Below are positions 1 to 52,848 of a stretch of 52,848 nt of DNA, piece by piece. Location of the stretch: the NCBI GenBank assembly GCA_003003615.1, contig PVWD01000009.1, positions 1 through 52,848 of the forward strand. Direction: 5' to 3'. The DNA is from a filamentous cyanobacterium CCP2. GTDB taxonomy: Bacteria > Cyanobacteriota > Cyanobacteriia > Elainellales > Elainellaceae. The position numbers and the translations under genes are program-made. The number at the start of each line of letters is the position of its first letter. Positions within the stretch are counted from its first letter, which is position 1. The notes beneath the pieces were generated by a model, which saw only the letters and a program-made list of their open reading frames with translations, had not been told where the DNA came from and did not search any database.

Positions 1-2
1 GC

Positions 3-446
3 GGTGATCTCAACTCTGTTGATGCTCAGAATGGAGAATCGGGCGGCCACGATCTCATCTATGGCGGTGCTGGCAATGACCGCATCAGTGGCAAATCAGG
101 CAATGACCAGCTTTATGGCGAAGCGGGAGATGACATCTTGGTGGGCGATAATGGAGACGATTTGCTTTGGGGTGGACTTGGCAACGACACTCTGATGGGC
201 AACAACTTCTCTGGTGGCAGCGGCAGCAATACCTTTGTCTTGGCAGCAGGAGAAGGCACAGATACCATTATTGATTTCCAAGTGGGACGGGACAGGATTG
301 CCCTAGCGAATGAGTTGGCTTTCTCCGATTTGTCCATTGGGCAGAGCGGTTCCGCGTCATTGATTACTTTTGGAGAGGAAATCCTGGCAAAGTTGAATGG
401 TGTAAATGCAAGCGATCTGACTGCGGATGCGTTTGTTGCGATTTAA
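3..446 (+). CDS. RTX (hemolysin-type Ca-binding repeat) protein, C-terminal fragment
   Basis: The reading frame is open from the window edge, so the start lies to the left. It encodes RTX nonapeptide-like repeats (GGAGNDRIS, GKSGNDQLY, GEAGDDILV, GDNGDDLLW, GGLGNDTLM) followed by a C-terminal cap typical of such proteins (TDTIIDFQVGRDRIAL). These repeats form a calcium-binding parallel beta-roll, and RTX proteins are usually secreted by a type I system. No secretion gene is visible here. The cap resembles that of the broken gene at 14431-14975, so the two are probably paralogues. What the missing N-terminal part does cannot be judged. Confidence 0.9.
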   Translation, partial: GDLNSVDAQNGESGGHDLIYGGAGNDRISGKSGNDQLYGEAGDDILVGDNGDDLLWGGLGNDTLMGNNFSGGSGSNTFVLAAGEGTDTIIDFQVGRDRIALANELAFSDLSIGQSGSASLITFGEEILAKLNGVNASDLTADAFVAI

Positions 447-657
447 TCATGGCTTTGTCGCGATTTAATTCTGACTCCGGGTTTTGCTAAATTTAACAGC
501 AAAGTTTCCTGGTATTTCTATGCAGCCCTTGGCTCTCTGATTCTTTTAAGCAGAAAGTCAAGGTGCTTTTTTCTGTTGCAGGCAAGCGCACCCAAATGAT
601 GCCATCAGTTGATGCAAAAGTGCATAGAATCAGATTAGAGCGATCGGGTTTTGCACC

Positions 658-1530
658 ATGAACACGACCAACATTCATCCGGCTGAGATGACCTATTCGC
701 CCATTTTATCTAGCCAAAATCAGGGATGGGAAAATATTCTGGTCAAGCAATTTCAGCATCCGGCGGGTGAGGCCCTGTGCCAATTTGACCATGAACACGC
801 GATTTGTTTGTCGCTGGCTCCCCGTCCCGTGCGCTTTTTACATATCAAAGGAGGCAAAACCTACAGAGGGCTGTATGGAAAAGGCGATATGTCCATCACG
901 CCTGCTCAGGTGCCGCTGTTTGCCCGCTGGGAAAGTGATGATAGTTTTTTAGAGATCCGTGTTGCGGCTGGTTTTGTTCAAAGCGTTGCCAGAGAAACCC
1001 TGAACAAAGATCCCGATCGGCTTGAATTAGTTTGTGAAAATCGGATTCGTGATCCACGCCTTGAAGCGATCATCATGTTGTTTTTGGCGGAGTTGCAACA
1101 AGAAAATTCAGGTGGCAAGCTTTATGTTGACTCACTATCCAACGTTTTGGCAGTGCATTTGCTCAGACAATACACATCGGATAAACCCCATCTGCCCATT
1201 TATGCAGGTGGCTTACCGGAGCGGCAAGTTTCGCAGGTGTTGGAATACATCAACAATCATTTAGACCAAGACATCAAGCTGGCAGACCTGGCCCAATTGC
1301 TGGAGATGAGCCAGTTTCATTTCAGCCGGTTGTTTAAGCAGTCGATCGGCATTACGCCCTATCAATATTTGCTTCAGCAGCGCGTGGAACGGGCAAAACA
1401 ACTGTTGAAACAAAGCGATCGATCGATTGTGGAAATTGCGCTTCTCTGCGGATTTAATAGCCACAGCCATTTGAGCAAACAGTTTCGCCAACTCACAGGA
1501 ATGACCCCCACCGCCTACAGAACGCACTAA
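658..1530 (+). CDS. AraC family transcriptional regulator
   Basis: 290 aa. The C-terminal ~100 residues (about 190-290) hold the two helix-turn-helix motifs of the AraC/XylS family: LADLAQLLEMSQFHFSRLFKQ and IVEIALLCGFNSHSHLSKQF, ending GMTPTAYR. The N-terminal half is an unassigned sensing domain. It is a clear paralogue of the regulator at 29643-30539 (both have the GLPxR...QV/QIV.YI..HLDQ junction before the DNA-binding domain). It lies alone, convergent with the copA1-cupredoxin locus, so its target is not evident. The ATG start has no strong ribosome-binding site. Ligand unknown. Confidence 0.9.
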   Translation: MNTTNIHPAEMTYSPILSSQNQGWENILVKQFQHPAGEALCQFDHEHAICLSLAPRPVRFLHIKGGKTYRGLYGKGDMSITPAQVPLFARWESDDSFLEIRVAAGFVQSVARETLNKDPDRLELVCENRIRDPRLEAIIMLFLAELQQENSGGKLYVDSLSNVLAVHLLRQYTSDKPHLPIYAGGLPERQVSQVLEYINNHLDQDIKLADLAQLLEMSQFHFSRLFKQSIGITPYQYLLQQRVERAKQLLKQSDRSIVEIALLCGFNSHSHLSKQFRQLTGMTPTAYRTH

Positions 1531-1580
1531 ATGATTAGAGTTTTATCCGGTACTTGCCCATGAATTGATCTGTGGGTTTG

Positions 1581-2108
1581 CTATGAACGAGACTGCACTT
1601 CTACCACACCTCGGAACATATTCATCCCGCAGGTAAACTCATATTTTCCAGGCTTTTGAGGCATAAATTCGATCGGTGTTACTTCGTTTAGGGGTAGTTC
1701 TTGAGCAATCCGGAAATCAGGAAAGCGTACCTCTTCCAGACAACTGTTCGGATCTTTGCGATCAAAATTTAACCGCACTGGTTGCCCTGCCTGCACCACA
1801 ATTTGGCTGGGTTCGTACCCTCCATCCACCGTCACCGTCACTTCCTGAACGCCGCCTGCTGTAGATGCCTTTTGGGATTTTGGCTTGCTAAACAAAAACC
1901 ACCACAGTTCCAGTCCGATTAATCCAAGTCCACCCACCGTCACGGCTACTTTGTTGCCAAGGGGTTGGTCAATCTGACGAAACTGTCCGGTTTCAGTGGG
2001 CTGCATCTCGTTCATGTCGTGGGGCATTTGGGCAATGGCTTTTCCAGGTGTAAGGCTAATTACCAATCCCAAAGCAAGACTACTGATAATGACTGTGTTC
2101 TTTACCAT
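1581..2108 (-). CDS. Membrane-anchored single-domain cupredoxin-like protein
   Basis: 175 aa. Residues 1-27 form a signal or first membrane segment ending in AIAQ, followed by a Met/His-bearing linker (MPHDMNEM), a second hydrophobic segment (VGGLGLIGLELWWFLF) and then a basic SKPKSQK stretch. A cupredoxin_1-type domain follows (about residues 85-172). The usual blue-copper His ligands are absent; the visible candidate ligands are Cys in NSCLEEV and Cys/Met/Met in FTCGMNM, which would suit Cu(I). Positive charge after the second helix suggests that the domain faces the cytosol (inference). AGGAG lies 9 nt before the ATG and overlaps the stop of the upstream microprotein. It is the third gene of the copA1 locus and a homologue of the first domain of the protein at 47663-48616. 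Confidence 0.85.
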   Translation of the reverse strand: MVKNTVIISSLALGLVISLTPGKAIAQMPHDMNEMQPTETGQFRQIDQPLGNKVAVTVGGLGLIGLELWWFLFSKPKSQKASTAGGVQEVTVTVDGGYEPSQIVVQAGQPVRLNFDRKDPNSCLEEVRFPDFRIAQELPLNEVTPIEFMPQKPGKYEFTCGMNMFRGVVEVQSRS

Positions 2109-2120
2109 TGTAAAACGCTC

Positions 2121-2225
2121 CTATCCAAGTATTTCTAGAATCGAACCTGAAATCGCACCTAGCAAAAATCCCAATCCTGCGATCGTTCCAAAAGTCGTTA
2201 TTTGTTTGGTCATTAATTTGAACAT
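2121..2225 (-). CDS. Copper-locus membrane microprotein, copy 1 (34 aa)
   Basis: Tiny ORF, ATG at 2225, TAG at 2121-2123, with a strong AGGAG six nt before the ATG. It begins MFKLMTKQITTF and continues with a hydrophobic, glycine-spaced segment GTIAGLGFLLGAISGSIL, so it should be a single transmembrane helix. It lies between copA1 (ends 2355) and the cupredoxin gene (starts 2108), and its TAG is part of the TAGGAG ribosome-binding site of the cupredoxin gene, implying translational coupling. A homologue (core GFLLG[AV]ISG[ST]I) occupies the same place in the second copper locus (48628-48717). Function unknown; size and context recall small regulatory subunits of P-type ATPases, but that is inference. 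Confidence 0.75.
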   Translation of the reverse strand: MFKLMTKQITTFGTIAGLGFLLGAISGSILEILG

Positions 2226-2278
2226 TTTTCTCTCCTCTCATTTTTATGGAAGTTAAGAAAATCATCGGGGAATTGTCT

Positions 2279-2298
2279 TGTGGGGTGAGCATCTTGCC
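2279..2298 (+). repeat. Short dispersed repeat, copy a
   Basis: The 20-mer TGTGGGGTGAGCATCTTGCC recurs exactly at 23948-23967. A 13-bp part, GCATCTTGCCCGC, is found inverted at 5928-5940 within a small GGGCA-AGA-TGCCC hairpin. All copies are intergenic. It looks like a short interspersed repeat rather than a gene signal. Confidence 0.6.
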
Positions 2299-2354
2299 TG
2301 CCCAGTTGCGGGATGGGCATTATGACTGGATTAAATTCTTAACTTGCATGATGT

Positions 2355-4616
2355 CTAATTCAATGGTTTTGGCTGGAAACTTCGCAAACGTAGGGCATTT
2401 GTCACCACGGAAACTGAACTAAACGCCATTGCTGCACCTGCAATGATGGGACTGAGTAACCAACCGAAGATGGGATAAAGAATGCCTGCGGCGATCGGAA
2501 TGCCTGCGACGTTGTAGATGAAGGCAAAGAAGAGGTTTTGGCGAATGTTGCGAATGGTGGCGCGGGAAAGCTGAATGGCTGTAACAATGCCTTGTAAATC
2601 ACCAGAAATTAACGTAATATCACTAGCCGCAATTGCCACATCGGTTCCAGTACCGATCGCCATGCCAACATCCGCCTGGGCCAAGGCCGGAGCATCGTTA
2701 ATACCATCCCCCACCATTGCAACGATCTTGCCTTCCAACTGAATTTTTTCAACTGTTGCCGCTTTTTGATCAGGACGCACTTCCGCAAAGACACGCTCAA
2801 TCCCAACTTCTCGCGCAATCACTTCAGCAGTCCGTCGATTGTCTCCAGTCAGCATCACCACTTCCAGTCCTAGTTTTTGCATGGCTCGGATGGCGTTCAC
2901 AGAAGAGGGCTTGACTGCATCGGCAATGCCCATTATGCCTTCTACGTTTCCGTCCACCGCAATCCAAATTGCCGTTCTTCCCCGGTGTTCCAGCTGATCC
3001 CACTGTTCCTGTAAGCTGCTCGTGTCAATTCCTAATTCATTCATCCAGCGATACGTACCAATTTGTACCGATCGATCGAATACAGATCCCTGCACTCCAC
3101 TTCCGGTAATCGCTTCAAACTCCTGAACCTCTGCTAACTCTACTCCTTGAGCTTGAGCATATTGCACCACCGCTTCTGCTAAGGGATGTTCAGAATTACG
3201 TTCAACAGATGCTGCTAATTTCAAGAGTTTTAATTCATTGCGATCGGCTGTTCCCTTTACGGTAATGAAGTCAGTGACGGTGGGTTTGCCTTGGGTAATG
3301 GTTCCGGTTTTATCGAGGACGATCGTTTGGATTTTGTGGGCCTGTTCCAGACTTTCGGCTCCTTTAATCAAAATACCATTTTCTGCCCCTTTACCCGTTC
3401 CCACCATAATGGATGTGGGAGTCGCTAACCCTAATGCACAAGGACAAGCAATAATCAGCACGCCGATCGTGGTAATTAACGCCATTGTTGTGTTGCCCAT
3501 GACGTTATACCAGAGGATGAAGGTAAAAATGGCAAGGGCAATGACCACAGGAACAAACCATCGGGTGACTTGATCTGCCAGCTTTTGAATGGGAGCCTTA
3601 GACCCTTGGGCCTGCTGCACCAGCTTCACAATTTGCGCCAAGAAAGTATCTTTACCAACCCGCGTTGCCCGAAATTTAAAACTGCCGGTTTTGTTCAGGG
3701 TGGCTCCAATTACCTCATCCCCTGCCTGCTTCTTCACAGGAACACTTTCCCCTGTCACCATCGCTTCATCAATAGTGGAAGAACCGTCAATGATTTCACC
3801 ATCAACAGGAATTTTTTCGCCCGGACGCACCAAAATGATTTCTCCCAATTCTACTTCTGCGATCGGGATATCAATTTCTTTGCCGTTGCGAATCACCCGT
3901 GCTGTTTTTGCCTGCAAGCCGATTAATTTACGGATGGCCTCAGAGGTTTGCCCCTTGGCCCGGTTTTCCAGCAGCCGTCCCAGCAAAATCAGCGTAATCA
4001 CCACTGCCGAAATTTCGTAATAAACATCGGGTGATAAACCTTGATTTAAGAAAAATTCGGGAAAAAAGGTGGGAAAGAGTGAATAGAAAAAGGCCGCACT
4101 GGTTCCCAAAGCCACCAGCGTATCCATTGTGGCGGTGTGCCGCTTCAAGGCTTTCCAGGCTCCTTTGTAAAAAGATTCACCACTCCAAAATTGAATGGGG
4201 GCGGTGAGAACTAACTGAAGTACGGGGTTGTGGAGCCAAGCGGGAATCCAGGGAATGGGCAAACCCGTCATCATCGGCAATCCACCTATCACCAAGATGG
4301 TAGTGACAACGCCACCTAAAATCAGTCGTCGTTTCAGTTTTTGAGACTCGGCCTGACGAGCGGCTTGCTCTGCATCGGTTTCTCCAGTCAGCATTTCTTG
4401 CTCTTGCAAGGAGTAGGACGAATAGCCTGCCGCTTCGATCGCCTGCTGGATCTCTTCCACACCAGTGTGCTGAGGGTTGTATTGAACGGTCGCTTGCTCT
4501 GCCCCAAAGTTGACATTGCAGGTCTCCACACCCGGAACCGATCGAATTGCCTCTTCAACGTTATTGGCACAGGAGGCACAACTCATGCCCCGGAGTTTTA
4601 GGGTTGCTGTATCCAT
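2355..4616 (-). CDS. copA: Copper-exporting P1B-type ATPase CopA (copy 1)
   Basis: 753 aa, full length for the family. N-terminal HMA domain with GMSCASCA (Cys13, Cys16), a TGES actuator motif (MVTGES), the membrane CPC motif in [12 protein letters not shown] (about residues 391-393), the phosphorylation motif DKTGTIT (Asp435), HP (SEHPLAEA) and the nucleotide/hinge motif [12 protein letters not shown]. These mark a Cu(I)/Ag(I) exporter of subgroup P1B-1 in the plasma or thylakoid membrane. It is very similar over its whole length to the copy at 48800-51058. A MerR-type promoter/operator lies directly upstream (4643-4674). The microprotein and the cupredoxin gene follow on the same strand. 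Confidence 0.97.
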
Positions 4617-4642
4617 AGTCTGATCGATAAATCGCCAATCCT

Positions 4643-4674
4643 ATGGTGAACTATCCAGCGAACTGGAGAGTCAA
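4643..4674 (-). promoter_or_regulatory. MerR-type operator/promoter of copA1
   Basis: On the minus strand TTGACT (-35, 4669-4674) is followed by CTCCAG-TTCG-CTGGATAG and a weak -10 CACCAT (4643-4648), a 20-bp spacer. Overlong 19-20 bp spacers containing a dyad are the hallmark of MerR-activated promoters. Same pattern as 37814-37845, 42792-42823, 43406-43437 and 51293-51324. Confidence 0.8.
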
Positions 4675-4814
4675 GGGGGTAAGCAAGAATTTTTGAGAAG
4701 AGTAAAGGTAGGGTTTAGCCATAAGATTCAATAAAAGCTGAAATTGCCATACGGGCATGATTTGCACCTGTACGGCAATTCCTGACACAGATAGACGTGA
4801 TTCACACTGAAGAA

Positions 4815-5168
4815 TTATGCCATTGCAGTTGCCATCTGGCGGCAAGATTCAGCACAACGATGACAGACTTGAGCACAGCGTTGACAATGTTCATGATCAT
4901 GCTGCTCGCACTCAGCCGCACAACGGTCACAGGCTTCCGCACAAACCTGACAGACTTGAGCATGCAGATCAGAATTTCGCGCCATGAAACGAGCGCAGAG
5001 ACTACAAATATCGGCACAGTCGCGGCATCGCTTGATGCATTCGGACATCATTTGCACCATGTCACTGCTTAGGCAGGCATCAGCACAATTTTCGCATTCA
5101 CGCAGACACTCCAAACAGTTTTGAATACAGGTTTCAATCAGCGATTGATGGGTTTGTGCAGTGGTCAT
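4815..5168 (-). CDS. Csp-type four-helix-bundle copper storage protein
   Basis: 117 aa with 21 cysteines, nearly all in CxxxC or CxxC spacing on predicted helices (CIQNCLECLREC, CIKRCRDCADICSLC, CQVCAEACDRCAAEC, CQRCAQVCHRCAESC). This is the DUF326/YhjQ family, whose characterised members (Csp1/Csp3) bind many Cu(I) ions inside a four-helix bundle. No signal peptide is visible, so a cytosolic Csp3-like store is likely. AGGAG precedes the ATG by nine nt. It has its own upstream region and no copy of the MerR operator, though it follows copA1 in the genome order. GAAGC-N9-GCTTC lies upstream of the start. Confidence 0.93.
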   Translation of the reverse strand: MTTAQTHQSLIETCIQNCLECLRECENCADACLSSDMVQMMSECIKRCRDCADICSLCARFMARNSDLHAQVCQVCAEACDRCAAECEQHDHEHCQRCAQVCHRCAESCRQMATAMA

Positions 5169-5326
5169 AACCTTTACTCCTACGGTCGTTTCTAAACGGT
5201 CTTTATAATCAGAAGCAATCGATCGGCTTCCTTAAGGTTCAATTTAAAAGGTTCTCAGAACGATTGCATCCTGCCGATGGTGTAAACCGCTGTTTGAAGG
5301 GTGTAACAACCAAAACACTTTAATGC

Positions 5327-5785
5327 TTATTGTTTGCCTCCCGGATAAAGCACAACATTCTCCTGCTCATTCGGATCATTGCGGGCAACGATCGCCTGGG
5401 CCGGTTCAGTTGGACTTAGATTGAAAGGTTGGTGAGGCACACCAGGAGGAATAAAAAGAAAATCCCCCGCTTCATTGATGACGGAGTGCTTTAAATCTTG
5501 CCCATAGCGGGTTTCCACTCGCCCCTTCACCAGATAAATTGCCGTTTCATAATCACGATGAAAGTGCGGTTCCGCAGACCCGCCAGGGGGAATAATCACT
5601 AAGTTCATCGAAATTCCTTTTGCCCCTGCGGTTGCCTCGGAAATGCCGACAAAATAGGGTAAGCGTTGGCGTGTGAGTGTTTCAGCATCTGGACGAACCG
5701 TAACAATTTCCAAATTATTCGCAAAATCTGCTGAATCTTTAGAAGTAACAGGATGAGTTGCAAATGAGTCTTCTTGCAGCGACAT
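5327..5785 (-). CDS. Small cupin-domain protein
   Basis: 152 aa when started at the ATG at 5785, which has GGGAGG eight nt upstream. The open frame extends to 5812, but that start lacks such a site. Cupin_2 motifs are present: PPGGSAEPHFHRDYETAIYLVKG (metal-binding His, His and Glu) and GDFLFIPPGVPHQPFN (second His). It is likely a single-domain metal-dependent cupin; substrate unknown. It lies upstream of the csp gene on the same strand but 158 bp away, so it may be a separate transcript. Confidence 0.85.
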   Translation of the reverse strand: MSLQEDSFATHPVTSKDSADFANNLEIVTVRPDAETLTRQRLPYFVGISEATAGAKGISMNLVIIPPGGSAEPHFHRDYETAIYLVKGRVETRYGQDLKHSVINEAGDFLFIPPGVPHQPFNLSPTEPAQAIVARNDPNEQENVVLYPGGKQ

Positions 5786-5947
5786 AGAAGTATCCTCCCT
5801 TTTTACCTTCATCCTAAATTGTTTTTAACTGGGTTGGCTTAAGTATATTTACTCAAAAGCCATGAAATAAAACGACATTAAGGACTTTGGATTAATAACC
5901 TACAGATTGTTTTGCTTGGTTGATTGAGCGGGCAAGATGCCCATACA

Positions 5948-8900
5948 TCAGACGATCGCTCCAAGCGTTTGCAGAGTGGCGATCGTTGCCTCAGTTAGTC
6001 CTTCAACATGGGTTAGCTTCATTCCTTCATACAATCGCTTGGCAATGAGAACTTGAATACATTCACCTGTTCGAGCATCCCAAATTCTTACGGTTTGGTC
6101 TTGGGAACCACTGGCGATCGTTTGGCTATTTGGATTGAATGCGATCGATGATACGAGATGATGATGTCCAGAACAGATATGCAGGCATTCACCGCTTTGC
6201 GTATCCCAAATTCTTACAGTTTGATCGTGGGCAGCACTGGCAAGCAGTTTTCCATTAGGGCTGAACGCGACTGCAAAGACCCAGTTTGTATGCCCAGTCA
6301 ATGTTTTAACGCATTTCCCAGTATGAATGTCCCATAATCTAATCGTTTCATCGGTGCTGCAACTGGCGATCGATTTTCCATCGGGGCTAAACGTGACTGA
6401 CCAAATGCGGCTGGTGTGTCCCTGGAAGGTTTTGGCACAACAGCCAGAGTTTACATCCCATAGTTTAATGGTTTGATCAACTCCACAGCTAGCGAGCCAT
6501 TCCCCATTGGGGCTGAAGGCAACTCCTAACAGTTTTTCAGTATGCTCAGCTAAGGTTTTGACGCACTGCCCAGTTTGAATATTCCATAACTTCACTGTAC
6601 AGTCAGCACTGCCACTAGCAAGCAAATGTCTATAGGGATGAAACGCGACGGCATCAATCCAGTCGGTGTGTCCTTGTAGGGCTTGAAAACAGTCTCCTGT
6701 TTCGGTTTTCCAGAGCCGTATGGTGCAGTCTGTACTGCCACTGGCTAAGATTTGCCCATTGGGGCTAAAGGCAACAGAGTAAATGAAATCAGTATGTCCG
6801 CACAGCCTTTTGAGACAGTTCCCTGTTTGCCAATCCCAGAGTCGCACCGTTTTATCATTGCTACCACTGGCTAAGATCTGTCCGTTTGGGCTGAAGGCAA
6901 CTGGAAGGGCCCAATCGGTATGTCCATACCAGGTTCTTAAACATTGACCGTTGTGATAATCCCATAATCGCAAGGTTTGGTCTAAACTAACGCAGGCGAT
7001 CGTTCGCTGATCTGCATTAAAGGCGACTGAACAAACTTCATTGGTTTGTCCGTGTAATGTTTTAACGCAAGTATTTGTATGGTAGTCCCACAGTTTCACT
7101 GTCCGATCGCCACTGCCGCTCACGAGCAATTCACCATCCGGACTAAAGGCGATCGAATAAATGCTGCCCTGATGTCCTGTATAGGTTCTTACGCATTCAC
7201 CAGTTTGGTAATTCCAGAGTCTAATTGTTTGATCGCTGCTGGCACTCGCCAAGCACTCACCATCCGGGCTAAAGGCGATCGATCTTACCCAACCTGTATG
7301 GTCTGTTAGCGTTCCTAAACAGCTTCCTGTTTGCATATTCCAGAGCCTAATGGTGTGATCGGCTCCACTGCTGGCAAGGATTTTACCATCCGGGCCGAAG
7401 GCAACCGATCGTACCCAGTCAGTATGTCCAGTTAGCGTTCTCAAACAGTGACCATTTTGCACATCCCACAGTTTTACCGTTCGATCGCCACTCGTACTTG
7501 CCAAGGTTTTACCATCTGGGCTGAATGCTACCGCAAAGACTTCATGGTCATGTCCAATGAAAGTTTTGATGCAAACTCCATCTTCAGCCCAAAGCTTGAT
7601 CGTGCGATCGGCTCCACAACTTGCCAAAATTTTGCCATCGGGACTAAACGCTACAAAGCGCACCCAGTTGGCATGTCCATGACAGATAAGCAATAGCTTG
7701 CCAGATTGCACTTCCCAAACGCGCACTTCACAATCTGTGCCGCAGGTTGCCAACCATTGACCATCCGGACGAAATGCTGCCCACAAAACGTTTCCCAAGG
7801 TTTCTGTAAATACGCAGCGGGACAAATCAGAGCCTGTGAAGTCAACATTGTGGAGAGCTACACCTTGAAGATACGCTTGCCAAACGGTTAAGTGAGACAG
7901 GTCAAACCCTGTAAGGTCAACCTCCGCCTGATGCAATAGATTCAAAGCATTCCCAGCAGCATATCCTGTTTCTTTAGGCGATTTTCCTCTCAGTTTAGCA
8001 AGAATTTGGGTGAGGCTCTCTGCGATGTTTGCCGTGTTTCCTAGCTCCGTGATTAGCCGATCGAGCAGGGGTTGCAGAATTAGATGGGATTGGCTCTCTC
8101 TTACATAATCTTTTGCCTGTGCTTTGATTAATGCATGGCTACTAAACAGAGAAATATTTTGCTGAATGAACTCCTCACAAACCCGTTCAATTAACTGATT
8201 AACGACATATTCCATCACAACGGGCTGTTGTGTAAACCGAACGCCATTTTTCTCAATGAGAGAACGTCGTTGTAGGGAGTTCAAAGATTCTAGAAAATCA
8301 CGAGAGGGAACTGTTGTAATAAAATCACTCTGCAATTCTGGTAACGACACAGGCTCTCGATCGATCGCTAACCAGTACATGATTGCTCTTTCTAGTTCTG
8401 TTAATCGTTGAAACTGTTGCTCAAGCAAATCGCGAATATCATCAAACAAAAATGCGCTTTGTTGAGTTGTATCCAAAAAATACGAAATATTACCGTCAAA
8501 ATAGTCGTGGATAGAAGATGCCACAATCTTTAGTGCTAGCGGATTTCCGGCATAGCGAGAGATCAGCATTTGCCATTCATTTTCTGTGGCAGTGAAGCTT
8601 CCTTTGACGCTAAATAGTTCCCTTCCATCAGTGTCTGGCAAACCAGAAAGCTGAAACGATCGCACGGGTAATGCTTCACCCTCAAAGGCACTCAGTCCAT
8701 AGGGTTTCTCTCGCGAGGTCAGAATCAAGCAACTTTGATGAGTGGTTTCTGCCACACAGCGCAAAAGCTGCCCATAGCCTTCATATCCAGGTCGATATCG
8801 CCCCGTCCGATCGCCCCCTTTTAAAATGGACTCAGCATTATCCAAAATTAATAAACAGCGTGACGTTCGCAGGTAATGCAATAACCGTGTGAGTCTATCC

Positions 8901-9580
8901 TCTAAATGGGCTGGCAACTCTCTTTCCTGCTGCTGTGAGAGAAATTGGATCAGGTCTGCTAACAATTCTTCTACGGGAGGGGCATTACGGAGCGATCGCC
9001 AAATGACCGATTGGAAATGAGGAGAAGATTGGACTGTGAAACTCCTCTGCGCTCCGTTCCCTAAGCTCTGTTCACAAACTCCTGCTACCTGCCTTGCCAG
9101 TTTCACCGACAGTGAGGTTTTACCAATGCCTCCCATCCCCAGCAGCGTCACCAACCGACAGTTTTCCTGAACGACCCACCGGGCGATCGTATCGAGTTCG
9201 GCTTGACGACCATAGAAAATTGAGACATCTGGTGCATCGCTCCAATCCTGGAGTAAAGATGGAGGAATCACGAGTTGGGAGGATGGGTTGGGAAACGTAA
9301 CTCCTTCATTTTCTTGCTCTACAACCGCTTCCCAATCAATGCCAAGCACCTGACAGTATGCCTTGAACGCCTCTGCATTAATGGGCACCTTTCCAGCCAG
9401 GAAGCGTTTCCAGGTTCCTTCTGAGATGCCAACCGCTAAAACCCCCTCCTCTGCCCAGGATGTACCCAATACCTGACTCGCTGCCTCAATCCAACGGAAA
9501 TCGTTAACTGTCCAGCCCTTTTCGCTTCTGGCTTGCTTAATTTGTGCGAGTCCTTGGGGGGAAGCTTTCAGTGTTGTCAC
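5948..9580 (-). CDS. HTH / NB-ARC / pentapeptide / 14xWD40 giant signalling protein
   Basis: 1210 aa. Residues 1-90 form a cyanobacterial HTH-like N-terminus (GWTVNDFRWIEAA, GISEGTWKRFLAGK). A P-loop GMGGIGKT (148-155) and CLLILDNAES start an NB-ARC/AP-ATPase domain. A winged-helix region follows, then a short pentapeptide-like stretch (VDLTGFDLSHLTVW, VDFTGSDLSRCVF). The C-terminal half is 14 WD40 repeats, each about 42 residues and ending RLWD/KLWD, enough for two seven-bladed propellers. Such STAND-class ATPases act as regulated switches and scaffolds; some are conflict or cell-death proteins. It is divergent from the signalling operon starting at 9955, with a GATC-rich repeat array between. 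Role not known. Confidence 0.92.
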   Translation of the reverse strand: MTTLKASPQGLAQIKQARSEKGWTVNDFRWIEAASQVLGTSWAEEGVLAVGISEGTWKRFLAGKVPINAEAFKAYCQVLGIDWEAVVEQENEGVTFPNPSSQLVIPPSLLQDWSDAPDVSIFYGRQAELDTIARWVVQENCRLVTLLGMGGIGKTSLSVKLARQVAGVCEQSLGNGAQRSFTVQSSPHFQSVIWRSLRNAPPVEELLADLIQFLSQQQERELPAHLEDRLTRLLHYLRTSRCLLILDNAESILKGGDRTGRYRPGYEGYGQLLRCVAETTHQSCLILTSREKPYGLSAFEGEALPVRSFQLSGLPDTDGRELFSVKGSFTATENEWQMLISRYAGNPLALKIVASSIHDYFDGNISYFLDTTQQSAFLFDDIRDLLEQQFQRLTELERAIMYWLAIDREPVSLPELQSDFITTVPSRDFLESLNSLQRRSLIEKNGVRFTQQPVVMEYVVNQLIERVCEEFIQQNISLFSSHALIKAQAKDYVRESQSHLILQPLLDRLITELGNTANIAESLTQILAKLRGKSPKETGYAAGNALNLLHQAEVDLTGFDLSHLTVWQAYLQGVALHNVDFTGSDLSRCVFTETLGNVLWAAFRPDGQWLATCGTDCEVRVWEVQSGKLLLICHGHANWVRFVAFSPDGKILASCGADRTIKLWAEDGVCIKTFIGHDHEVFAVAFSPDGKTLASTSGDRTVKLWDVQNGHCLRTLTGHTDWVRSVAFGPDGKILASSGADHTIRLWNMQTGSCLGTLTDHTGWVRSIAFSPDGECLASASSDQTIRLWNYQTGECVRTYTGHQGSIYSIAFSPDGELLVSGSGDRTVKLWDYHTNTCVKTLHGQTNEVCSVAFNADQRTIACVSLDQTLRLWDYHNGQCLRTWYGHTDWALPVAFSPNGQILASGSNDKTVRLWDWQTGNCLKRLCGHTDFIYSVAFSPNGQILASGSTDCTIRLWKTETGDCFQALQGHTDWIDAVAFHPYRHLLASGSADCTVKLWNIQTGQCVKTLAEHTEKLLGVAFSPNGEWLASCGVDQTIKLWDVNSGCCAKTFQGHTSRIWSVTFSPDGKSIASCSTDETIRLWDIHTGKCVKTLTGHTNWVFAVAFSPNGKLLASAAHDQTVRIWDTQSGECLHICSGHHHLVSSIAFNPNSQTIASGSQDQTVRIWDARTGECIQVLIAKRLYEGMKLTHVEGLTEATIATLQTLGAIV

Positions 9581-9695
9581 GGTTCTCAGTGAGTTTACGG
9601 CAACATCGAGAAGAAAGGAGACAGGCTTCTTTCGTTGTAAATAGGTTTGCCAAATTTTGCGGTTAGTTGCAATACCATAATAAACCTGAATTTGC

Positions 9696-9863
9696 CAAGA
9701 TCAGTTTGATTCGTTCCAACTGATCTCATGCTGATCTTGTTCTTCTCCACCCTCGATCGCCTCTCTTCCCCTAAGACGCGATTAAGCACCATTTAATTTA
9801 ACTATTGTCAAGATCAGCTTTGCACGAATCCACTGATCATGTCTGATCTTTAAGCTGATCTTT
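9696..9863. promoter_or_regulatory. Duplicated GATC dyad array between divergent genes
   Basis: Two copies of one layout: CAAGATCAG, then 23 bp further ACTGATC, then 11-12 bp further CTGATCTT (copy 1 at 9696-9739, copy 2 at 9809-9850), plus an extra GCTGATCTTT at 9854-9863. AAGATCAG and CTGATCTT are inverted. It lies in the 374-bp region between the WD40/NB-ARC gene (minus) and the PAS operon (plus), as expected for a shared operator. Confidence 0.55.
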
Positions 9864-9954
9864 CAAAATCGATCGCCATCACACAAGCTTAGAGGAAAGC
9901 GTAAGTGCCCTCAAACCTGTGAACGTTAATATCCATCCAAACTTGGAGCGGATC

Positions 9955-10791
9955 ATGCCCCACCCCCCCCTTGAAATTGACAAGCTGATCAACTTGGCGA
10001 ACGCTGAATGGTTGGTGAATGGTGAATTGTTATCTTCGTTGGTAAATTCACCGCCCAATCACTTTAGAACAAATGGCGTTTCGGAGGCGTTTCAGTTTGG
10101 CTTGCAATCGACTGAAACTGAATCCCAAATGACTCAACTACAGGCAGAAATTGCTGCCCTAAAGCACGAATTAACAACGCTGAAGCAAGAGAAAACCGAT
10201 CTGGAAATCTTGCTGGAAACAACGGCTGAACATTCCGATTCGGTTGAAGCGGAACTGCACCATACCGCGATCGAAGCCCTGCGGCAAAGTGAGGAATGGT
10301 TTCGGACGATCGCAGAAGCAACGCCTGTTCCGGTGTTAATTTCCCGTGTGGAAGATGGTGCTATTTTGTATACGAATACGGCGGCAGGTGCCATGTTTGG
10401 ACTGTCCACCGAGGAATTATTGCAGCGTCGATCGCTGGAGCTTTATCATAACCCAAATGATCGCCGATCGCTGTTAGAAGCCATTGAGCGAAATGGTTCC
10501 GTCCAAAGTTTTGAGCTTCAGTTTAAGCGGGCAGACGGTAGCCTGTTTTGGGTGACTGCATCGCTGCGGCAATTGACCTTTAGCCAAGAGCCAACCATTC
10601 TGACGGCTCTCTGCGATATCACTCAGCGCAAGTTAGAAGAAGAAGCATTGAAGCAGCAAGTACGGGAAATGCAGATTGAAATTGACCATGCCAAGCGAGT
10701 GCGGCAGGTTGCTGAAATTGTGCAAACCGACTACTTCCAAGAATTGCAGGCAGAGGTTGAACGGTTGCGATATTCAGAGGAGGATTGGTAA
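9955..10791 (+). CDS. PAS-domain sensor protein
   Basis: 278 aa from the ATG at 9955, chosen because GGAG lies six nt upstream; the frame is open to a GTG at 9919. Residues ~50-100 form a coiled coil (LQAEIAALKHELTTLKQEK), followed by a PAS/S-box domain (WFRTIAEATPVPVLISRVEDGAILYTN...FELQFKRADGSLFWVTASLR) with a PAC-like end (CDITQRKLEEEAL) and a second coiled coil. No kinase or other output domain is present, so it probably signals through protein contacts. It is the first gene of a compact operon with a MinD-like ATPase, a SpoIIE phosphatase and two partner-switching proteins. Confidence 0.88.
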   Translation: MPHPPLEIDKLINLANAEWLVNGELLSSLVNSPPNHFRTNGVSEAFQFGLQSTETESQMTQLQAEIAALKHELTTLKQEKTDLEILLETTAEHSDSVEAELHHTAIEALRQSEEWFRTIAEATPVPVLISRVEDGAILYTNTAAGAMFGLSTEELLQRRSLELYHNPNDRRSLLEAIERNGSVQSFELQFKRADGSLFWVTASLRQLTFSQEPTILTALCDITQRKLEEEALKQQVREMQIEIDHAKRVRQVAEIVQTDYFQELQAEVERLRYSEEDW

Positions 10792-10793
10792 TC

Positions 10794-11549
10794 GTGACTA
10801 AAGTAATTGCAATTCATTCTTATCGAGGTGGAACAGGAAAATCCAACTTGACGGCAAATCTGGCAACGACGATCGCCCTTCAAGGAAACCGTGTAGCCGT
10901 AGTCGATACTGATCTTCAGTCTCCTGGTATCCATACGTTGTTCGGTCTTGATGAACAATCAACGGATAAAACGCTGAATGATTATTTATGGGATCGCAGC
11001 CCGATTCAGGATGCAGCGTATGATGTCAGTTCTAAATTACGTATTGAGAATTCAGAACGGCTGTTCCTAGTGCCCGCCAGCGTCAATGCTGAAGAAATTG
11101 CCCGAATTCTTAGTGAAGGTTACAACGTGAGTTTGCTAAATGATGGGTTCCGCCAACTGATTAAAGAATTAGATCTAGATTATTTGTTTATTGATACGCA
11201 TCCAGGCTTAAGCCGAGAAACGCTATTGTCGATCGCTATTTCCAATTTGCTGATCTTGATTCTGCGCCCAGATCAACAAGATTTCCAAGGCACTGCCGTA
11301 ACGATTGATGTGGCGCGTCAACTGAAAGTTCGTAAGCTGTCGTTGGTCATTAACAAAGTCTTGAGTAAGCTCGATCGTGCAGCCCTTCAGCAGAAAGTTG
11401 AAACGACGTATAGTGCTGCTGTGGCAGGTATTTTCCCATTGTCAGACGACATGATTGAACTGGGAAGTAGTGGACTATTTTGCTTGCACTATGCTGATCA
11501 TCCCTTTACTCAATCGTTATACCAAGTTGCAGCACATATTATGAACTGA
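10794..11549 (+). CDS. MinD/ParA-like ATPase of the signalling operon
   Basis: 251 aa from GTG at 10794, two nt after the PAS stop, with GAGGAGGA about nine nt upstream (a TTG at 10785 is less likely). P-loop SYRGGTGKSN: the signature lysine of deviant Walker A motifs is replaced by Arg. It has VVDTDLQSPG (switch I region) and LFIDTHPGLS (Walker B-like). It is close to MinD-type ATPases, but a cell-division role is unlikely: it is embedded between a PAS protein and a SpoIIE phosphatase. It may position or gate the phosphatase module at the membrane (inference). Confidence 0.88.
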   Translation: MTKVIAIHSYRGGTGKSNLTANLATTIALQGNRVAVVDTDLQSPGIHTLFGLDEQSTDKTLNDYLWDRSPIQDAAYDVSSKLRIENSERLFLVPASVNAEEIARILSEGYNVSLLNDGFRQLIKELDLDYLFIDTHPGLSRETLLSIAISNLLILILRPDQQDFQGTAVTIDVARQLKVRKLSLVINKVLSKLDRAALQQKVETTYSAAVAGIFPLSDDMIELGSSGLFCLHYADHPFTQSLYQVAAHIMN

Positions 11550-11598
11550 ATGGTGGAGGAAACATATCCAATCAGCGTTCTTTGGAGTCTCTAACGAA

Positions 11599-13185
11599 AT
11601 GTTCTCCAGCAGACGACATGACCTATCTAACTTGCTGGTCGCTCGCTTGTCCAGACACATTGCATTTTGGGTGTTTGTCAGCCTAATTTTGATTGAAGCG
11701 ATTATCCTGATTCCTTCGGTGCAGCGACGGGAGCGGGAAATGCTGACTCAAATTCGGCAAGTCTCTTCAGGTAAAGTACTCTGGATTGCTACAACCTATT
11801 CACAAGTACCTGAAGACGAGTTTTTGGTTGAAGTGAAACGGCTCCAGCAAGACCCAATGCTGCAAATGATTCAGGGAGGAGCGTTGTACAACAATGGTGA
11901 ATTGGTGGGCACGTTTGGGGAATTACCTCAACTTTCTACGACTGAGCTAATGTCCAGGGATTCGATGAACTTTGAAATTGCCGATCGGTTTTCTCCATCC
12001 AGCAATCGCTACGACGCTGCCTGGTCAATTCCCCATTCCGAGGGACACTATTTCCTAATCCTGCGCCACGATGCCTCTAGCGTGAATGCAGAGGTTTCTG
12101 CATTTGTGTTTCGGGTGGCTGGACTTGTGCTGATTATTGCCATTGTTGTGACACTGACAACGCTAGCCGTATTGGGTGTTACGGTGATTACGCCAATTTT
12201 GCACTTGCGACAAGATTTAATTGCAGCTGGGGAAGCCGTCAGTACCGATCAGCCTATTCCTATGTTCTATTCAGCTTCTGTGAAGCGTCGTGATGAGCTT
12301 GGAGATGTGATTGCTACATTCCATCAAATGTTTAAGCAGATTTGGCAGGCAATGAACGATCGCAAACAAGCAGAACAAGAACTGGCAGTTGCTAACCAAG
12401 AGATTACGGTGTTGAATCAAAAATTGACAGCTGAAAATGTGCGGATGAGTGCTGAATTAGCTGTCAGCCGAAAAATTCAGCAAATGCTGTTACCTAAAGA
12501 ATATGAACTTGACCAAATTCCAGGATTAGAAATTTCAGGGTTTATGGAACCAGCAGCCGAAGTTGGGGGAGATTATTACGATGTTCTCAGCCATGATAAC
12601 AATGTCAAGATTGGGATTGGAGACGTGACAGGGCATGGATTAGAAAGCGGCGTATTAATGTTAATGGCTCAAACTGCAACGCGCACGCTTCTAACCAATA
12701 ATGAAACCGATCCAATTAAGTTTTTAAACACGCTTAATCAAACCATTCATGGCAATATTAAACGGATGAGTTGTGATAAGTCTCTCACCCTGGCTTTGCT
12801 TGACTATCAAGATGGAAAAATTCAACTTAGTGGACAACATGAAGAAGTGATTGTTGTTCGCAATGACGGAGAGATTGAACGAATCGATACACTCGATTTG
12901 GGATTTCCGCTGGGGCTGGAAGTTGATATTGCAAACTTTGTCGCTCAGACTCAGATTTATCTTCATTCAGGAGACGGAGTTGTCCTTTACACCGATGGCA
13001 TTACCGAAGCTTTGAATGAACAAGAAGCGTGCTATGGATTGGAAAGGCTTTGTAATGTGGTGCAGCAGAACTGGCATCGATCGGTTCAAGAGATTCAGCA
13101 AGCTGTTATTCTTGACGTTCAGCACCACATTGGCAATCAAACCGTTCACGATGACATTACCCTATTGGTTTTGAAACAGAAATAA
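11599..13185 (+). CDS. Membrane SpoIIE/PP2C-family serine phosphatase with HAMP
   Basis: 528 aa. A transmembrane helix near residues 18-37, an extracytoplasmic sensor region, a second helix (VAGLVLIIAIVVTLTTLAVL, ~175-198), a HAMP-like segment (ITPILHLRQDL...RRDELGDVIATFHQM) and a coiled coil precede the SpoIIE catalytic domain. The catalytic domain retains the metal-binding motifs EVGGDYYD, GDVTGHG, LYTDGITEA and HDDITLLVL. It should dephosphorylate an STAS-type anti-sigma antagonist; the slr1659-like protein two genes downstream is the natural candidate. GGAG lies 11 nt before the ATG. Confidence 0.93.
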   Translation: MFSSRRHDLSNLLVARLSRHIAFWVFVSLILIEAIILIPSVQRREREMLTQIRQVSSGKVLWIATTYSQVPEDEFLVEVKRLQQDPMLQMIQGGALYNNGELVGTFGELPQLSTTELMSRDSMNFEIADRFSPSSNRYDAAWSIPHSEGHYFLILRHDASSVNAEVSAFVFRVAGLVLIIAIVVTLTTLAVLGVTVITPILHLRQDLIAAGEAVSTDQPIPMFYSASVKRRDELGDVIATFHQMFKQIWQAMNDRKQAEQELAVANQEITVLNQKLTAENVRMSAELAVSRKIQQMLLPKEYELDQIPGLEISGFMEPAAEVGGDYYDVLSHDNNVKIGIGDVTGHGLESGVLMLMAQTATRTLLTNNETDPIKFLNTLNQTIHGNIKRMSCDKSLTLALLDYQDGKIQLSGQHEEVIVVRNDGEIERIDTLDLGFPLGLEVDIANFVAQTQIYLHSGDGVVLYTDGITEALNEQEACYGLERLCNVVQQNWHRSVQEIQQAVILDVQHHIGNQTVHDDITLLVLKQK

Positions 13186-13268
13186 CTAGATTTAAGAAAA
13201 AGATTATGGAGAAACATCAACATTTTAAGGGAGCCGACCAAATCTAAACCCCAAAAATCAAGATCTAA

Positions 13269-13856
13269 ATGAGTATGACTGAAATCTTTGGAGACTTTGA
13301 AGATAATCTTCCTCCGAGCCAGGAGTATTTACGCATTCAGTTTTCACCAAGTTCTGTTCCACTCAAGCAACGGTGGCGCAACAATGGGTTGTCGGCAAAC
13401 TTTATGGCAGATTTTCTGCTGTCTTTTCTTCCTACTGGTAATTGTGAAATGGATATTACCAACCATAAAGAAGAGATCCAAGGAACGATTTGCTATGTGG
13501 CAAATGAATTATTAGAAAATGCGATGAAATTCACTGATGAAGCATCTCCATACCCGATTAGCCTCACACTTTATTTGTTGAGCGATCGACTCGTATTCAT
13601 TTCTACTAATAGTGTATCTACTCAATCTAAAAAAAAGCTTCAAGATTTTATTTATCATTTACTCACCTCAGATCCAAATCAGCTTTATACCGAACAACTG
13701 GAAAAAAGTGCATTGGATGAAAACAATTTCTCTGCTGGACTCGGTATCCTCACGATGATGAATGATTACTCAGCAACGATCGGTTGGAAGCTGGAGACGC
13801 TTCTAGATCATCCCGAAAGTGATACTGTGATGACAATGGTGCAGTTATCACTCTAG
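13269..13856 (+). CDS. slr1658-family regulator (GHKL-like, DUF6272)
   Basis: 195 aa. The segment CYVANELLENAMKFTDE matches the N-box of histidine-kinase-like (GHKL) ATPases, and AGLGILTMMNDYSATIGWKLE resembles the late glycine region. This matches the cyanobacterial slr1658 superfamily, which accompanies slr1659-type proteins and SpoIIE phosphatases. It probably plays the anti-sigma/kinase-like role of a partner switch. It lies 83 bp after the phosphatase and 29 bp before the slr1659-like gene. The ribosome-binding site is weak. Confidence 0.8.
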   Translation: MSMTEIFGDFEDNLPPSQEYLRIQFSPSSVPLKQRWRNNGLSANFMADFLLSFLPTGNCEMDITNHKEEIQGTICYVANELLENAMKFTDEASPYPISLTLYLLSDRLVFISTNSVSTQSKKKLQDFIYHLLTSDPNQLYTEQLEKSALDENNFSAGLGILTMMNDYSATIGWKLETLLDHPESDTVMTMVQLSL

Positions 13857-13885
13857 GCTTGCGTGTTGTTTTTAAGAGGTAAGCA

Positions 13886-14230
13886 ATGGAGATTAAGGCT
13901 AAAGATTATTTTATTCAACGTGATCCAATAACAAAAACAATTCATTTTCAGGGTTTACTTTTGCTGAATGGAGCAGAAGAATATGCACCGATTACTCAAT
14001 TACTTAATGAACTACTTTCTCAGTATCCATCAACTATTACATTGGAGCTTCAGCAGTTACGAATGTTAAATAGCTCTGGATTTCAAATGCTATCCAAATT
14101 CGTGATGAAAGCTCGACAACATCAAGATATTCAGATCTTGATTAAAGGCAATAAAAGTATTTCTTGGCAAACTCGTTCTTTACGGAATTTACAGCGTTTG
14201 ATGCCAACGATTCAGATTGAGTTGGAGTAA
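13886..14230 (+). CDS. slr1659-family STAS-like regulator
   Basis: 114 aa. The pattern ITLELQQLRMLNSSGFQMLSKFV resembles the anti-sigma-factor-antagonist (STAS) core, with the Ser pair at the usual phosphorylation position, so it is a plausible substrate of the upstream SpoIIE phosphatase. It matches the slr1659-type family found beside slr1658 homologues. Last gene of the operon; AAGAGGTAAGCA precedes the ATG. Confidence 0.8.
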   Translation: MEIKAKDYFIQRDPITKTIHFQGLLLLNGAEEYAPITQLLNELLSQYPSTITLELQQLRMLNSSGFQMLSKFVMKARQHQDIQILIKGNKSISWQTRSLRNLQRLMPTIQIELE

Positions 14231-14368
14231 CTTTTATCTTCAAAATTCATAATTTATTTTGAATCTTTGACTTCTTCAAGAGGTCAGAGAATTTTTATAT
14301 GAATTAAGAAATTTGACACAGCAGAAATTTCTAGCACCAATTTCCAAAAGGACAACGGCGGATCGGGT

Positions 14369-14447
14369 AAGAGCGTTTCGCGAAATCTCTTCACAGGGGT
14401 ATTGTAGTCTAACTTTGGAGAATTATATAACTCCTTAAGTTAAGGAG
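14369..14447. repeat. Two inverted repeats at the pseudogene boundary
   Basis: AAGAG-CG-TTTCG/CGAAA-T-CTCTT (14369-14391) is an imperfect dyad. CTCCTTAA-G-TTAAGGAG (14431-14447) is a perfect 8-bp-arm palindrome. They lie exactly where the broken RTX gene loses its upstream coding sequence, so they may mark a rearrangement or an old insertion. Confidence 0.5.
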
Positions 14448-14975
14448 CGAAATTCGTAATGCTGACTCTAGTGAGGAGATTGGATTGTACTGGAATGTAC
14501 ATACGGTTGGGAATCCGGGTGGAGAAATCCGGGGACAACTCCGACAGGGCGACATTTTACCGGATGAGATTCCTGGACAAATGATTGTGGGGACTCGTAA
14601 CAACGACACGCTGATTGGTGGGCCTGGCGGAGATGTGATTCGGGGATTGCGCGGGAACGATCGCCTGTTTGGTGAAAACGGTGATGACTATCTATTGGGG
14701 GTGCTGGAAACGATCGCTTGTTTGGTGGCGATGGCGATGATACGGCAGTGGGAGGTGCGGGACAAGATGTATTTGTGTTATCTAGAGGCCCCGGACGCTT
14801 GACCATTCGCGACTTTACAATAGATGATCGGCTACAGCTGAAGGGAGCACTCAGCTTCGATGATTTGACGATCGAAAGACAGGGGCGAAACACCATTATT
14901 AGTGCTGAGAATGATCAGTTAGCCCGTCTGATTCGAGTCAATCCGAACCTGATTACGAGTGAGGTGTTTGTTTAA
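14431..14975 (+). pseudogene. Truncated, frameshifted CHRD/RTX repeat protein
   Basis: Recognisable coding starts around 14461 without a start codon: EEIGLYWNVHTVGNPGGEIRGQL is the tail of a CHRD domain. RTX repeats follow (GTRNNDTLIGG, GLRGNDRLFGENGDDYLLG). At 14696-14701 a run of five G breaks the frame; with one more G it would continue as GGAGNDRLFGGDGDDTAVGGAGQDVFVL in the frame that runs to the TAA at 14975. So the gene has lost its N-terminus and is either frameshifted or affected by a homopolymer sequencing error. The C-terminal cap resembles the protein at 3-446. Confidence 0.8.
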
Positions 14976-15031
14976 CGGATTCGCTTCATACAGTCAAACT
15001 GAGTGAATCAAAATTGCTCAGATGCGATCGA

Positions 15032-15057
15032 TTGCCTGTCCAACTTTAGGCAGGCAA
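15032..15057 (+). terminator. Hairpin downstream of the RTX pseudogene
   Basis: TTGCCTG / CAGGCAA arms of seven bp with a 12-nt loop, 57 bp after the stop at 14975. No T run follows, so it may be a weak terminator or only a structured repeat. Confidence 0.4.
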
Positions 15058-15145
15058 AGTGTAATAAATTGTAGTCTTAGTCGGATAAAAACAAACATTG
15101 CCTTAGACTTATGAATGTAGCCCTGTTTGGGAAATTAAACCCCCC

Positions 15146-16528
15146 ATGTCTGACAGCAAAAGTGAACAACTGCTCCCCTTTGATGCCGCTCTGAAGATTG
15201 CCGATCGGGGCGTTTTAGTGAAATTTGGCAGACACCTGAAGAACATTGAAATTGCTGTTCTCCAAGGAGCGTGGCAAGGACAAACGTATGACCAAATTGC
15301 TGAAGAGCAGGGCTATGCTCCGGAATACATTAAACATGATGTGGGGCCAAAATTATGGCAACTACTTTCTTCCAGTTTTGGCGAGAAGGTAAGCAAGTCT
15401 AATTTAGTCGCTGTTATTGCACAGCAGGCAGATAAAAATGAAATTGCGTCTCAGACAACCAATTTGGTTTCTGGTGTTCCATCAGGCGAATTAGAAGAAT
15501 TGGTAGGACTGGTGCCATTGGGGTCTAGATTTTACGTGGAACGGCCGCCGATCGAATTGCGCTGCTATGAGGAAGTATTAAAACCAGGGGCACTCATCCG
15601 CGTCAAGGCTCCTAGTCAGATGGGTAAGACTTCGCTCATGGTGAGAATTTTGGAACAGGCGAAACGGCAGTCGTCTAGCTTTCCCAATTCAGAGGTTGTC
15701 CATACAGTTGCGTTGAGCTTACAACGAGCGGATAAAGCAGTGTTTTCTGATCTCGATAAATTTCTGCGCTGGTTTTGTACCGCAATTACGCGCAAGCTTC
15801 AGATTTCGCATCGAGTGGATGAGTTTTGGAGTGAAACATTTGGTAGTAAAGGTAACTGCACTGCCTATTTTGAAGACTGCATTTTAGCCGACCTGAACAG
15901 TCCTTTGGTGATTGCTTTAGATCAGGTGGATGAAGTTTTCCTGCATCCTGAAATTGCCGATGATTTTTTTACGTTATTGCGCTCCTGGTATGAAGAAGCA
16001 GCCTATGGAGAAAGTGGCAATCCGCTCTGGCAAAACTTGCGGCTGGTCATTGTTCATTCCACGGAGGTTTATATTCCCCTGGATATCAACAAATCTCCAT
16101 TTAACGTGGGTTTGGCGATCGACCTGCAAGAGTTTACTCCTGTTCAAGTTCATGAATTAGCTCAACGATATCGGCTCAATTTATCTAAAACTGAACTATC
16201 TCAATTAATGTCTCTCATTGCCGGACATCCTTACCTGATCCAGCAGGCGTTTTATCATCTCGCTCGACAAGACTTAACGCTAAACCAATTACTCCAAACG
16301 GCTGCAACCGATGCCGGAATTTATCACAATCATCTCCATCGCCACTTGCGCCACCTCCAAGAGCATCCTGAATTAGCAACAGCCCTTAATCAAGTGATTC
16401 AGGCTTCTGCCCCCGTTGAATTAGAACAACTGCTGGCATTTAAGCTACACAGTATGGGTTTGATATCTCTGCAAGGAAATCAGGTTATTCCCAGTTGTGA
16501 GCTATATCGGCAGTACTTTGGCGATTGA
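15146..16528 (+). CDS. AAA-like ATPase with vMAP-type N-terminal HTH
   Basis: 460 aa. The N-terminal ~80 residues (LKNIEIAVLQGAWQGQTYDQIAEEQGYAPEYIKHDVGPKLWQLLS) match the helix-turn-helix-like domain typical of cyanobacterial vWA-MoxR-associated proteins. It is followed by an AAA_35-type ATPase domain: LVPLGSRFYVERPPIE, then P-loop-like VKAPSQMGKTSLM and the Walker B-like LVIALDQVDEVF. In better-known architectures this N-terminus is joined to WD40 or effector modules; here nothing follows the ATPase. It stands alone between a pseudogene and the YHS gene. Role unknown, possibly conflict or regulatory. Confidence 0.85.
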   Translation: MSDSKSEQLLPFDAALKIADRGVLVKFGRHLKNIEIAVLQGAWQGQTYDQIAEEQGYAPEYIKHDVGPKLWQLLSSSFGEKVSKSNLVAVIAQQADKNEIASQTTNLVSGVPSGELEELVGLVPLGSRFYVERPPIELRCYEEVLKPGALIRVKAPSQMGKTSLMVRILEQAKRQSSSFPNSEVVHTVALSLQRADKAVFSDLDKFLRWFCTAITRKLQISHRVDEFWSETFGSKGNCTAYFEDCILADLNSPLVIALDQVDEVFLHPEIADDFFTLLRSWYEEAAYGESGNPLWQNLRLVIVHSTEVYIPLDINKSPFNVGLAIDLQEFTPVQVHELAQRYRLNLSKTELSQLMSLIAGHPYLIQQAFYHLARQDLTLNQLLQTAATDAGIYHNHLHRHLRHLQEHPELATALNQVIQASAPVELEQLLAFKLHSMGLISLQGNQVIPSCELYRQYFGD

Positions 16529-16537
16529 AAAGGCGTA

Positions 16538-16572
16538 ATGGCTGATTACTGAAAAGTCTTTGATTCAGCCAT
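16538..16572 (+). terminator. Hairpin after the AAA-like ATPase gene
   Basis: ATGGCTGA / TCAGCCAT, eight perfectly paired bases with a 19-nt loop, starting ten nt after the TGA at 16526-16528. A TTTTT lies about 20 nt further. Plausible terminator. Confidence 0.5.
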
Positions 16573-16742
16573 CTTGCCCCTCGGAAGCCTTTTTCCTGTC
16601 TCATTGTAAAAGTTTTTCTCAGGAAAAATTCAGTTATTTCTCAAGTGAACTTCACAGCTATCCCATTTACTGAGAAGCAGGCAAGCCCAAAGTTTCGGTG
16701 CGTTCAGTTTCACTCTGTTTTCTCACTATCGGGATAAAACCA

Positions 16743-17339
16743 ATGAAAGTAAAGTATTTGGCAATTGTAGCTGCGGCTTCAGCAATGGCAGTAGGGTTGG
16801 CCGTCCTCCCTGGTAAGCTTAATCCTACTCAAGCAAACCCTGGCACTGAGCAAGCCCAAGCAAATCCTTGTGCTGGAGTGAATCCCTGTGCGAGTGCTGA
16901 CCCCTGCGCTGGAGCGAATCCTTGTGCGAGTGCTGACCCTTGTGCGGGTGCCTCCACGACGACCTCCCCCCAAATTTATGCAGAAAATGGGTTGGCGATC
17001 GAAGGGGCTGATCCGGTTGCTTACTTCACTCAGGGGGAAGCCATGCTTGGCAGCAGCGAATTTGAGTATGAATGGAATGGGGCAACTTGGCGGTTTACCA
17101 GTGCTGAACATCGTGATTTGTTTGCCAGCAGTCCAGAAGCCTATGCACCCCAGTATGGTGGCTACTGTGCCTATGCGGTTAGCCAGGGCGGTCTAGCATC
17201 GATCGATCCTGAAGCTTGGCGAATTGTTGATGGTAAACTGTATCTGAATTATGATGCACAGGTGCAACAAATTTGGAATCAAGATATCCCTGGATACATT
17301 GCCAGCGCCGATGCAAACTGGCCGGCTGTTCTTCAGTAG
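16743..17339 (+). CDS. Secreted YHS-domain protein with NPCA repeats
   Basis: 198 aa from the ATG at 16743; the open frame reaches back to 16698, but residues from MKVKYLAIVAAASAMAVG form a typical signal peptide. After the signal comes a low-complexity region of six-residue units [ND]PCA[GS][VA] repeated five times with five Cys, then a YHS-like domain (IEGADPVAYFTQGEA...YEWNGATWRFTSAEHRDLFASSPEAYAPQYGGYCAYAVSQG). YHS domains occur in metal ATPases and metal-handling proteins; YHS_seleno-like extracytoplasmic proteins share this layout. The regular Cys spacing suggests metal binding in the periplasm, consistent with the copper genes elsewhere in the window. Confidence 0.88.
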   Translation: MKVKYLAIVAAASAMAVGLAVLPGKLNPTQANPGTEQAQANPCAGVNPCASADPCAGANPCASADPCAGASTTTSPQIYAENGLAIEGADPVAYFTQGEAMLGSSEFEYEWNGATWRFTSAEHRDLFASSPEAYAPQYGGYCAYAVSQGGLASIDPEAWRIVDGKLYLNYDAQVQQIWNQDIPGYIASADANWPAVLQ

Positions 17340-17507
17340 ATGGACGGGTTCGGTGTTAGCGTTTCTTACACCTGAATGCAGAACGTTTCTTGGAGAGGGA
17401 GGAAGTTTAGGAAATTAAATGGAGATTCAGATCTCAGTCAGAAATCCGGATACTTGGTATCCCGCTTCCCCCCATCTGCGCTCCCCCTTCATTCGCCTGA
17501 CAGACGC

Positions 17508-18266
17508 ATGAGTCCAGACTGCTCCAATTTAGACCAAATCTTGGTTTTGATTCCGGTTCGCAACGAAGAAGCGACAATTACCGGAGTGATTCGATCGCTC
17601 CAATTACTAGGTTTGCACAACATTCGCGTTGTTGATAATGGCAGCACCGATCGCAGTGCAATAAGAGCCTTTGAAGCAGGGGCAGAGGTCATCTTTGAAC
17701 CAAAACCAGGGTATGGACAGGCCTGCTGGCAAGGATTACAACGGCTTCCTGCATCGATCGAATGGATTTTGTTTTGTGATGGAGACGGGAGTGATGATCT
17801 CAGCCAATTTCCACAGTTTTTCGTGAAATGCTCCTACTATGATCTGATTTTGGGCGATCGACGGGCGACCCCTGCGGGACGGGCTGCCCTCACTTCAGTT
17901 CAAAGGTTTGGTAATGCGTTGGCTACATTCCTGATTGAGCTAGGCTGGGGCTATCGGTATCATGATTTGGGCCCTTTGCGCCTGATTCGTCGTTCTGCGC
18001 TCGAACAAATGCAAATGCGCGATCGGGGAATGGGATGGACAGTGGAAATGCAAGTGCGATCGGTTGAGTTAGGACTGCGGATCTGTGAGCTTCCAGTTCA
18101 CTACCAGCCTAGACAGGGTGGAAAATCTAAAATTTCTGGAACGGTTACAGGTAGCCTTAAAGCAGGTATCGTCATCCTGAGTACCTTGGGCTACTGGTAT
18201 GGGAGACATCTCCTCAAACGGCTACACAAGCACCTGCTCAAAACCGCACCCTCCCTAACCCGATGA
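17508..18266 (+). CDS. Family 2 glycosyltransferase
   Basis: 252 aa from the ATG at 17508; the frame is open to 17376, but the extra part is not family-like. The GT-A fold begins with VLIPVRNEEATITGVIRSL and has VVDNGSTDRS and the DXD-type FCDGDGSDDLSQF (metal/nucleotide-sugar binding), then PARG-like LGDRRATPAGR. It resembles dolichyl/polyprenyl-phosphate sugar synthases that act on the cytosolic face of the membrane. The stop overlaps the start of the next gene (ATGA), so the two probably work together: this enzyme may supply a lipid-linked sugar to the membrane transferase. Confidence 0.9.
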   Translation: MSPDCSNLDQILVLIPVRNEEATITGVIRSLQLLGLHNIRVVDNGSTDRSAIRAFEAGAEVIFEPKPGYGQACWQGLQRLPASIEWILFCDGDGSDDLSQFPQFFVKCSYYDLILGDRRATPAGRAALTSVQRFGNALATFLIELGWGYRYHDLGPLRLIRRSALEQMQMRDRGMGWTVEMQVRSVELGLRICELPVHYQPRQGGKSKISGTVTGSLKAGIVILSTLGYWYGRHLLKRLHKHLLKTAPSLTR

Positions 18267-19615
18267 GTCATTCTTTCCTGGCAATTCGCGTTCTTCGTTC
18301 TGTGCCTGCTCGTCTCTGGCTCAGTTCTTTTTTGCTCCTGCTTGGCTGCGTTTGGCTGATTCCCCATGGAGATTTTCGTCAGGCTGAATCCTTTCCTGTT
18401 TTCTGCATTGGCATTGGGCTAATGAGTGCGGGGTTTTTGCTTTCGTGGGGGTTGCGTTCCATTCCTGGGATCTGGTTCTGGGGAGTGACAATTTTAGCAA
18501 GGATACTGCTGCTGCCAATGTATCCTGGTGATGATGTGTGGCGTTATCTTTGGGAAGGATATATTCAAACTTTAGGTTTTAGTCCTTACCATTTCGCGCC
18601 CAATGCGATCGAACTCATTCCTTACCGTACTGAGTGGTGGTCACAAATCAATCATCTTGATGTGTCTGCAATTTATCCACCAATCGCTCAACTTGGCTTT
18701 CGTACACTAGCATTTATCTCCCCTACCGTATTGCTATTTAAGCTAGCATTTATCTTCGCTGATCTTTCCATCTGCTGGTTGCTTAGCCGTCAGTTTGGTA
18801 ATCGATCGACTCTCCTGTATGCCTGGAATCCCCTCATCCTATATTCGTTTGCTGGGGCTGCTCATTACGATAGCTGGTTTATGTTGCCGCTCGTTGCAGC
18901 CTGGTTAATGGGGTATCGGATGGAAAGCTCAGGACAATTGGGGAAGGTGAAACCGGAAGTGGAGCAGCCAAACGCCGATCGCCTCTGGATGGGGAGTGCT
19001 TTCCTGGTCGGCATTAGCATCGCCATTAAGTGGATGTCGTTACCTGTTTTGGGGTTTCTTTCCTGGCAGGCATGGAAGCGCGGCGGTGTCAAACGGGTGG
19101 GATGGGTGATTCTGTGCGGTGGGCTTCCCCTCGTTTTAAGTGCTCTGCCCTTTTGCCAGGTGAATACGTGCCCTTTAATTCCCACTGATTCCGTATTTGT
19201 CTCATACGGCCGCAGTGCTGAACTTGTGCCCCACATCCTGGGTTTACTTTGGCAACCCTCGAAACAAATGAACTGGATCTATGCGGTTCCGCTAGGACTC
19301 AGTACGCTGTGGTTGTTGTGGCGATCGCAGCGTTTTGTTCACTTTGCTGAAGGATATTTGATTACATTGTTAATCCTATCGCCCATTATTCATGCCTGGT
19401 ATTTTACCTGGATTATTCCTTTTGCAACGGTAACAAATAACCTGGGAATCCGTTTTGTCAGCGTTTCTGCTTTTGTCTATTTTGTCCTTCCTCATCGGAT
19501 ATCCTTGGGCAATTCAGATTGGTTTCTGTCTGCCTCAGAGCGTCTAATTTTGTGGTTGCCGTTTTTGCTGGGTTGGCTGTGGTCAGTGTTACAGCAGCGA
19601 TCGGGGAAGCAATAA
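18263..19615 (+). CDS. Multi-spanning membrane glycosyltransferase (GT87-like)
   Basis: 450 aa, about ten hydrophobic segments. An early acidic motif in YPGDDVWRYLWEGYIQTLGFSPYHFAP sits in the first extracytoplasmic loop, as in GT-C enzymes that use polyprenyl-phosphate sugars as donors. It overlaps the upstream GT2 gene by four nt, so translational coupling is likely. The acceptor (glycan, lipid or protein) cannot be told from sequence. Confidence 0.8.
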   Translation: MSHSFLAIRVLRSVPARLWLSSFLLLLGCVWLIPHGDFRQAESFPVFCIGIGLMSAGFLLSWGLRSIPGIWFWGVTILARILLLPMYPGDDVWRYLWEGYIQTLGFSPYHFAPNAIELIPYRTEWWSQINHLDVSAIYPPIAQLGFRTLAFISPTVLLFKLAFIFADLSICWLLSRQFGNRSTLLYAWNPLILYSFAGAAHYDSWFMLPLVAAWLMGYRMESSGQLGKVKPEVEQPNADRLWMGSAFLVGISIAIKWMSLPVLGFLSWQAWKRGGVKRVGWVILCGGLPLVLSALPFCQVNTCPLIPTDSVFVSYGRSAELVPHILGLLWQPSKQMNWIYAVPLGLSTLWLLWRSQRFVHFAEGYLITLLILSPIIHAWYFTWIIPFATVTNNLGIRFVSVSAFVYFVLPHRISLGNSDWFLSASERLILWLPFLLGWLWSVLQQRSGKQ

Positions 19616-19982
19616 TAGATTTTCACTTGTGCAATCTTATTTATTCCCTTTTAAAACTTATATTCAATTAAGGTAGAGTTCAGGAAAACCTCAGATTTAA
19701 GTTTTATCTTACCAATAGAAAGCAAAGGCGATTTCAAAAACCTAATGAGCAACCCCATATCTACAAACGCAACCATTGCTCGTTAGATTGTAAGCATGAA
19801 TTGAAATCATTGCTGTAACATTCACAGTTCCAAAGTGCTAATTTTATGCTGTCAATTTGCACTTCATGCTAGCACTCATGGGAACTTGAAGTTAATGAAG
19901 TTGTCTTGCACCGCAGCCGTTCACCTGGTATTAGAGCTTCATCCAATACCGCAATACTAAAATTTACGGAGGTGACAATCTC
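19616..19982. other. Intergenic region upstream of the triple-repeat secreted protein
   Basis: No coding sequence seen. It holds an inverted pair AGTGCTA (19834-19840) / TAGCACT (19870-19876) and, close to the next start, a strong GGAGGTGA ribosome-binding site. Probably the promoter region and long leader of the 19983 gene. Confidence 0.4.
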
Positions 19983-20273
19983 ATGCGACGAGTAACTAGT
20001 GTGAGTTTATCAACGATCGGATTGTTTGCTGTTATGATCGCACCTGCTTTGGCAGTGATTACACCCTATCCACCTGATGATTCTACCGATATTCCAACAG
20101 AGATCAATCTGAATGATAGATTTAAAGACAGTTTCATTAATGGTTCTGGCAGTTTGAATAGCCTCAACGATCGGTTTCGAGACAGTTTCATTGATGGTTC
20201 TGGTAGTTTGAATAGCCTCAACGATCGGTTTCGGGATAGTTTCATTGATGGTTCTGGCAGTTTGAATAGCTAG
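19983..20273 (+). CDS. Small secreted protein with three 18-residue tandem repeats
   Basis: 96 aa. The N-terminus (MRRVTSVSLSTIGLFAVMIAPALA) is a signal peptide. After a short linker (PYPPDDSTDIPTEIN) the whole remainder is LNDRF[KR]DSFI[ND]GSGSLNS three times, stopping exactly at the end of the third unit. A strong GGAGGTGA precedes the ATG by about eight nt. No family recognised. Regular repeats with alternating charged, aromatic and Gly/Ser residues suggest a cell-surface, matrix or fibre-forming protein; this is inference. Confidence 0.8.
   Translation: MRRVTSVSLSTIGLFAVMIAPALAVITPYPPDDSTDIPTEINLNDRFKDSFINGSGSLNSLNDRFRDSFIDGSGSLNSLNDRFRDSFIDGSGSLNS
20109..20270 (+). repeat. Three 54-bp tandem repeats inside the 96-aa gene
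   Basis: In-frame units at 20109-20162, 20163-20216 and 20217-20270. Units 2 and 3 are almost identical in DNA (CGAGACAGT versus CGGGATAGT and GGTAGT versus GGCAGT), whereas unit 1 has diverged. That implies a recent second duplication. Confidence 0.9.
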
Positions 20274-20321
20274 GTATTGCCTAGAGTAGATGGGTTAAAT
20301 AAAGCACATATTGCTGCCCTA

Positions 20322-20349
20322 ACCCCTTTCCTAGCCTTAGGAGAGGGGT
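20322..20349 (+). terminator. Hairpin after the triple-repeat gene
   Basis: ACCCCTTTCCTA / TAGGAGAGGGGT: 12-bp arms with one mismatch and a four-base loop GCCT, 49 bp after the stop. There is no T run. Such CCCCTxTCCTA stems are common intergenic elements in cyanobacteria; it may end or stabilise the transcript. Confidence 0.5.
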
Positions 20350-20483
20350 AATTGTATATGAGAATGAGATATTGATGACGTTTCTCCATTCTCAAATTAT
20401 TCAGCGATCGTCCAGGTTATCCTCATCTAAAATTAAGCTTCATCAGCAATAATATGCCTGAATGGTTTTTCAATTGAGGCGAG

Positions 20484-21341
20484 ATGATCATGGCAAAATT
20501 TAGATTAGTGGCTATACTTCTGCCTGCTCTCGTGATTTTAACGAGTTGTTCAGGAAGCATTCCTGGTTCACAAACTCAACAGCAAACTGCTCAAGAAAAT
20601 CAAGCTGTTGTCTCATCGGAACCGTTGAACTATGACATCTATGCTGAAGTGCTAAAACGTTATGTTGATGAAGATGGATTCGTAGATTATCAGGGCTTAC
20701 AGTTAGATTCTGAGCAGCTTAGAGCGTTTAATCAGGCGTTAGGAGAGGTTTCTTCTGAACAGTTTGAATCATGGAGTGAACCTGATCAAATTGCGTTCCT
20801 GATCAATGCTTACAATTCATTTACGCTGCAATCAATCATCGATCAAACCCCAATCAAAGCCAGCATTAGAGATATTCCTGGCGTTTGGCGGATTCGTCGA
20901 TTTAATGTAGCAGGTCAGTCTAAAACGCTGGATGATATTGAGCATGGAACTTTGCGGAAAGACTATCTTGAACCGCGCATTCATGCTGCGTTAAATTGCA
21001 CAGCCATTAGCTGCCCGCGTTTGCGTACTGAACCCTATACTGGCGATCGGTTAGATACCCAGCTAGATGAACAAGTGCGTCAATGGCTGGACAGCCCTCA
21101 CGGTTTGCAGATCGATCGCGATGCCAATGTAGTCTCTCTTTCTGCGATTTTTGACTGGTTTGGGGAAGATTGGATTTCTGCTTACAACACAGAAACAGGA
21201 TTTTCAGGCAACCAAAAGCAGCGATCGGCGTTGAACTTTATCAGTAACTATGTTAGTCCAGACGATCGAGAGTATTTGCAGCAGGGAAATTACGATGTCA
21301 ACTATTTGGAATATGATTGGGCGTTGAATATCCAAGAGTAA
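20484..21341 (+). CDS. DUF547-domain lipoprotein
   Basis: 285 aa (279 to 285 depending on the start: a second ATG at 20490 fits the GAGGCGAG site better). The lipobox VILTSCSG predicts a lipoprotein. The body is DUF547: YVDEDGFVDYQGL, FLINAYNSFTLQSII, IPGVWRIRRFNVAGQSKTLDDIEHGTLRKDY, IHAALNCTAISCPRLRTEPYTGDRLDTQLDEQ and a late FDWFGEDW. The domain is widespread in bacteria and plants and its biochemical role is unclear; the conserved Cys, His and Asp residues suggest a catalytic or metal site. No operon partner. Confidence 0.9.
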   Translation: MIMAKFRLVAILLPALVILTSCSGSIPGSQTQQQTAQENQAVVSSEPLNYDIYAEVLKRYVDEDGFVDYQGLQLDSEQLRAFNQALGEVSSEQFESWSEPDQIAFLINAYNSFTLQSIIDQTPIKASIRDIPGVWRIRRFNVAGQSKTLDDIEHGTLRKDYLEPRIHAALNCTAISCPRLRTEPYTGDRLDTQLDEQVRQWLDSPHGLQIDRDANVVSLSAIFDWFGEDWISAYNTETGFSGNQKQRSALNFISNYVSPDDREYLQQGNYDVNYLEYDWALNIQE

Positions 21342-21524
21342 GATAACGTTACTTTTTCCATGAATTGCCCGTGAATTTTGCTTGCAAACTCAATGAATTG
21401 AAGCATCCCTCCATGATCAATTTCTATTCGTGTAAAAATCGCATGGGTTTCATTCATTGATTCGTATTTATTGTTTCTACTATCAGAATTATAGTGTTGA
21501 TAGATTGTTCAAAAGGAGTAAATA

Positions 21525-22181
21525 ATGAATCTTGAAACAGAACTAAGAGCTGTGACTGATAGCGTGCGGCAGCAGATACCGTCGGAGATTTTTGCAATGA
21601 TGGAAGCTGCAACCGCTAAACTCGCTGCCTCAAAGCTAAATGAGCAAGCCCTAAAGATGGGGCAAACCATGTCAGATTTTGAGTTGCCCGATGCCACAGG
21701 TCAGGTCGTTCGCAGTGTCGATTTACGGGCTAAAGGTCTGCTATTAATTTCGTTTTATCGGGGTCACTGGTGCCCTTACTGCAATTTGGAGTTGAAGGCA
21801 CTACAGGAGAAGCTTGACGAAATTACTTCTCATGGTGCAACGCTGGTTGCCATCTCACCGCAAACACCTGACCAATCACTGACAACCCAAGAGAAAAATG
21901 CGTTGAAGTTTCCAATCCTCTCGGATGTGGGGAATCAGGTTGCCCGTCAGTTTGGGTTGGTCTTTGCCCTGGATGAAAGCTTGCGCCCCATTTACCAGTC
22001 TTTCGGAGTTGATATAGAAATGCACAATGGCGATCGCAGTTTTGAGTTGCCTGTCCCTGCAACTTATTTAGTCAATCAAGAGGGCACTGTCCTTGAAGCC
22101 TTTATTGATATTGACTACCGTGAACGGCTTACCCCCGAAACTGCCCTTTCCTGGCTCAAGAAGGCAGCAGTGAAGCATTAA
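21525..22181 (+). CDS. AhpC/TSA-family peroxiredoxin-like protein
   Basis: 218 aa. After an N-terminal helical extension, the thioredoxin-fold domain begins at MGQTMSDFELPDATGQVVRS and has the active-site HWCPYCNLEL, where family members often have one peroxidatic Cys. GDRSFELPVPATYLVNQEG is the typical C-terminal part. It likely reduces peroxides. AAAAGGAGTAAATA precedes the ATG. It is monocistronic. Confidence 0.92.
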   Translation: MNLETELRAVTDSVRQQIPSEIFAMMEAATAKLAASKLNEQALKMGQTMSDFELPDATGQVVRSVDLRAKGLLLISFYRGHWCPYCNLELKALQEKLDEITSHGATLVAISPQTPDQSLTTQEKNALKFPILSDVGNQVARQFGLVFALDESLRPIYQSFGVDIEMHNGDRSFELPVPATYLVNQEGTVLEAFIDIDYRERLTPETALSWLKKAAVKH

Positions 22182-22453
22182 TCCTGTCGGACTAACCGAA
22201 ACCAAAACAAAATATGCCGCGACGAAACTGGACGGGTATGTTGATACGCCGATCGGCAGAAACTGGGTAAGTCCTCTAAACTGATTCATCAGGGCTTTGT
22301 CCTGCTCCATTGTCCTAACTTCATCGCAATCTCAGCAGAAATTATTCTGCCATTCAGGAAGACTTCATGTTCATTCATCATCATGACGCTGGGATGAGTT
22401 CTTAGAAGCCTGTAGTGGGATGTTGAAGTGTAATGGGGCAATTAGGAAAAGCG

Positions 22454-23104
22454 ATGACAACAAAATCTGCAATTTCTACAATTAATTTATCTGTCACAGA
22501 GGCTCAAAACTGGCTTATTACTGATGATGGAGAATGTTTTGCCCTTGACATTGATGAACTTGAGTTGCCAGAACAGCCCTATCGACTCTATCGCTTTTTG
22601 ACGGAATTAGAAGACATCCTCAACCGCGTATCTGATGATGATAGCCGCATTTGGACGATCGCACCTTTAGTCAGAAAACTCCTCACAAGTTCCTACTGGC
22701 TACAAATGGAGTTTACCCATCCTCATCCTGACCCTGGTTGGTCAGTTCGGTTTTTGTATCAAGAACATGGCTATCCGCTAACGGTGCAAATGGTTGCTTG
22801 GCTATCCAGCTACACTTCCCCCATTCACAACCATGCAGCTTGGGGAATGATTGCAGTCATTGGTGGACAGGAGAAACATCGACTATGGCGGCGATCGCCC
22901 ACTCCAGAGCAACCCGATCGCATTGAATCTGTGGGTGAGAAAGTGTTTGTTCCTGGCGACATTGTTGGCTTCATGCCAAATGCGATTCACAGTGTTGAAC
23001 CGATTGGAGATGAACCGGCTGTTACGTTTAATCTTTACGGTGTCACGGATTATTCTCAACGCTTTGAATTTGATGTCCACACTCAGACGGCCAAAAAATT
23101 TTGA
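22454..23104 (+). CDS. Cysteine dioxygenase-like cupin protein
   Basis: 216 aa from the ATG at 22454, which has AGGA six nt upstream; the frame is open to 22433. The cupin motifs SYTSPIHNHAAWGMIAVIGGQEKHRLW (two His and the Gly-rich turn) and FMPNAIHSVEPIGDEPAVTFNLYG (third His) resemble the cysteine dioxygenase/PCO family, mononuclear non-haem iron enzymes. The true substrate is not clear; low-sequence-identity members exist with unknown thiol substrates. It precedes a response-regulator gene by 130 bp. Confidence 0.8.
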   Translation: MTTKSAISTINLSVTEAQNWLITDDGECFALDIDELELPEQPYRLYRFLTELEDILNRVSDDDSRIWTIAPLVRKLLTSSYWLQMEFTHPHPDPGWSVRFLYQEHGYPLTVQMVAWLSSYTSPIHNHAAWGMIAVIGGQEKHRLWRRSPTPEQPDRIESVGEKVFVPGDIVGFMPNAIHSVEPIGDEPAVTFNLYGVTDYSQRFEFDVHTQTAKKF

Positions 23105-23234
23105 GTGATATTGCAGCACAAAAGATGATCAGGACAGTTTCGTGGGCCAAACGATTTGTGTTTCAGCGATCTGAGATTGTCTTAACTGATTCATCCGTTG
23201 CCATATCTTGTTTGCCGATTAAACATCCTGAGCT

Positions 23235-23918
23235 ATGAATGCCCATGTTGCACTGATTGAAGATGACTTAAACCTTGCGCGAGTTGTAGAGATCGAACTT
23301 CAGCATGAAGGTTATCACGTTTCTGTTGCTCATGATGGAACCTCTGGACTTGCCTTAGTGCAAAATGCTCAGCCAGATTTGCTAATTCTCGATTGGATAC
23401 TTCCTACATTGGCAGGGATTGAGGTTTGCCAACGGCTGCGATCGGCAGGCAGCAAAATTCCAATTATCATGTTGACGGCCAAGGATGAAATTGCCGATCG
23501 GGTCGCTGGATTGGATGCAGGTGCAGACGATTATATTGTGAAGCCCTTTGAGGTGGAAGAACTGTTGGCGCGGGTGCGGGCCTACTTACGTCGAATCTCC
23601 TATGGGGGGAGTGGAGTTCTGCAATTTGCTGATTTGTGCTTGAATCCGGGAACGCATGAAGTTTTTCGCGGCCCACGGCCGATTGAACTACCTGCTAAAG
23701 AATTTAAACTGCTGGAATATCTTATGATTCATCCTCGACAAATTGTCTCTCGTGGACAATTGTTTGATTATGTATGGGGGGATGGTTTTACTGGAAATTC
23801 CAATGTTTTGGAGGTTTACATTCGCCAACTTCGTCTGAAACTGGAAGCAAATCATGAACGACGATTGATTTACACCGTTCGTAATATGGGATATGTTCTA
23901 CAAGATCAACCTTTTTAA
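23235..23918 (+). CDS. OmpR/PhoB-family response regulator
   Basis: 227 aa. Receiver domain with the acidic pair (ALIEDDLNLA), phospho-acceptor Asp in LLILDWILPTLAGIEV, Thr/Lys switch residues (IIMLTAKDE, DDYIVKPF). Winged-helix DNA-binding domain from about residue 130: LPAKEFKLLEYLMIHPRQIVSRGQLFDYVWG...VYIRQLRLKLE...RNMGYVL. No histidine kinase is adjacent, so it is an orphan here. Target unknown. Confidence 0.93.
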   Translation: MNAHVALIEDDLNLARVVEIELQHEGYHVSVAHDGTSGLALVQNAQPDLLILDWILPTLAGIEVCQRLRSAGSKIPIIMLTAKDEIADRVAGLDAGADDYIVKPFEVEELLARVRAYLRRISYGGSGVLQFADLCLNPGTHEVFRGPRPIELPAKEFKLLEYLMIHPRQIVSRGQLFDYVWGDGFTGNSNVLEVYIRQLRLKLEANHERRLIYTVRNMGYVLQDQPF

Positions 23919-23947
23919 GAAATGCAAATTGAATAACCTGAAACTCC

Positions 23948-23967
23948 TGTGGGGTGAGCATCTTGCC
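23948..23967 (+). repeat. Short dispersed repeat, copy b
   Basis: Exact second copy of the 20-mer at 2279-2298, continuing CGCGCAG here. It lies just after the response regulator and before the convergent hypothetical gene. Confidence 0.6.
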
Positions 23968-24045
23968 CGCGCAGTCAACAAGGCAGAATGATTACAGTTT
24001 GCTTCATCCACGAGTCTAAGTGTTAAGTAGGGTCATCATCCAGGC

Positions 24046-24615
24046 TCACTGTTTTGAAAATGGGCAGCCTTCAATGGGGCACTGCTGCACTGGCAGTTCC
24101 TTTACCACGTCTTCAAAACGCCCTACGTTGTAATGTGCGCGCAGAGTAGCAAGCACCTGTTGTAGGTAAGCAGTCACCTGATCTCCCCTCATTCCCATGC
24201 AGTGAATCGGCTGCAACTCGCCAACTTTGTAGGTTCCCTGCCAAATTTCAGCAGCAACCGCATGGACAGGTGCATCTTTATGGTTCCGATACAGCACCAG
24301 CACGGCAGCGCGGACAACAGGCAAAGGTGGGGCAGGAATTTCGATCGGCGTATTCGGGACAGGAGAATTCACAGCTTGGGCAGCGATCGGATCAAGGCGT
24401 TGCTCCATTTTTGCCTGCCGCCGTAGCCGCCGACGGTTGCGGTTATCCTCTTCTCGGTGGCGATAATGATGACGACGACGATGACAGTTATAGCCTAGTC
24501 GCCGGATGTCATCTGGGTTCCAACAATTATCTCCTGTGGTGCCATGCAGTTCGATCGCCTCTTCCGCAGTGAGGCTGGCGCAGTGTTGGCACTTTTTGTT
24601 CACCTTTCGAGCCAT
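24046..24615 (-). CDS. Hypothetical protein with Cys/His clusters and basic linker
   Basis: 189 aa from the ATG at 24615 (the frame is open to a TTG at 24636). The N-terminus has CQHC and a later Cys (GDNCWNPDDI), then a very basic stretch (NCHRRRHHYRHREEDNRNRRRLRRQ, residues ~45-70) that could bind nucleic acid. A C-terminal domain follows (VLVLYRNHKDAPVHAVAAEIWQGTYKVGELQPIHCMGMRG...LATLRAHY) with a final CPIEGCPF. Family not recognised. It is divergent from the next hypothetical and close to parAB, which fits a plasmid gene. Confidence 0.7.
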   Translation of the reverse strand: MARKVNKKCQHCASLTAEEAIELHGTTGDNCWNPDDIRRLGYNCHRRRHHYRHREEDNRNRRRLRRQAKMEQRLDPIAAQAVNSPVPNTPIEIPAPPLPVVRAAVLVLYRNHKDAPVHAVAAEIWQGTYKVGELQPIHCMGMRGDQVTAYLQQVLATLRAHYNVGRFEDVVKELPVQQCPIEGCPFSKQ

Positions 24616-24658
24616 AACGTCCAAGGGGTTGAGCAACAGCGTTAAACGGTCAGCTTAA

Positions 24659-24680
24659 TTTAGCGTAAGTTTAGCGTAAG
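24659..24680. repeat. 11-bp direct tandem repeat between divergent genes
   Basis: TTTAGCGTAAG occurs twice without a gap (24659-24669, 24670-24680), about one helical turn apart. It lies in the short promoter region between the divergent hypothetical genes and looks like a repressor- or iteron-type site. Confidence 0.45.
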
Positions 24681-24734
24681 TCAACAGATTCTCACATTGG
24701 TTATAAGATTGACCTAAAAAAGTGGAATAGATGC

Positions 24735-25448
24735 ATGGGCGCGACAGGATCAGGCGGGAACGAACAACCCATCGCCGAATTTAATACTTTAATACAGGAT
24801 GCATTCACCCAACCGATGCAGGCAAACCTGAAGACGTTACACCAACGCCTTGATTTAGCGTTGACCGATTTACCCAAGGAACAAGTCCTCAAAATTGCCG
24901 GAGAAGCAGTTGCTCAACTGGCTGAAATTTGTGCAATTCGGGCAGATCTGTTGCTCAACGAATGGCAATCTCGCTATCAAAATTCGTCTGAATGTTTGGT
25001 AGAGCCAGTTCTATCAGATGAACTGTTGGCAGGGGTACTGCGACATACCATGACCCTACATTTGAATGAACTGCTGGAGGAGGGTGATCCTCAACGTCGC
25101 GATCGGCGATCGGGATTAGAAGGTTCTGTTGTGGGAGATGTGGAGAAGGGTGCTGTGCTGGAAATGGTTGAGCAAATTGAGTTGAAACGGGCAGCCCTAC
25201 AAACTGCTTATGAGGAGTCAATTTCAACATGGTCAGCAACCGTGCGACAATGGCTCCAGGCTCAGCCCCAGCCGGTTAACCTAGAGTCGATTCTGCGTGA
25301 AGTTCAACTTTTGCCGATTCAAATTTGGTTAGGACTGTTGCTGTCTGACCCATCCTACCAATGGGAGCACCACTGGCAAACCGTGGAGGAGTTCTATTGT
25401 TCCAGAACAGTTTGGATTCGGATGGCTTCTGAAGATACACTGGTTTAG
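24735..25448 (+). CDS. Hypothetical helical protein upstream of parA
   Basis: 237 aa, predicted mostly helical (NLKTLHQRLDLALTDLPKEQVLKIAGEAVAQLAEICAIRADLLLNEW). No transmembrane helix or known motif. It is divergent from 24046-24615 and followed 227 bp later by parA. Context suggests a replicon-linked accessory protein; no function can be assigned. Confidence 0.7.
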   Translation: MGATGSGGNEQPIAEFNTLIQDAFTQPMQANLKTLHQRLDLALTDLPKEQVLKIAGEAVAQLAEICAIRADLLLNEWQSRYQNSSECLVEPVLSDELLAGVLRHTMTLHLNELLEEGDPQRRDRRSGLEGSVVGDVEKGAVLEMVEQIELKRAALQTAYEESISTWSATVRQWLQAQPQPVNLESILREVQLLPIQIWLGLLLSDPSYQWEHHWQTVEEFYCSRTVWIRMASEDTLV

Positions 25449-25675
25449 AGGATTCAAGGCACATTTCACCCAGATCCTTTCCCCTTGACCGTTATGCCCT
25501 GAACATCACAAAAATTTAAACCATTTTTCAATAATTGTTCTAAACTCCTGCCGTTTTAGTATGATTCATCTCAGGGCTAAATATTGGGTATAGCAGTACG
25601 AAAGAAGATGAGGATAATTTTGGGTTCTCAGCAGATTGGATTGTAGAAACCTGGAATTGTCTTAACCTTGACTCC

Positions 25676-26479
25676 ATGCTCTGTTGCATACACTTTGGAA
25701 ATGAGTTGACGGTTCACCCAGTGGCAAAAGTAATTACGATCTTCAACCAAGCAGGTGGTGTGGGTAAAACGAGCCTGACTATGAACCTGGGCTATCAGTT
25801 AGGACAACGAAAAAAACAGCGTGTTCTTCTCGTCGATATGGATCCGCAGGCTAGCCTAACTATCTTTATGGGAGTTGAGCCGTCTGACCTGGAAATCACT
25901 GTGAAGGATGCAATCCTTGATAAAAAGCCTTTGCCCATCCACCATGCAATCCACGGGATGGACTTGGTTCCAGCCAACATTTTGCTTAGTGCGGCGGAAA
26001 TGCAGCTTGCTTCTGTCCTTCGACGAGAGTTACGGCTAAAACAGGCGATCGACAAAGTATCAACAGATTATGACTTTGTTTTAATTGACTCACCGCCTAG
26101 CTTGGGAATGCTCAGCACTTTAAGCCTAGTCGCAGCCAATTACGTCTTGATTCCAAGCCAAACTCAGTTTAAGAGTATTCAAGGGACAAATTTAGTCCTG
26201 CAAACGATCGCCGATGTCAGAGATGCGATCGACCATAAGCTTGAACTTGCCGGAGTCATTCCCACCATTTATGCCAAAGGTACATTGCAGGATCGCGAGG
26301 CCCTCAGCGTCCTTGAAAGCCAGCTTTCAGCTATCACGAAAGTTTATCCACCCCTTCCCCGTTCCACTGTTTTTCCAGATGCATCTCAAGAGCGATTACC
26401 GTTAGCCGTATTTAGTCCAAGACATCCAGCAGTTACGATTCTCAAACAGATAGCAAAAGATTTGGAGAAGTTACCTTGA
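25676..26479 (+). CDS. parA: ParA-family partition ATPase
   Basis: Up to 267 aa. The family-like N-terminus is VAKVITIFNQAGGVGKTSL, so a GTG at 25721 (252 aa) is an alternative start to the ATG at 25676. It has the Walker A (QAGGVGKTS), LLVDMDPQASLT (switch) and LIDSPPSLGM (Walker B). No N-terminal HTH, so it is a type Ib-like or chromosomal-size ParA. It overlaps the parB start by four nt. It moves and segregates the replicon together with ParB bound to a centromere. Confidence 0.92.
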   Translation: MLCCIHFGNELTVHPVAKVITIFNQAGGVGKTSLTMNLGYQLGQRKKQRVLLVDMDPQASLTIFMGVEPSDLEITVKDAILDKKPLPIHHAIHGMDLVPANILLSAAEMQLASVLRRELRLKQAIDKVSTDYDFVLIDSPPSLGMLSTLSLVAANYVLIPSQTQFKSIQGTNLVLQTIADVRDAIDHKLELAGVIPTIYAKGTLQDREALSVLESQLSAITKVYPPLPRSTVFPDASQERLPLAVFSPRHPAVTILKQIAKDLEKLP

Positions 26480-27408
26480 GTACCAAGCGACAACGAACTC
26501 AATATTCTGCTTTAAGCGGAGTCAATGCATTTCTAAGCAGTGGAGAGAAAAAAATCTCTGAGAAATCAAATAGCACCATTCCAATTGAAAGTATCCGACT
26601 GCCTCACCGCCAACCCCGACGCTATTTTGACCCTGCCAAAATGGAAAAGCTAACGCAGTCGGTGAAGGAGTACGGTATTTTAGAGCCTCTTCTAGTCAGA
26701 AGTCTGGCGGACGGTAAGTATGAACTTGTTGCTGGAGAACGGCGATACCGTGCGGCAAAGGAGGCCGGTCTGGAAGAAGTTCCTATCTCTATCCGAGATT
26801 TAGACGATGCCCAGGCTTTGCAAATTGCCCTCCTTGAGAACTTGCAGCGTGAAGACCTCAACCCGGTAGAGGAAACGGAAGGTCTCCTCGATCTGTTATC
26901 CATTACGCTACAGACCTCCAGAGAGGAGATCATTAGCACCTTAAATATTGCTGCCCATGCAAGGCGGAAAGGAGAGCAGATTGCGGATAACGTTATCCGC
27001 AAGAACCTAGATGAAATCGAAAAGGTTTTTACTCTAGTGGGAACCCTAAGCCCTGAAAGCTTTCGGACAAACCGCTTACCTTTGCTGAATCTGCCTGGAG
27101 AAGTCCTTGAGGCACTGAGAACGGGACAGCTAGAGTATACGAAGGCTAGAGCAATTGCCAAACTGAAGGAGCCGAAGCAGCGTCAACAATTTTTAAAGAG
27201 GGCGATCGCTGAGAATCTCTCTTTGACTCAGATTCGGGAGGAAATCAAACGAAATCTTTCCTCCCCTGCTGAACCACTAGACTTTAATCGTAGGTTTTCC
27301 AAAATTGAACAAACGATTCGACGCAAAGGCATTCTGAAGGATGTAGAAAAACGACGAGAAATCGATAACCTACTAAGAAGCTTGGAGAGTTTAATTGGTG
27401 AGTCGTAG
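26476..27408 (+). CDS. parB: ParB-family partition protein
   Basis: 310 aa from TTG at 26476, which overlaps the parA stop (TTGA) and has GGAG eight nt upstream. The N-terminal ParB/Srx nuclease-like CTPase domain is clear: IPIESIRLPHRQPRRYFDPAKMEKL, ELVAGERRYRAAKEAG (arginine-rich nucleotide motif) and QIALLENLQREDLNPVEE. A helix-turn-helix region follows and the C-terminus is helical for dimerisation. It binds a parS-like centromere and spreads. A perfect 22-bp palindrome lies inside this gene (26981-27002). Confidence 0.93.
   Translation: MSTKRQRTQYSALSGVNAFLSSGEKKISEKSNSTIPIESIRLPHRQPRRYFDPAKMEKLTQSVKEYGILEPLLVRSLADGKYELVAGERRYRAAKEAGLEEVPISIRDLDDAQALQIALLENLQREDLNPVEETEGLLDLLSITLQTSREEIISTLNIAAHARRKGEQIADNVIRKNLDEIEKVFTLVGTLSPESFRTNRLPLLNLPGEVLEALRTGQLEYTKARAIAKLKEPKQRQQFLKRAIAENLSLTQIREEIKRNLSSPAEPLDFNRRFSKIEQTIRRKGILKDVEKRREIDNLLRSLESLIGES
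26981..27002. promoter_or_regulatory. Perfect 22-bp palindrome within parB (candidate centromere)
   Basis: TTGCGGATAAC followed by its exact reverse complement GTTATCCGCAA. It lies in the coding sequence around codons for IADNVIR. Its length makes chance unlikely in a window this size. Its position within the partition operon fits a parS-like site, though no binding evidence exists. Confidence 0.5.
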
Positions 27409-27440
27409 GTGCATCACTGCATGAGATGTCAACCTACAGC

Positions 27441-29096
27441 CTACAAATTTCGTCGCACATCTCGCCGAATTTCAGCCAAGCGTCCGTAAAGGGTTCCCGG
27501 ACAAATTGTGGCAACCCGATCGCGATGTCCCAGAATTCGAGGTAATGGTCTGGTGCCAAAATCAGCAGTTGGTGTGCTGACAGGTGATACCGGATCAGTA
27601 ATGCCCAACCGTCTGCAAAGCATTGTGCAAACCGCAACTACTGCTTCATATTGCGGCGGCCCAACGCGCAACGATCCTTGAAAATCTCCATCCACTGCAA
27701 CGCCAATGCCGTCATTAATTACGTCATGGGCACCTCGCTTACGACTCGATCGACCTTCATAGATACGACCGCTTGGCATGACGATATAGTGATAGCCAAT
27801 ATCGGAATAACCACTGCTGTTTAAGTGAATATCTCGAACCTGGCGCATTCGTTGAATTTCTTGCGTTTGGGAAGCATTGCTTGGTAAGGCTGCAATGACG
27901 GTGTGATGGAGCGTAATCCGGCGAGGATTGACTAAATTAGGGAGTCCTTCTGGCGTTGGGTTGACTGTCCAAACACTTCGGGGAAGCACATTGACCGATG
28001 AGGGAGTCGCCTGCACATTCAAAATAATCTGTGCGCTTTCTTGCTCTGATGCAATCACTTCGATTAAACGCTGCCCCCCCTGATTGAAAAATAGGAACGT
28101 TTGCCACCGTTGATTCCGCACGATCGGACGAGCTAGGATAAATTGCCTATCTGCCCTTACAATTAACTGCTCACCATCGGCAAATCCCCTTGCTTCCCCA
28201 GTCAGTTCAATGGCTGTTTCAGTGAAAATGGGTGATGTGGGTGGCGTAATAATTAAACGAGGAGAGGCTGCAATGACAGTAATAGTGACTGTATTGCTGA
28301 TAACGGGTGTGGGTGTAGTGTCCACGGAAGCTGTTAAACGACGCGTACCAACTTGTAAAAACTGAAACGTAATTTGCCAGGAACCATCTGCCGCGACGGA
28401 ACCAGCACTGGTTCTAAATTGATTATCTACCGTTAATGTTACGGGCTGCCCGGTTAGACCGATTGCCGTTCCAGAGATCAAAAAAGATTGCCGTACCGCC
28501 ACTCGATCAGGAAAATTTGTAATTGCGATCGTGGCTGGAGGAGCATCTAGAACCAATATAGTGGCAGGAGGGCTGCTAACCGTTGTGCCCTGCAAATTGG
28601 TTGTTGAGAACACCATCTTACGGTTTCCCGGACTGGTGAAGCGAAACTGAATACCCCAGTTCCCGCCTGCTGGAATATTGCCCAGTTCAAATTGAAATCG
28701 ATCATCAACCGTCAACGTCAAGGGTCTGCCGTCAAGCCCCTGGGCAATTCCCCGCACGGTCAGGGGTTCGCCAATCCGCACCTGTGCAGGTAAGATAGTG
28801 ATTTGAAGCGGGGGCGGTGCAGCATCAGTAACAGAAATGGTAATCGTTTGGCTACGAACTACATTTCCTGCATCATCTTGGGCAAGAACAACTAAACTGC
28901 GGTTTCCAGCATTAGTAAACCGAAACCGAAAGCTCCATAAACCATTTGTCGGAATCGCCCCTGCCCCAACTTGATATTGATCATCAATCACTAATGTTAA
29001 AGGTTTGCCTGCCAGGTCTTGGGACGTGCCGCTAATACTGAGATATTCTTCTCGCCTAATTTGAGTCGGGAAACCTGTAATTTGCAGTGTAGCCAC
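27441..29096 (-). CDS. N-acetylmuramoyl-L-alanine amidase (PGRP type) with Ig-like repeats
   Basis: 551 aa. Residues ~1-360 are four related ~90-residue beta-sandwich repeats (e.g. ITGFPTQIRREEYLSISGTSQ, ITILPAQVRIGEPLTVRGIAQ, ITNFPDRVAVRQSFLISGTAI), each with a D[DN]QF/RFQ strand. The C-terminal ~180 residues form an Amidase_2/PGRP domain with zinc ligands LHHT, HRD and Cys in ATICPG, and the catalytic-type GYHYIVMPSGRIYEGR. The enzyme cleaves the amide between MurNAc and L-Ala in peptidoglycan. No signal peptide is visible, so export, if any, is by another route. Convergent with parB. Confidence 0.93.
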   Translation of the reverse strand: MATLQITGFPTQIRREEYLSISGTSQDLAGKPLTLVIDDQYQVGAGAIPTNGLWSFRFRFTNAGNRSLVVLAQDDAGNVVRSQTITISVTDAAPPPLQITILPAQVRIGEPLTVRGIAQGLDGRPLTLTVDDRFQFELGNIPAGGNWGIQFRFTSPGNRKMVFSTTNLQGTTVSSPPATILVLDAPPATIAITNFPDRVAVRQSFLISGTAIGLTGQPVTLTVDNQFRTSAGSVAADGSWQITFQFLQVGTRRLTASVDTTPTPVISNTVTITVIAASPRLIITPPTSPIFTETAIELTGEARGFADGEQLIVRADRQFILARPIVRNQRWQTFLFFNQGGQRLIEVIASEQESAQIILNVQATPSSVNVLPRSVWTVNPTPEGLPNLVNPRRITLHHTVIAALPSNASQTQEIQRMRQVRDIHLNSSGYSDIGYHYIVMPSGRIYEGRSSRKRGAHDVINDGIGVAVDGDFQGSLRVGPPQYEAVVAVCTMLCRRLGITDPVSPVSTPTADFGTRPLPRILGHRDRVATICPGTLYGRLAEIRRDVRRNL

Positions 29097-29642
29097 TAGA
29101 GCCGCTCCCTAGATCACTTAATTCTGCTCTAGTGTAAGCTGCTTCCGTTTCCCTGTGTACCCCATTGTACTTCCTCCCTTTTCAGCATTCTTCACCATTT
29201 TCGGGTGGATTCTAGCATTCCTGGCATTTTTTTGTTATTTGCTGAACCAGATTCAGAACTGTTTCCGCGTAGGTTAGCGTTTTGTTGCGTTCGGCTAAAT
29301 ATTGTGGAGGAGGAAAATTGAAAAACCGATCGTTTCCCAAAGCTTTACTTTTCTCGCGGTGTCACAATCGGAGGCTTCCCCCCGTCCTATGGAAAAGCTC
29401 AATGGATATGGCAACGGATGGAAAAGTTAGGACGGCCGAGTTTTTTGAAATCCATACCAGATAAGCTTAACGCCAGGGAACTTGTCCTAAGCATTCTGCG
29501 TACTGCCATATCAGACCAGCTTATTAACAATCTGTAATGTGGTGTCACCTTGACTTTCTAAAGAAACTTCTTTATAAATTTGTTATGCAAAGTCATTTCG
29601 ACTACATATAACAACATCTTAGCTGGGCAGGGGCTGTGAGTC
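29097..29642. other. Intergenic region with a possible gene remnant
   Basis: 546 bp without a convincing gene. A plus-strand frame from 29322 to the TAA at 29537 reads like protein (VTIGGFPPSYGKAQWIW..., then MEKLGRPSFLKSIPDKLNA) but begins right after a TGA at 29319-29321 and has no upstream start; it could be a decayed gene. The remainder shows nothing recognisable. Confidence 0.35.
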
Positions 29643-30539
29643 ATGGCGACAAGCGAAGCGCTGAAGATTCATCTAACTGGGGAAGAGTTTTCAAACCTCT
29701 ATCCAAACGAGGCACTGCTGTCCAACGATTCAATCGATTGGGGTGGACTTTACCTGCACTATTACCGCCAGTCTCCCTTTGAAATGGTGGAGCATTCCTG
29801 TCCTCAGCATCGGCTGGTGATTAACGATCGCACTTTACAGTCGCCCATCATTGAAACTTTTGAAGGAGAAATATATCTCAATCTGGCGAGTCCCGGAACG
29901 GTGCGAGTGCTGACCGCCAATGCTCGCACCTCAGCGTATTGGGAGACAGAGCATCAGTTCATGATGCTGGCATTTGAGCCAGAGCTATTGACACGGCAAA
30001 TCGCTGATACAACAAATGTCAACTCTGTAGAACTGTTGCCCATCATCAATCCGTCTGACCCTCTGATTTACCACATTGGGCTAACGCTCAAAGCAGAACT
30101 GGAATCGGGTGGACTTGGAGGGCGTTTGTACGTCGATGCTATGACAACTGCATTGATGGCGCATCTTTTGAGGCATTATTCTGTTCAGAATTATTTGTTT
30201 CCCCCAGCGGTTAACGGTTTACCTAAGCGCCGATTGAAACAGATCGTAGATTACATTCACGATCATCTCGATCAGGAGTTAACCCTGGAGACGTTAGCCG
30301 CGATCGCCTACATGAGTCCGAGTTATTTCTCGCGTTTGTTCAAACACTCCACTGGGTTATCACCCCATCAATACGTGATTCACTGCCGTGTCGAACGTGG
30401 CAAGCACTTGTTGCGACAAGGAAAATTGAGTATTGCAGAGATTGCTGATTCTCTAGGATTTACCCATCAAAGTCACTTCAGTCATCACTTCAAACGCTTG
30501 GTTGGTCATACTCCCAAAGCATTCCTCAAGAGTCAATAA
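29643..30539 (+). CDS. AraC family transcriptional regulator
   Basis: 298 aa. Paralogue of 658-1530. The C-terminal two HTH motifs are LETLAAIAYMSPSYFSRLFKH and IAEIADSLGFTHQSHFSHHF, ending GHTPKAFL. The N-terminal domain is a sensory region of unknown ligand. It precedes, on the same strand, a MAPEG-like gene and a cluster of oxidoreductase and transporter genes, which it may control (inference). Confidence 0.9.
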   Translation: MATSEALKIHLTGEEFSNLYPNEALLSNDSIDWGGLYLHYYRQSPFEMVEHSCPQHRLVINDRTLQSPIIETFEGEIYLNLASPGTVRVLTANARTSAYWETEHQFMMLAFEPELLTRQIADTTNVNSVELLPIINPSDPLIYHIGLTLKAELESGGLGGRLYVDAMTTALMAHLLRHYSVQNYLFPPAVNGLPKRRLKQIVDYIHDHLDQELTLETLAAIAYMSPSYFSRLFKHSTGLSPHQYVIHCRVERGKHLLRQGKLSIAEIADSLGFTHQSHFSHHFKRLVGHTPKAFLKSQ

Positions 30540-30626
30540 GAATTTGCTCAAAAGTACAGGAATTTGCAAGACGCAGATTCGGAAGACTTTATACATTGAA
30601 GTCAGTTTCGTAAAGAGGTTCAGGTC

Positions 30627-30680
30627 ATGAACGCCAACCCAAAGAAACCTGTGCTGCTCCAAGAGGGAAACGACCTATGA
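30627..30680 (+). CDS. 17-codon upstream ORF before the MAPEG gene
   Basis: ATG at 30627 with AGAGG nine nt upstream, encoding MNANPKKPVLLQEGND plus one residue and ending in TGA that overlaps the next ATG (ATGA, 30677-30680). It could be a leader peptide coupling translation to the MAPEG gene. It may also be chance; no homologue is recognised. Confidence 0.35.
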   Translation: MNANPKKPVLLQEGNDL

Positions 30681-31243
30681 CCAGACAACCCGAAGCCCCA
30701 GTCAATCTGCACCAAGAAGAACTCGCCATTCGGCGGGCTGGTGTTCTATCGCTTATTCTCAGTGCCCTAAGCTTGGGGGTCGGCTATTTTACATTGCCGG
30801 TCTGGTTTGAGTTTCCGACCGCGCTAGTGAACCGTTTAGCTTTCGCCATTCAGTCTAGCTTGTTTGTGCTGCTTTGGGTGTTGGTGGGGGTGATGATGGT
30901 ATCGGTGGGGCGACGAAAATCGCTGGCGGATGTGGGGGGTGCGGCAGCTGGGCCACCCAGCGAAAAGATTGCGGTGTCGGTGGCGTTTCTGCAAAATACG
31001 CTGGAGCAGGCGGTGCTTGCCGTTGGCGCTTATCTGGCCCTAGCAACCCTACTCAGCGGTCCGTGGCTGTCGCTCATTGCGACGGCAGTGGTGCTGTTTG
31101 CGGTGGGGCGGCTATTGTTTTTGATTGGCTATCGCCGCGATTACCGGGGCGCTCGGGGGCGTGCCCTAGGCATGACCCTGACCCTGTTGCCGACTCTGGC
31201 CGGGTATGTGCTGGCGATCGCCTTAATCATCATCCCGTCATAA
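30677..31243 (+). CDS. MAPEG-family membrane protein
   Basis: 188 aa, about four hydrophobic helices: LSLILSALSLGVGYF, FAIQSSLFVLLWVLVGVMM, AVLAVGAYLALATLL, LIATAVVLFAVGRLLFLIGY. The characteristic ..FLQNTLEQAVLA.. helix and the GY.RD..ARG loop fit the MAPEG family (membrane-associated glutathione/eicosanoid enzymes). It may act on lipid or peroxide substrates with glutathione. Local composition is rather G-rich (runs of GTGGGG) compared with neighbours. Downstream genes run in the same direction. Confidence 0.75.
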   Translation: MTRQPEAPVNLHQEELAIRRAGVLSLILSALSLGVGYFTLPVWFEFPTALVNRLAFAIQSSLFVLLWVLVGVMMVSVGRRKSLADVGGAAAGPPSEKIAVSVAFLQNTLEQAVLAVGAYLALATLLSGPWLSLIATAVVLFAVGRLLFLIGYRRDYRGARGRALGMTLTLLPTLAGYVLAIALIIIPS

Positions 31244-31300
31244 CGACTGCAAAATCCCTATGGTTTCATCGAAGAACGCAATTTCAATAGGAGTTTTAAT

Positions 31301-32077
31301 ATGAGCATTCAACAGTTCACAGATGGAAATCCTACAACCTCTGATCTGGCAGGTGATGGCTCCATTTCAACCGACCACAAGCAGTGGGTTTGCACCACTT
31401 GCGGCTACAACATGATTGGCGAGATGCCTGATGTCTGTCCCTTTTGTGGCGCAACTCATGATCATTTTGTCGCTTGGGATGAAGCAGAGCAAACCTATCG
31501 CGTCACTCCATACCGCGTCAATGAGTATGTCACACAATTGCTGTCTGTGCCTCGTTTAGGGTTTGAACATGCGGCTTATCGCATTGAAACCGAGGAGGGT
31601 GCTGTCTGGATCGATTGTCCATCTGCATTTAATCGAGACTTGCAGCCAATCGAGGCGATCTACTTTACCCACAAGGATTTTATGGGTGCATCTAACCAGT
31701 ACCGTGAACTTTGGGGCGCAAAAGTCCATCTGCACACACTGGATGCCAGGATTCCGATCGCCAAACCCTTTCCGGTCGATCGCCCCTTTGACGGTGACTT
31801 TACCGAGCGTGGCATTGAAGCGTTCCACATTGGTGGACATTCACCGGGTTTTACGATTTATATCTATCGTCAGGTGTTGTTTATCTGTGACTACGCAGAA
31901 CCCCCAGGTTCTAAGATGCGACTCAACCCCTTTGGCCCGCGAGGTGAGACACGTAATGGTGCAGCACGGATACTAGAGGTTGTTTCTGAGCGATCGCTGG
32001 AGACGGTCTGCGGCTACAACTTCATCACGGAATTTGATAGCTGGCGTGAGGATTTTCAACACCTGCTTACAGTTTGA
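31301..32077 (+). CDS. Rubredoxin-like / degenerate metallo-beta-lactamase-fold fusion
   Basis: 258 aa. An N-terminal rubredoxin-like metal site has CTTCGYN and CPFCGAT (Fe or Zn ribbon, residues ~30-55). The remaining ~200 residues follow a metallo-beta-lactamase fold (GAVWIDCPSAF, IEAIYFTHKDFMGASNQYRELWGAKVHLH, IGGHSPGFTIYI, VLFICDYAEP), but the usual THxHxDH signature is reduced to THKDFMG. It may be a flavin-independent, catalytically altered MBL protein or use a different metal set. GGAG lies about ten nt before the ATG. Confidence 0.82.
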   Translation: MSIQQFTDGNPTTSDLAGDGSISTDHKQWVCTTCGYNMIGEMPDVCPFCGATHDHFVAWDEAEQTYRVTPYRVNEYVTQLLSVPRLGFEHAAYRIETEEGAVWIDCPSAFNRDLQPIEAIYFTHKDFMGASNQYRELWGAKVHLHTLDARIPIAKPFPVDRPFDGDFTERGIEAFHIGGHSPGFTIYIYRQVLFICDYAEPPGSKMRLNPFGPRGETRNGAARILEVVSERSLETVCGYNFITEFDSWREDFQHLLTV

Positions 32078-32087
32078 GAGGCAACAG

Positions 32088-32807
32088 ATGAAGAATATTT
32101 TGATTGTGGGAGCAAGTCGAGGATTAGGAGATGCTCTCAGCCAGGGGCTACCTCAAGCCGGAGATACAGCGTGGTTAGTCTCTAGAGGTAAACCACAAAG
32201 TCTTATGCAACAAGATGCAGTTAACCGCATTTGGATTGAAGCCGATCTGTCCTCTAATGCTGCCAGCCAAGAGATTGTTGCCGCACTGGACGGACAAAGG
32301 TTGGATGCGTTGGTCTATAACGTGGGCATCTGGGAATCAACCGCGTTTAGTGATGACTACGACTTTGAAGGGATTAACCCAGTTGACCATCAGCGGATCT
32401 TACAGGTCAACCTTCTGTCGGCAATCCATTGTATTCAGGCAGTTCTATCCAATCTCAGGCAGGCGAACCACGCCAAAGTAATCCTGATTGGTTCAATTTC
32501 TGGTGTCGAAAACACAGGTTCTCCAGAGGTTGCCTATGTTGCCTCTAAGTTTGGGGTGCGGGGAATTGCCCACGCTCTCCGTGAAAATCTGCGGACGGAT
32601 GGCATTGCTGTCACCTGCATTAATCCTGGCATGATTGCGACAGAAGTTCCCTATGAGACAGGGATCGATCAAGCACTGGCTCAGTTCAACGGTACTCAGA
32701 TCCCGGTTCATGATGTGGTGGCGATCGCCCGATGCATTTTGTCTCTCTCTCCTGCTTCCTGTGTCAAAGAAATTTCCATGCCTGCAATGGCAGACACTTG
32801 GGCTTAG
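32088..32807 (+). CDS. Short-chain dehydrogenase/reductase
   Basis: 239 aa from the ATG at 32088 with GAGAGG six nt upstream; an upstream in-frame extension reaches 31980 but overlaps the previous gene and is not used. Rossmann cofactor motif GASRGLGDAL (TGxxxGxG-type), NVGIWES region, catalytic Ser (IGSISGVENTG) and Tyr/Lys (VAYVASKFGVRG), and INPGMIATE. It is an NAD(P)-dependent oxidoreductase; substrate unknown. Ten nt downstream of the MBL-fold gene, so the two are one operon. Confidence 0.92.
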   Translation: MKNILIVGASRGLGDALSQGLPQAGDTAWLVSRGKPQSLMQQDAVNRIWIEADLSSNAASQEIVAALDGQRLDALVYNVGIWESTAFSDDYDFEGINPVDHQRILQVNLLSAIHCIQAVLSNLRQANHAKVILIGSISGVENTGSPEVAYVASKFGVRGIAHALRENLRTDGIAVTCINPGMIATEVPYETGIDQALAQFNGTQIPVHDVVAIARCILSLSPASCVKEISMPAMADTWA

Positions 32808-32824
32808 AAGGGAGGCTTGAGGAT

Positions 32825-33150
32825 ATGGGGAGTATTGCCTGGTTGCCCCGACTTAGCCCACAAGTTTGGGTGCTAGTAGCAGGAAGATTTCTCTCACAGA
32901 TTGGCTCTGGAATTGTACTGTTCTATGTTCCAATCTATTTTGTGAATCAGGTTGGGCTATCAGCAACGGCAGTCGGACTCGGGCTGAGTAGTGGTGCGAT
33001 CGCCAGTGCAGTCGGCTTTTTTCTAGCAGGTTCCATGACCGATTCTCACCTCTGGGGGCAGCGACGCACGCTTATACTCTCTTGCATCATCTCTATCTTG
33101 GCAGATTTCCTTTGGGGGTTAACAACAGAGACGAGTCTGCCTGGGAGGGT
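32825..33150 (+). pseudogene. MFS transporter, N-terminal fragment
   Basis: Starts at the ATG at 32825 and encodes MGSIAWLPRLSPQVWVLVAG with the first three or four helices of an MFS permease (LVAGRFLSQIGSGIVLFYVPIYF, GLGLSSGAIASAVGFFLAGSMTD, TLILSCIISILADFLWGL). After about residue 105 the sequence no longer looks like MFS (LPGRVTSGFKGSPYRK) and a transposase fragment follows, so the remaining ~9 helices are lost. It was the last gene of the MAPEG-MBL-SDR cluster. Confidence 0.8.
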
Positions 33151-33437
33151 GACAAGTGGGTTCAAAGGCAGCCCCTATCGGAAGTAGAGGCAAATGAGGC
33201 AGAAAAAAAGGGTCAAAGCTGATGAAGCCGACCCTTTCAGTTAAAAAGATGCCTGAATTTTACCAAACTCATCTCAAAGGTCAACTGACAATGGCTCAGT
33301 TTCTATTGCTGAGCCTGATGATTCAACTATTACAAAGCCTGCATACGGTCAAACTCGAATCCTTGGCGACAAAACTCCCCCTACCGATTCTCGCCGAGAG
33401 CCGACGACGCAAACTGCAACGCTTTGCTCTAGGGTGA
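33151..33437 (+). mobile_element. IS4-family insertion sequence remnant (transposase N-terminus)
   Basis: A 71-codon ORF at 33222-33437 (MKPTLSVKKMPEFYQTHLKG then MAQFLLLSLMIQLLQSLHTVKLESLATKLPLPILAESRRRKLQRF) matches the N-terminus of IS4-family transposases common in cyanobacteria. The DDE catalytic region is absent. Left end approximate, placed where the MFS gene breaks. Probably an internally deleted element (or MITE-like derivative). Confidence 0.7.
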
Positions 33438-33466
33438 GGTTGCTAGCGTATGCTTTACTCATGGCT

Positions 33467-33517
33467 CTCAAGGATGCTGTACGTAGTATCTACAGCGTAT
33501 GTCCTGAGGGCTTTTTT
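33467..33517 (+). terminator. Rho-independent-type terminator after the IS remnant
   Basis: Long hairpin CTCAAGGA..GCTGTA / TACAGC..TCCTGAG followed by GGGC and six T (33512-33517). It would stop transcription from the IS4 remnant or the disrupted operon before copB. Confidence 0.6.
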
Positions 33518-33910
33518 ACTGCCTCACCTACTTCTCAAACGTCCTCTTAGCAAAAGTTGAAACGCAGTATTGCAGGTAAATATAAAATGAGGATGAAATT
33601 TCGGCACAAAATCACCCCCCTGCTGGTGGTTCAGCTAAGTATTGTGGATTAAACAAAGCTTCGGTTTTATTGAATTCGTGATCCTAAGATGCAGCGTCTC
33701 TATTCCAGCAAGGGAATATCAGATCACAATGAAAGCAATAAAGCGATTTAAGAATAACGAATTATAAACAACCCTAGAAATTTCATTCCTGTTTCACTTT
33801 TATGTGCGAATTGGGAAGTAGAAGAAACATTGCTATAGCAAAAGTTACTTCCGTCTCAGATGGCGATATCTGGTTTCGCATTACACTTCTAGCACTTATA
33901 GGGGGCTTCC
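33518..33910. other. Intergenic region upstream of copB
   Basis: About 390 bp, AT-rich, no convincing ORF or known RNA. No copy of the TTGACTCTCCAG operator is present, so copB appears not to belong to the MerR regulon described here. Confidence 0.4.
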
Positions 33911-36037
33911 ATGCGGCACAACCACGAGCACGGGCATCAAGATTCTAGCTCCCACACAAGGCATCATGAGCCTCATGAGCCTCAGCAGACAGAAGAGTAT
34001 GTTGGGCATCATGAACACCAGCAACAGCTTGCATCAGCACGAGATCACCATGCGGGACAGGGCAACCACATGGGGCACGATAAGCACGCAGGTCATAGCC
34101 CAGAAATTTTCAAACGTCGCTTCTTTATCTGTTTGCTGCTGACCCTGCCCATTCTTTACTTTGCATCTCACTTTCAAATGTGGTTTGGCTATCAAGCCAT
34201 CGAATTTCCAGGTTCAGGTTGGATTGAACCACTGCTGAGTACCATCATCTATTTTTACGGAGGTTGGGTTTTCCTACGGGGAGCCTGGTATGAGCTACGC
34301 AGCCAGATTGGGATGATGACGCTGATTGCGCTAGCGATCACCGTAGCGTTTGTTTACAGCGTAGCAGTCACCCTGGGTTTAGAAGGAGAACCCTTTTATT
34401 GGGAACTGGCAACGCTGGTCGATGTGATGCTCTTGGGGCATTGGATTGAGATGGCATCGGTGCAAGGAGCCAGTCGTGCATTAGAGCATTTAGCCGATCT
34501 AGTCCCTTCTGTGGCTCATCGCTTAGTGAATGGACGGATTGAAGATGTTTCGGTAAGTGAACTGGGTGAAAATGACGCAATTTTGATTCGTCCTGGTGAG
34601 CAAATTCCAATAGATGGTGAGGTAATTGAAGGCGGTTCTAGCGTCAACGAAGCCTTTTTGACAGGAGAATCCCGTCCAGTGACAAAAGAGGTTGGGGATG
34701 AGGTGGTTGCAGGATCTGTTAATGGTGAAGGCGCACTAACTGTAAGAGTGACCCGCACTGGAGAACAAACCACATTAAGTCAGATTATGCGCTTGGTAGA
34801 AGAGGCTCAAACCTCTAGGAGTCGATATCAGGCGTTAGCGGATCGACTGGCTTACTGGCTTACCTTGACTGCTATCGGGGTCGGAACCTTAACGTTTGTC
34901 GTTTGGCTGGCAGTGGGTCCATCCCTTACGTTTGCGATTAACCGTGCAGTTACTGTTTTAGTCACCACCTGCCCTCATGCATTAGGTTTAGCAATTCCCC
35001 TGGTGCTGGTGAATGCAACCTCAATGTCTGCTAAACACGGTATTTTAGTGCGTAAACGAGAAGCGTTTGAACGGGCACGAAATATTCGGGCGATCGCTTT
35101 CGACAAAACTGGCACGCTCACAGAAGGGCGATTTGGCGTACAGCACACGTTCACCGAAGGAATTGACGAGACAGAGGCTTTGGCGATCGCAGCAGCCCTA
35201 GAATCGCTATCTGAGCATCCTCTGGCGCAAGCGATCGTGCAGGAAGCCAACAACCGACAGTTGCAATTACCAAAAGGGAGCGAGTTTCAAGCCGTTGCAG
35301 GCAAAGGAGTTGAAGGAACGGTTAACGGCAAACGCTACCGCGTTGGGCGACCAGAATGGGCAGAAGAATTGGGATTAACTGCCTCAAACTCAATTCGAGA
35401 AGGACTGAAAACAGCAGAATCACAAGGAGAAAGTGCGATCGTGCTGCTCGACGATCAGCAAGTACTTGCACTATTTGGACTAGCGGATCAGATACGTGAA
35501 CAAGCCCGTATCGCAGTACAACGACTGCAAGAGATGGATGTACAGGTCGTAATGATTACAGGAGACGCTGAGGCAGTTGCAAAGACTGTTGCCCAGCAAC
35601 TAGGAATCGATCGCTACTATGCCCGCGTATTACCGCAGGATAAAGCGGCGCTAGTGCGACGACTGAAATCAGAGCAACCCACCGCTTTTGTAGGGGATGG
35701 CATTAATGATGCCCCTGCTTTATTTGAATCTGATTTGGGAATTGCGATCGGGGCAGGAACCAATGTGGCGATCGAATCTGCGGATTTGGTGCTGATAAAA
35801 AGTAATCCGCTGGATGCAACCTATGCTTTAAAGTTAGCTAAGGCTACTTACAGCAAGATGATCCAGAACCTGTTCTGGGCAACGGGCTACAACGTCATTG
35901 GCATTCCCCTTGCCGCTGGAGTTGCCTATCCATTAGGAATTCTACTCTCCCCAGCCGTTGGTGCGTTGTTTATGAGTGTCTCTACGGTTGTGGTTGCAAT
36001 CAACGCGATGTTGCTACGGCGAGTGAAGTTGGAATAG
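33911..36037 (+). CDS. copB: CopB-type P1B ATPase (copper/heavy metal)
   Basis: 708 aa. The first ~65 residues are very His-rich (MRHNHEHGHQD, HHEPHEPQQTEEYVGHHEH, GHDKHAGHSPEIFKR), replacing an HMA domain. It has LTGES (actuator), CPH in TTCPHALGLAIPL (Cys354, His356), DKTGTLT (Asp398), SEHPLAQ and [18 protein letters not shown] with a His-rich N-terminus marks P1B-3/CopB, associated with Cu(II)/Ag export, rather than CPC Cu(I) pumps. It is transcribed towards the Spy-like gene, with only 16 bp between the convergent stops. Confidence 0.94.
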   Translation: MRHNHEHGHQDSSSHTRHHEPHEPQQTEEYVGHHEHQQQLASARDHHAGQGNHMGHDKHAGHSPEIFKRRFFICLLLTLPILYFASHFQMWFGYQAIEFPGSGWIEPLLSTIIYFYGGWVFLRGAWYELRSQIGMMTLIALAITVAFVYSVAVTLGLEGEPFYWELATLVDVMLLGHWIEMASVQGASRALEHLADLVPSVAHRLVNGRIEDVSVSELGENDAILIRPGEQIPIDGEVIEGGSSVNEAFLTGESRPVTKEVGDEVVAGSVNGEGALTVRVTRTGEQTTLSQIMRLVEEAQTSRSRYQALADRLAYWLTLTAIGVGTLTFVVWLAVGPSLTFAINRAVTVLVTTCPHALGLAIPLVLVNATSMSAKHGILVRKREAFERARNIRAIAFDKTGTLTEGRFGVQHTFTEGIDETEALAIAAALESLSEHPLAQAIVQEANNRQLQLPKGSEFQAVAGKGVEGTVNGKRYRVGRPEWAEELGLTASNSIREGLKTAESQGESAIVLLDDQQVLALFGLADQIREQARIAVQRLQEMDVQVVMITGDAEAVAKTVAQQLGIDRYYARVLPQDKAALVRRLKSEQPTAFVGDGINDAPALFESDLGIAIGAGTNVAIESADLVLIKSNPLDATYALKLAKATYSKMIQNLFWATGYNVIGIPLAAGVAYPLGILLSPAVGALFMSVSTVVVAINAMLLRRVKLE

Positions 36038-36053
36038 GGGAGTGATCGCCTCT

Positions 36054-36632
36054 TCAGTGATGGTGCGCTGGAGAATTGGGAGTAGATTGAATCGGCGAGT
36101 TACTATAACCTCGCAATTCATCATATTTTGCAATCTGCTCCGCTGAGAGCAAGCGTTGAACCTCCAAATGAGGTTGCAGATGGATTGCTCGATATTGACC
36201 ATATAACAGGGCTAGCTGTTGGGTCTTTTCCTCAATTTCGGACTCTGAAACCGTTCCTTGAGCAAAAGAATTACTAAATTGCTGCTCAAGCTCTACAATC
36301 TGTTGCCCGATACGTTTGGCTTCTGCATCCATCTGTCTGAAGATGACTTCAATTTGCTGTTCCTGTTCAGAGGATAAAGCCAGCTCCCGATTCAAATCTA
36401 AGACATGTCTTGGACCTGGATAGCTGTTCAATTCCGCAGTAAGAGCATAACCAGCCCCCCGTCCATTGAGTAAATCATCTACTTCCTGGGCATCTAAACC
36501 TCGAACAGGGCTATCCAACTGTGTTACATAAGGCGATTGTGCATTAGACAAACCAGATAAACTTGAACCTGCTAGTCCTGCAATACCAAGTGCGACAATA
36601 GCTACAACGCTGATGCTGAATTTCAACTGCAT
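36054..36632 (-). CDS. Spy/CnrX-like periplasmic metal-resistance protein
   Basis: 192 aa. Signal peptide (MQLKFSISVVAIVALGIAGLAG), then a helical region with LNRELALSSEQEQQIEVIFRQMDAEAKRIGQQI and a second helix (ALLYGQYRAIHLQPHLEVQRLLSAEQIAKYDELRGY), the LTxxQ-like pattern of Spy/CpxP and CnrX/ZraP sensors. The C-terminus ends in HHH. It probably acts as a periplasmic chaperone or metal sensor. AGGAG precedes the ATG. It follows the His-rich lipoprotein gene on the same strand by about 190 bp. Confidence 0.8.
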   Translation of the reverse strand: MQLKFSISVVAIVALGIAGLAGSSLSGLSNAQSPYVTQLDSPVRGLDAQEVDDLLNGRGAGYALTAELNSYPGPRHVLDLNRELALSSEQEQQIEVIFRQMDAEAKRIGQQIVELEQQFSNSFAQGTVSESEIEEKTQQLALLYGQYRAIHLQPHLEVQRLLSAEQIAKYDELRGYSNSPIQSTPNSPAHHH

Positions 36633-36825
36633 ATCTGTCTCCTAGAAAAATTGACTCATCTCCATTGCGACTGTAAGGCCAAAAAATCAAACCAGGATGA
36701 AATGTTACCATAATCCCTAAATTCACCTTCTCTGAGTTGAGGAGAGGGCGATACAGGATTTTGATAGAAGTTCTCCGTCTGTTCAACCCTAATCTTCTGC
36801 TGAACCAAGAAATGGAGATATGCTA

Positions 36826-37731
36826 CTACGGAACCACCTCTACCCAAAAATCAGCCGTAATGATTTCACCATCGCGGTTAAACTGTCCCCATAGCTTATA
36901 CCTTCCAGGCTGAGGAAAACGGGTTGCGAAGTGGACTTGATTGGCAGGTGTATTGTGTACTGCGTGAGCATGAATATAGTTTTCTCGTGTGAGTTCAGAA
37001 GACTGACGCAGAATGACGAGATGCCCCTTTTCACCCAGGTAGGGCTGTAAATCAGTAATGGGTTGATAACTGGTTGCATCTTGTAAGTTAAACCGCAGAA
37101 CAACTTCTTGACCTGCTCGAATCGTTGCTTGATTTGGAGCAAAGCCAACAATGGTTTCATTAAAGGTTTTGGTACGGCTCCAATTCAATTCAGCCGCAGG
37201 AAGGTTATTTCCAGCAACTTGGGTTTTTAATACGGAGACTTGCTCTGCTTGTCCTGTTGGTTGATAGTCACTAAAGAGCGTGTAATTGCCGGATTGGGGA
37301 AACTGTGTTTCAACTTCAAATCGTCCGTTACCGTTGTAAGTTGGATGAAGATGTTGAAAGATCTGCAAATCATCGCTGACTGCAATCAGGTGCATAATCT
37401 GCTCCTGGAATTGATCGAACTGGGCGATCGCATTTCCATCCTGATCCCGTACCTCAATCTGAAATGTAGTTGGAGTATTCGGGGTAATTACACCAGTGGT
37501 TGTGAGCTTTGCTTGAGTTGATGTAGATGTGTCTGCATGGTCATCTCCGTGTTCACCATGATTGGTTGTATGAGTGGCAGGATGACTGTGATTGGTCTCT
37601 TCTGCGTGGGCTACATTGGAATGTGTTGTCGTTGTCATTGTAGGTTCCTCCTTCACTTGAGCAAGTTGTGTGCAGCCTTGAACAATGGATAATGTGGTAA
37701 CGATGGCGATCGCAGTGATAAACCGATTCAT
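36826..37731 (-). CDS. His-rich lipoprotein of the MerR regulon
   Basis: 301 aa. The lipobox SIVQGC (Cys ~20) predicts a lipoprotein. A His-rich linker follows (HSNVAHAEETNHSHPATHTTNHGEHGDDHAD), then two beta-rich domains with HLIAVSDDLQIFQHLHPTYNGNGRF and HLVILRQSSELTRENYIHAHAV, which have HxH/HxnH metal-site potential and resemble YtkA/FixH-like beta-sandwiches. It probably binds metal outside the membrane. AAGGG precedes the ATG, and a MerR-type operator lies 83 bp upstream (37814-37845). Confidence 0.78.
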   Translation of the reverse strand: MNRFITAIAIVTTLSIVQGCTQLAQVKEEPTMTTTTHSNVAHAEETNHSHPATHTTNHGEHGDDHADTSTSTQAKLTTTGVITPNTPTTFQIEVRDQDGNAIAQFDQFQEQIMHLIAVSDDLQIFQHLHPTYNGNGRFEVETQFPQSGNYTLFSDYQPTGQAEQVSVLKTQVAGNNLPAAELNWSRTKTFNETIVGFAPNQATIRAGQEVVLRFNLQDATSYQPITDLQPYLGEKGHLVILRQSSELTRENYIHAHAVHNTPANQVHFATRFPQPGRYKLWGQFNRDGEIITADFWVEVVP

Positions 37732-37813
37732 TTTTACCCTTGAGTGATTGTTAGTTGAAAAGCTTTAGAGTTCGTTGGCTTTCTTCGCAGCCAGTGTTTT
37801 AACACTTGTTGTC

Positions 37814-37845
37814 ATCCTAAAGTGTCTAGTTGGCTAGAGAGTCAA
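37814..37845 (-). promoter_or_regulatory. MerR-type operator/promoter of the His-rich lipoprotein
   Basis: Minus strand TTGACT (37840-37845), CTCTAG-CCAA-CTAGAC dyad, 20-bp spacer, -10 TAGGAT (37814-37819). Same architecture as the other four sites. Confidence 0.8.
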
Positions 37846-37872
37846 GCCCCTAATCGAACCTTTTTTACCTTG

Positions 37873-40800
37873 CTACACCCATTCATCAACCGGGTGTTTG
37901 AGCTTACGGCGTGTGACTCGCTCTTGAATTTTGCCAATCACAATGTAGAGAACAGGGACAACAAATAGACTTAGAAACGTAGTGACAAACGTGCCCCCAA
38001 AGACTGCGGTTCCCAAAGACAGGCGACTGGCGGAACCTGCCCCGGTGGGGAATAACATCGGATACGCACCCAGTAAAGCAGCGATCGCAGTCATCAGAAT
38101 GGGACGCAGGCGATCTTGAGAGGCTCCAATAATGGCTTTGGTAAGGGGCAAACCCTGCGATCGCAACTGGTTGGCAAATTCCACCATGAGGATCGAATTT
38201 TTGCTGGCGAGTCCAACCAGCATCAGTAAACCGACTTGACAGTAAATGTCGTTATACAATCCCCGCATCCACTGCACTGATAATGCGCCTAATACAGCTA
38301 GAGGCACGGACAGCATAATGATCAACGGATCAACAAAGTTGTTGTATTGAGCCGCGAGAACGAGAAAGACGAAGAACACACCCAAGCCAAAGATGAGGGG
38401 TGCTTTCCCGCCGGATTCCAATTCTTCTAACGAAATCCCAGACCACTCAAATCCCATATTGGCAGGAATGACTTCAGCCGCCAGCTTTACCATGATCCGC
38501 ATGGCTTGCCCAGAACTATAGCCGGGAGCCGCAGCCCCATTGATTTCAATGGCACGATGCAAATTGTAGTGGTTAATGGTTTGCGGACCTGTCGTTGAAG
38601 TAATTGTCACCAGATTGCTGAGGGAAATCATCTCGCCCTGATGCGATCGCACATACAACTGACCGATATCTTCTGGATTGGAGCGAAACTGCTGGTCTGC
38701 CTGCACATAAACCCGATAGGTGCGACCAAAGGCATTGAAGTCATTGACATAGCGGGAGCCAATGTAGGTTTGTAGGGTACTGTAGATTTCCTCAACGGGA
38801 ACTTGTAGGGCTTCTGCTTTATTGCGATCGACCTCAATTTTTAACTGTGGGGCATTAGCCGTGTAGGTGCTAAAGACTCCCTGTAACCCAGGGGTTTGGT
38901 TAGCACGGGTTAGCAGTTCCATCTTGATTTGATCTAATGTGCTAATATCGCTGGTGCTGCGATCGCCCCGATCCTGCAACTGAAAGACAAACCCTCCCGT
39001 GCTACCTAAACTAGGAATTGTGGGAGGATTGACGGCTAATACTGGAGCTTCCGGAATGCCCATCAACGGTTCTTGTACCCGGCTCAAGATCGCAGAGACA
39101 GATTGTTCTGGTGCTTGCCGTTCGTCCCAGGGTTTGAGCGGGGCAAACATCAAGCCTCGGTTGGGCGTATTGCCGCTAAAGCCAACCCCACCCATGGCAA
39201 ACGTGCCTTGAATCTCTGATTCTTGCAGTAAGATTTGTTCCGCTTGCTCTACAATCTGCCGCGTGTAGTTGAGGGATGCGCCATCTGATGCCTGAATCAG
39301 GTTGATAAAGTATCCCTGGTCTTCCTGAGGCAAAAATGCTTTGGGGACTTTTAGATAGAGTCCGACTGTCAGCACCAGTGAGGCGATAAACAGGAGCATC
39401 ACCACTTGTTTGAAACGAGTGAGAATTTGGAGCGATCGCTGATACCTCCGTCGTAGCCAGTTGAGAAACCCATTGATCCGCTTGGCTAACCAACCGAGCA
39501 GTCCACGAGGTTTTTCCTGTTCTCGCAACAAGAGCGCAGACAAGGCAGGGGTTAAGGTTAAGGCATTGAATGTAGAGATGGCGATCGAGAAGGTAATGGT
39601 TAGAGCAAACTGTTTGTACAGTTGTCCTGCCGTTCCGGGTAAGAAGCCTACGGGAATGAACACTGCCATCAGTACAATTCCACTGGCAATCACTGAGCTA
39701 AATAACTCTCGCATCGCTTCTGCTGTAGCTCGAATTGGGCTTAATCCCTTTTCTTGAATCAATCGAGTTACGTCTTCTGCAACGACGATCGCATCATCTA
39801 CCACCATTCCTGTTGCCAGTGTTAGACCAAACAAAGTGAGACTATTGAGCGAGAAATCAAACAGTTTGACGAAGGCAAATGTACCAATCAGCGACACAGG
39901 AATGGTGACAGCCGGAATAATCGTTGTGCGCCAGTCTTGCAGAAAAATGAAGATGACTAGAATCACCAAACCGACTGATTGAAAAAGCGTGATCACAACT
40001 TCTTGAAAGGATGCTTCAACAAAGCGAGAAGAATCGTAGGGAATTTCGTAGGTTAAACTCGGTGGAAAGTTTTGTGCCAGCTCTTGCATCTCTGCTTTAA
40101 CGGCTTTCGCAATCTCCAAAGCATTACTACCGGGAATTTGGAGAATCTGGTAGCCAACGGCAACATGCCCTTTGTAGCTGGCGAACGTACTATAATTTTC
40201 GGCTCCTAATTCAGCCCGTCCGACATCTTTGAGCTTGACGGTGGTTCCATCCGAATTGGCTTTGAGAATTAGATTTTCAAACTCACTGGCTTCTTTCAAA
40301 CGACCATCGGTTTGCAAGTCGATTTGATACAGTTGCCCGTTGGGGGCAGGCGGTTGTCCAATACTGCCAATCCCTAACTGCAAGTTTTGTTGATTCAGAG
40401 CAGTAATCACATCCTGCGCGGTCAAGTTACGGCTGGCTAACTGTTGGGGGTCGAGCCAAATTCGCATGGCATAACGGCGATCGCCAAAGGCAACCACGCT
40501 ACCAACCCCTGGAATACGCCGTAACTCATCTAAGACATACAGATCAGCATAGTTGCTAATAAAGGTGTCGTCGTAACGGTCATCCTCGCTGTAAAGCGCC
40601 ATTGCCAAAACGATCGCGCTGGATTGTTTAGAAACCGTCACCCCCGTTTGTTGCACAACTTCGGGTAACTGGGGTTCCGCTTGCAGTACTCGATTTTGCA
40701 CATCCGAGTTCGCTACATTCAGGTCATACCCTTGCTGAAACGTGATCACAATCCGACTGGTGCCATCGTTGCTGCTGGTGGAACTGATGTATCGCATCCC

Positions 40801-41028
40801 TTCCACCCCATTAATTTGTCGCTCTAATACAGTGGTTACAGTATCTTCAACGACTTGGGCACTGGCACCAACATAGTTTGCAGACACGACAATTTGGGGT
40901 GGGCTAATGTCGGGGTACTGCTCAATCGGTAAAGCTGGGATGCTGATCAGCCCAACAATGAGAATGACCAGGGCACAAACGATCGCAAAGACGGGCTTCT
41001 TGATGAAAAAATTGACAAACATATCCAA
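37873..41028 (-). CDS. RND efflux permease, HAE1 (AcrB-like) family
   Basis: 1051 aa, full length for AcrB-type trimers. It starts MDMFVNFFIKKPVFAIVCAL and has two large periplasmic loops between helix groups. GMVVDDAIVVAEDV is the conserved proton-relay helix 4 region (DD), and the C-terminal FGGTFVTTFLSLFVVPVLYI is typical. It belongs to the hydrophobe/amphiphile group (HAE1), not the metal-specific HME (CusA) group. It lies downstream of the adaptor gene and under a MerR-type operator. A TolC-type outer membrane channel is not in the window. Confidence 0.94.
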   Translation of the reverse strand: MDMFVNFFIKKPVFAIVCALVILIVGLISIPALPIEQYPDISPPQIVVSANYVGASAQVVEDTVTTVLERQINGVEGMRYISSTSSNDGTSRIVITFQQGYDLNVANSDVQNRVLQAEPQLPEVVQQTGVTVSKQSSAIVLAMALYSEDDRYDDTFISNYADLYVLDELRRIPGVGSVVAFGDRRYAMRIWLDPQQLASRNLTAQDVITALNQQNLQLGIGSIGQPPAPNGQLYQIDLQTDGRLKEASEFENLILKANSDGTTVKLKDVGRAELGAENYSTFASYKGHVAVGYQILQIPGSNALEIAKAVKAEMQELAQNFPPSLTYEIPYDSSRFVEASFQEVVITLFQSVGLVILVIFIFLQDWRTTIIPAVTIPVSLIGTFAFVKLFDFSLNSLTLFGLTLATGMVVDDAIVVAEDVTRLIQEKGLSPIRATAEAMRELFSSVIASGIVLMAVFIPVGFLPGTAGQLYKQFALTITFSIAISTFNALTLTPALSALLLREQEKPRGLLGWLAKRINGFLNWLRRRYQRSLQILTRFKQVVMLLFIASLVLTVGLYLKVPKAFLPQEDQGYFINLIQASDGASLNYTRQIVEQAEQILLQESEIQGTFAMGGVGFSGNTPNRGLMFAPLKPWDERQAPEQSVSAILSRVQEPLMGIPEAPVLAVNPPTIPSLGSTGGFVFQLQDRGDRSTSDISTLDQIKMELLTRANQTPGLQGVFSTYTANAPQLKIEVDRNKAEALQVPVEEIYSTLQTYIGSRYVNDFNAFGRTYRVYVQADQQFRSNPEDIGQLYVRSHQGEMISLSNLVTITSTTGPQTINHYNLHRAIEINGAAAPGYSSGQAMRIMVKLAAEVIPANMGFEWSGISLEELESGGKAPLIFGLGVFFVFLVLAAQYNNFVDPLIIMLSVPLAVLGALSVQWMRGLYNDIYCQVGLLMLVGLASKNSILMVEFANQLRSQGLPLTKAIIGASQDRLRPILMTAIAALLGAYPMLFPTGAGSASRLSLGTAVFGGTFVTTFLSLFVVPVLYIVIGKIQERVTRRKLKHPVDEWV

Positions 41029-41114
41029 TACCCAGGGAATGAAGTGGGCTAAACCTTGTGCGAAACAGAGTGTGAGTGAAGATAAGCGTTGAAATTCTGT
41101 GTAGAAGGTCTGGC

Positions 41115-42401
41115 TTATTGCGGCGCGATCGCCATTCCTTCTCTCAATGCAAATAGATTGGAAGTAATTACCTTCTCTCCTGGCTCCAATCCGCTCAGGA
41201 CTTGGTATTTGTTGTCCTCAATGCTGCCCAGTTCTACTAATCGTTGCCGCGCCACAAATCCGGTTTCTGAGGGTTCAGCCACAAACACAAAGGTTTCTCC
41301 ACCCAAACGGGCGATCGCGGTCGTAGGAACCTGGACTCCAGTTCGTTGAGTTTGGACAACACTAGCTCTGACAAACTGATCGGTTCGCAGTTGTCCATTG
41401 GTGTTATTGAGCAAAGCTTTCACCAAAACAGACTGAGTAGCACCAGCCGTATTGGGGGCAATGAAGACGATCTGACTCGTTCCTAAACGATTTCCCTGCC
41501 CATCCGTCACATCAACTGAACTACCTATCCGAAGACGTGATGCCTGTTCCGCCGGAACTGAAAAATTGACTTCAAGCTGATCATTTTCTGCAAGGGTGAG
41601 AAGTGATGTAGACGTATCCACAAAATCTCCCACCTTCACAGGAATGTCGCCCACCACACCTGCAAACGGAGCCGTAATCTGGAAGTACTGAAGCTGTACC
41701 TGCTGTTCTTGAATCCGTGCCTGTGCCTCCTGAACTGCTTTCTCTGCCCGAATCACAGATGCGCGTTGCGCCTGAATCTGTTGATCAATGGCTTGTAGAC
41801 TGGCTCTGGCAACCTCCAACCGACTGGCGTATTGATCTCGCGTTTGGGCAGACACCGCTCCTTCATGGGCCAGTGATGCATAGCGATCGTGTTCAACCTG
41901 GCTCAATTCCATCTCTGCAACTTTGGATAACCGTTCTGCTTGCAGCGATCGCAAGACTGCATTGGCATTATCCACATTCGCCTGTGCTGAAGCCACACTC
42001 GCATGGGCACTGTTAACCACTGCTTGCTGCTCCGAGGGATCAATTTGAATTAGCGCTGTTCCAACTTCTACCCGTTGTCCGGGAGTCACGAGAATTCGGG
42101 TAATTTGACCTTGAGTGCGGGGACGTAATGTGACAGAACGGCGAGATTGCAGATTAGCGACAAATTCTGATCGTTCCTCAATTGTTTCTGCCTGTAATGT
42201 GATGGTTTGCACAGGCATCGGAGGCTGTTGAGCCGTTGCAGTTGATTGCTCTACTGGAGTCAATCCACGCCACCAGGCAAATCCGCCGCCACTTAATAGC
42301 AACATCATGAGGAGTAACCAGAAAGGCGATCGCCATTCTGCTTGCTTGGGCAATGGTTGAGCAGCATTCTGATCAGACACCGAAAGTTCAGATGATTTCA
42401 T
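41115..42401 (-). CDS. RND periplasmic adaptor (membrane fusion protein)
   Basis: 428 aa. N-terminal anchor (SPFWLLLMMLLLSGGGFAWW), then barrel-sandwich/lipoyl region (RSVTLRPRTQGQITRILVTPGQRVEVGTALIQID), a long coiled-coil hairpin (residues ~130-240, rich in QAQARIQEQQ) and the second lipoyl half FAGVVGDIPVKVGDF followed by a beta-barrel. It joins the RND permease to an outer-membrane channel. It lies three nt after the small leader gene's stop and 86 bp before the pump gene, consistent with one operon. Confidence 0.93.
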   Translation of the reverse strand: MKSSELSVSDQNAAQPLPKQAEWRSPFWLLLMMLLLSGGGFAWWRGLTPVEQSTATAQQPPMPVQTITLQAETIEERSEFVANLQSRRSVTLRPRTQGQITRILVTPGQRVEVGTALIQIDPSEQQAVVNSAHASVASAQANVDNANAVLRSLQAERLSKVAEMELSQVEHDRYASLAHEGAVSAQTRDQYASRLEVARASLQAIDQQIQAQRASVIRAEKAVQEAQARIQEQQVQLQYFQITAPFAGVVGDIPVKVGDFVDTSTSLLTLAENDQLEVNFSVPAEQASRLRIGSSVDVTDGQGNRLGTSQIVFIAPNTAGATQSVLVKALLNNTNGQLRTDQFVRASVVQTQRTGVQVPTTAIARLGGETFVFVAEPSETGFVARQRLVELGSIEDNKYQVLSGLEPGEKVITSNLFALREGMAIAPQ

Positions 42402-42404
42402 GGT

Positions 42405-42752
42405 TCACCACCGCTCAATCAAAAGTGAATTGACATGACGAGAGGGGCTTTCAACAGACTTGGGTTGAGCATAGTAATGCTGATCAATCCAGGCACGGAC
42501 TTCTTCTTCAGATAGGGCATGAAAGCGAGTTCCCGTCAGTGGATCATCAATCATCCACCAGGTGTTGCCGTTGCGGTCAATCTTCTGCCAAATGAATGGA
42601 TCTGAACTGCCTATCAGGGCATGGGCGATCGCTTTAACGGTGTGGTTTAGCCAATGGCTAACTCCCTCAAACTTCGGTCTAAAGCCATCCGAGAATTGTG
42701 ATGACTCATTTTGCGCTGCGTAATTATTCAATAAATCAAGATGACTTCTCAT
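42405..42752 (-). CDS. Small hypothetical first gene of the RND operon
   Basis: 115 aa. No signal peptide. Contains WQKIDRNGNTWWMIDDPLTGTRFHALSEEEVRAWIDQHYY. Family not recognised; the pattern looks like a compact soluble domain in cyanobacterial proteins. Placed directly after a MerR-type operator and three nt before the adaptor gene, it probably serves the pump or its regulation. Confidence 0.75.
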   Translation of the reverse strand: MRSHLDLLNNYAAQNESSQFSDGFRPKFEGVSHWLNHTVKAIAHALIGSSDPFIWQKIDRNGNTWWMIDDPLTGTRFHALSEEEVRAWIDQHYYAQPKSVESPSRHVNSLLIERW

Positions 42753-42791
42753 AGAAAATCTCCAGTCAATTGAAGTTTTTCAACTAGAATT

Positions 42792-42823
42792 AGCGTAAAT
42801 TCTCTAGTTAACTGGAGAGTCAA
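42792..42823 (-). promoter_or_regulatory. MerR-type operator/promoter of the RND efflux operon
   Basis: Minus strand TTGACT (42818-42823), CTCCAG-TTAA-CTAGAG, 20-bp spacer, -10 TACGCT (42792-42797). It has the best dyad of the five sites. Confidence 0.85.
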
Positions 42824-42965
42824 TAGGAATAATCAAAAAAAAGAATCAGATTCTAAACAAAAAATACAAGTTATTTTTCTAAAAATGGCTTCGAAGCAAC
42901 ATCAACAAAAATAGCCTATGAGTTAATAAAACATAGGCTAAGAAGTTATTAAATCTAAAACGTTT

Positions 42966-43379
42966 TTACACTCGTTCAATGATTGGACAAATGGTTTCTT
43001 CAGGATGTTCAGGAATCGCTTCCCAACCCGATAGAAGCCCATTTAACTCCTGCTTCAGAATCTGTAATTGTTGAATCTGCTGTTGAATCTGTGAGAGCTT
43101 GTCTTCGAGTTTCACTTTGATGTGATCACAGGGTAAATCACCTTGATCGTGTACCTCTAGAAACTCTTTGATTTCTAACAAGCTCAACCCTAAACCTTGG
43201 GCACGCTTGATGAACCGTAAACGACCAAATACATCTGAGTTGAATAGCCGATAGTTGCCTTCTGTTCTGCCAAACGTCTTGAGCAACCCCAACTCGTCGT
43301 AATAGCGAATTGTCTTAATCGGGAGTCCACTTTCCTTAGCAACTGAACCGATTCGTTGTAACTGTTCCTGGGCTAGCAT
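42966..43379 (-). CDS. MerR-family metal-responsive regulator
   Basis: 137 aa. N-terminal winged HTH (IGSVAKESGLPIKTIRYYDELGLL...YRLFNSDVFGRLRFIKRAQGLGLSLLEIKEFL), dimerisation coiled coil (LEDKLSQIQQQIQQLQILKQEL) and C-terminal ICPIIERV. Candidate metal ligands are Cys84 (LPCDH), His86 and Cys131 (CPII). Cys84 sits where CueR has Ser77 and where ZntR/MerR have Cys; the first Cys of the CueR loop is absent. The gene has its own copy of the operator (43406-43437), so autoregulation is likely. It is the best candidate for controlling the five-site regulon. Confidence 0.93.
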   Translation of the reverse strand: MLAQEQLQRIGSVAKESGLPIKTIRYYDELGLLKTFGRTEGNYRLFNSDVFGRLRFIKRAQGLGLSLLEIKEFLEVHDQGDLPCDHIKVKLEDKLSQIQQQIQQLQILKQELNGLLSGWEAIPEHPEETICPIIERV

Positions 43380-43405
43380 AGCTACCTCACCAATGCCATC
43401 CTTTC

Positions 43406-43437
43406 ATTCTAAACCCTCTAGTGGGCTGGAGAGTCAA
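43406..43437 (-). promoter_or_regulatory. MerR-type operator/promoter of merR itself
   Basis: Minus strand TTGACT (43432-43437), CTCCAG-CCCA-CTAGAG, 20-bp spacer, -10 TAGAAT (43406-43411). Autoregulation site of the regulator at 42966-43379. Confidence 0.85.
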
Positions 43438-43536
43438 GAGGATGGGGGGGCGATCGGCTATAGTGGCTTCATCTATCTAGTGACCTTACGTATGATAGAG
43501 GGAATTCTTTTAGGACAGACATAGCTAGGTTCCTGT

Positions 43537-46500
43537 ATGGTTACCTCCAAGGAGTTTCAGGCGTATTTACAGTCAGTCATCAATGCCTTGCAGAGGAATA
43601 CCCAGCAGGGAGGACAAGATCACTGTATATCAACACTTGTAGATTTGCCTTTACAGGTACAAGCCACTACATCCTTCATTTCAGAAGCGGACGGGCAATC
43701 ACAGGAGAAACGGGAACAGTTTGCAGTGCTGGAGGGGTTGCGAAAGTACGCTTCAAATCATGCGCTACTAGTTGGTAAGCCTGGTTCAGGGAAAACAACT
43801 TCGTTGCGGCAGCTACTCTGGGAGGAAACAGAACGCTGTATACAGGCGATTGTACAAGCTGAAATTGAGATCCCTCCAATTCCTGTTTTGATTGAATTAC
43901 GAAATCTTCGTGGTTCTGTTTTGGTGGCGATTCAAGAGAAATTAAGTTGGTGGCTGAAATTAGACGAACAGGCATTAAAATCCCTCCTTCGTGATCGACG
44001 CTTGCTGATACTTCTAGATGGGTTAAATGAGCTACCCAATGACCAAACATGGAAAGAAGTAGACCAGTTCAGACAACTTTGCGCTGAATTGAATATTCCT
44101 TTAATTATCACAACACGGGAATTAGGTTCAGGTTTATTTGATGGGAACATCACAAAGCTAGAGATGCTACCATTAACCGCATCTCAAATGCAGGAGTTTG
44201 TCTGGAGGCATTTACCAGAAACGGGTGGAGAATTACTGCGTCAAATTCAGGGACGACTACAAGAGTTAGCAGAAACACCGTTATTATTGCAGATGCTGTG
44301 TGAAGTGTTTGCAGAGAGGAGAGGAATTCCTAAAAGCCGAGGTGATCTGTTCCGTAAGGAATTTGCCCGACGCTATGAGAAATTTAAGCCTGAACATTTG
44401 CGAAATATTTCAGAGGATTCTCGTCGCTTTACGTTCGATCTACTCTGTTATCTTGCATTTGAAATGGTTCAGGGTGAGTCACACATTGATCCCTGTAAAC
44501 CGACCGCCTCTTGGATTACTGTCTCCAAAATTGAGGCAACAAAGATCTTGGCCAGGTTTTTAACTGGTGAACAAATCCCAACACTAGAAGAGACTGCAAA
44601 AGCCAAAGAGTGGCTAGAAGATCTCGTAGAGTGGCATCTACTTCAAGTTGCTAATGACAGCGATCACATCGAGTTTCATCATCAACTGTTTCAGGAATAT
44701 TACGCAGCAGAATGGCTAGAACCCAAATTAGCAAAGTCTAATGATGAGGAATTGAAATATTATTTGACTTACCTCAAATGGACAGAGTCGTTAGCTATGT
44801 CAATGTCCTTCGTGCAATCTCAGGATTTGGCAGAGAGGATAGTTGTACAAGCACTCGATGTAGATTTATATCTAGGAGCAAGATTAGCGGGAGAAGCTCA
44901 ATCGCCTTTTCAACAAGCTACTATAGATGCCCTCATCAAAAAAACCTTAGGACTATCCCTCACAATCTGGCTCCTAGAACAAACCCAATCTCCGAATGCA
45001 TTACCTTTTTTGCTTGATACCTTGAGCAATGGATATTCTGACACTCGTTGGCGTGCTGCACGAGCTTTAGGTAATTTTTCAGATCAGATAGCCCGATCTG
45101 CTCTAATTGGGGCATTAAAAGATCCTGATCCCTCTGTTCGCCGTAAAGCAGCAGAGTCATTAGGAAAATTGGATGATGTAGAAGCAATTCCCAACCTTTG
45201 CCAATTGCTTAATGATAAAGATTGGTTAGTTCGTAGTTTTGTCATAGAAATTTTGGGAAAGCTAGATAGAGCAGAATCAGTTGACTGCTTAAAAAGTGCT
45301 TTAAAGAATGAGGATTCTACTGTTAGAGGTAAAGCTGCTGAACATCTGGGTCAACGCAATCCTCAGGAAGTAATTGCCTTGCTAAGTGATGAGTTTTTTA
45401 ATGGTGATGTTAATACTCAAAAAAGTGTTTTGAGTCTTTTGGGTAAGACAAAAACTGTTGAAGCTATTCCCATCCTGATCTCTGCTTTATCAGAAGATAA
45501 CTGGCTTATCCGCTCTGAAGCTGTTAGCCAAATAGGTTTACTAGGAATTTGGCTTGATAAAAGCCTACTAGAAAAGGCTTCGATTACCCTCGCCCATATA
45601 TTAAAAAGTGATCCAGAAGCTTCGGTTCGTTCCAGTGCAGCTATTCAGCTAGGAATCATTGGTGACTCACAGATAGTACCAGTTCTCGTTGAGGCTTTAT
45701 CTCAAGATAGTCAAGTTGTGCGTGCTTCTGTTGCTAATGCCTTGGGGCGACTTCAGGACAAATCTGCTATTAGTTCACTCATTAACGCGCTCCAAGATGA
45801 TGATTACGTTTGTGAAGCAGTTATCAGGGCAATACGCGCCTTAAATGCAGTAGAAGCATTACCCGCAATAAGAAAATTAGTTGCCAGTAAAGTTCTTAAC
45901 ATAAGGCGAGAAGCAATACTTACTCTTGGATTTATTGGTGATTCTAAAGACTTGCCTTTTCTATACAAGGCTTTGCAGGATAAAGAGTTCTCAATTCGTC
46001 TTCGTGCGGCATATTCACTTAGTTTGCTGAACAACCGAAAAGGGGTTTCTATTTTAGAAGATGCCCTCAAAACTGGGAACAAGGATGCTCGTGAACTAGC
46101 ACTTAATGGTCTCAAGAATTTCAAAGGAAAAGTGGGTTTGTTGAGCATCCTGTCAAGAGCATTTAGAGATGATGAATACTCGATACGAAAAGCATCTGTT
46201 GATTTTCTAAAACTATTTAAGGATAATCCAGAAATAGCTGATCAACTTAAAATTGCTCTCAATAGCCCAAACGAAGATATTTGTCGACATGCAATGGATG
46301 CTTCAGAGGTATTGGGCAACTTTGAAGTATTACCTCGTCTACGACAACTTTCAGAAACAATTATAGTTGTTGAAAGACCTCTAGATGCGATCGCTGCTAT
46401 CCAATCACGCTGTGGATTCTACAACTACGAGATTGCTGAATCTTTTCGATTGGAACTACTAGATCAGAAGAAGTCAGAGCAAAGCAAGAAAACACAAGGA

Positions 46501-46887
46501 GTACCCAACGTGACTAACAATTTCAACTTCGACCAACGCGGAGCAACAATAGGCGTCAACGTCGCTAACGAAGGTAGCAATATTAGATTCATTCAACACG
46601 CTAAGCAAAGTATCAATATTTCTGAACAAGATCTTGCTGAGGCTGCCCAGAAAATTCAGTCCCTATTGAATCAATTGGCGCAAACCTATCCCACTACTAC
46701 TGAAACTCAACAACAAACCTTCATTCAGAAGTTCTTGGAGAGAATCGAATCTACTCCTGATCTAATCAAAATCATCCTTGCAGGTGGGATCGAAGGGTTA
46801 AAAACTCTCTGCCCTCCTGCTGGAATCTCTATTGAAGTGATACGCAGCCTCTATGAAGTAATCCAAAAGCGGTACGGTCAATCCTAG
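43537..46887 (+). CDS. NACHT ATPase with HEAT repeats (NLR-like)
   Basis: 1116 aa. NACHT domain from about residue 70: P-loop LLVGKPGSGKTTSLRQ (80-87 core), Walker B LLILLDGLNELP, then sensor IPLIITTREL and PLTASQMQEFV. A helical winged section with FHHQLFQEYYAAEWL precedes a large HEAT/armadillo region (~490-935; repeats such as DTRWRAARALGNF, DPSVRRKAAESLGKL). The C-terminal ~125 residues (NNFNFDQRGATIGVNVANEGSNIRF...IKIILAGGIEGLKTLCPPAGISIEVI) form a separate domain seen in cyanobacterial STAND proteins. Possibly a conflict or cell-death sensor; no effector nuclease is recognised. Confidence 0.9.
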   Translation: MVTSKEFQAYLQSVINALQRNTQQGGQDHCISTLVDLPLQVQATTSFISEADGQSQEKREQFAVLEGLRKYASNHALLVGKPGSGKTTSLRQLLWEETERCIQAIVQAEIEIPPIPVLIELRNLRGSVLVAIQEKLSWWLKLDEQALKSLLRDRRLLILLDGLNELPNDQTWKEVDQFRQLCAELNIPLIITTRELGSGLFDGNITKLEMLPLTASQMQEFVWRHLPETGGELLRQIQGRLQELAETPLLLQMLCEVFAERRGIPKSRGDLFRKEFARRYEKFKPEHLRNISEDSRRFTFDLLCYLAFEMVQGESHIDPCKPTASWITVSKIEATKILARFLTGEQIPTLEETAKAKEWLEDLVEWHLLQVANDSDHIEFHHQLFQEYYAAEWLEPKLAKSNDEELKYYLTYLKWTESLAMSMSFVQSQDLAERIVVQALDVDLYLGARLAGEAQSPFQQATIDALIKKTLGLSLTIWLLEQTQSPNALPFLLDTLSNGYSDTRWRAARALGNFSDQIARSALIGALKDPDPSVRRKAAESLGKLDDVEAIPNLCQLLNDKDWLVRSFVIEILGKLDRAESVDCLKSALKNEDSTVRGKAAEHLGQRNPQEVIALLSDEFFNGDVNTQKSVLSLLGKTKTVEAIPILISALSEDNWLIRSEAVSQIGLLGIWLDKSLLEKASITLAHILKSDPEASVRSSAAIQLGIIGDSQIVPVLVEALSQDSQVVRASVANALGRLQDKSAISSLINALQDDDYVCEAVIRAIRALNAVEALPAIRKLVASKVLNIRREAILTLGFIGDSKDLPFLYKALQDKEFSIRLRAAYSLSLLNNRKGVSILEDALKTGNKDARELALNGLKNFKGKVGLLSILSRAFRDDEYSIRKASVDFLKLFKDNPEIADQLKIALNSPNEDICRHAMDASEVLGNFEVLPRLRQLSETIIVVERPLDAIAAIQSRCGFYNYEIAESFRLELLDQKKSEQSKKTQGVPNVTNNFNFDQRGATIGVNVANEGSNIRFIQHAKQSINISEQDLAEAAQKIQSLLNQLAQTYPTTTETQQQTFIQKFLERIESTPDLIKIILAGGIEGLKTLCPPAGISIEVIRSLYEVIQKRYGQS

Positions 46888-46920
46888 ATTCTAGGAGAGT
46901 TAAGGGCTTCTTTAAGCACC

Positions 46921-47050
46921 GTGCATTTCCACCACTCCTCAAAACATATTCATACCGCAGGTGAACTCATATTTACCTGGTTTGCCAGGTGTGAACTTAA
47001 TCAATTGTTGTTTGAGCCGCGTTAGGATCAACAGCGATCACAGCCGTAAA
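46921..47050 (-). pseudogene. Decayed cupredoxin gene fragment
   Basis: Minus-strand translation recovers the end of a cupredoxin domain: AVIAVDPNAAQTTID, then after a one-base frame change KFTPGKPGKYEFTCGMNMF, an in-frame TGA where the intact genes have Arg, and GVVEM. The intact homologues read FTPDKPGKYEFTCGMNMFRGVVEV. Frameshift plus stop and missing N-terminus show it is dead. It lies between the NACHT gene and flavodoxin, at the end of the second copper operon. Confidence 0.8.
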
Positions 47051-47106
47051 TTACATCCTATGCTTCATGGCTGAAAGAGCAACTTTGTAGGTTCTGGATA
47101 GCAACT

Positions 47107-47622
47107 CTACAATCTAAACTCAGATTTGAGTTGAGCGACCCAAGCTTTAATGCGCTCCTCCGTGAGTTCTGATTGGTTATCTTCATCCAGGGCAAGCCCA
47201 ACAAACTTGTCATCTCGGAGCGCCTTAGAATCACTGAAGTCATATCCTTCAGTAGACCAGTAGCCAACCGTTTCACCACCGAGTTCAGAGATTTTTTCCT
47301 CCAACATCCCCATTGCATCCTGAAATGTGTCGGGATAGCCAATTTGATCCCCCTCACCAAAGTAAGCGACCTTCTTGCCACTAAAATTAATGCTATCTAG
47401 CTGGTCGTCGTAGAAGCTTTCCCAATCGCTTTGTAGCTCGCCTACATTCCAGGTTGGGCAACCAATGATGACGTTTTGATATTCATCAAAGTCGGCAGGT
47501 TCTGTTCGTGAAATATCTTGTATCGATACAACAACAACACCGCCAAACTCTTTTTGAATTAACTCTGCTACGGTTTGTGTGTTACTTGTTTGTGTTCCAT
47601 AGAACAAGCCAATTTTAGCCAT
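47107..47622 (-). CDS. isiB: Flavodoxin
   Basis: 171 aa from the ATG at 47622, chosen because GGAGG lies five nt upstream; the frame is open to 47634. FMN phosphate loop LFYGTQTSNTQTVAE, the Trp/Tyr FMN-stacking regions CPTWNVGELQSDW and FGEGDQIGYPDTFQDAM, and a long-chain insertion typical of cyanobacterial flavodoxins. It is an electron carrier that replaces ferredoxin. It is last in the copper operon, 41 bp after the tandem cupredoxin gene, an unusual place for it. Confidence 0.95.
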   Translation of the reverse strand: MAKIGLFYGTQTSNTQTVAELIQKEFGGVVVVSIQDISRTEPADFDEYQNVIIGCPTWNVGELQSDWESFYDDQLDSINFSGKKVAYFGEGDQIGYPDTFQDAMGMLEEKISELGGETVGYWSTEGYDFSDSKALRDDKFVGLALDEDNQSELTEERIKAWVAQLKSEFRL

Positions 47623-47662
47623 AATTACCTCCAAGCCTAACTAGAAACGTGAAAGGACAAAA

Positions 47663-48616
47663 TTACTTCTGAGCATGAGCATGATGTTGAGCAAAGTCCT
47701 GATTGTGGAGTTGCTTAGGTCGGACTTCAATGACACCACGATTCATCTTCATGCCACACATAAACTCATATTCGCCAGGTTGCTCCGGTGTAAACTCAAC
47801 TGTTGTTGTTTCTGGGTCAAGATCAACGGCGATCGCAAAGCCTGGAATTAACAACTGGTCATAGCAACTGCTGGGATTTTGGCGATCGAACTTTAAACGA
47901 ACTGGATGCCCTGCTTCAACGATGACTTTTTTGGGTTGATAGCCTTTAGCAACAGTCACCGTAGCTTCTTGAATGCCTGATGAGGTCAGCGTCGCTTCAG
48001 CGCTAGATATCAAATCTATTGAATGTTGAACGGAATGAACGTGTTCGGAAATCGAGGTAGCTGTAGTTGTTGCTGCTGCTGTTGGCTCTTCAGATTGTAC
48101 TTCCACCACACCTCGGAACATGTTCATACCGCAGGTGAATTCATATTTTCCGGGTTTGTCAGGCGTGAACTCGATCGCGGTTACCTGATTGAGTGGTAAT
48201 TCTTGAGCAATACGGAAATCAGGAAATCTGACCTCTTCCAAACAACTGCTGGGATCTTTGCGATCGAAGTTCAACCGTACAGGTTGCCCTGCTTGCACCA
48301 CAATTTGACTCGGCTCATAGCCACCGTCAACCGTAACCGTAATTTCCTGAATGCCTCCTTGCGTTGAAGCTTTACGCGACTTGGGCTTACTCAGCAAAAA
48401 CCACCAAAGCTCTAAGCCAATTAACCCCAATCCTCCAGCCGTTACGGCTCCTTTCAGCCATAGCGGTTGGTCAATTTGTTGAAACTCTCCAGCCTGTTCC
48501 GTTTGTTCGGTGTGATGTTCGTCGTGGGGTGTTTGAGCGAATGCTCCCCCAGATGTGAGTCCTAACAAAATACCAAATGCTGTGAGGCTTCCGATCATTG
48601 CAGATTGCTTAAACAT
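47663..48616 (-). CDS. Tandem (two-domain) cupredoxin-like membrane protein
   Basis: 317 aa from the ATG at 48616 (MFKQSAMIGSL), which has AGGAG eight nt upstream overlapping the TAG of the microprotein; the frame is open to 48796 but that would swallow the microprotein gene. A hydrophobic N-terminus, His/Glu linker (PHDEHHTEQTEQ), second helix (GGLGLIGLELWWFLLS) and two cupredoxin_1 domains follow, each with SSC and CGM[NK]M (Cys/Met, no His). The C-terminal tail is His-rich (QDFAQHHAHAQK). The first domain is nearly the same as in 1581-2108; the second is extra. Probably Cu(I) handling at the membrane beside CopA. Confidence 0.85.
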   Translation of the reverse strand: MFKQSAMIGSLTAFGILLGLTSGGAFAQTPHDEHHTEQTEQAGEFQQIDQPLWLKGAVTAGGLGLIGLELWWFLLSKPKSRKASTQGGIQEITVTVDGGYEPSQIVVQAGQPVRLNFDRKDPSSCLEEVRFPDFRIAQELPLNQVTAIEFTPDKPGKYEFTCGMNMFRGVVEVQSEEPTAAATTTATSISEHVHSVQHSIDLISSAEATLTSSGIQEATVTVAKGYQPKKVIVEAGHPVRLKFDRQNPSSCYDQLLIPGFAIAVDLDPETTTVEFTPEQPGEYEFMCGMKMNRGVIEVRPKQLHNQDFAQHHAHAQK

Positions 48617-48627
48617 CTGAGTTTCTC

Positions 48628-48717
48628 CTATATAACTCCGAAGATCGTTCCTGAAATCACGCCAAGTAAAAATCCAATCCCTGCTAATGTGCTGAAAAAT
48701 ATGATGTGAGTGAACAT
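48628..48717 (-). CDS. Copper-locus membrane microprotein, copy 2 (29 aa)
   Basis: ATG at 48717 (AGGA seven nt upstream) to TAG at 48628-48630; an ATG at 48723 would add two residues. It encodes MFTHIIFFSTLAGIGFLLG followed by VISGTIFGVI, one hydrophobic helix with Gly/Ser spacing. Core GFLLG[AV]ISG[ST]I is shared with 2121-2225, and the gene lies in the same place between copA and cupredoxin. Its TAG is again part of the next gene's ribosome-binding site (TAGGAG). Independent conservation of peptide, position and coupling argues that both are real. Confidence 0.75.
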   Translation of the reverse strand: MFTHIIFFSTLAGIGFLLGVISGTIFGVI

Positions 48718-48747
48718 GATCATTTCCTGAGATGAGGTGAGTGGTGA

Positions 48748-48799
48748 TAGGTAATGGGCAACGGATAAGACTTTGTAATAACCGATTACCCATCACCTA
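48748..48799 (-). repeat. Intercistronic hairpin between copA2 and the microprotein gene
   Basis: TAGGTAATGGGCAACGG pairs imperfectly with CCGATTACCCATCACCTA (48782-48799), a 17-bp stem with a few mismatches directly after the copA2 stop. It may process or attenuate the copA2-microprotein-cupredoxin transcript, or be a mobile intergenic repeat. Confidence 0.5.
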
Positions 48800-51058
48800 C
48801 TAGCGAACACTGGCAGGCTTAAAGTTGCGTAACCGCAAGGCATTCGTTACCACTGAAACTGAACTAAATGCCATTGCTGCACCTGCAATAATGGGGCTGA
48901 GCAACCAGCCAAAGATGGGATAGAGAATGCCTGCGGCGATCGGGATACCAGCCACGTTGTAAATGAACGCGAAGAACAGGTTTTGTTTGATGTTGCGAAT
49001 CGTGGCACGACTGAGCTGAATCGCCGTCACAATCCCTTGCAGGTCACCAGAGATGAGGGTGATGTCACTGGCAGCGATCGCCACATCAGTTCCCGTTCCG
49101 ATCGCAATTCCGACATCGGCTTGAGCCAGCGCAGGGGCATCATTAATGCCATCCCCCACCATTGCCACCACTTTACTTTCCGACTGGATACGTTCAACGG
49201 TTGCTGCTTTTTGATCCGGGCGAACTTCTGCAAAGATCCGTTGGATTCCGACTTCACGGGCGATGACATTGGCAGTTCGTTGATTGTCGCCTGTGAGCAT
49301 TACGACTTCTAAGCCCATCTTTTGCAGGGTGCGAATGGCATTGACAGAGGAGGGTTTGACGGCATCGGCAATGCCCATAATGCCTTCCACTTTTCCATCC
49401 ACTGCAATCCAGATAACAGTCTTACCCAGATATTCCAGTTTGTCCCACTGTTGTTGCAATGCACTGGTATCGATTCCCAATTCATTCATCCAACGGTGTG
49501 TGCCGATTTGAATCCAGTGGTCAGAAACGTAGCCTTGAACACCACTTCCGGCGATCGCTTCAAACTCTTCTACACCTGCTAACTCAGCACCTTGAGATTG
49601 AGCATATTGCACAACTGCCTCAGCTAGCGGGTGTTCAGAGTTGCGTTCAACCGATGCGGCTAGACGCAACAGCTTAAGTTCGTTACTGTTGGCTGTGCCA
49701 TTGACCGTGACGTAATCTGTGACGGTGGGTTTGCCCTGGGTGATCGTGCCTGTTTTATCCAGAACGATCGTTTGCAGTTTGTGCGCCAACTCCAGGCTTT
49801 CTGCACCTTTGATCAGAATGCCATTCTCCGCCCCTTTTCCAGTGCCGACCATGATAGAAGTCGGAGTCGCTAAACCAAGCGCACAGGGACAGGCAATAAT
49901 CAGCACACCAACGGTGGTAATCAATGCCATCGTCACATTCCCCATGATGTTGAACCAGAGGATGAAGGTGAGAATGGCGATCGCAATCACCGCAGGCACA
50001 AACCATCCCGTCACCTGATCGGCAAGTCGTTGAATTGGAGCTTTTGAACCTTGCGCTTGCTGCACGAGTTTAACGATTTGGGCGAGAAACGTATCTTTGC
50101 CCACTCGTGTCGCTCGGAACTGAAAGCTACCTGTTTTGTTGATGGTGGCTCCGATCACTTCATCGCCAGGATGCTTCTTCACAGGTAGGCTTTCACCCGT
50201 CACCATTGCCTCATCGATCGTGGAAGAACCTTGCACAATCTCACCGTCCACCGGAATTTTTTCACCGGGGCGAACGAGGATGATATCTCCCAGAACGACT
50301 TCCGCGATCGGAACATCTACCTCTCGACCATTGCGAATGACTCGTGCTGTCTTTGCCTGTAATCCCATCAGCTTACGAATCGCTTCTGAGGTTTGTCCTT
50401 TGGCACGGTTTTCCAACAAGCGTCCCAGTAGAAGCAATGCAATGATGACCGCCGCCGCCTCAAAGTAAACATCTGGTCGAAGCCCTTGAGCAATAAACCA
50501 CTGAGGATTCAAGGTGGGGAAGAGGGAGTATAGATAGGCGGTTCCTGTTCCAACAGCGACCAGGGTATCCATCGTGGCAGTATGGCGCTTCAAGGCTTTC
50601 CAGGCATTGATAAAGAATCCACTGCCTGCCCAGAACAGAATTGGAGCCGTCAGTACAAGCTGAAACCAGGGATCGTGCAGCCACATGGGAATGAAGGGAA
50701 TGGGTAAGCCCGTCATCGCAGGCAGCGAACCAATCACCAGAATTGCACTGATTACACCACTTACCCATACGCGACGGGTTAGCTTTTGGTTTTTGGCTTG
50801 GCGTTCTCGCCGTTCAGCATCATCTTCAGGAGCCAGCACATCATCTTGAATAGGCAAAGCCGAATAACCTGCTTCATCTACCGCTTCCTGAATTGCAGCA
50901 ACGTCCGTCTTGCCAGGGTCATAGGTGACTGCGGCTTGTTCCGCCCCAAAATTGACGCTGCATGCTTTAACCCCAGGAACCGAACGAATTGCTTCTTCAA
51001 TGTTGTTGGCACAGGAGGCGCAACTCATGCCTCTCAGTTTTAAGGTTGCGTTTTCCAT
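48800..51058 (-). CDS. copA: Copper-exporting P1B-type ATPase CopA (copy 2)
   Basis: 752 aa. HMA domain GMSCASCA (Cys13, Cys16), VTGES, CPC in [26 protein letters not shown] and [10 protein letters not shown], as in copA1 at 2355-4616; the two are close paralogues along the whole length. It follows the CopZ-type chaperone by nine nt with an AGGAGG five nt before its ATG, and precedes the microprotein, cupredoxin and flavodoxin genes. Likely Cu(I) exporter under the MerR-type promoter at 51293-51324. Confidence 0.97.
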
Positions 51059-51067
51059 GTAAACCTC

Positions 51068-51262
51068 CTATGCGATGGTATAGCCAGCATCAACAATGGC
51101 TTGTTTGATGGCTGTCTCTGTGGCTTGCGTTTCGACGTTGACCTGTTTTGTTTTGGTGTCTGCTTGAACCGTAGCAGCAGGGTCGATCGCCTGAATTGCT
51201 TTGGTAATTGTGTCGCTGCAAGCCGAGCAAGCCATGTTGGGAACTGTGAGTTGAAGAGCCAT
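51068..51262 (-). CDS. copZ: HMA-domain copper chaperone (CopZ/Atx1 type)
   Basis: 64 aa, a single HMA domain with MACSACSDTITKAI near the N-terminus (Cys12, Cys15), typical of cytosolic metallochaperones that pass Cu(I) to the ATPase N-terminus. The C-terminal GYTIA fits the family. First gene of the copA2 operon; nine nt separate it from copA2. Only this copy of the copper cassette carries a chaperone. Confidence 0.93.
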   Translation of the reverse strand: MALQLTVPNMACSACSDTITKAIQAIDPAATVQADTKTKQVNVETQATETAIKQAIVDAGYTIA

Positions 51263-51292
51263 GATGGAAATCTCTGAATTTGCTATGACTCT

Positions 51293-51324
51293 ATGCTGGA
51301 GTCTCTAGCTCACTGGAGAGTCAA
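51293..51324 (-). promoter_or_regulatory. MerR-type operator/promoter of copZ-copA2 operon
   Basis: Minus strand TTGACT (51319-51324), CTCCAG-TGAG-CTAGAG, 20-bp spacer, weak -10 CAGCAT (51293-51298). About 30 bp upstream of the copZ start. Flank CCCCCTTGACTCTCCAGT is shared with copA1. Confidence 0.8.
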
Positions 51325-51542
51325 GGGGGTAATAGCAACTTTAGTTGGTCTGCTTTGGATATAAATTAGATCCAGTTTGTGGATCGTTTGTTATACATAG
51401 CGCAAAGGGCACACCGCCCACAGACCCACTGAAATTTATACCTTTTGGAAGACTACAAATTTCATCCTGATTTTATTTTTGTCTGTCACCATTACGACTT
51501 GTAATAAGCAACCTGTTGCTTTAGGAGTTGGACGTTAGAAAC

Positions 51543-52250
51543 ATGGCTATGCTGCTCAAGAAGACACTCACTTCATTTCTACTGGTCGGAATGGTGCCTT
51601 TAGCATCGCTCAGCCTTGCTGCCTGTAGCGACACAGCCTCCCAGTCTACTGAGAGCAGTCCCAGTAATTCCAACACGGCACAGATGGATCATGGCTCGAT
51701 GGACAGCTCTAGCCCTATGCCAATGGATCACGGCTCGATGATGAGTATGGATCTGGGTCCTGCTGATGAAAGCTTTGATTTACGATTTATTGATGCCATG
51801 ATTCCGCACCATGAAGGTGCTGTCGCAATGGCGCAAGAAGCCTTGCAGAAGTCAAACCGTCCTGAAATTCAACAGCTCGCGCAAGCCATTATTGATGCTC
51901 AGGAAAAAGAGATTTCTGAGTTAAAAGAGTGGCGTACATCCTGGTATCCCGATGCGGGTGATGAGCCAATGATGTACAGCGCGGAGATGGGGCATATGAT
52001 GCCCATGACAGAGGAAATGCGCTCTAGCATGATGATGAATGGTGATTTAGGCGCAGCCGATGACCAATTTGACTTGCGCTTTATCAATGCCATGATTCCG
52101 CACCATCAGGGAGCGATCGACATGGCGCAGCAGGCGTTGGAGAAGAGCGATCGCGCTGAAATTAAAGAACTCGCTCAAAATATTATCGACAGTCAGCAGC
52201 AAGAAATTGACCAGATAGAGCAGTGGCGGAGGAACTGGTACGGACAATAG
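51543..52250 (+). CDS. Twin-DUF305 lipoprotein
   Basis: 235 aa from the ATG at 51543 (frame open to a TTG at 51528; AGGAG is 15 nt from the ATG, so the start is uncertain). Lipobox LSLAAC, Met/His-rich linker (MDHGSMDSSSPMPMDHGSMMSM) and two DUF305 copies: DLRFIDAMIPHHEGAVAMAQEAL...KEWRTSWY and DLRFINAMIPHHQGAIDMAQQAL...EQWRRNWY, each with a conserved HH pair. DUF305 proteins are frequent in copper-resistance loci and may bind metal. Divergent from copZ across ~280 bp containing the operator, though no plus-strand operator copy is seen. Confidence 0.92.
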   Translation: MAMLLKKTLTSFLLVGMVPLASLSLAACSDTASQSTESSPSNSNTAQMDHGSMDSSSPMPMDHGSMMSMDLGPADESFDLRFIDAMIPHHEGAVAMAQEALQKSNRPEIQQLAQAIIDAQEKEISELKEWRTSWYPDAGDEPMMYSAEMGHMMPMTEEMRSSMMMNGDLGAADDQFDLRFINAMIPHHQGAIDMAQQALEKSDRAEIKELAQNIIDSQQQEIDQIEQWRRNWYGQ

Positions 52251-52283
52251 CTCTCCTGGAAAGTATTTTCTACACTGTTAAAA

Positions 52284-52848
52284 GGCGTTGTTGCATGAAG
52301 AGGGGTTGCGGGGTGCAACGTGATAAGTTTGAAGTACCACCTCACAAACTTTCACAAGGATGAACCGCACAACCCGCAACTGGTCTGAGTAAACGCAGGA
52401 TTAAGACTCAGAGGAAGCCTCACCTTTTGGCTGGATGAGGACGTTCTCTTAGGTTGGTACAACTCGACACCGAGTGGCAAACCCGGAGCCTCAAATGATT
52501 ACAGTGATTTGGCAATTGCCACCTTCGTTACGCTTAAATTGGTCTACCAACAAGCAGGACGACAAACTCAAGGATTGCTCCAATCGCTGTTTGAGCTGAT
52601 GGGAGTTGAGTTGGACGTGCCTGACCACAGCACTGTTTCTCGATGCATGGGTAAACTTGAGATTGTGTTACCCAACGTTGCTAAAGCGCAAGCGATTCAT
52701 GTTGTGGTGGACTCAACTGGAGTGAAGGTTTATGGGGAAGGGGAGTGGAAGACTCGCCAACATGGTGTCAGTAAACGACGCACTTGGCGCAAACTGCACT
52801 TGGGAGTCGATGAGGCAAGCGGAGAAATCTTGGCGGCCGTAATCACCA
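52284..52848 (+). mobile_element. IS5-family insertion sequence, left part
   Basis: The sequence GGCGTTGTTGCATGAAGA at 52284 resembles the left inverted repeat of IS5-type elements and is followed by a transposase reading frame that runs off the window. The right end is not visible. Confidence 0.7.
52360..52848 (+). pseudogene. IS5-family transposase, frameshifted and cut by the window edge
   Basis: From ATG at 52360 the frame starts MNRTTRNWSE and stops at TAA (52390-52392). One added base near GAGTA/AAC restores a long frame, NAGLRLRGSLTFWLDEDVL...GLLQSLFELMGVELDVPDHSTVSRCMG...VVVDSTGVKVYGEGEWKTRQHGVSKRRTWRKLHLGVDEASGE, which has the DDE region (Asp in VVDSTGVK). A single-base loss has therefore split the gene, or it is an assembly error. 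The transposase C-terminus lies outside. Confidence 0.75.

Follow-up and report, generated by a model that had tools for sequence, protein, structure and literature searches.

The parB gene of the filamentous cyanobacterium CCP2 contains a perfect palindrome of 22 bp, which raises the question of what such an element does within a coding sequence. An earlier note on the window (the whole 52,848-nt stretch of DNA analysed here, 52.8 kb) placed the palindrome at 26981-27002 and proposed that it was a parS-like centromere or a site of autoregulation. We recovered it at exactly these positions, and the following features are used below:

25553..25575, + strand: GTTTTAGTATGATTCATCTCAGG, upstream of parA, non-palindromic, identical in the nearest relative (L084) despite differing surroundings
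25721..26479, + strand: parA (Walker ATPase), likely GTG start at 25721; the open reading frame opens at 25676
26476..27408, + strand: parB, 310 aa, with a ParB_N (CTPase-type) domain at residues 34-124 and HTH_ParB at 198-260
26980..27003, + strand: codons 169-176 (IADNVIRK), the palindrome-encoded peptide, forming a loop and the first turn of the next helix
26981..27002, no strand: candidate parS, the 22-bp perfect palindrome TTGCGGATAACGTTATCCGCAA, with core AACGTT and arm ATCCGCAA
27052..27090, + strand: recognition helix PESFRTNRLPLLN, codons 193-205, with N199 at 27070-27072 and R197 at 27064-27066

The operon has the make-up of a type I ParABS system with a Spo0J-type ParB: a Walker-type ParA gene lies beside parB, ParB has both a ParB_N (CTPase) domain and HTH_ParB, and a palindromic DNA site occurs within the operon. 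The parA product matched AAA_31/CbiA (E = 2e-47), its start at 25721 was chosen by conservation with L084, and its stop codon overlaps the TTG start of parB. The window ParB matched PF02195 (E = 8e-33) and PF17762 (E = 2e-12); its nearest solved relatives are Spo0J/ParB/Noc, and its fold agrees with ParB/Noc structures. Alignment to Thermus Spo0J (1vz0) placed IADNVIRK within a lineage-specific insertion of about 34 residues (~158-191), on either side of which lie the two parts of the canonical helix-turn-helix. In an AlphaFold2 model (mean pLDDT 90; helices 149-165, 172-188, and 193-205 in full numbering), this peptide falls at the loop between the first two of these helices, shortly before the recognition helix. 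Upstream of parA, GTTTTAGTATGATTCATCTCAGG is probably a promoter or operator element of parAB, judging from its conservation. The DNA of the window is likely a plasmid; its other products include heavy-metal ATPases, an RND efflux pump, and cupredoxins. A scan of window ORFs revealed no recognisable replication gene, and the window ends showed no terminal overlap of the kind that marks a closed plasmid. A second ParA/MinD-type ATPase, without a ParB, is encoded at 10785-11546 and adjoins PAS and SpoIIE-phosphatase genes.

TTGCGGATAACGTTATCCGCAA is the sole perfect palindrome with a half-length of at least 8 (16 bp or more) in the window, and it occurs once there and once in the 6.95-Mb genome. 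Neither an exact search nor a search with the 18-bp core allowing up to 3 mismatches found a second copy in the genome; the latter returned one further match, which has 3 mismatches and is at chance level. The note's estimate of ~1% for a chance occurrence was correct for the window (0.013 perfect 22-bp palindromes expected); however, ~1.7 are expected in the whole genome, and length alone is therefore a weak argument against chance. When the window parB was shuffled among synonymous codons, a half-length of at least 11 arose in 3 of 5,000 trials. The canonical chromosomal parS is a 16-bp site, TGTTNCACGTGAAACA. As the note had anticipated, TTGCGGATAACGTTATCCGCAA does not match this consensus on direct comparison, agreement being limited to the central ACGT and an A four bases from the centre.

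Unlike length, comparison with related genes excludes chance. At the same codon position, 80 cyanobacterial parB relatives (39-58% identity) carry palindromes of differing sequence, many perfect in 11 of 11 positions and almost always centred on AACGTT. In codon-aligned sequences, linker palindromes with a half-length of at least 8 were found in 114 of 160 related parB genes, compared to 3 of 242 control ORFs and to 5.6% of the same parB genes after synonymous shuffling. Both arms change together across related parB genes, with at least 38 distinct 5-nt arms among the 123 assigned, while the 135 intragenic palindromes in the count (half-length of at least 7; core AACGTT, AGCGCT, or ACCGGT) share a single reading frame, AAC|GTT. 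Palindromy was retested by anchoring on the linker AACGTT alone, leaving the arms unconstrained and scoring six arm positions. Of 138 such sites, 88 had zero mismatches and 30 had one (118/138 with 0-1), whereas AACGTT elsewhere in the same genes had 3-6 mismatches over the six positions. The nearest relative, L084, has a ParB 78% identical to that of the window and a parB 71.8% identical at the DNA level, and the palindrome plus one flanking base is the sole fully conserved stretch of at least 22 nt between the two genes. Thus, the search of related parB genes that the earlier note had called for located a palindrome at the homologous site, with its core kept and its arms diversified. A clear intragenic palindrome was lacking in 46 of the 160 relatives, and in 37 of these no site was found in the available sequence either. 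Four close relatives with serine at residue 199 (L172, L173, L174, and L277) had no palindrome in parB or the available flank. None of the IMG/VR viral-contig relatives examined had an intragenic AACGTT palindrome, and no insertion-borne palindrome of this kind was found for the Deinococcus, Cupriavidus, Sinorhizobium, and Manganitrophus ParBs.

In a training set of 96 non-redundant ParBs, residues of the recognition helix and of the preceding helix share information with the arm bases above all background columns. The clearest pairing is that of residue 199, a recognition-helix position that the palindrome does not itself encode, with arm base 1: asparagine goes with A (49/50), histidine with G (15/15), serine with T or C (22/22), threonine with T (7/7), and lysine with T (2/2). 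This rule is correct for 95 of the 96 proteins, and in the single exception (L159) the palindrome lies 25 kb from its parB. Since it is also obeyed by 8 of 9 ParBs whose palindrome is solely outside the gene, the rule is not an artefact of overlap between site and gene. In new genomes, with ParBs less than 90% identical to the training set, it was correct in 29 of 29 cases. When changes were mapped on a tree from which the helix-turn-helix region had been left out, those of residue 199 and arm base 1 shared a branch 14.5 times, compared to 3.0 expected, the top excess among the columns tested. Covariation with arm bases 3-4 was seen for R197. Canonical parS likewise has A at the position that corresponds, in distance from the centre, to arm base 1. 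N199 of the window protein aligns with N178 of Caulobacter ParB, which is listed as a parS-contacting residue (PMC7383237).

Further copies near the operon, which the note had named as support, are present in relatives and absent from the window and from its own genome. In relatives, they occur upstream of parA, in the interval from parA to parB, or downstream of parB; of the 22 loci with palindromes inside as well as outside the gene, 21 have the same 16-bp core in both. The second parB of the CCP2 genome (contig C1) has a different palindrome, TTGAACCACAACGTTGTGGTTCAA, which is intragenic and repeated upstream of parA. Among complete plasmids, L155 has an intragenic copy plus an evenly spaced array of three copies between parA and parB (~199-bp spacing), and L157 has its palindrome outside parB only. 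Two or three in-frame internal palindromes, 45-126 nt apart, were found in 14 parB genes, including L059, L063, L064, L067, L069, L025, L037, L040, L043, and L150, in which the ParB loop is lengthened; from their sequences, these genes look like intragenic centromere arrays. Inside and outside palindromes have different cores in L147. In L287, the intragenic palindrome AATGGAAACGTTTCCATT is unlike TTACCCATAACGTTATGGGTAA, which lies ~1 kb upstream, fits another ParB type, and is perhaps a foreign or hybrid site. Perfect palindromes of a non-AACGTT type were also observed, one of 44 bp in L111 (~1675 bp past the parB ORF start) and others of 30-34 bp around AGAACTATTTCCGGAAATAGTTCT in L153 (at 17303 and 20623); these long palindromes are possibly sites of plasmid replication or recombination. 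Within genomes, 30 of 32 pairs had different 5-nt arms, and between genomes 63 of 1346 pairs shared arms. Avoidance of shared arms within genomes is not demonstrated by these counts (the effect was not significant), because sharing is also rare between genomes.

Taken together, the covariation of the arms, the additional copies that relatives have close to the operon with an identical sequence, and the code that links a ParB residue to a base support the reading that this ParABS system has the palindrome as its parS centromere, placed within the parB coding sequence itself. We assign this reading a probability of about 0.93 on sequence evidence. Of the roles the note had proposed, the parS-like site is by far the best supported, given palindromes at the homologous position with a constant AACGTT and diversified arms; autoregulation may occur as a by-product, several relatives having a second copy upstream of parA. 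In the mechanism we propose, a ParB dimer would bind the palindrome with each recognition helix contacting one half-site, N199 reading the A that adjoins the AACGTT core, and outer bases being read by R197 and residues 157-161. Once bound, ParB would load as a CTP clamp and spread, as other Spo0J-type ParBs do, and ParA would move the ParB-parS complex. We infer the binding, clamp loading, segregation, and autoregulation steps from the comparisons above. The coding side would tolerate parS because the helix-turn-helix insertion that contains the site forms a variable loop. Moreover, the candidate site lies within ~70 bp of the codons of the reading residues, and site and reader would therefore travel and diversify as a unit.

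Could the palindrome instead be mainly an operator through which ParB limits its own transcription, with segregation using another site? The second copy that many relatives have upstream of parA, ~670-1190 bp before parB, is in a natural operator position, as this explanation would predict. However, L153 and L156, which are complete plasmids, have no palindrome of the AACGTT kind apart from the intragenic site, which would consequently have to be the centromere too, and both the three-copy array of L155 and the 14 parB genes with 2-3 internal copies resemble centromere arrays. We therefore regard a mainly autoregulatory site as unlikely, although the operator and centromere roles are compatible.

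Two further explanations are far less probable still. One is that the sequence acts as a hairpin in the parAB mRNA that governs translation, decay, or pausing. Any perfect palindrome can fold, and TTGCGGATAACGTTATCCGCAA does (z = -2.8), but RNA stems favour G.U pairs, and the mismatches at sites with no more than 2 of them were A.C in 28 cases, G.U in 8, and other in 14. An RNA element marked by compensatory changes with G.U tolerated was accordingly rejected. Furthermore, AACGTT is retained even though a hairpin loop need not be palindromic, non-coding DNA also contains copies, and an arm base can be predicted from a DNA-binding residue of ParB, all of which make an RNA hairpin most improbable. 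The other explanation, that the palindrome arose by chance or through in-frame insertion of a mobile or selfish palindromic element, draws on the number of such palindromes expected per genome of this size and on the multiple copies in some parB genes, which resemble tandem duplications. It is hard to credit in view of the conserved position and covarying arms across genera and two phyla, of arms that follow the ParB sequence, and of a 22-mer that is single in its genome rather than dispersed.

The second phylum is represented by Thermus, and here the centromere reading can be compared with a described system. In two Thermus plasmids (L163 and L164), the same codons hold a perfect palindrome of 24 bp, GCTACCCAAAACGTTTTGGGTAGC, with the AACGTT core, and GC3 is 0.50 inside it compared to 0.90-0.96 outside. 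In T. thermophilus HB27, parBm (L162, 8938-9831) contains a near-palindrome with one mismatch, TAGGGACAACGTTGTTCCTA, in the homologous linker, and its product obeys the residue-199 rule (histidine with G). When produced from its own gene in E. coli, the HB27 protein ParBm forms foci; its binding is replicon-specific, and the published parSm is a 14-mer within parBm, AAGGACGCGTCCTT, supported by EMSA (PMC4409726). This 14-mer differs from TAGGGACAACGTTGTTCCTA, lies farther downstream in parBm, and is absent from the parB of Thermus plasmid L163. By comparison with its relatives, the AACGTT site TAGGGACAACGTTGTTCCTA may be a second, perhaps the principal, predicted ParBm site. The window and the HB27 megaplasmid would thus share an intragenic site in a non-chromosomal parB, and their ParBs are homologous with the same helix-turn-helix insertion; the HB27 report differs in placing parSm elsewhere in the gene and does not describe family-wide covariation (PMC4409726).

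Other partition systems offer partial parallels. The parS sites of B. subtilis are several near-identical sequences near oriC that have not diversified with ParB. One of them, parS-359, sits within parB/spo0J, as proposed here, but is a canonical TGTTNCACGTGAAACA site (PMC4442127). In the repABC plasmids of Alphaproteobacteria, the location of parS varies and is sometimes at the repB 5' end or within ORFs; these sites are likewise palindromic and in or near the partition operon, but belong to another family (RepB) with another palindrome, are mostly intergenic, and do not lie in the coding sequence of a DNA-binding-domain loop (PMC9040568). In the ParB/Noc switch, four residues change specificity between parS and NBS while N178 is conserved (PMC7383237). 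As in our proposal, specificity there is set by recognition-helix residues and the half-sites are read symmetrically; unlike there, the N178-equivalent position in the present family varies (N/H/S/T/K/A) together with the base.

Although an intragenic parS is already known from B. subtilis parS-359 (PMC4442127) and Thermus parSm (PMC4409726), what appears to be new is a predicted family-wide centromere in the part of parB that encodes the DNA-binding domain of its reader, where at least 38 arm types have diversified together with ParB and arrays occur within the gene. We found no described parS of a cyanobacterial plasmid among the open-access papers searched, and this novelty is provisional because the search was confined to such papers. 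It seems probable that cyanobacteria and Thermus share a plasmid partition family in which the address is inherited as a unit with its reader. Coupled change would have produced dozens of mutually distinct specificities under a legible amino-acid-to-base code, and the hypervariable ParB loop would be dictated by centromere sequence rather than by protein function, this loop being sometimes lengthened to accommodate 2-3 centromere copies. The sequence of that loop would then be set by a DNA site, a trap if it is interpreted as protein conservation. Each cyanobacterial plasmid parB would yield a predicted centromere readable from the gene, and the family would be a source of candidate orthogonal ParB-parS pairs with which to label DNA or build stable vectors for cyanobacteria. 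As a natural library of candidate ParB-parS pairs, it would make the diversification of centromere specificity, and with it plasmid incompatibility, directly testable, beginning with the prediction that one ParB residue switches one base of the site.
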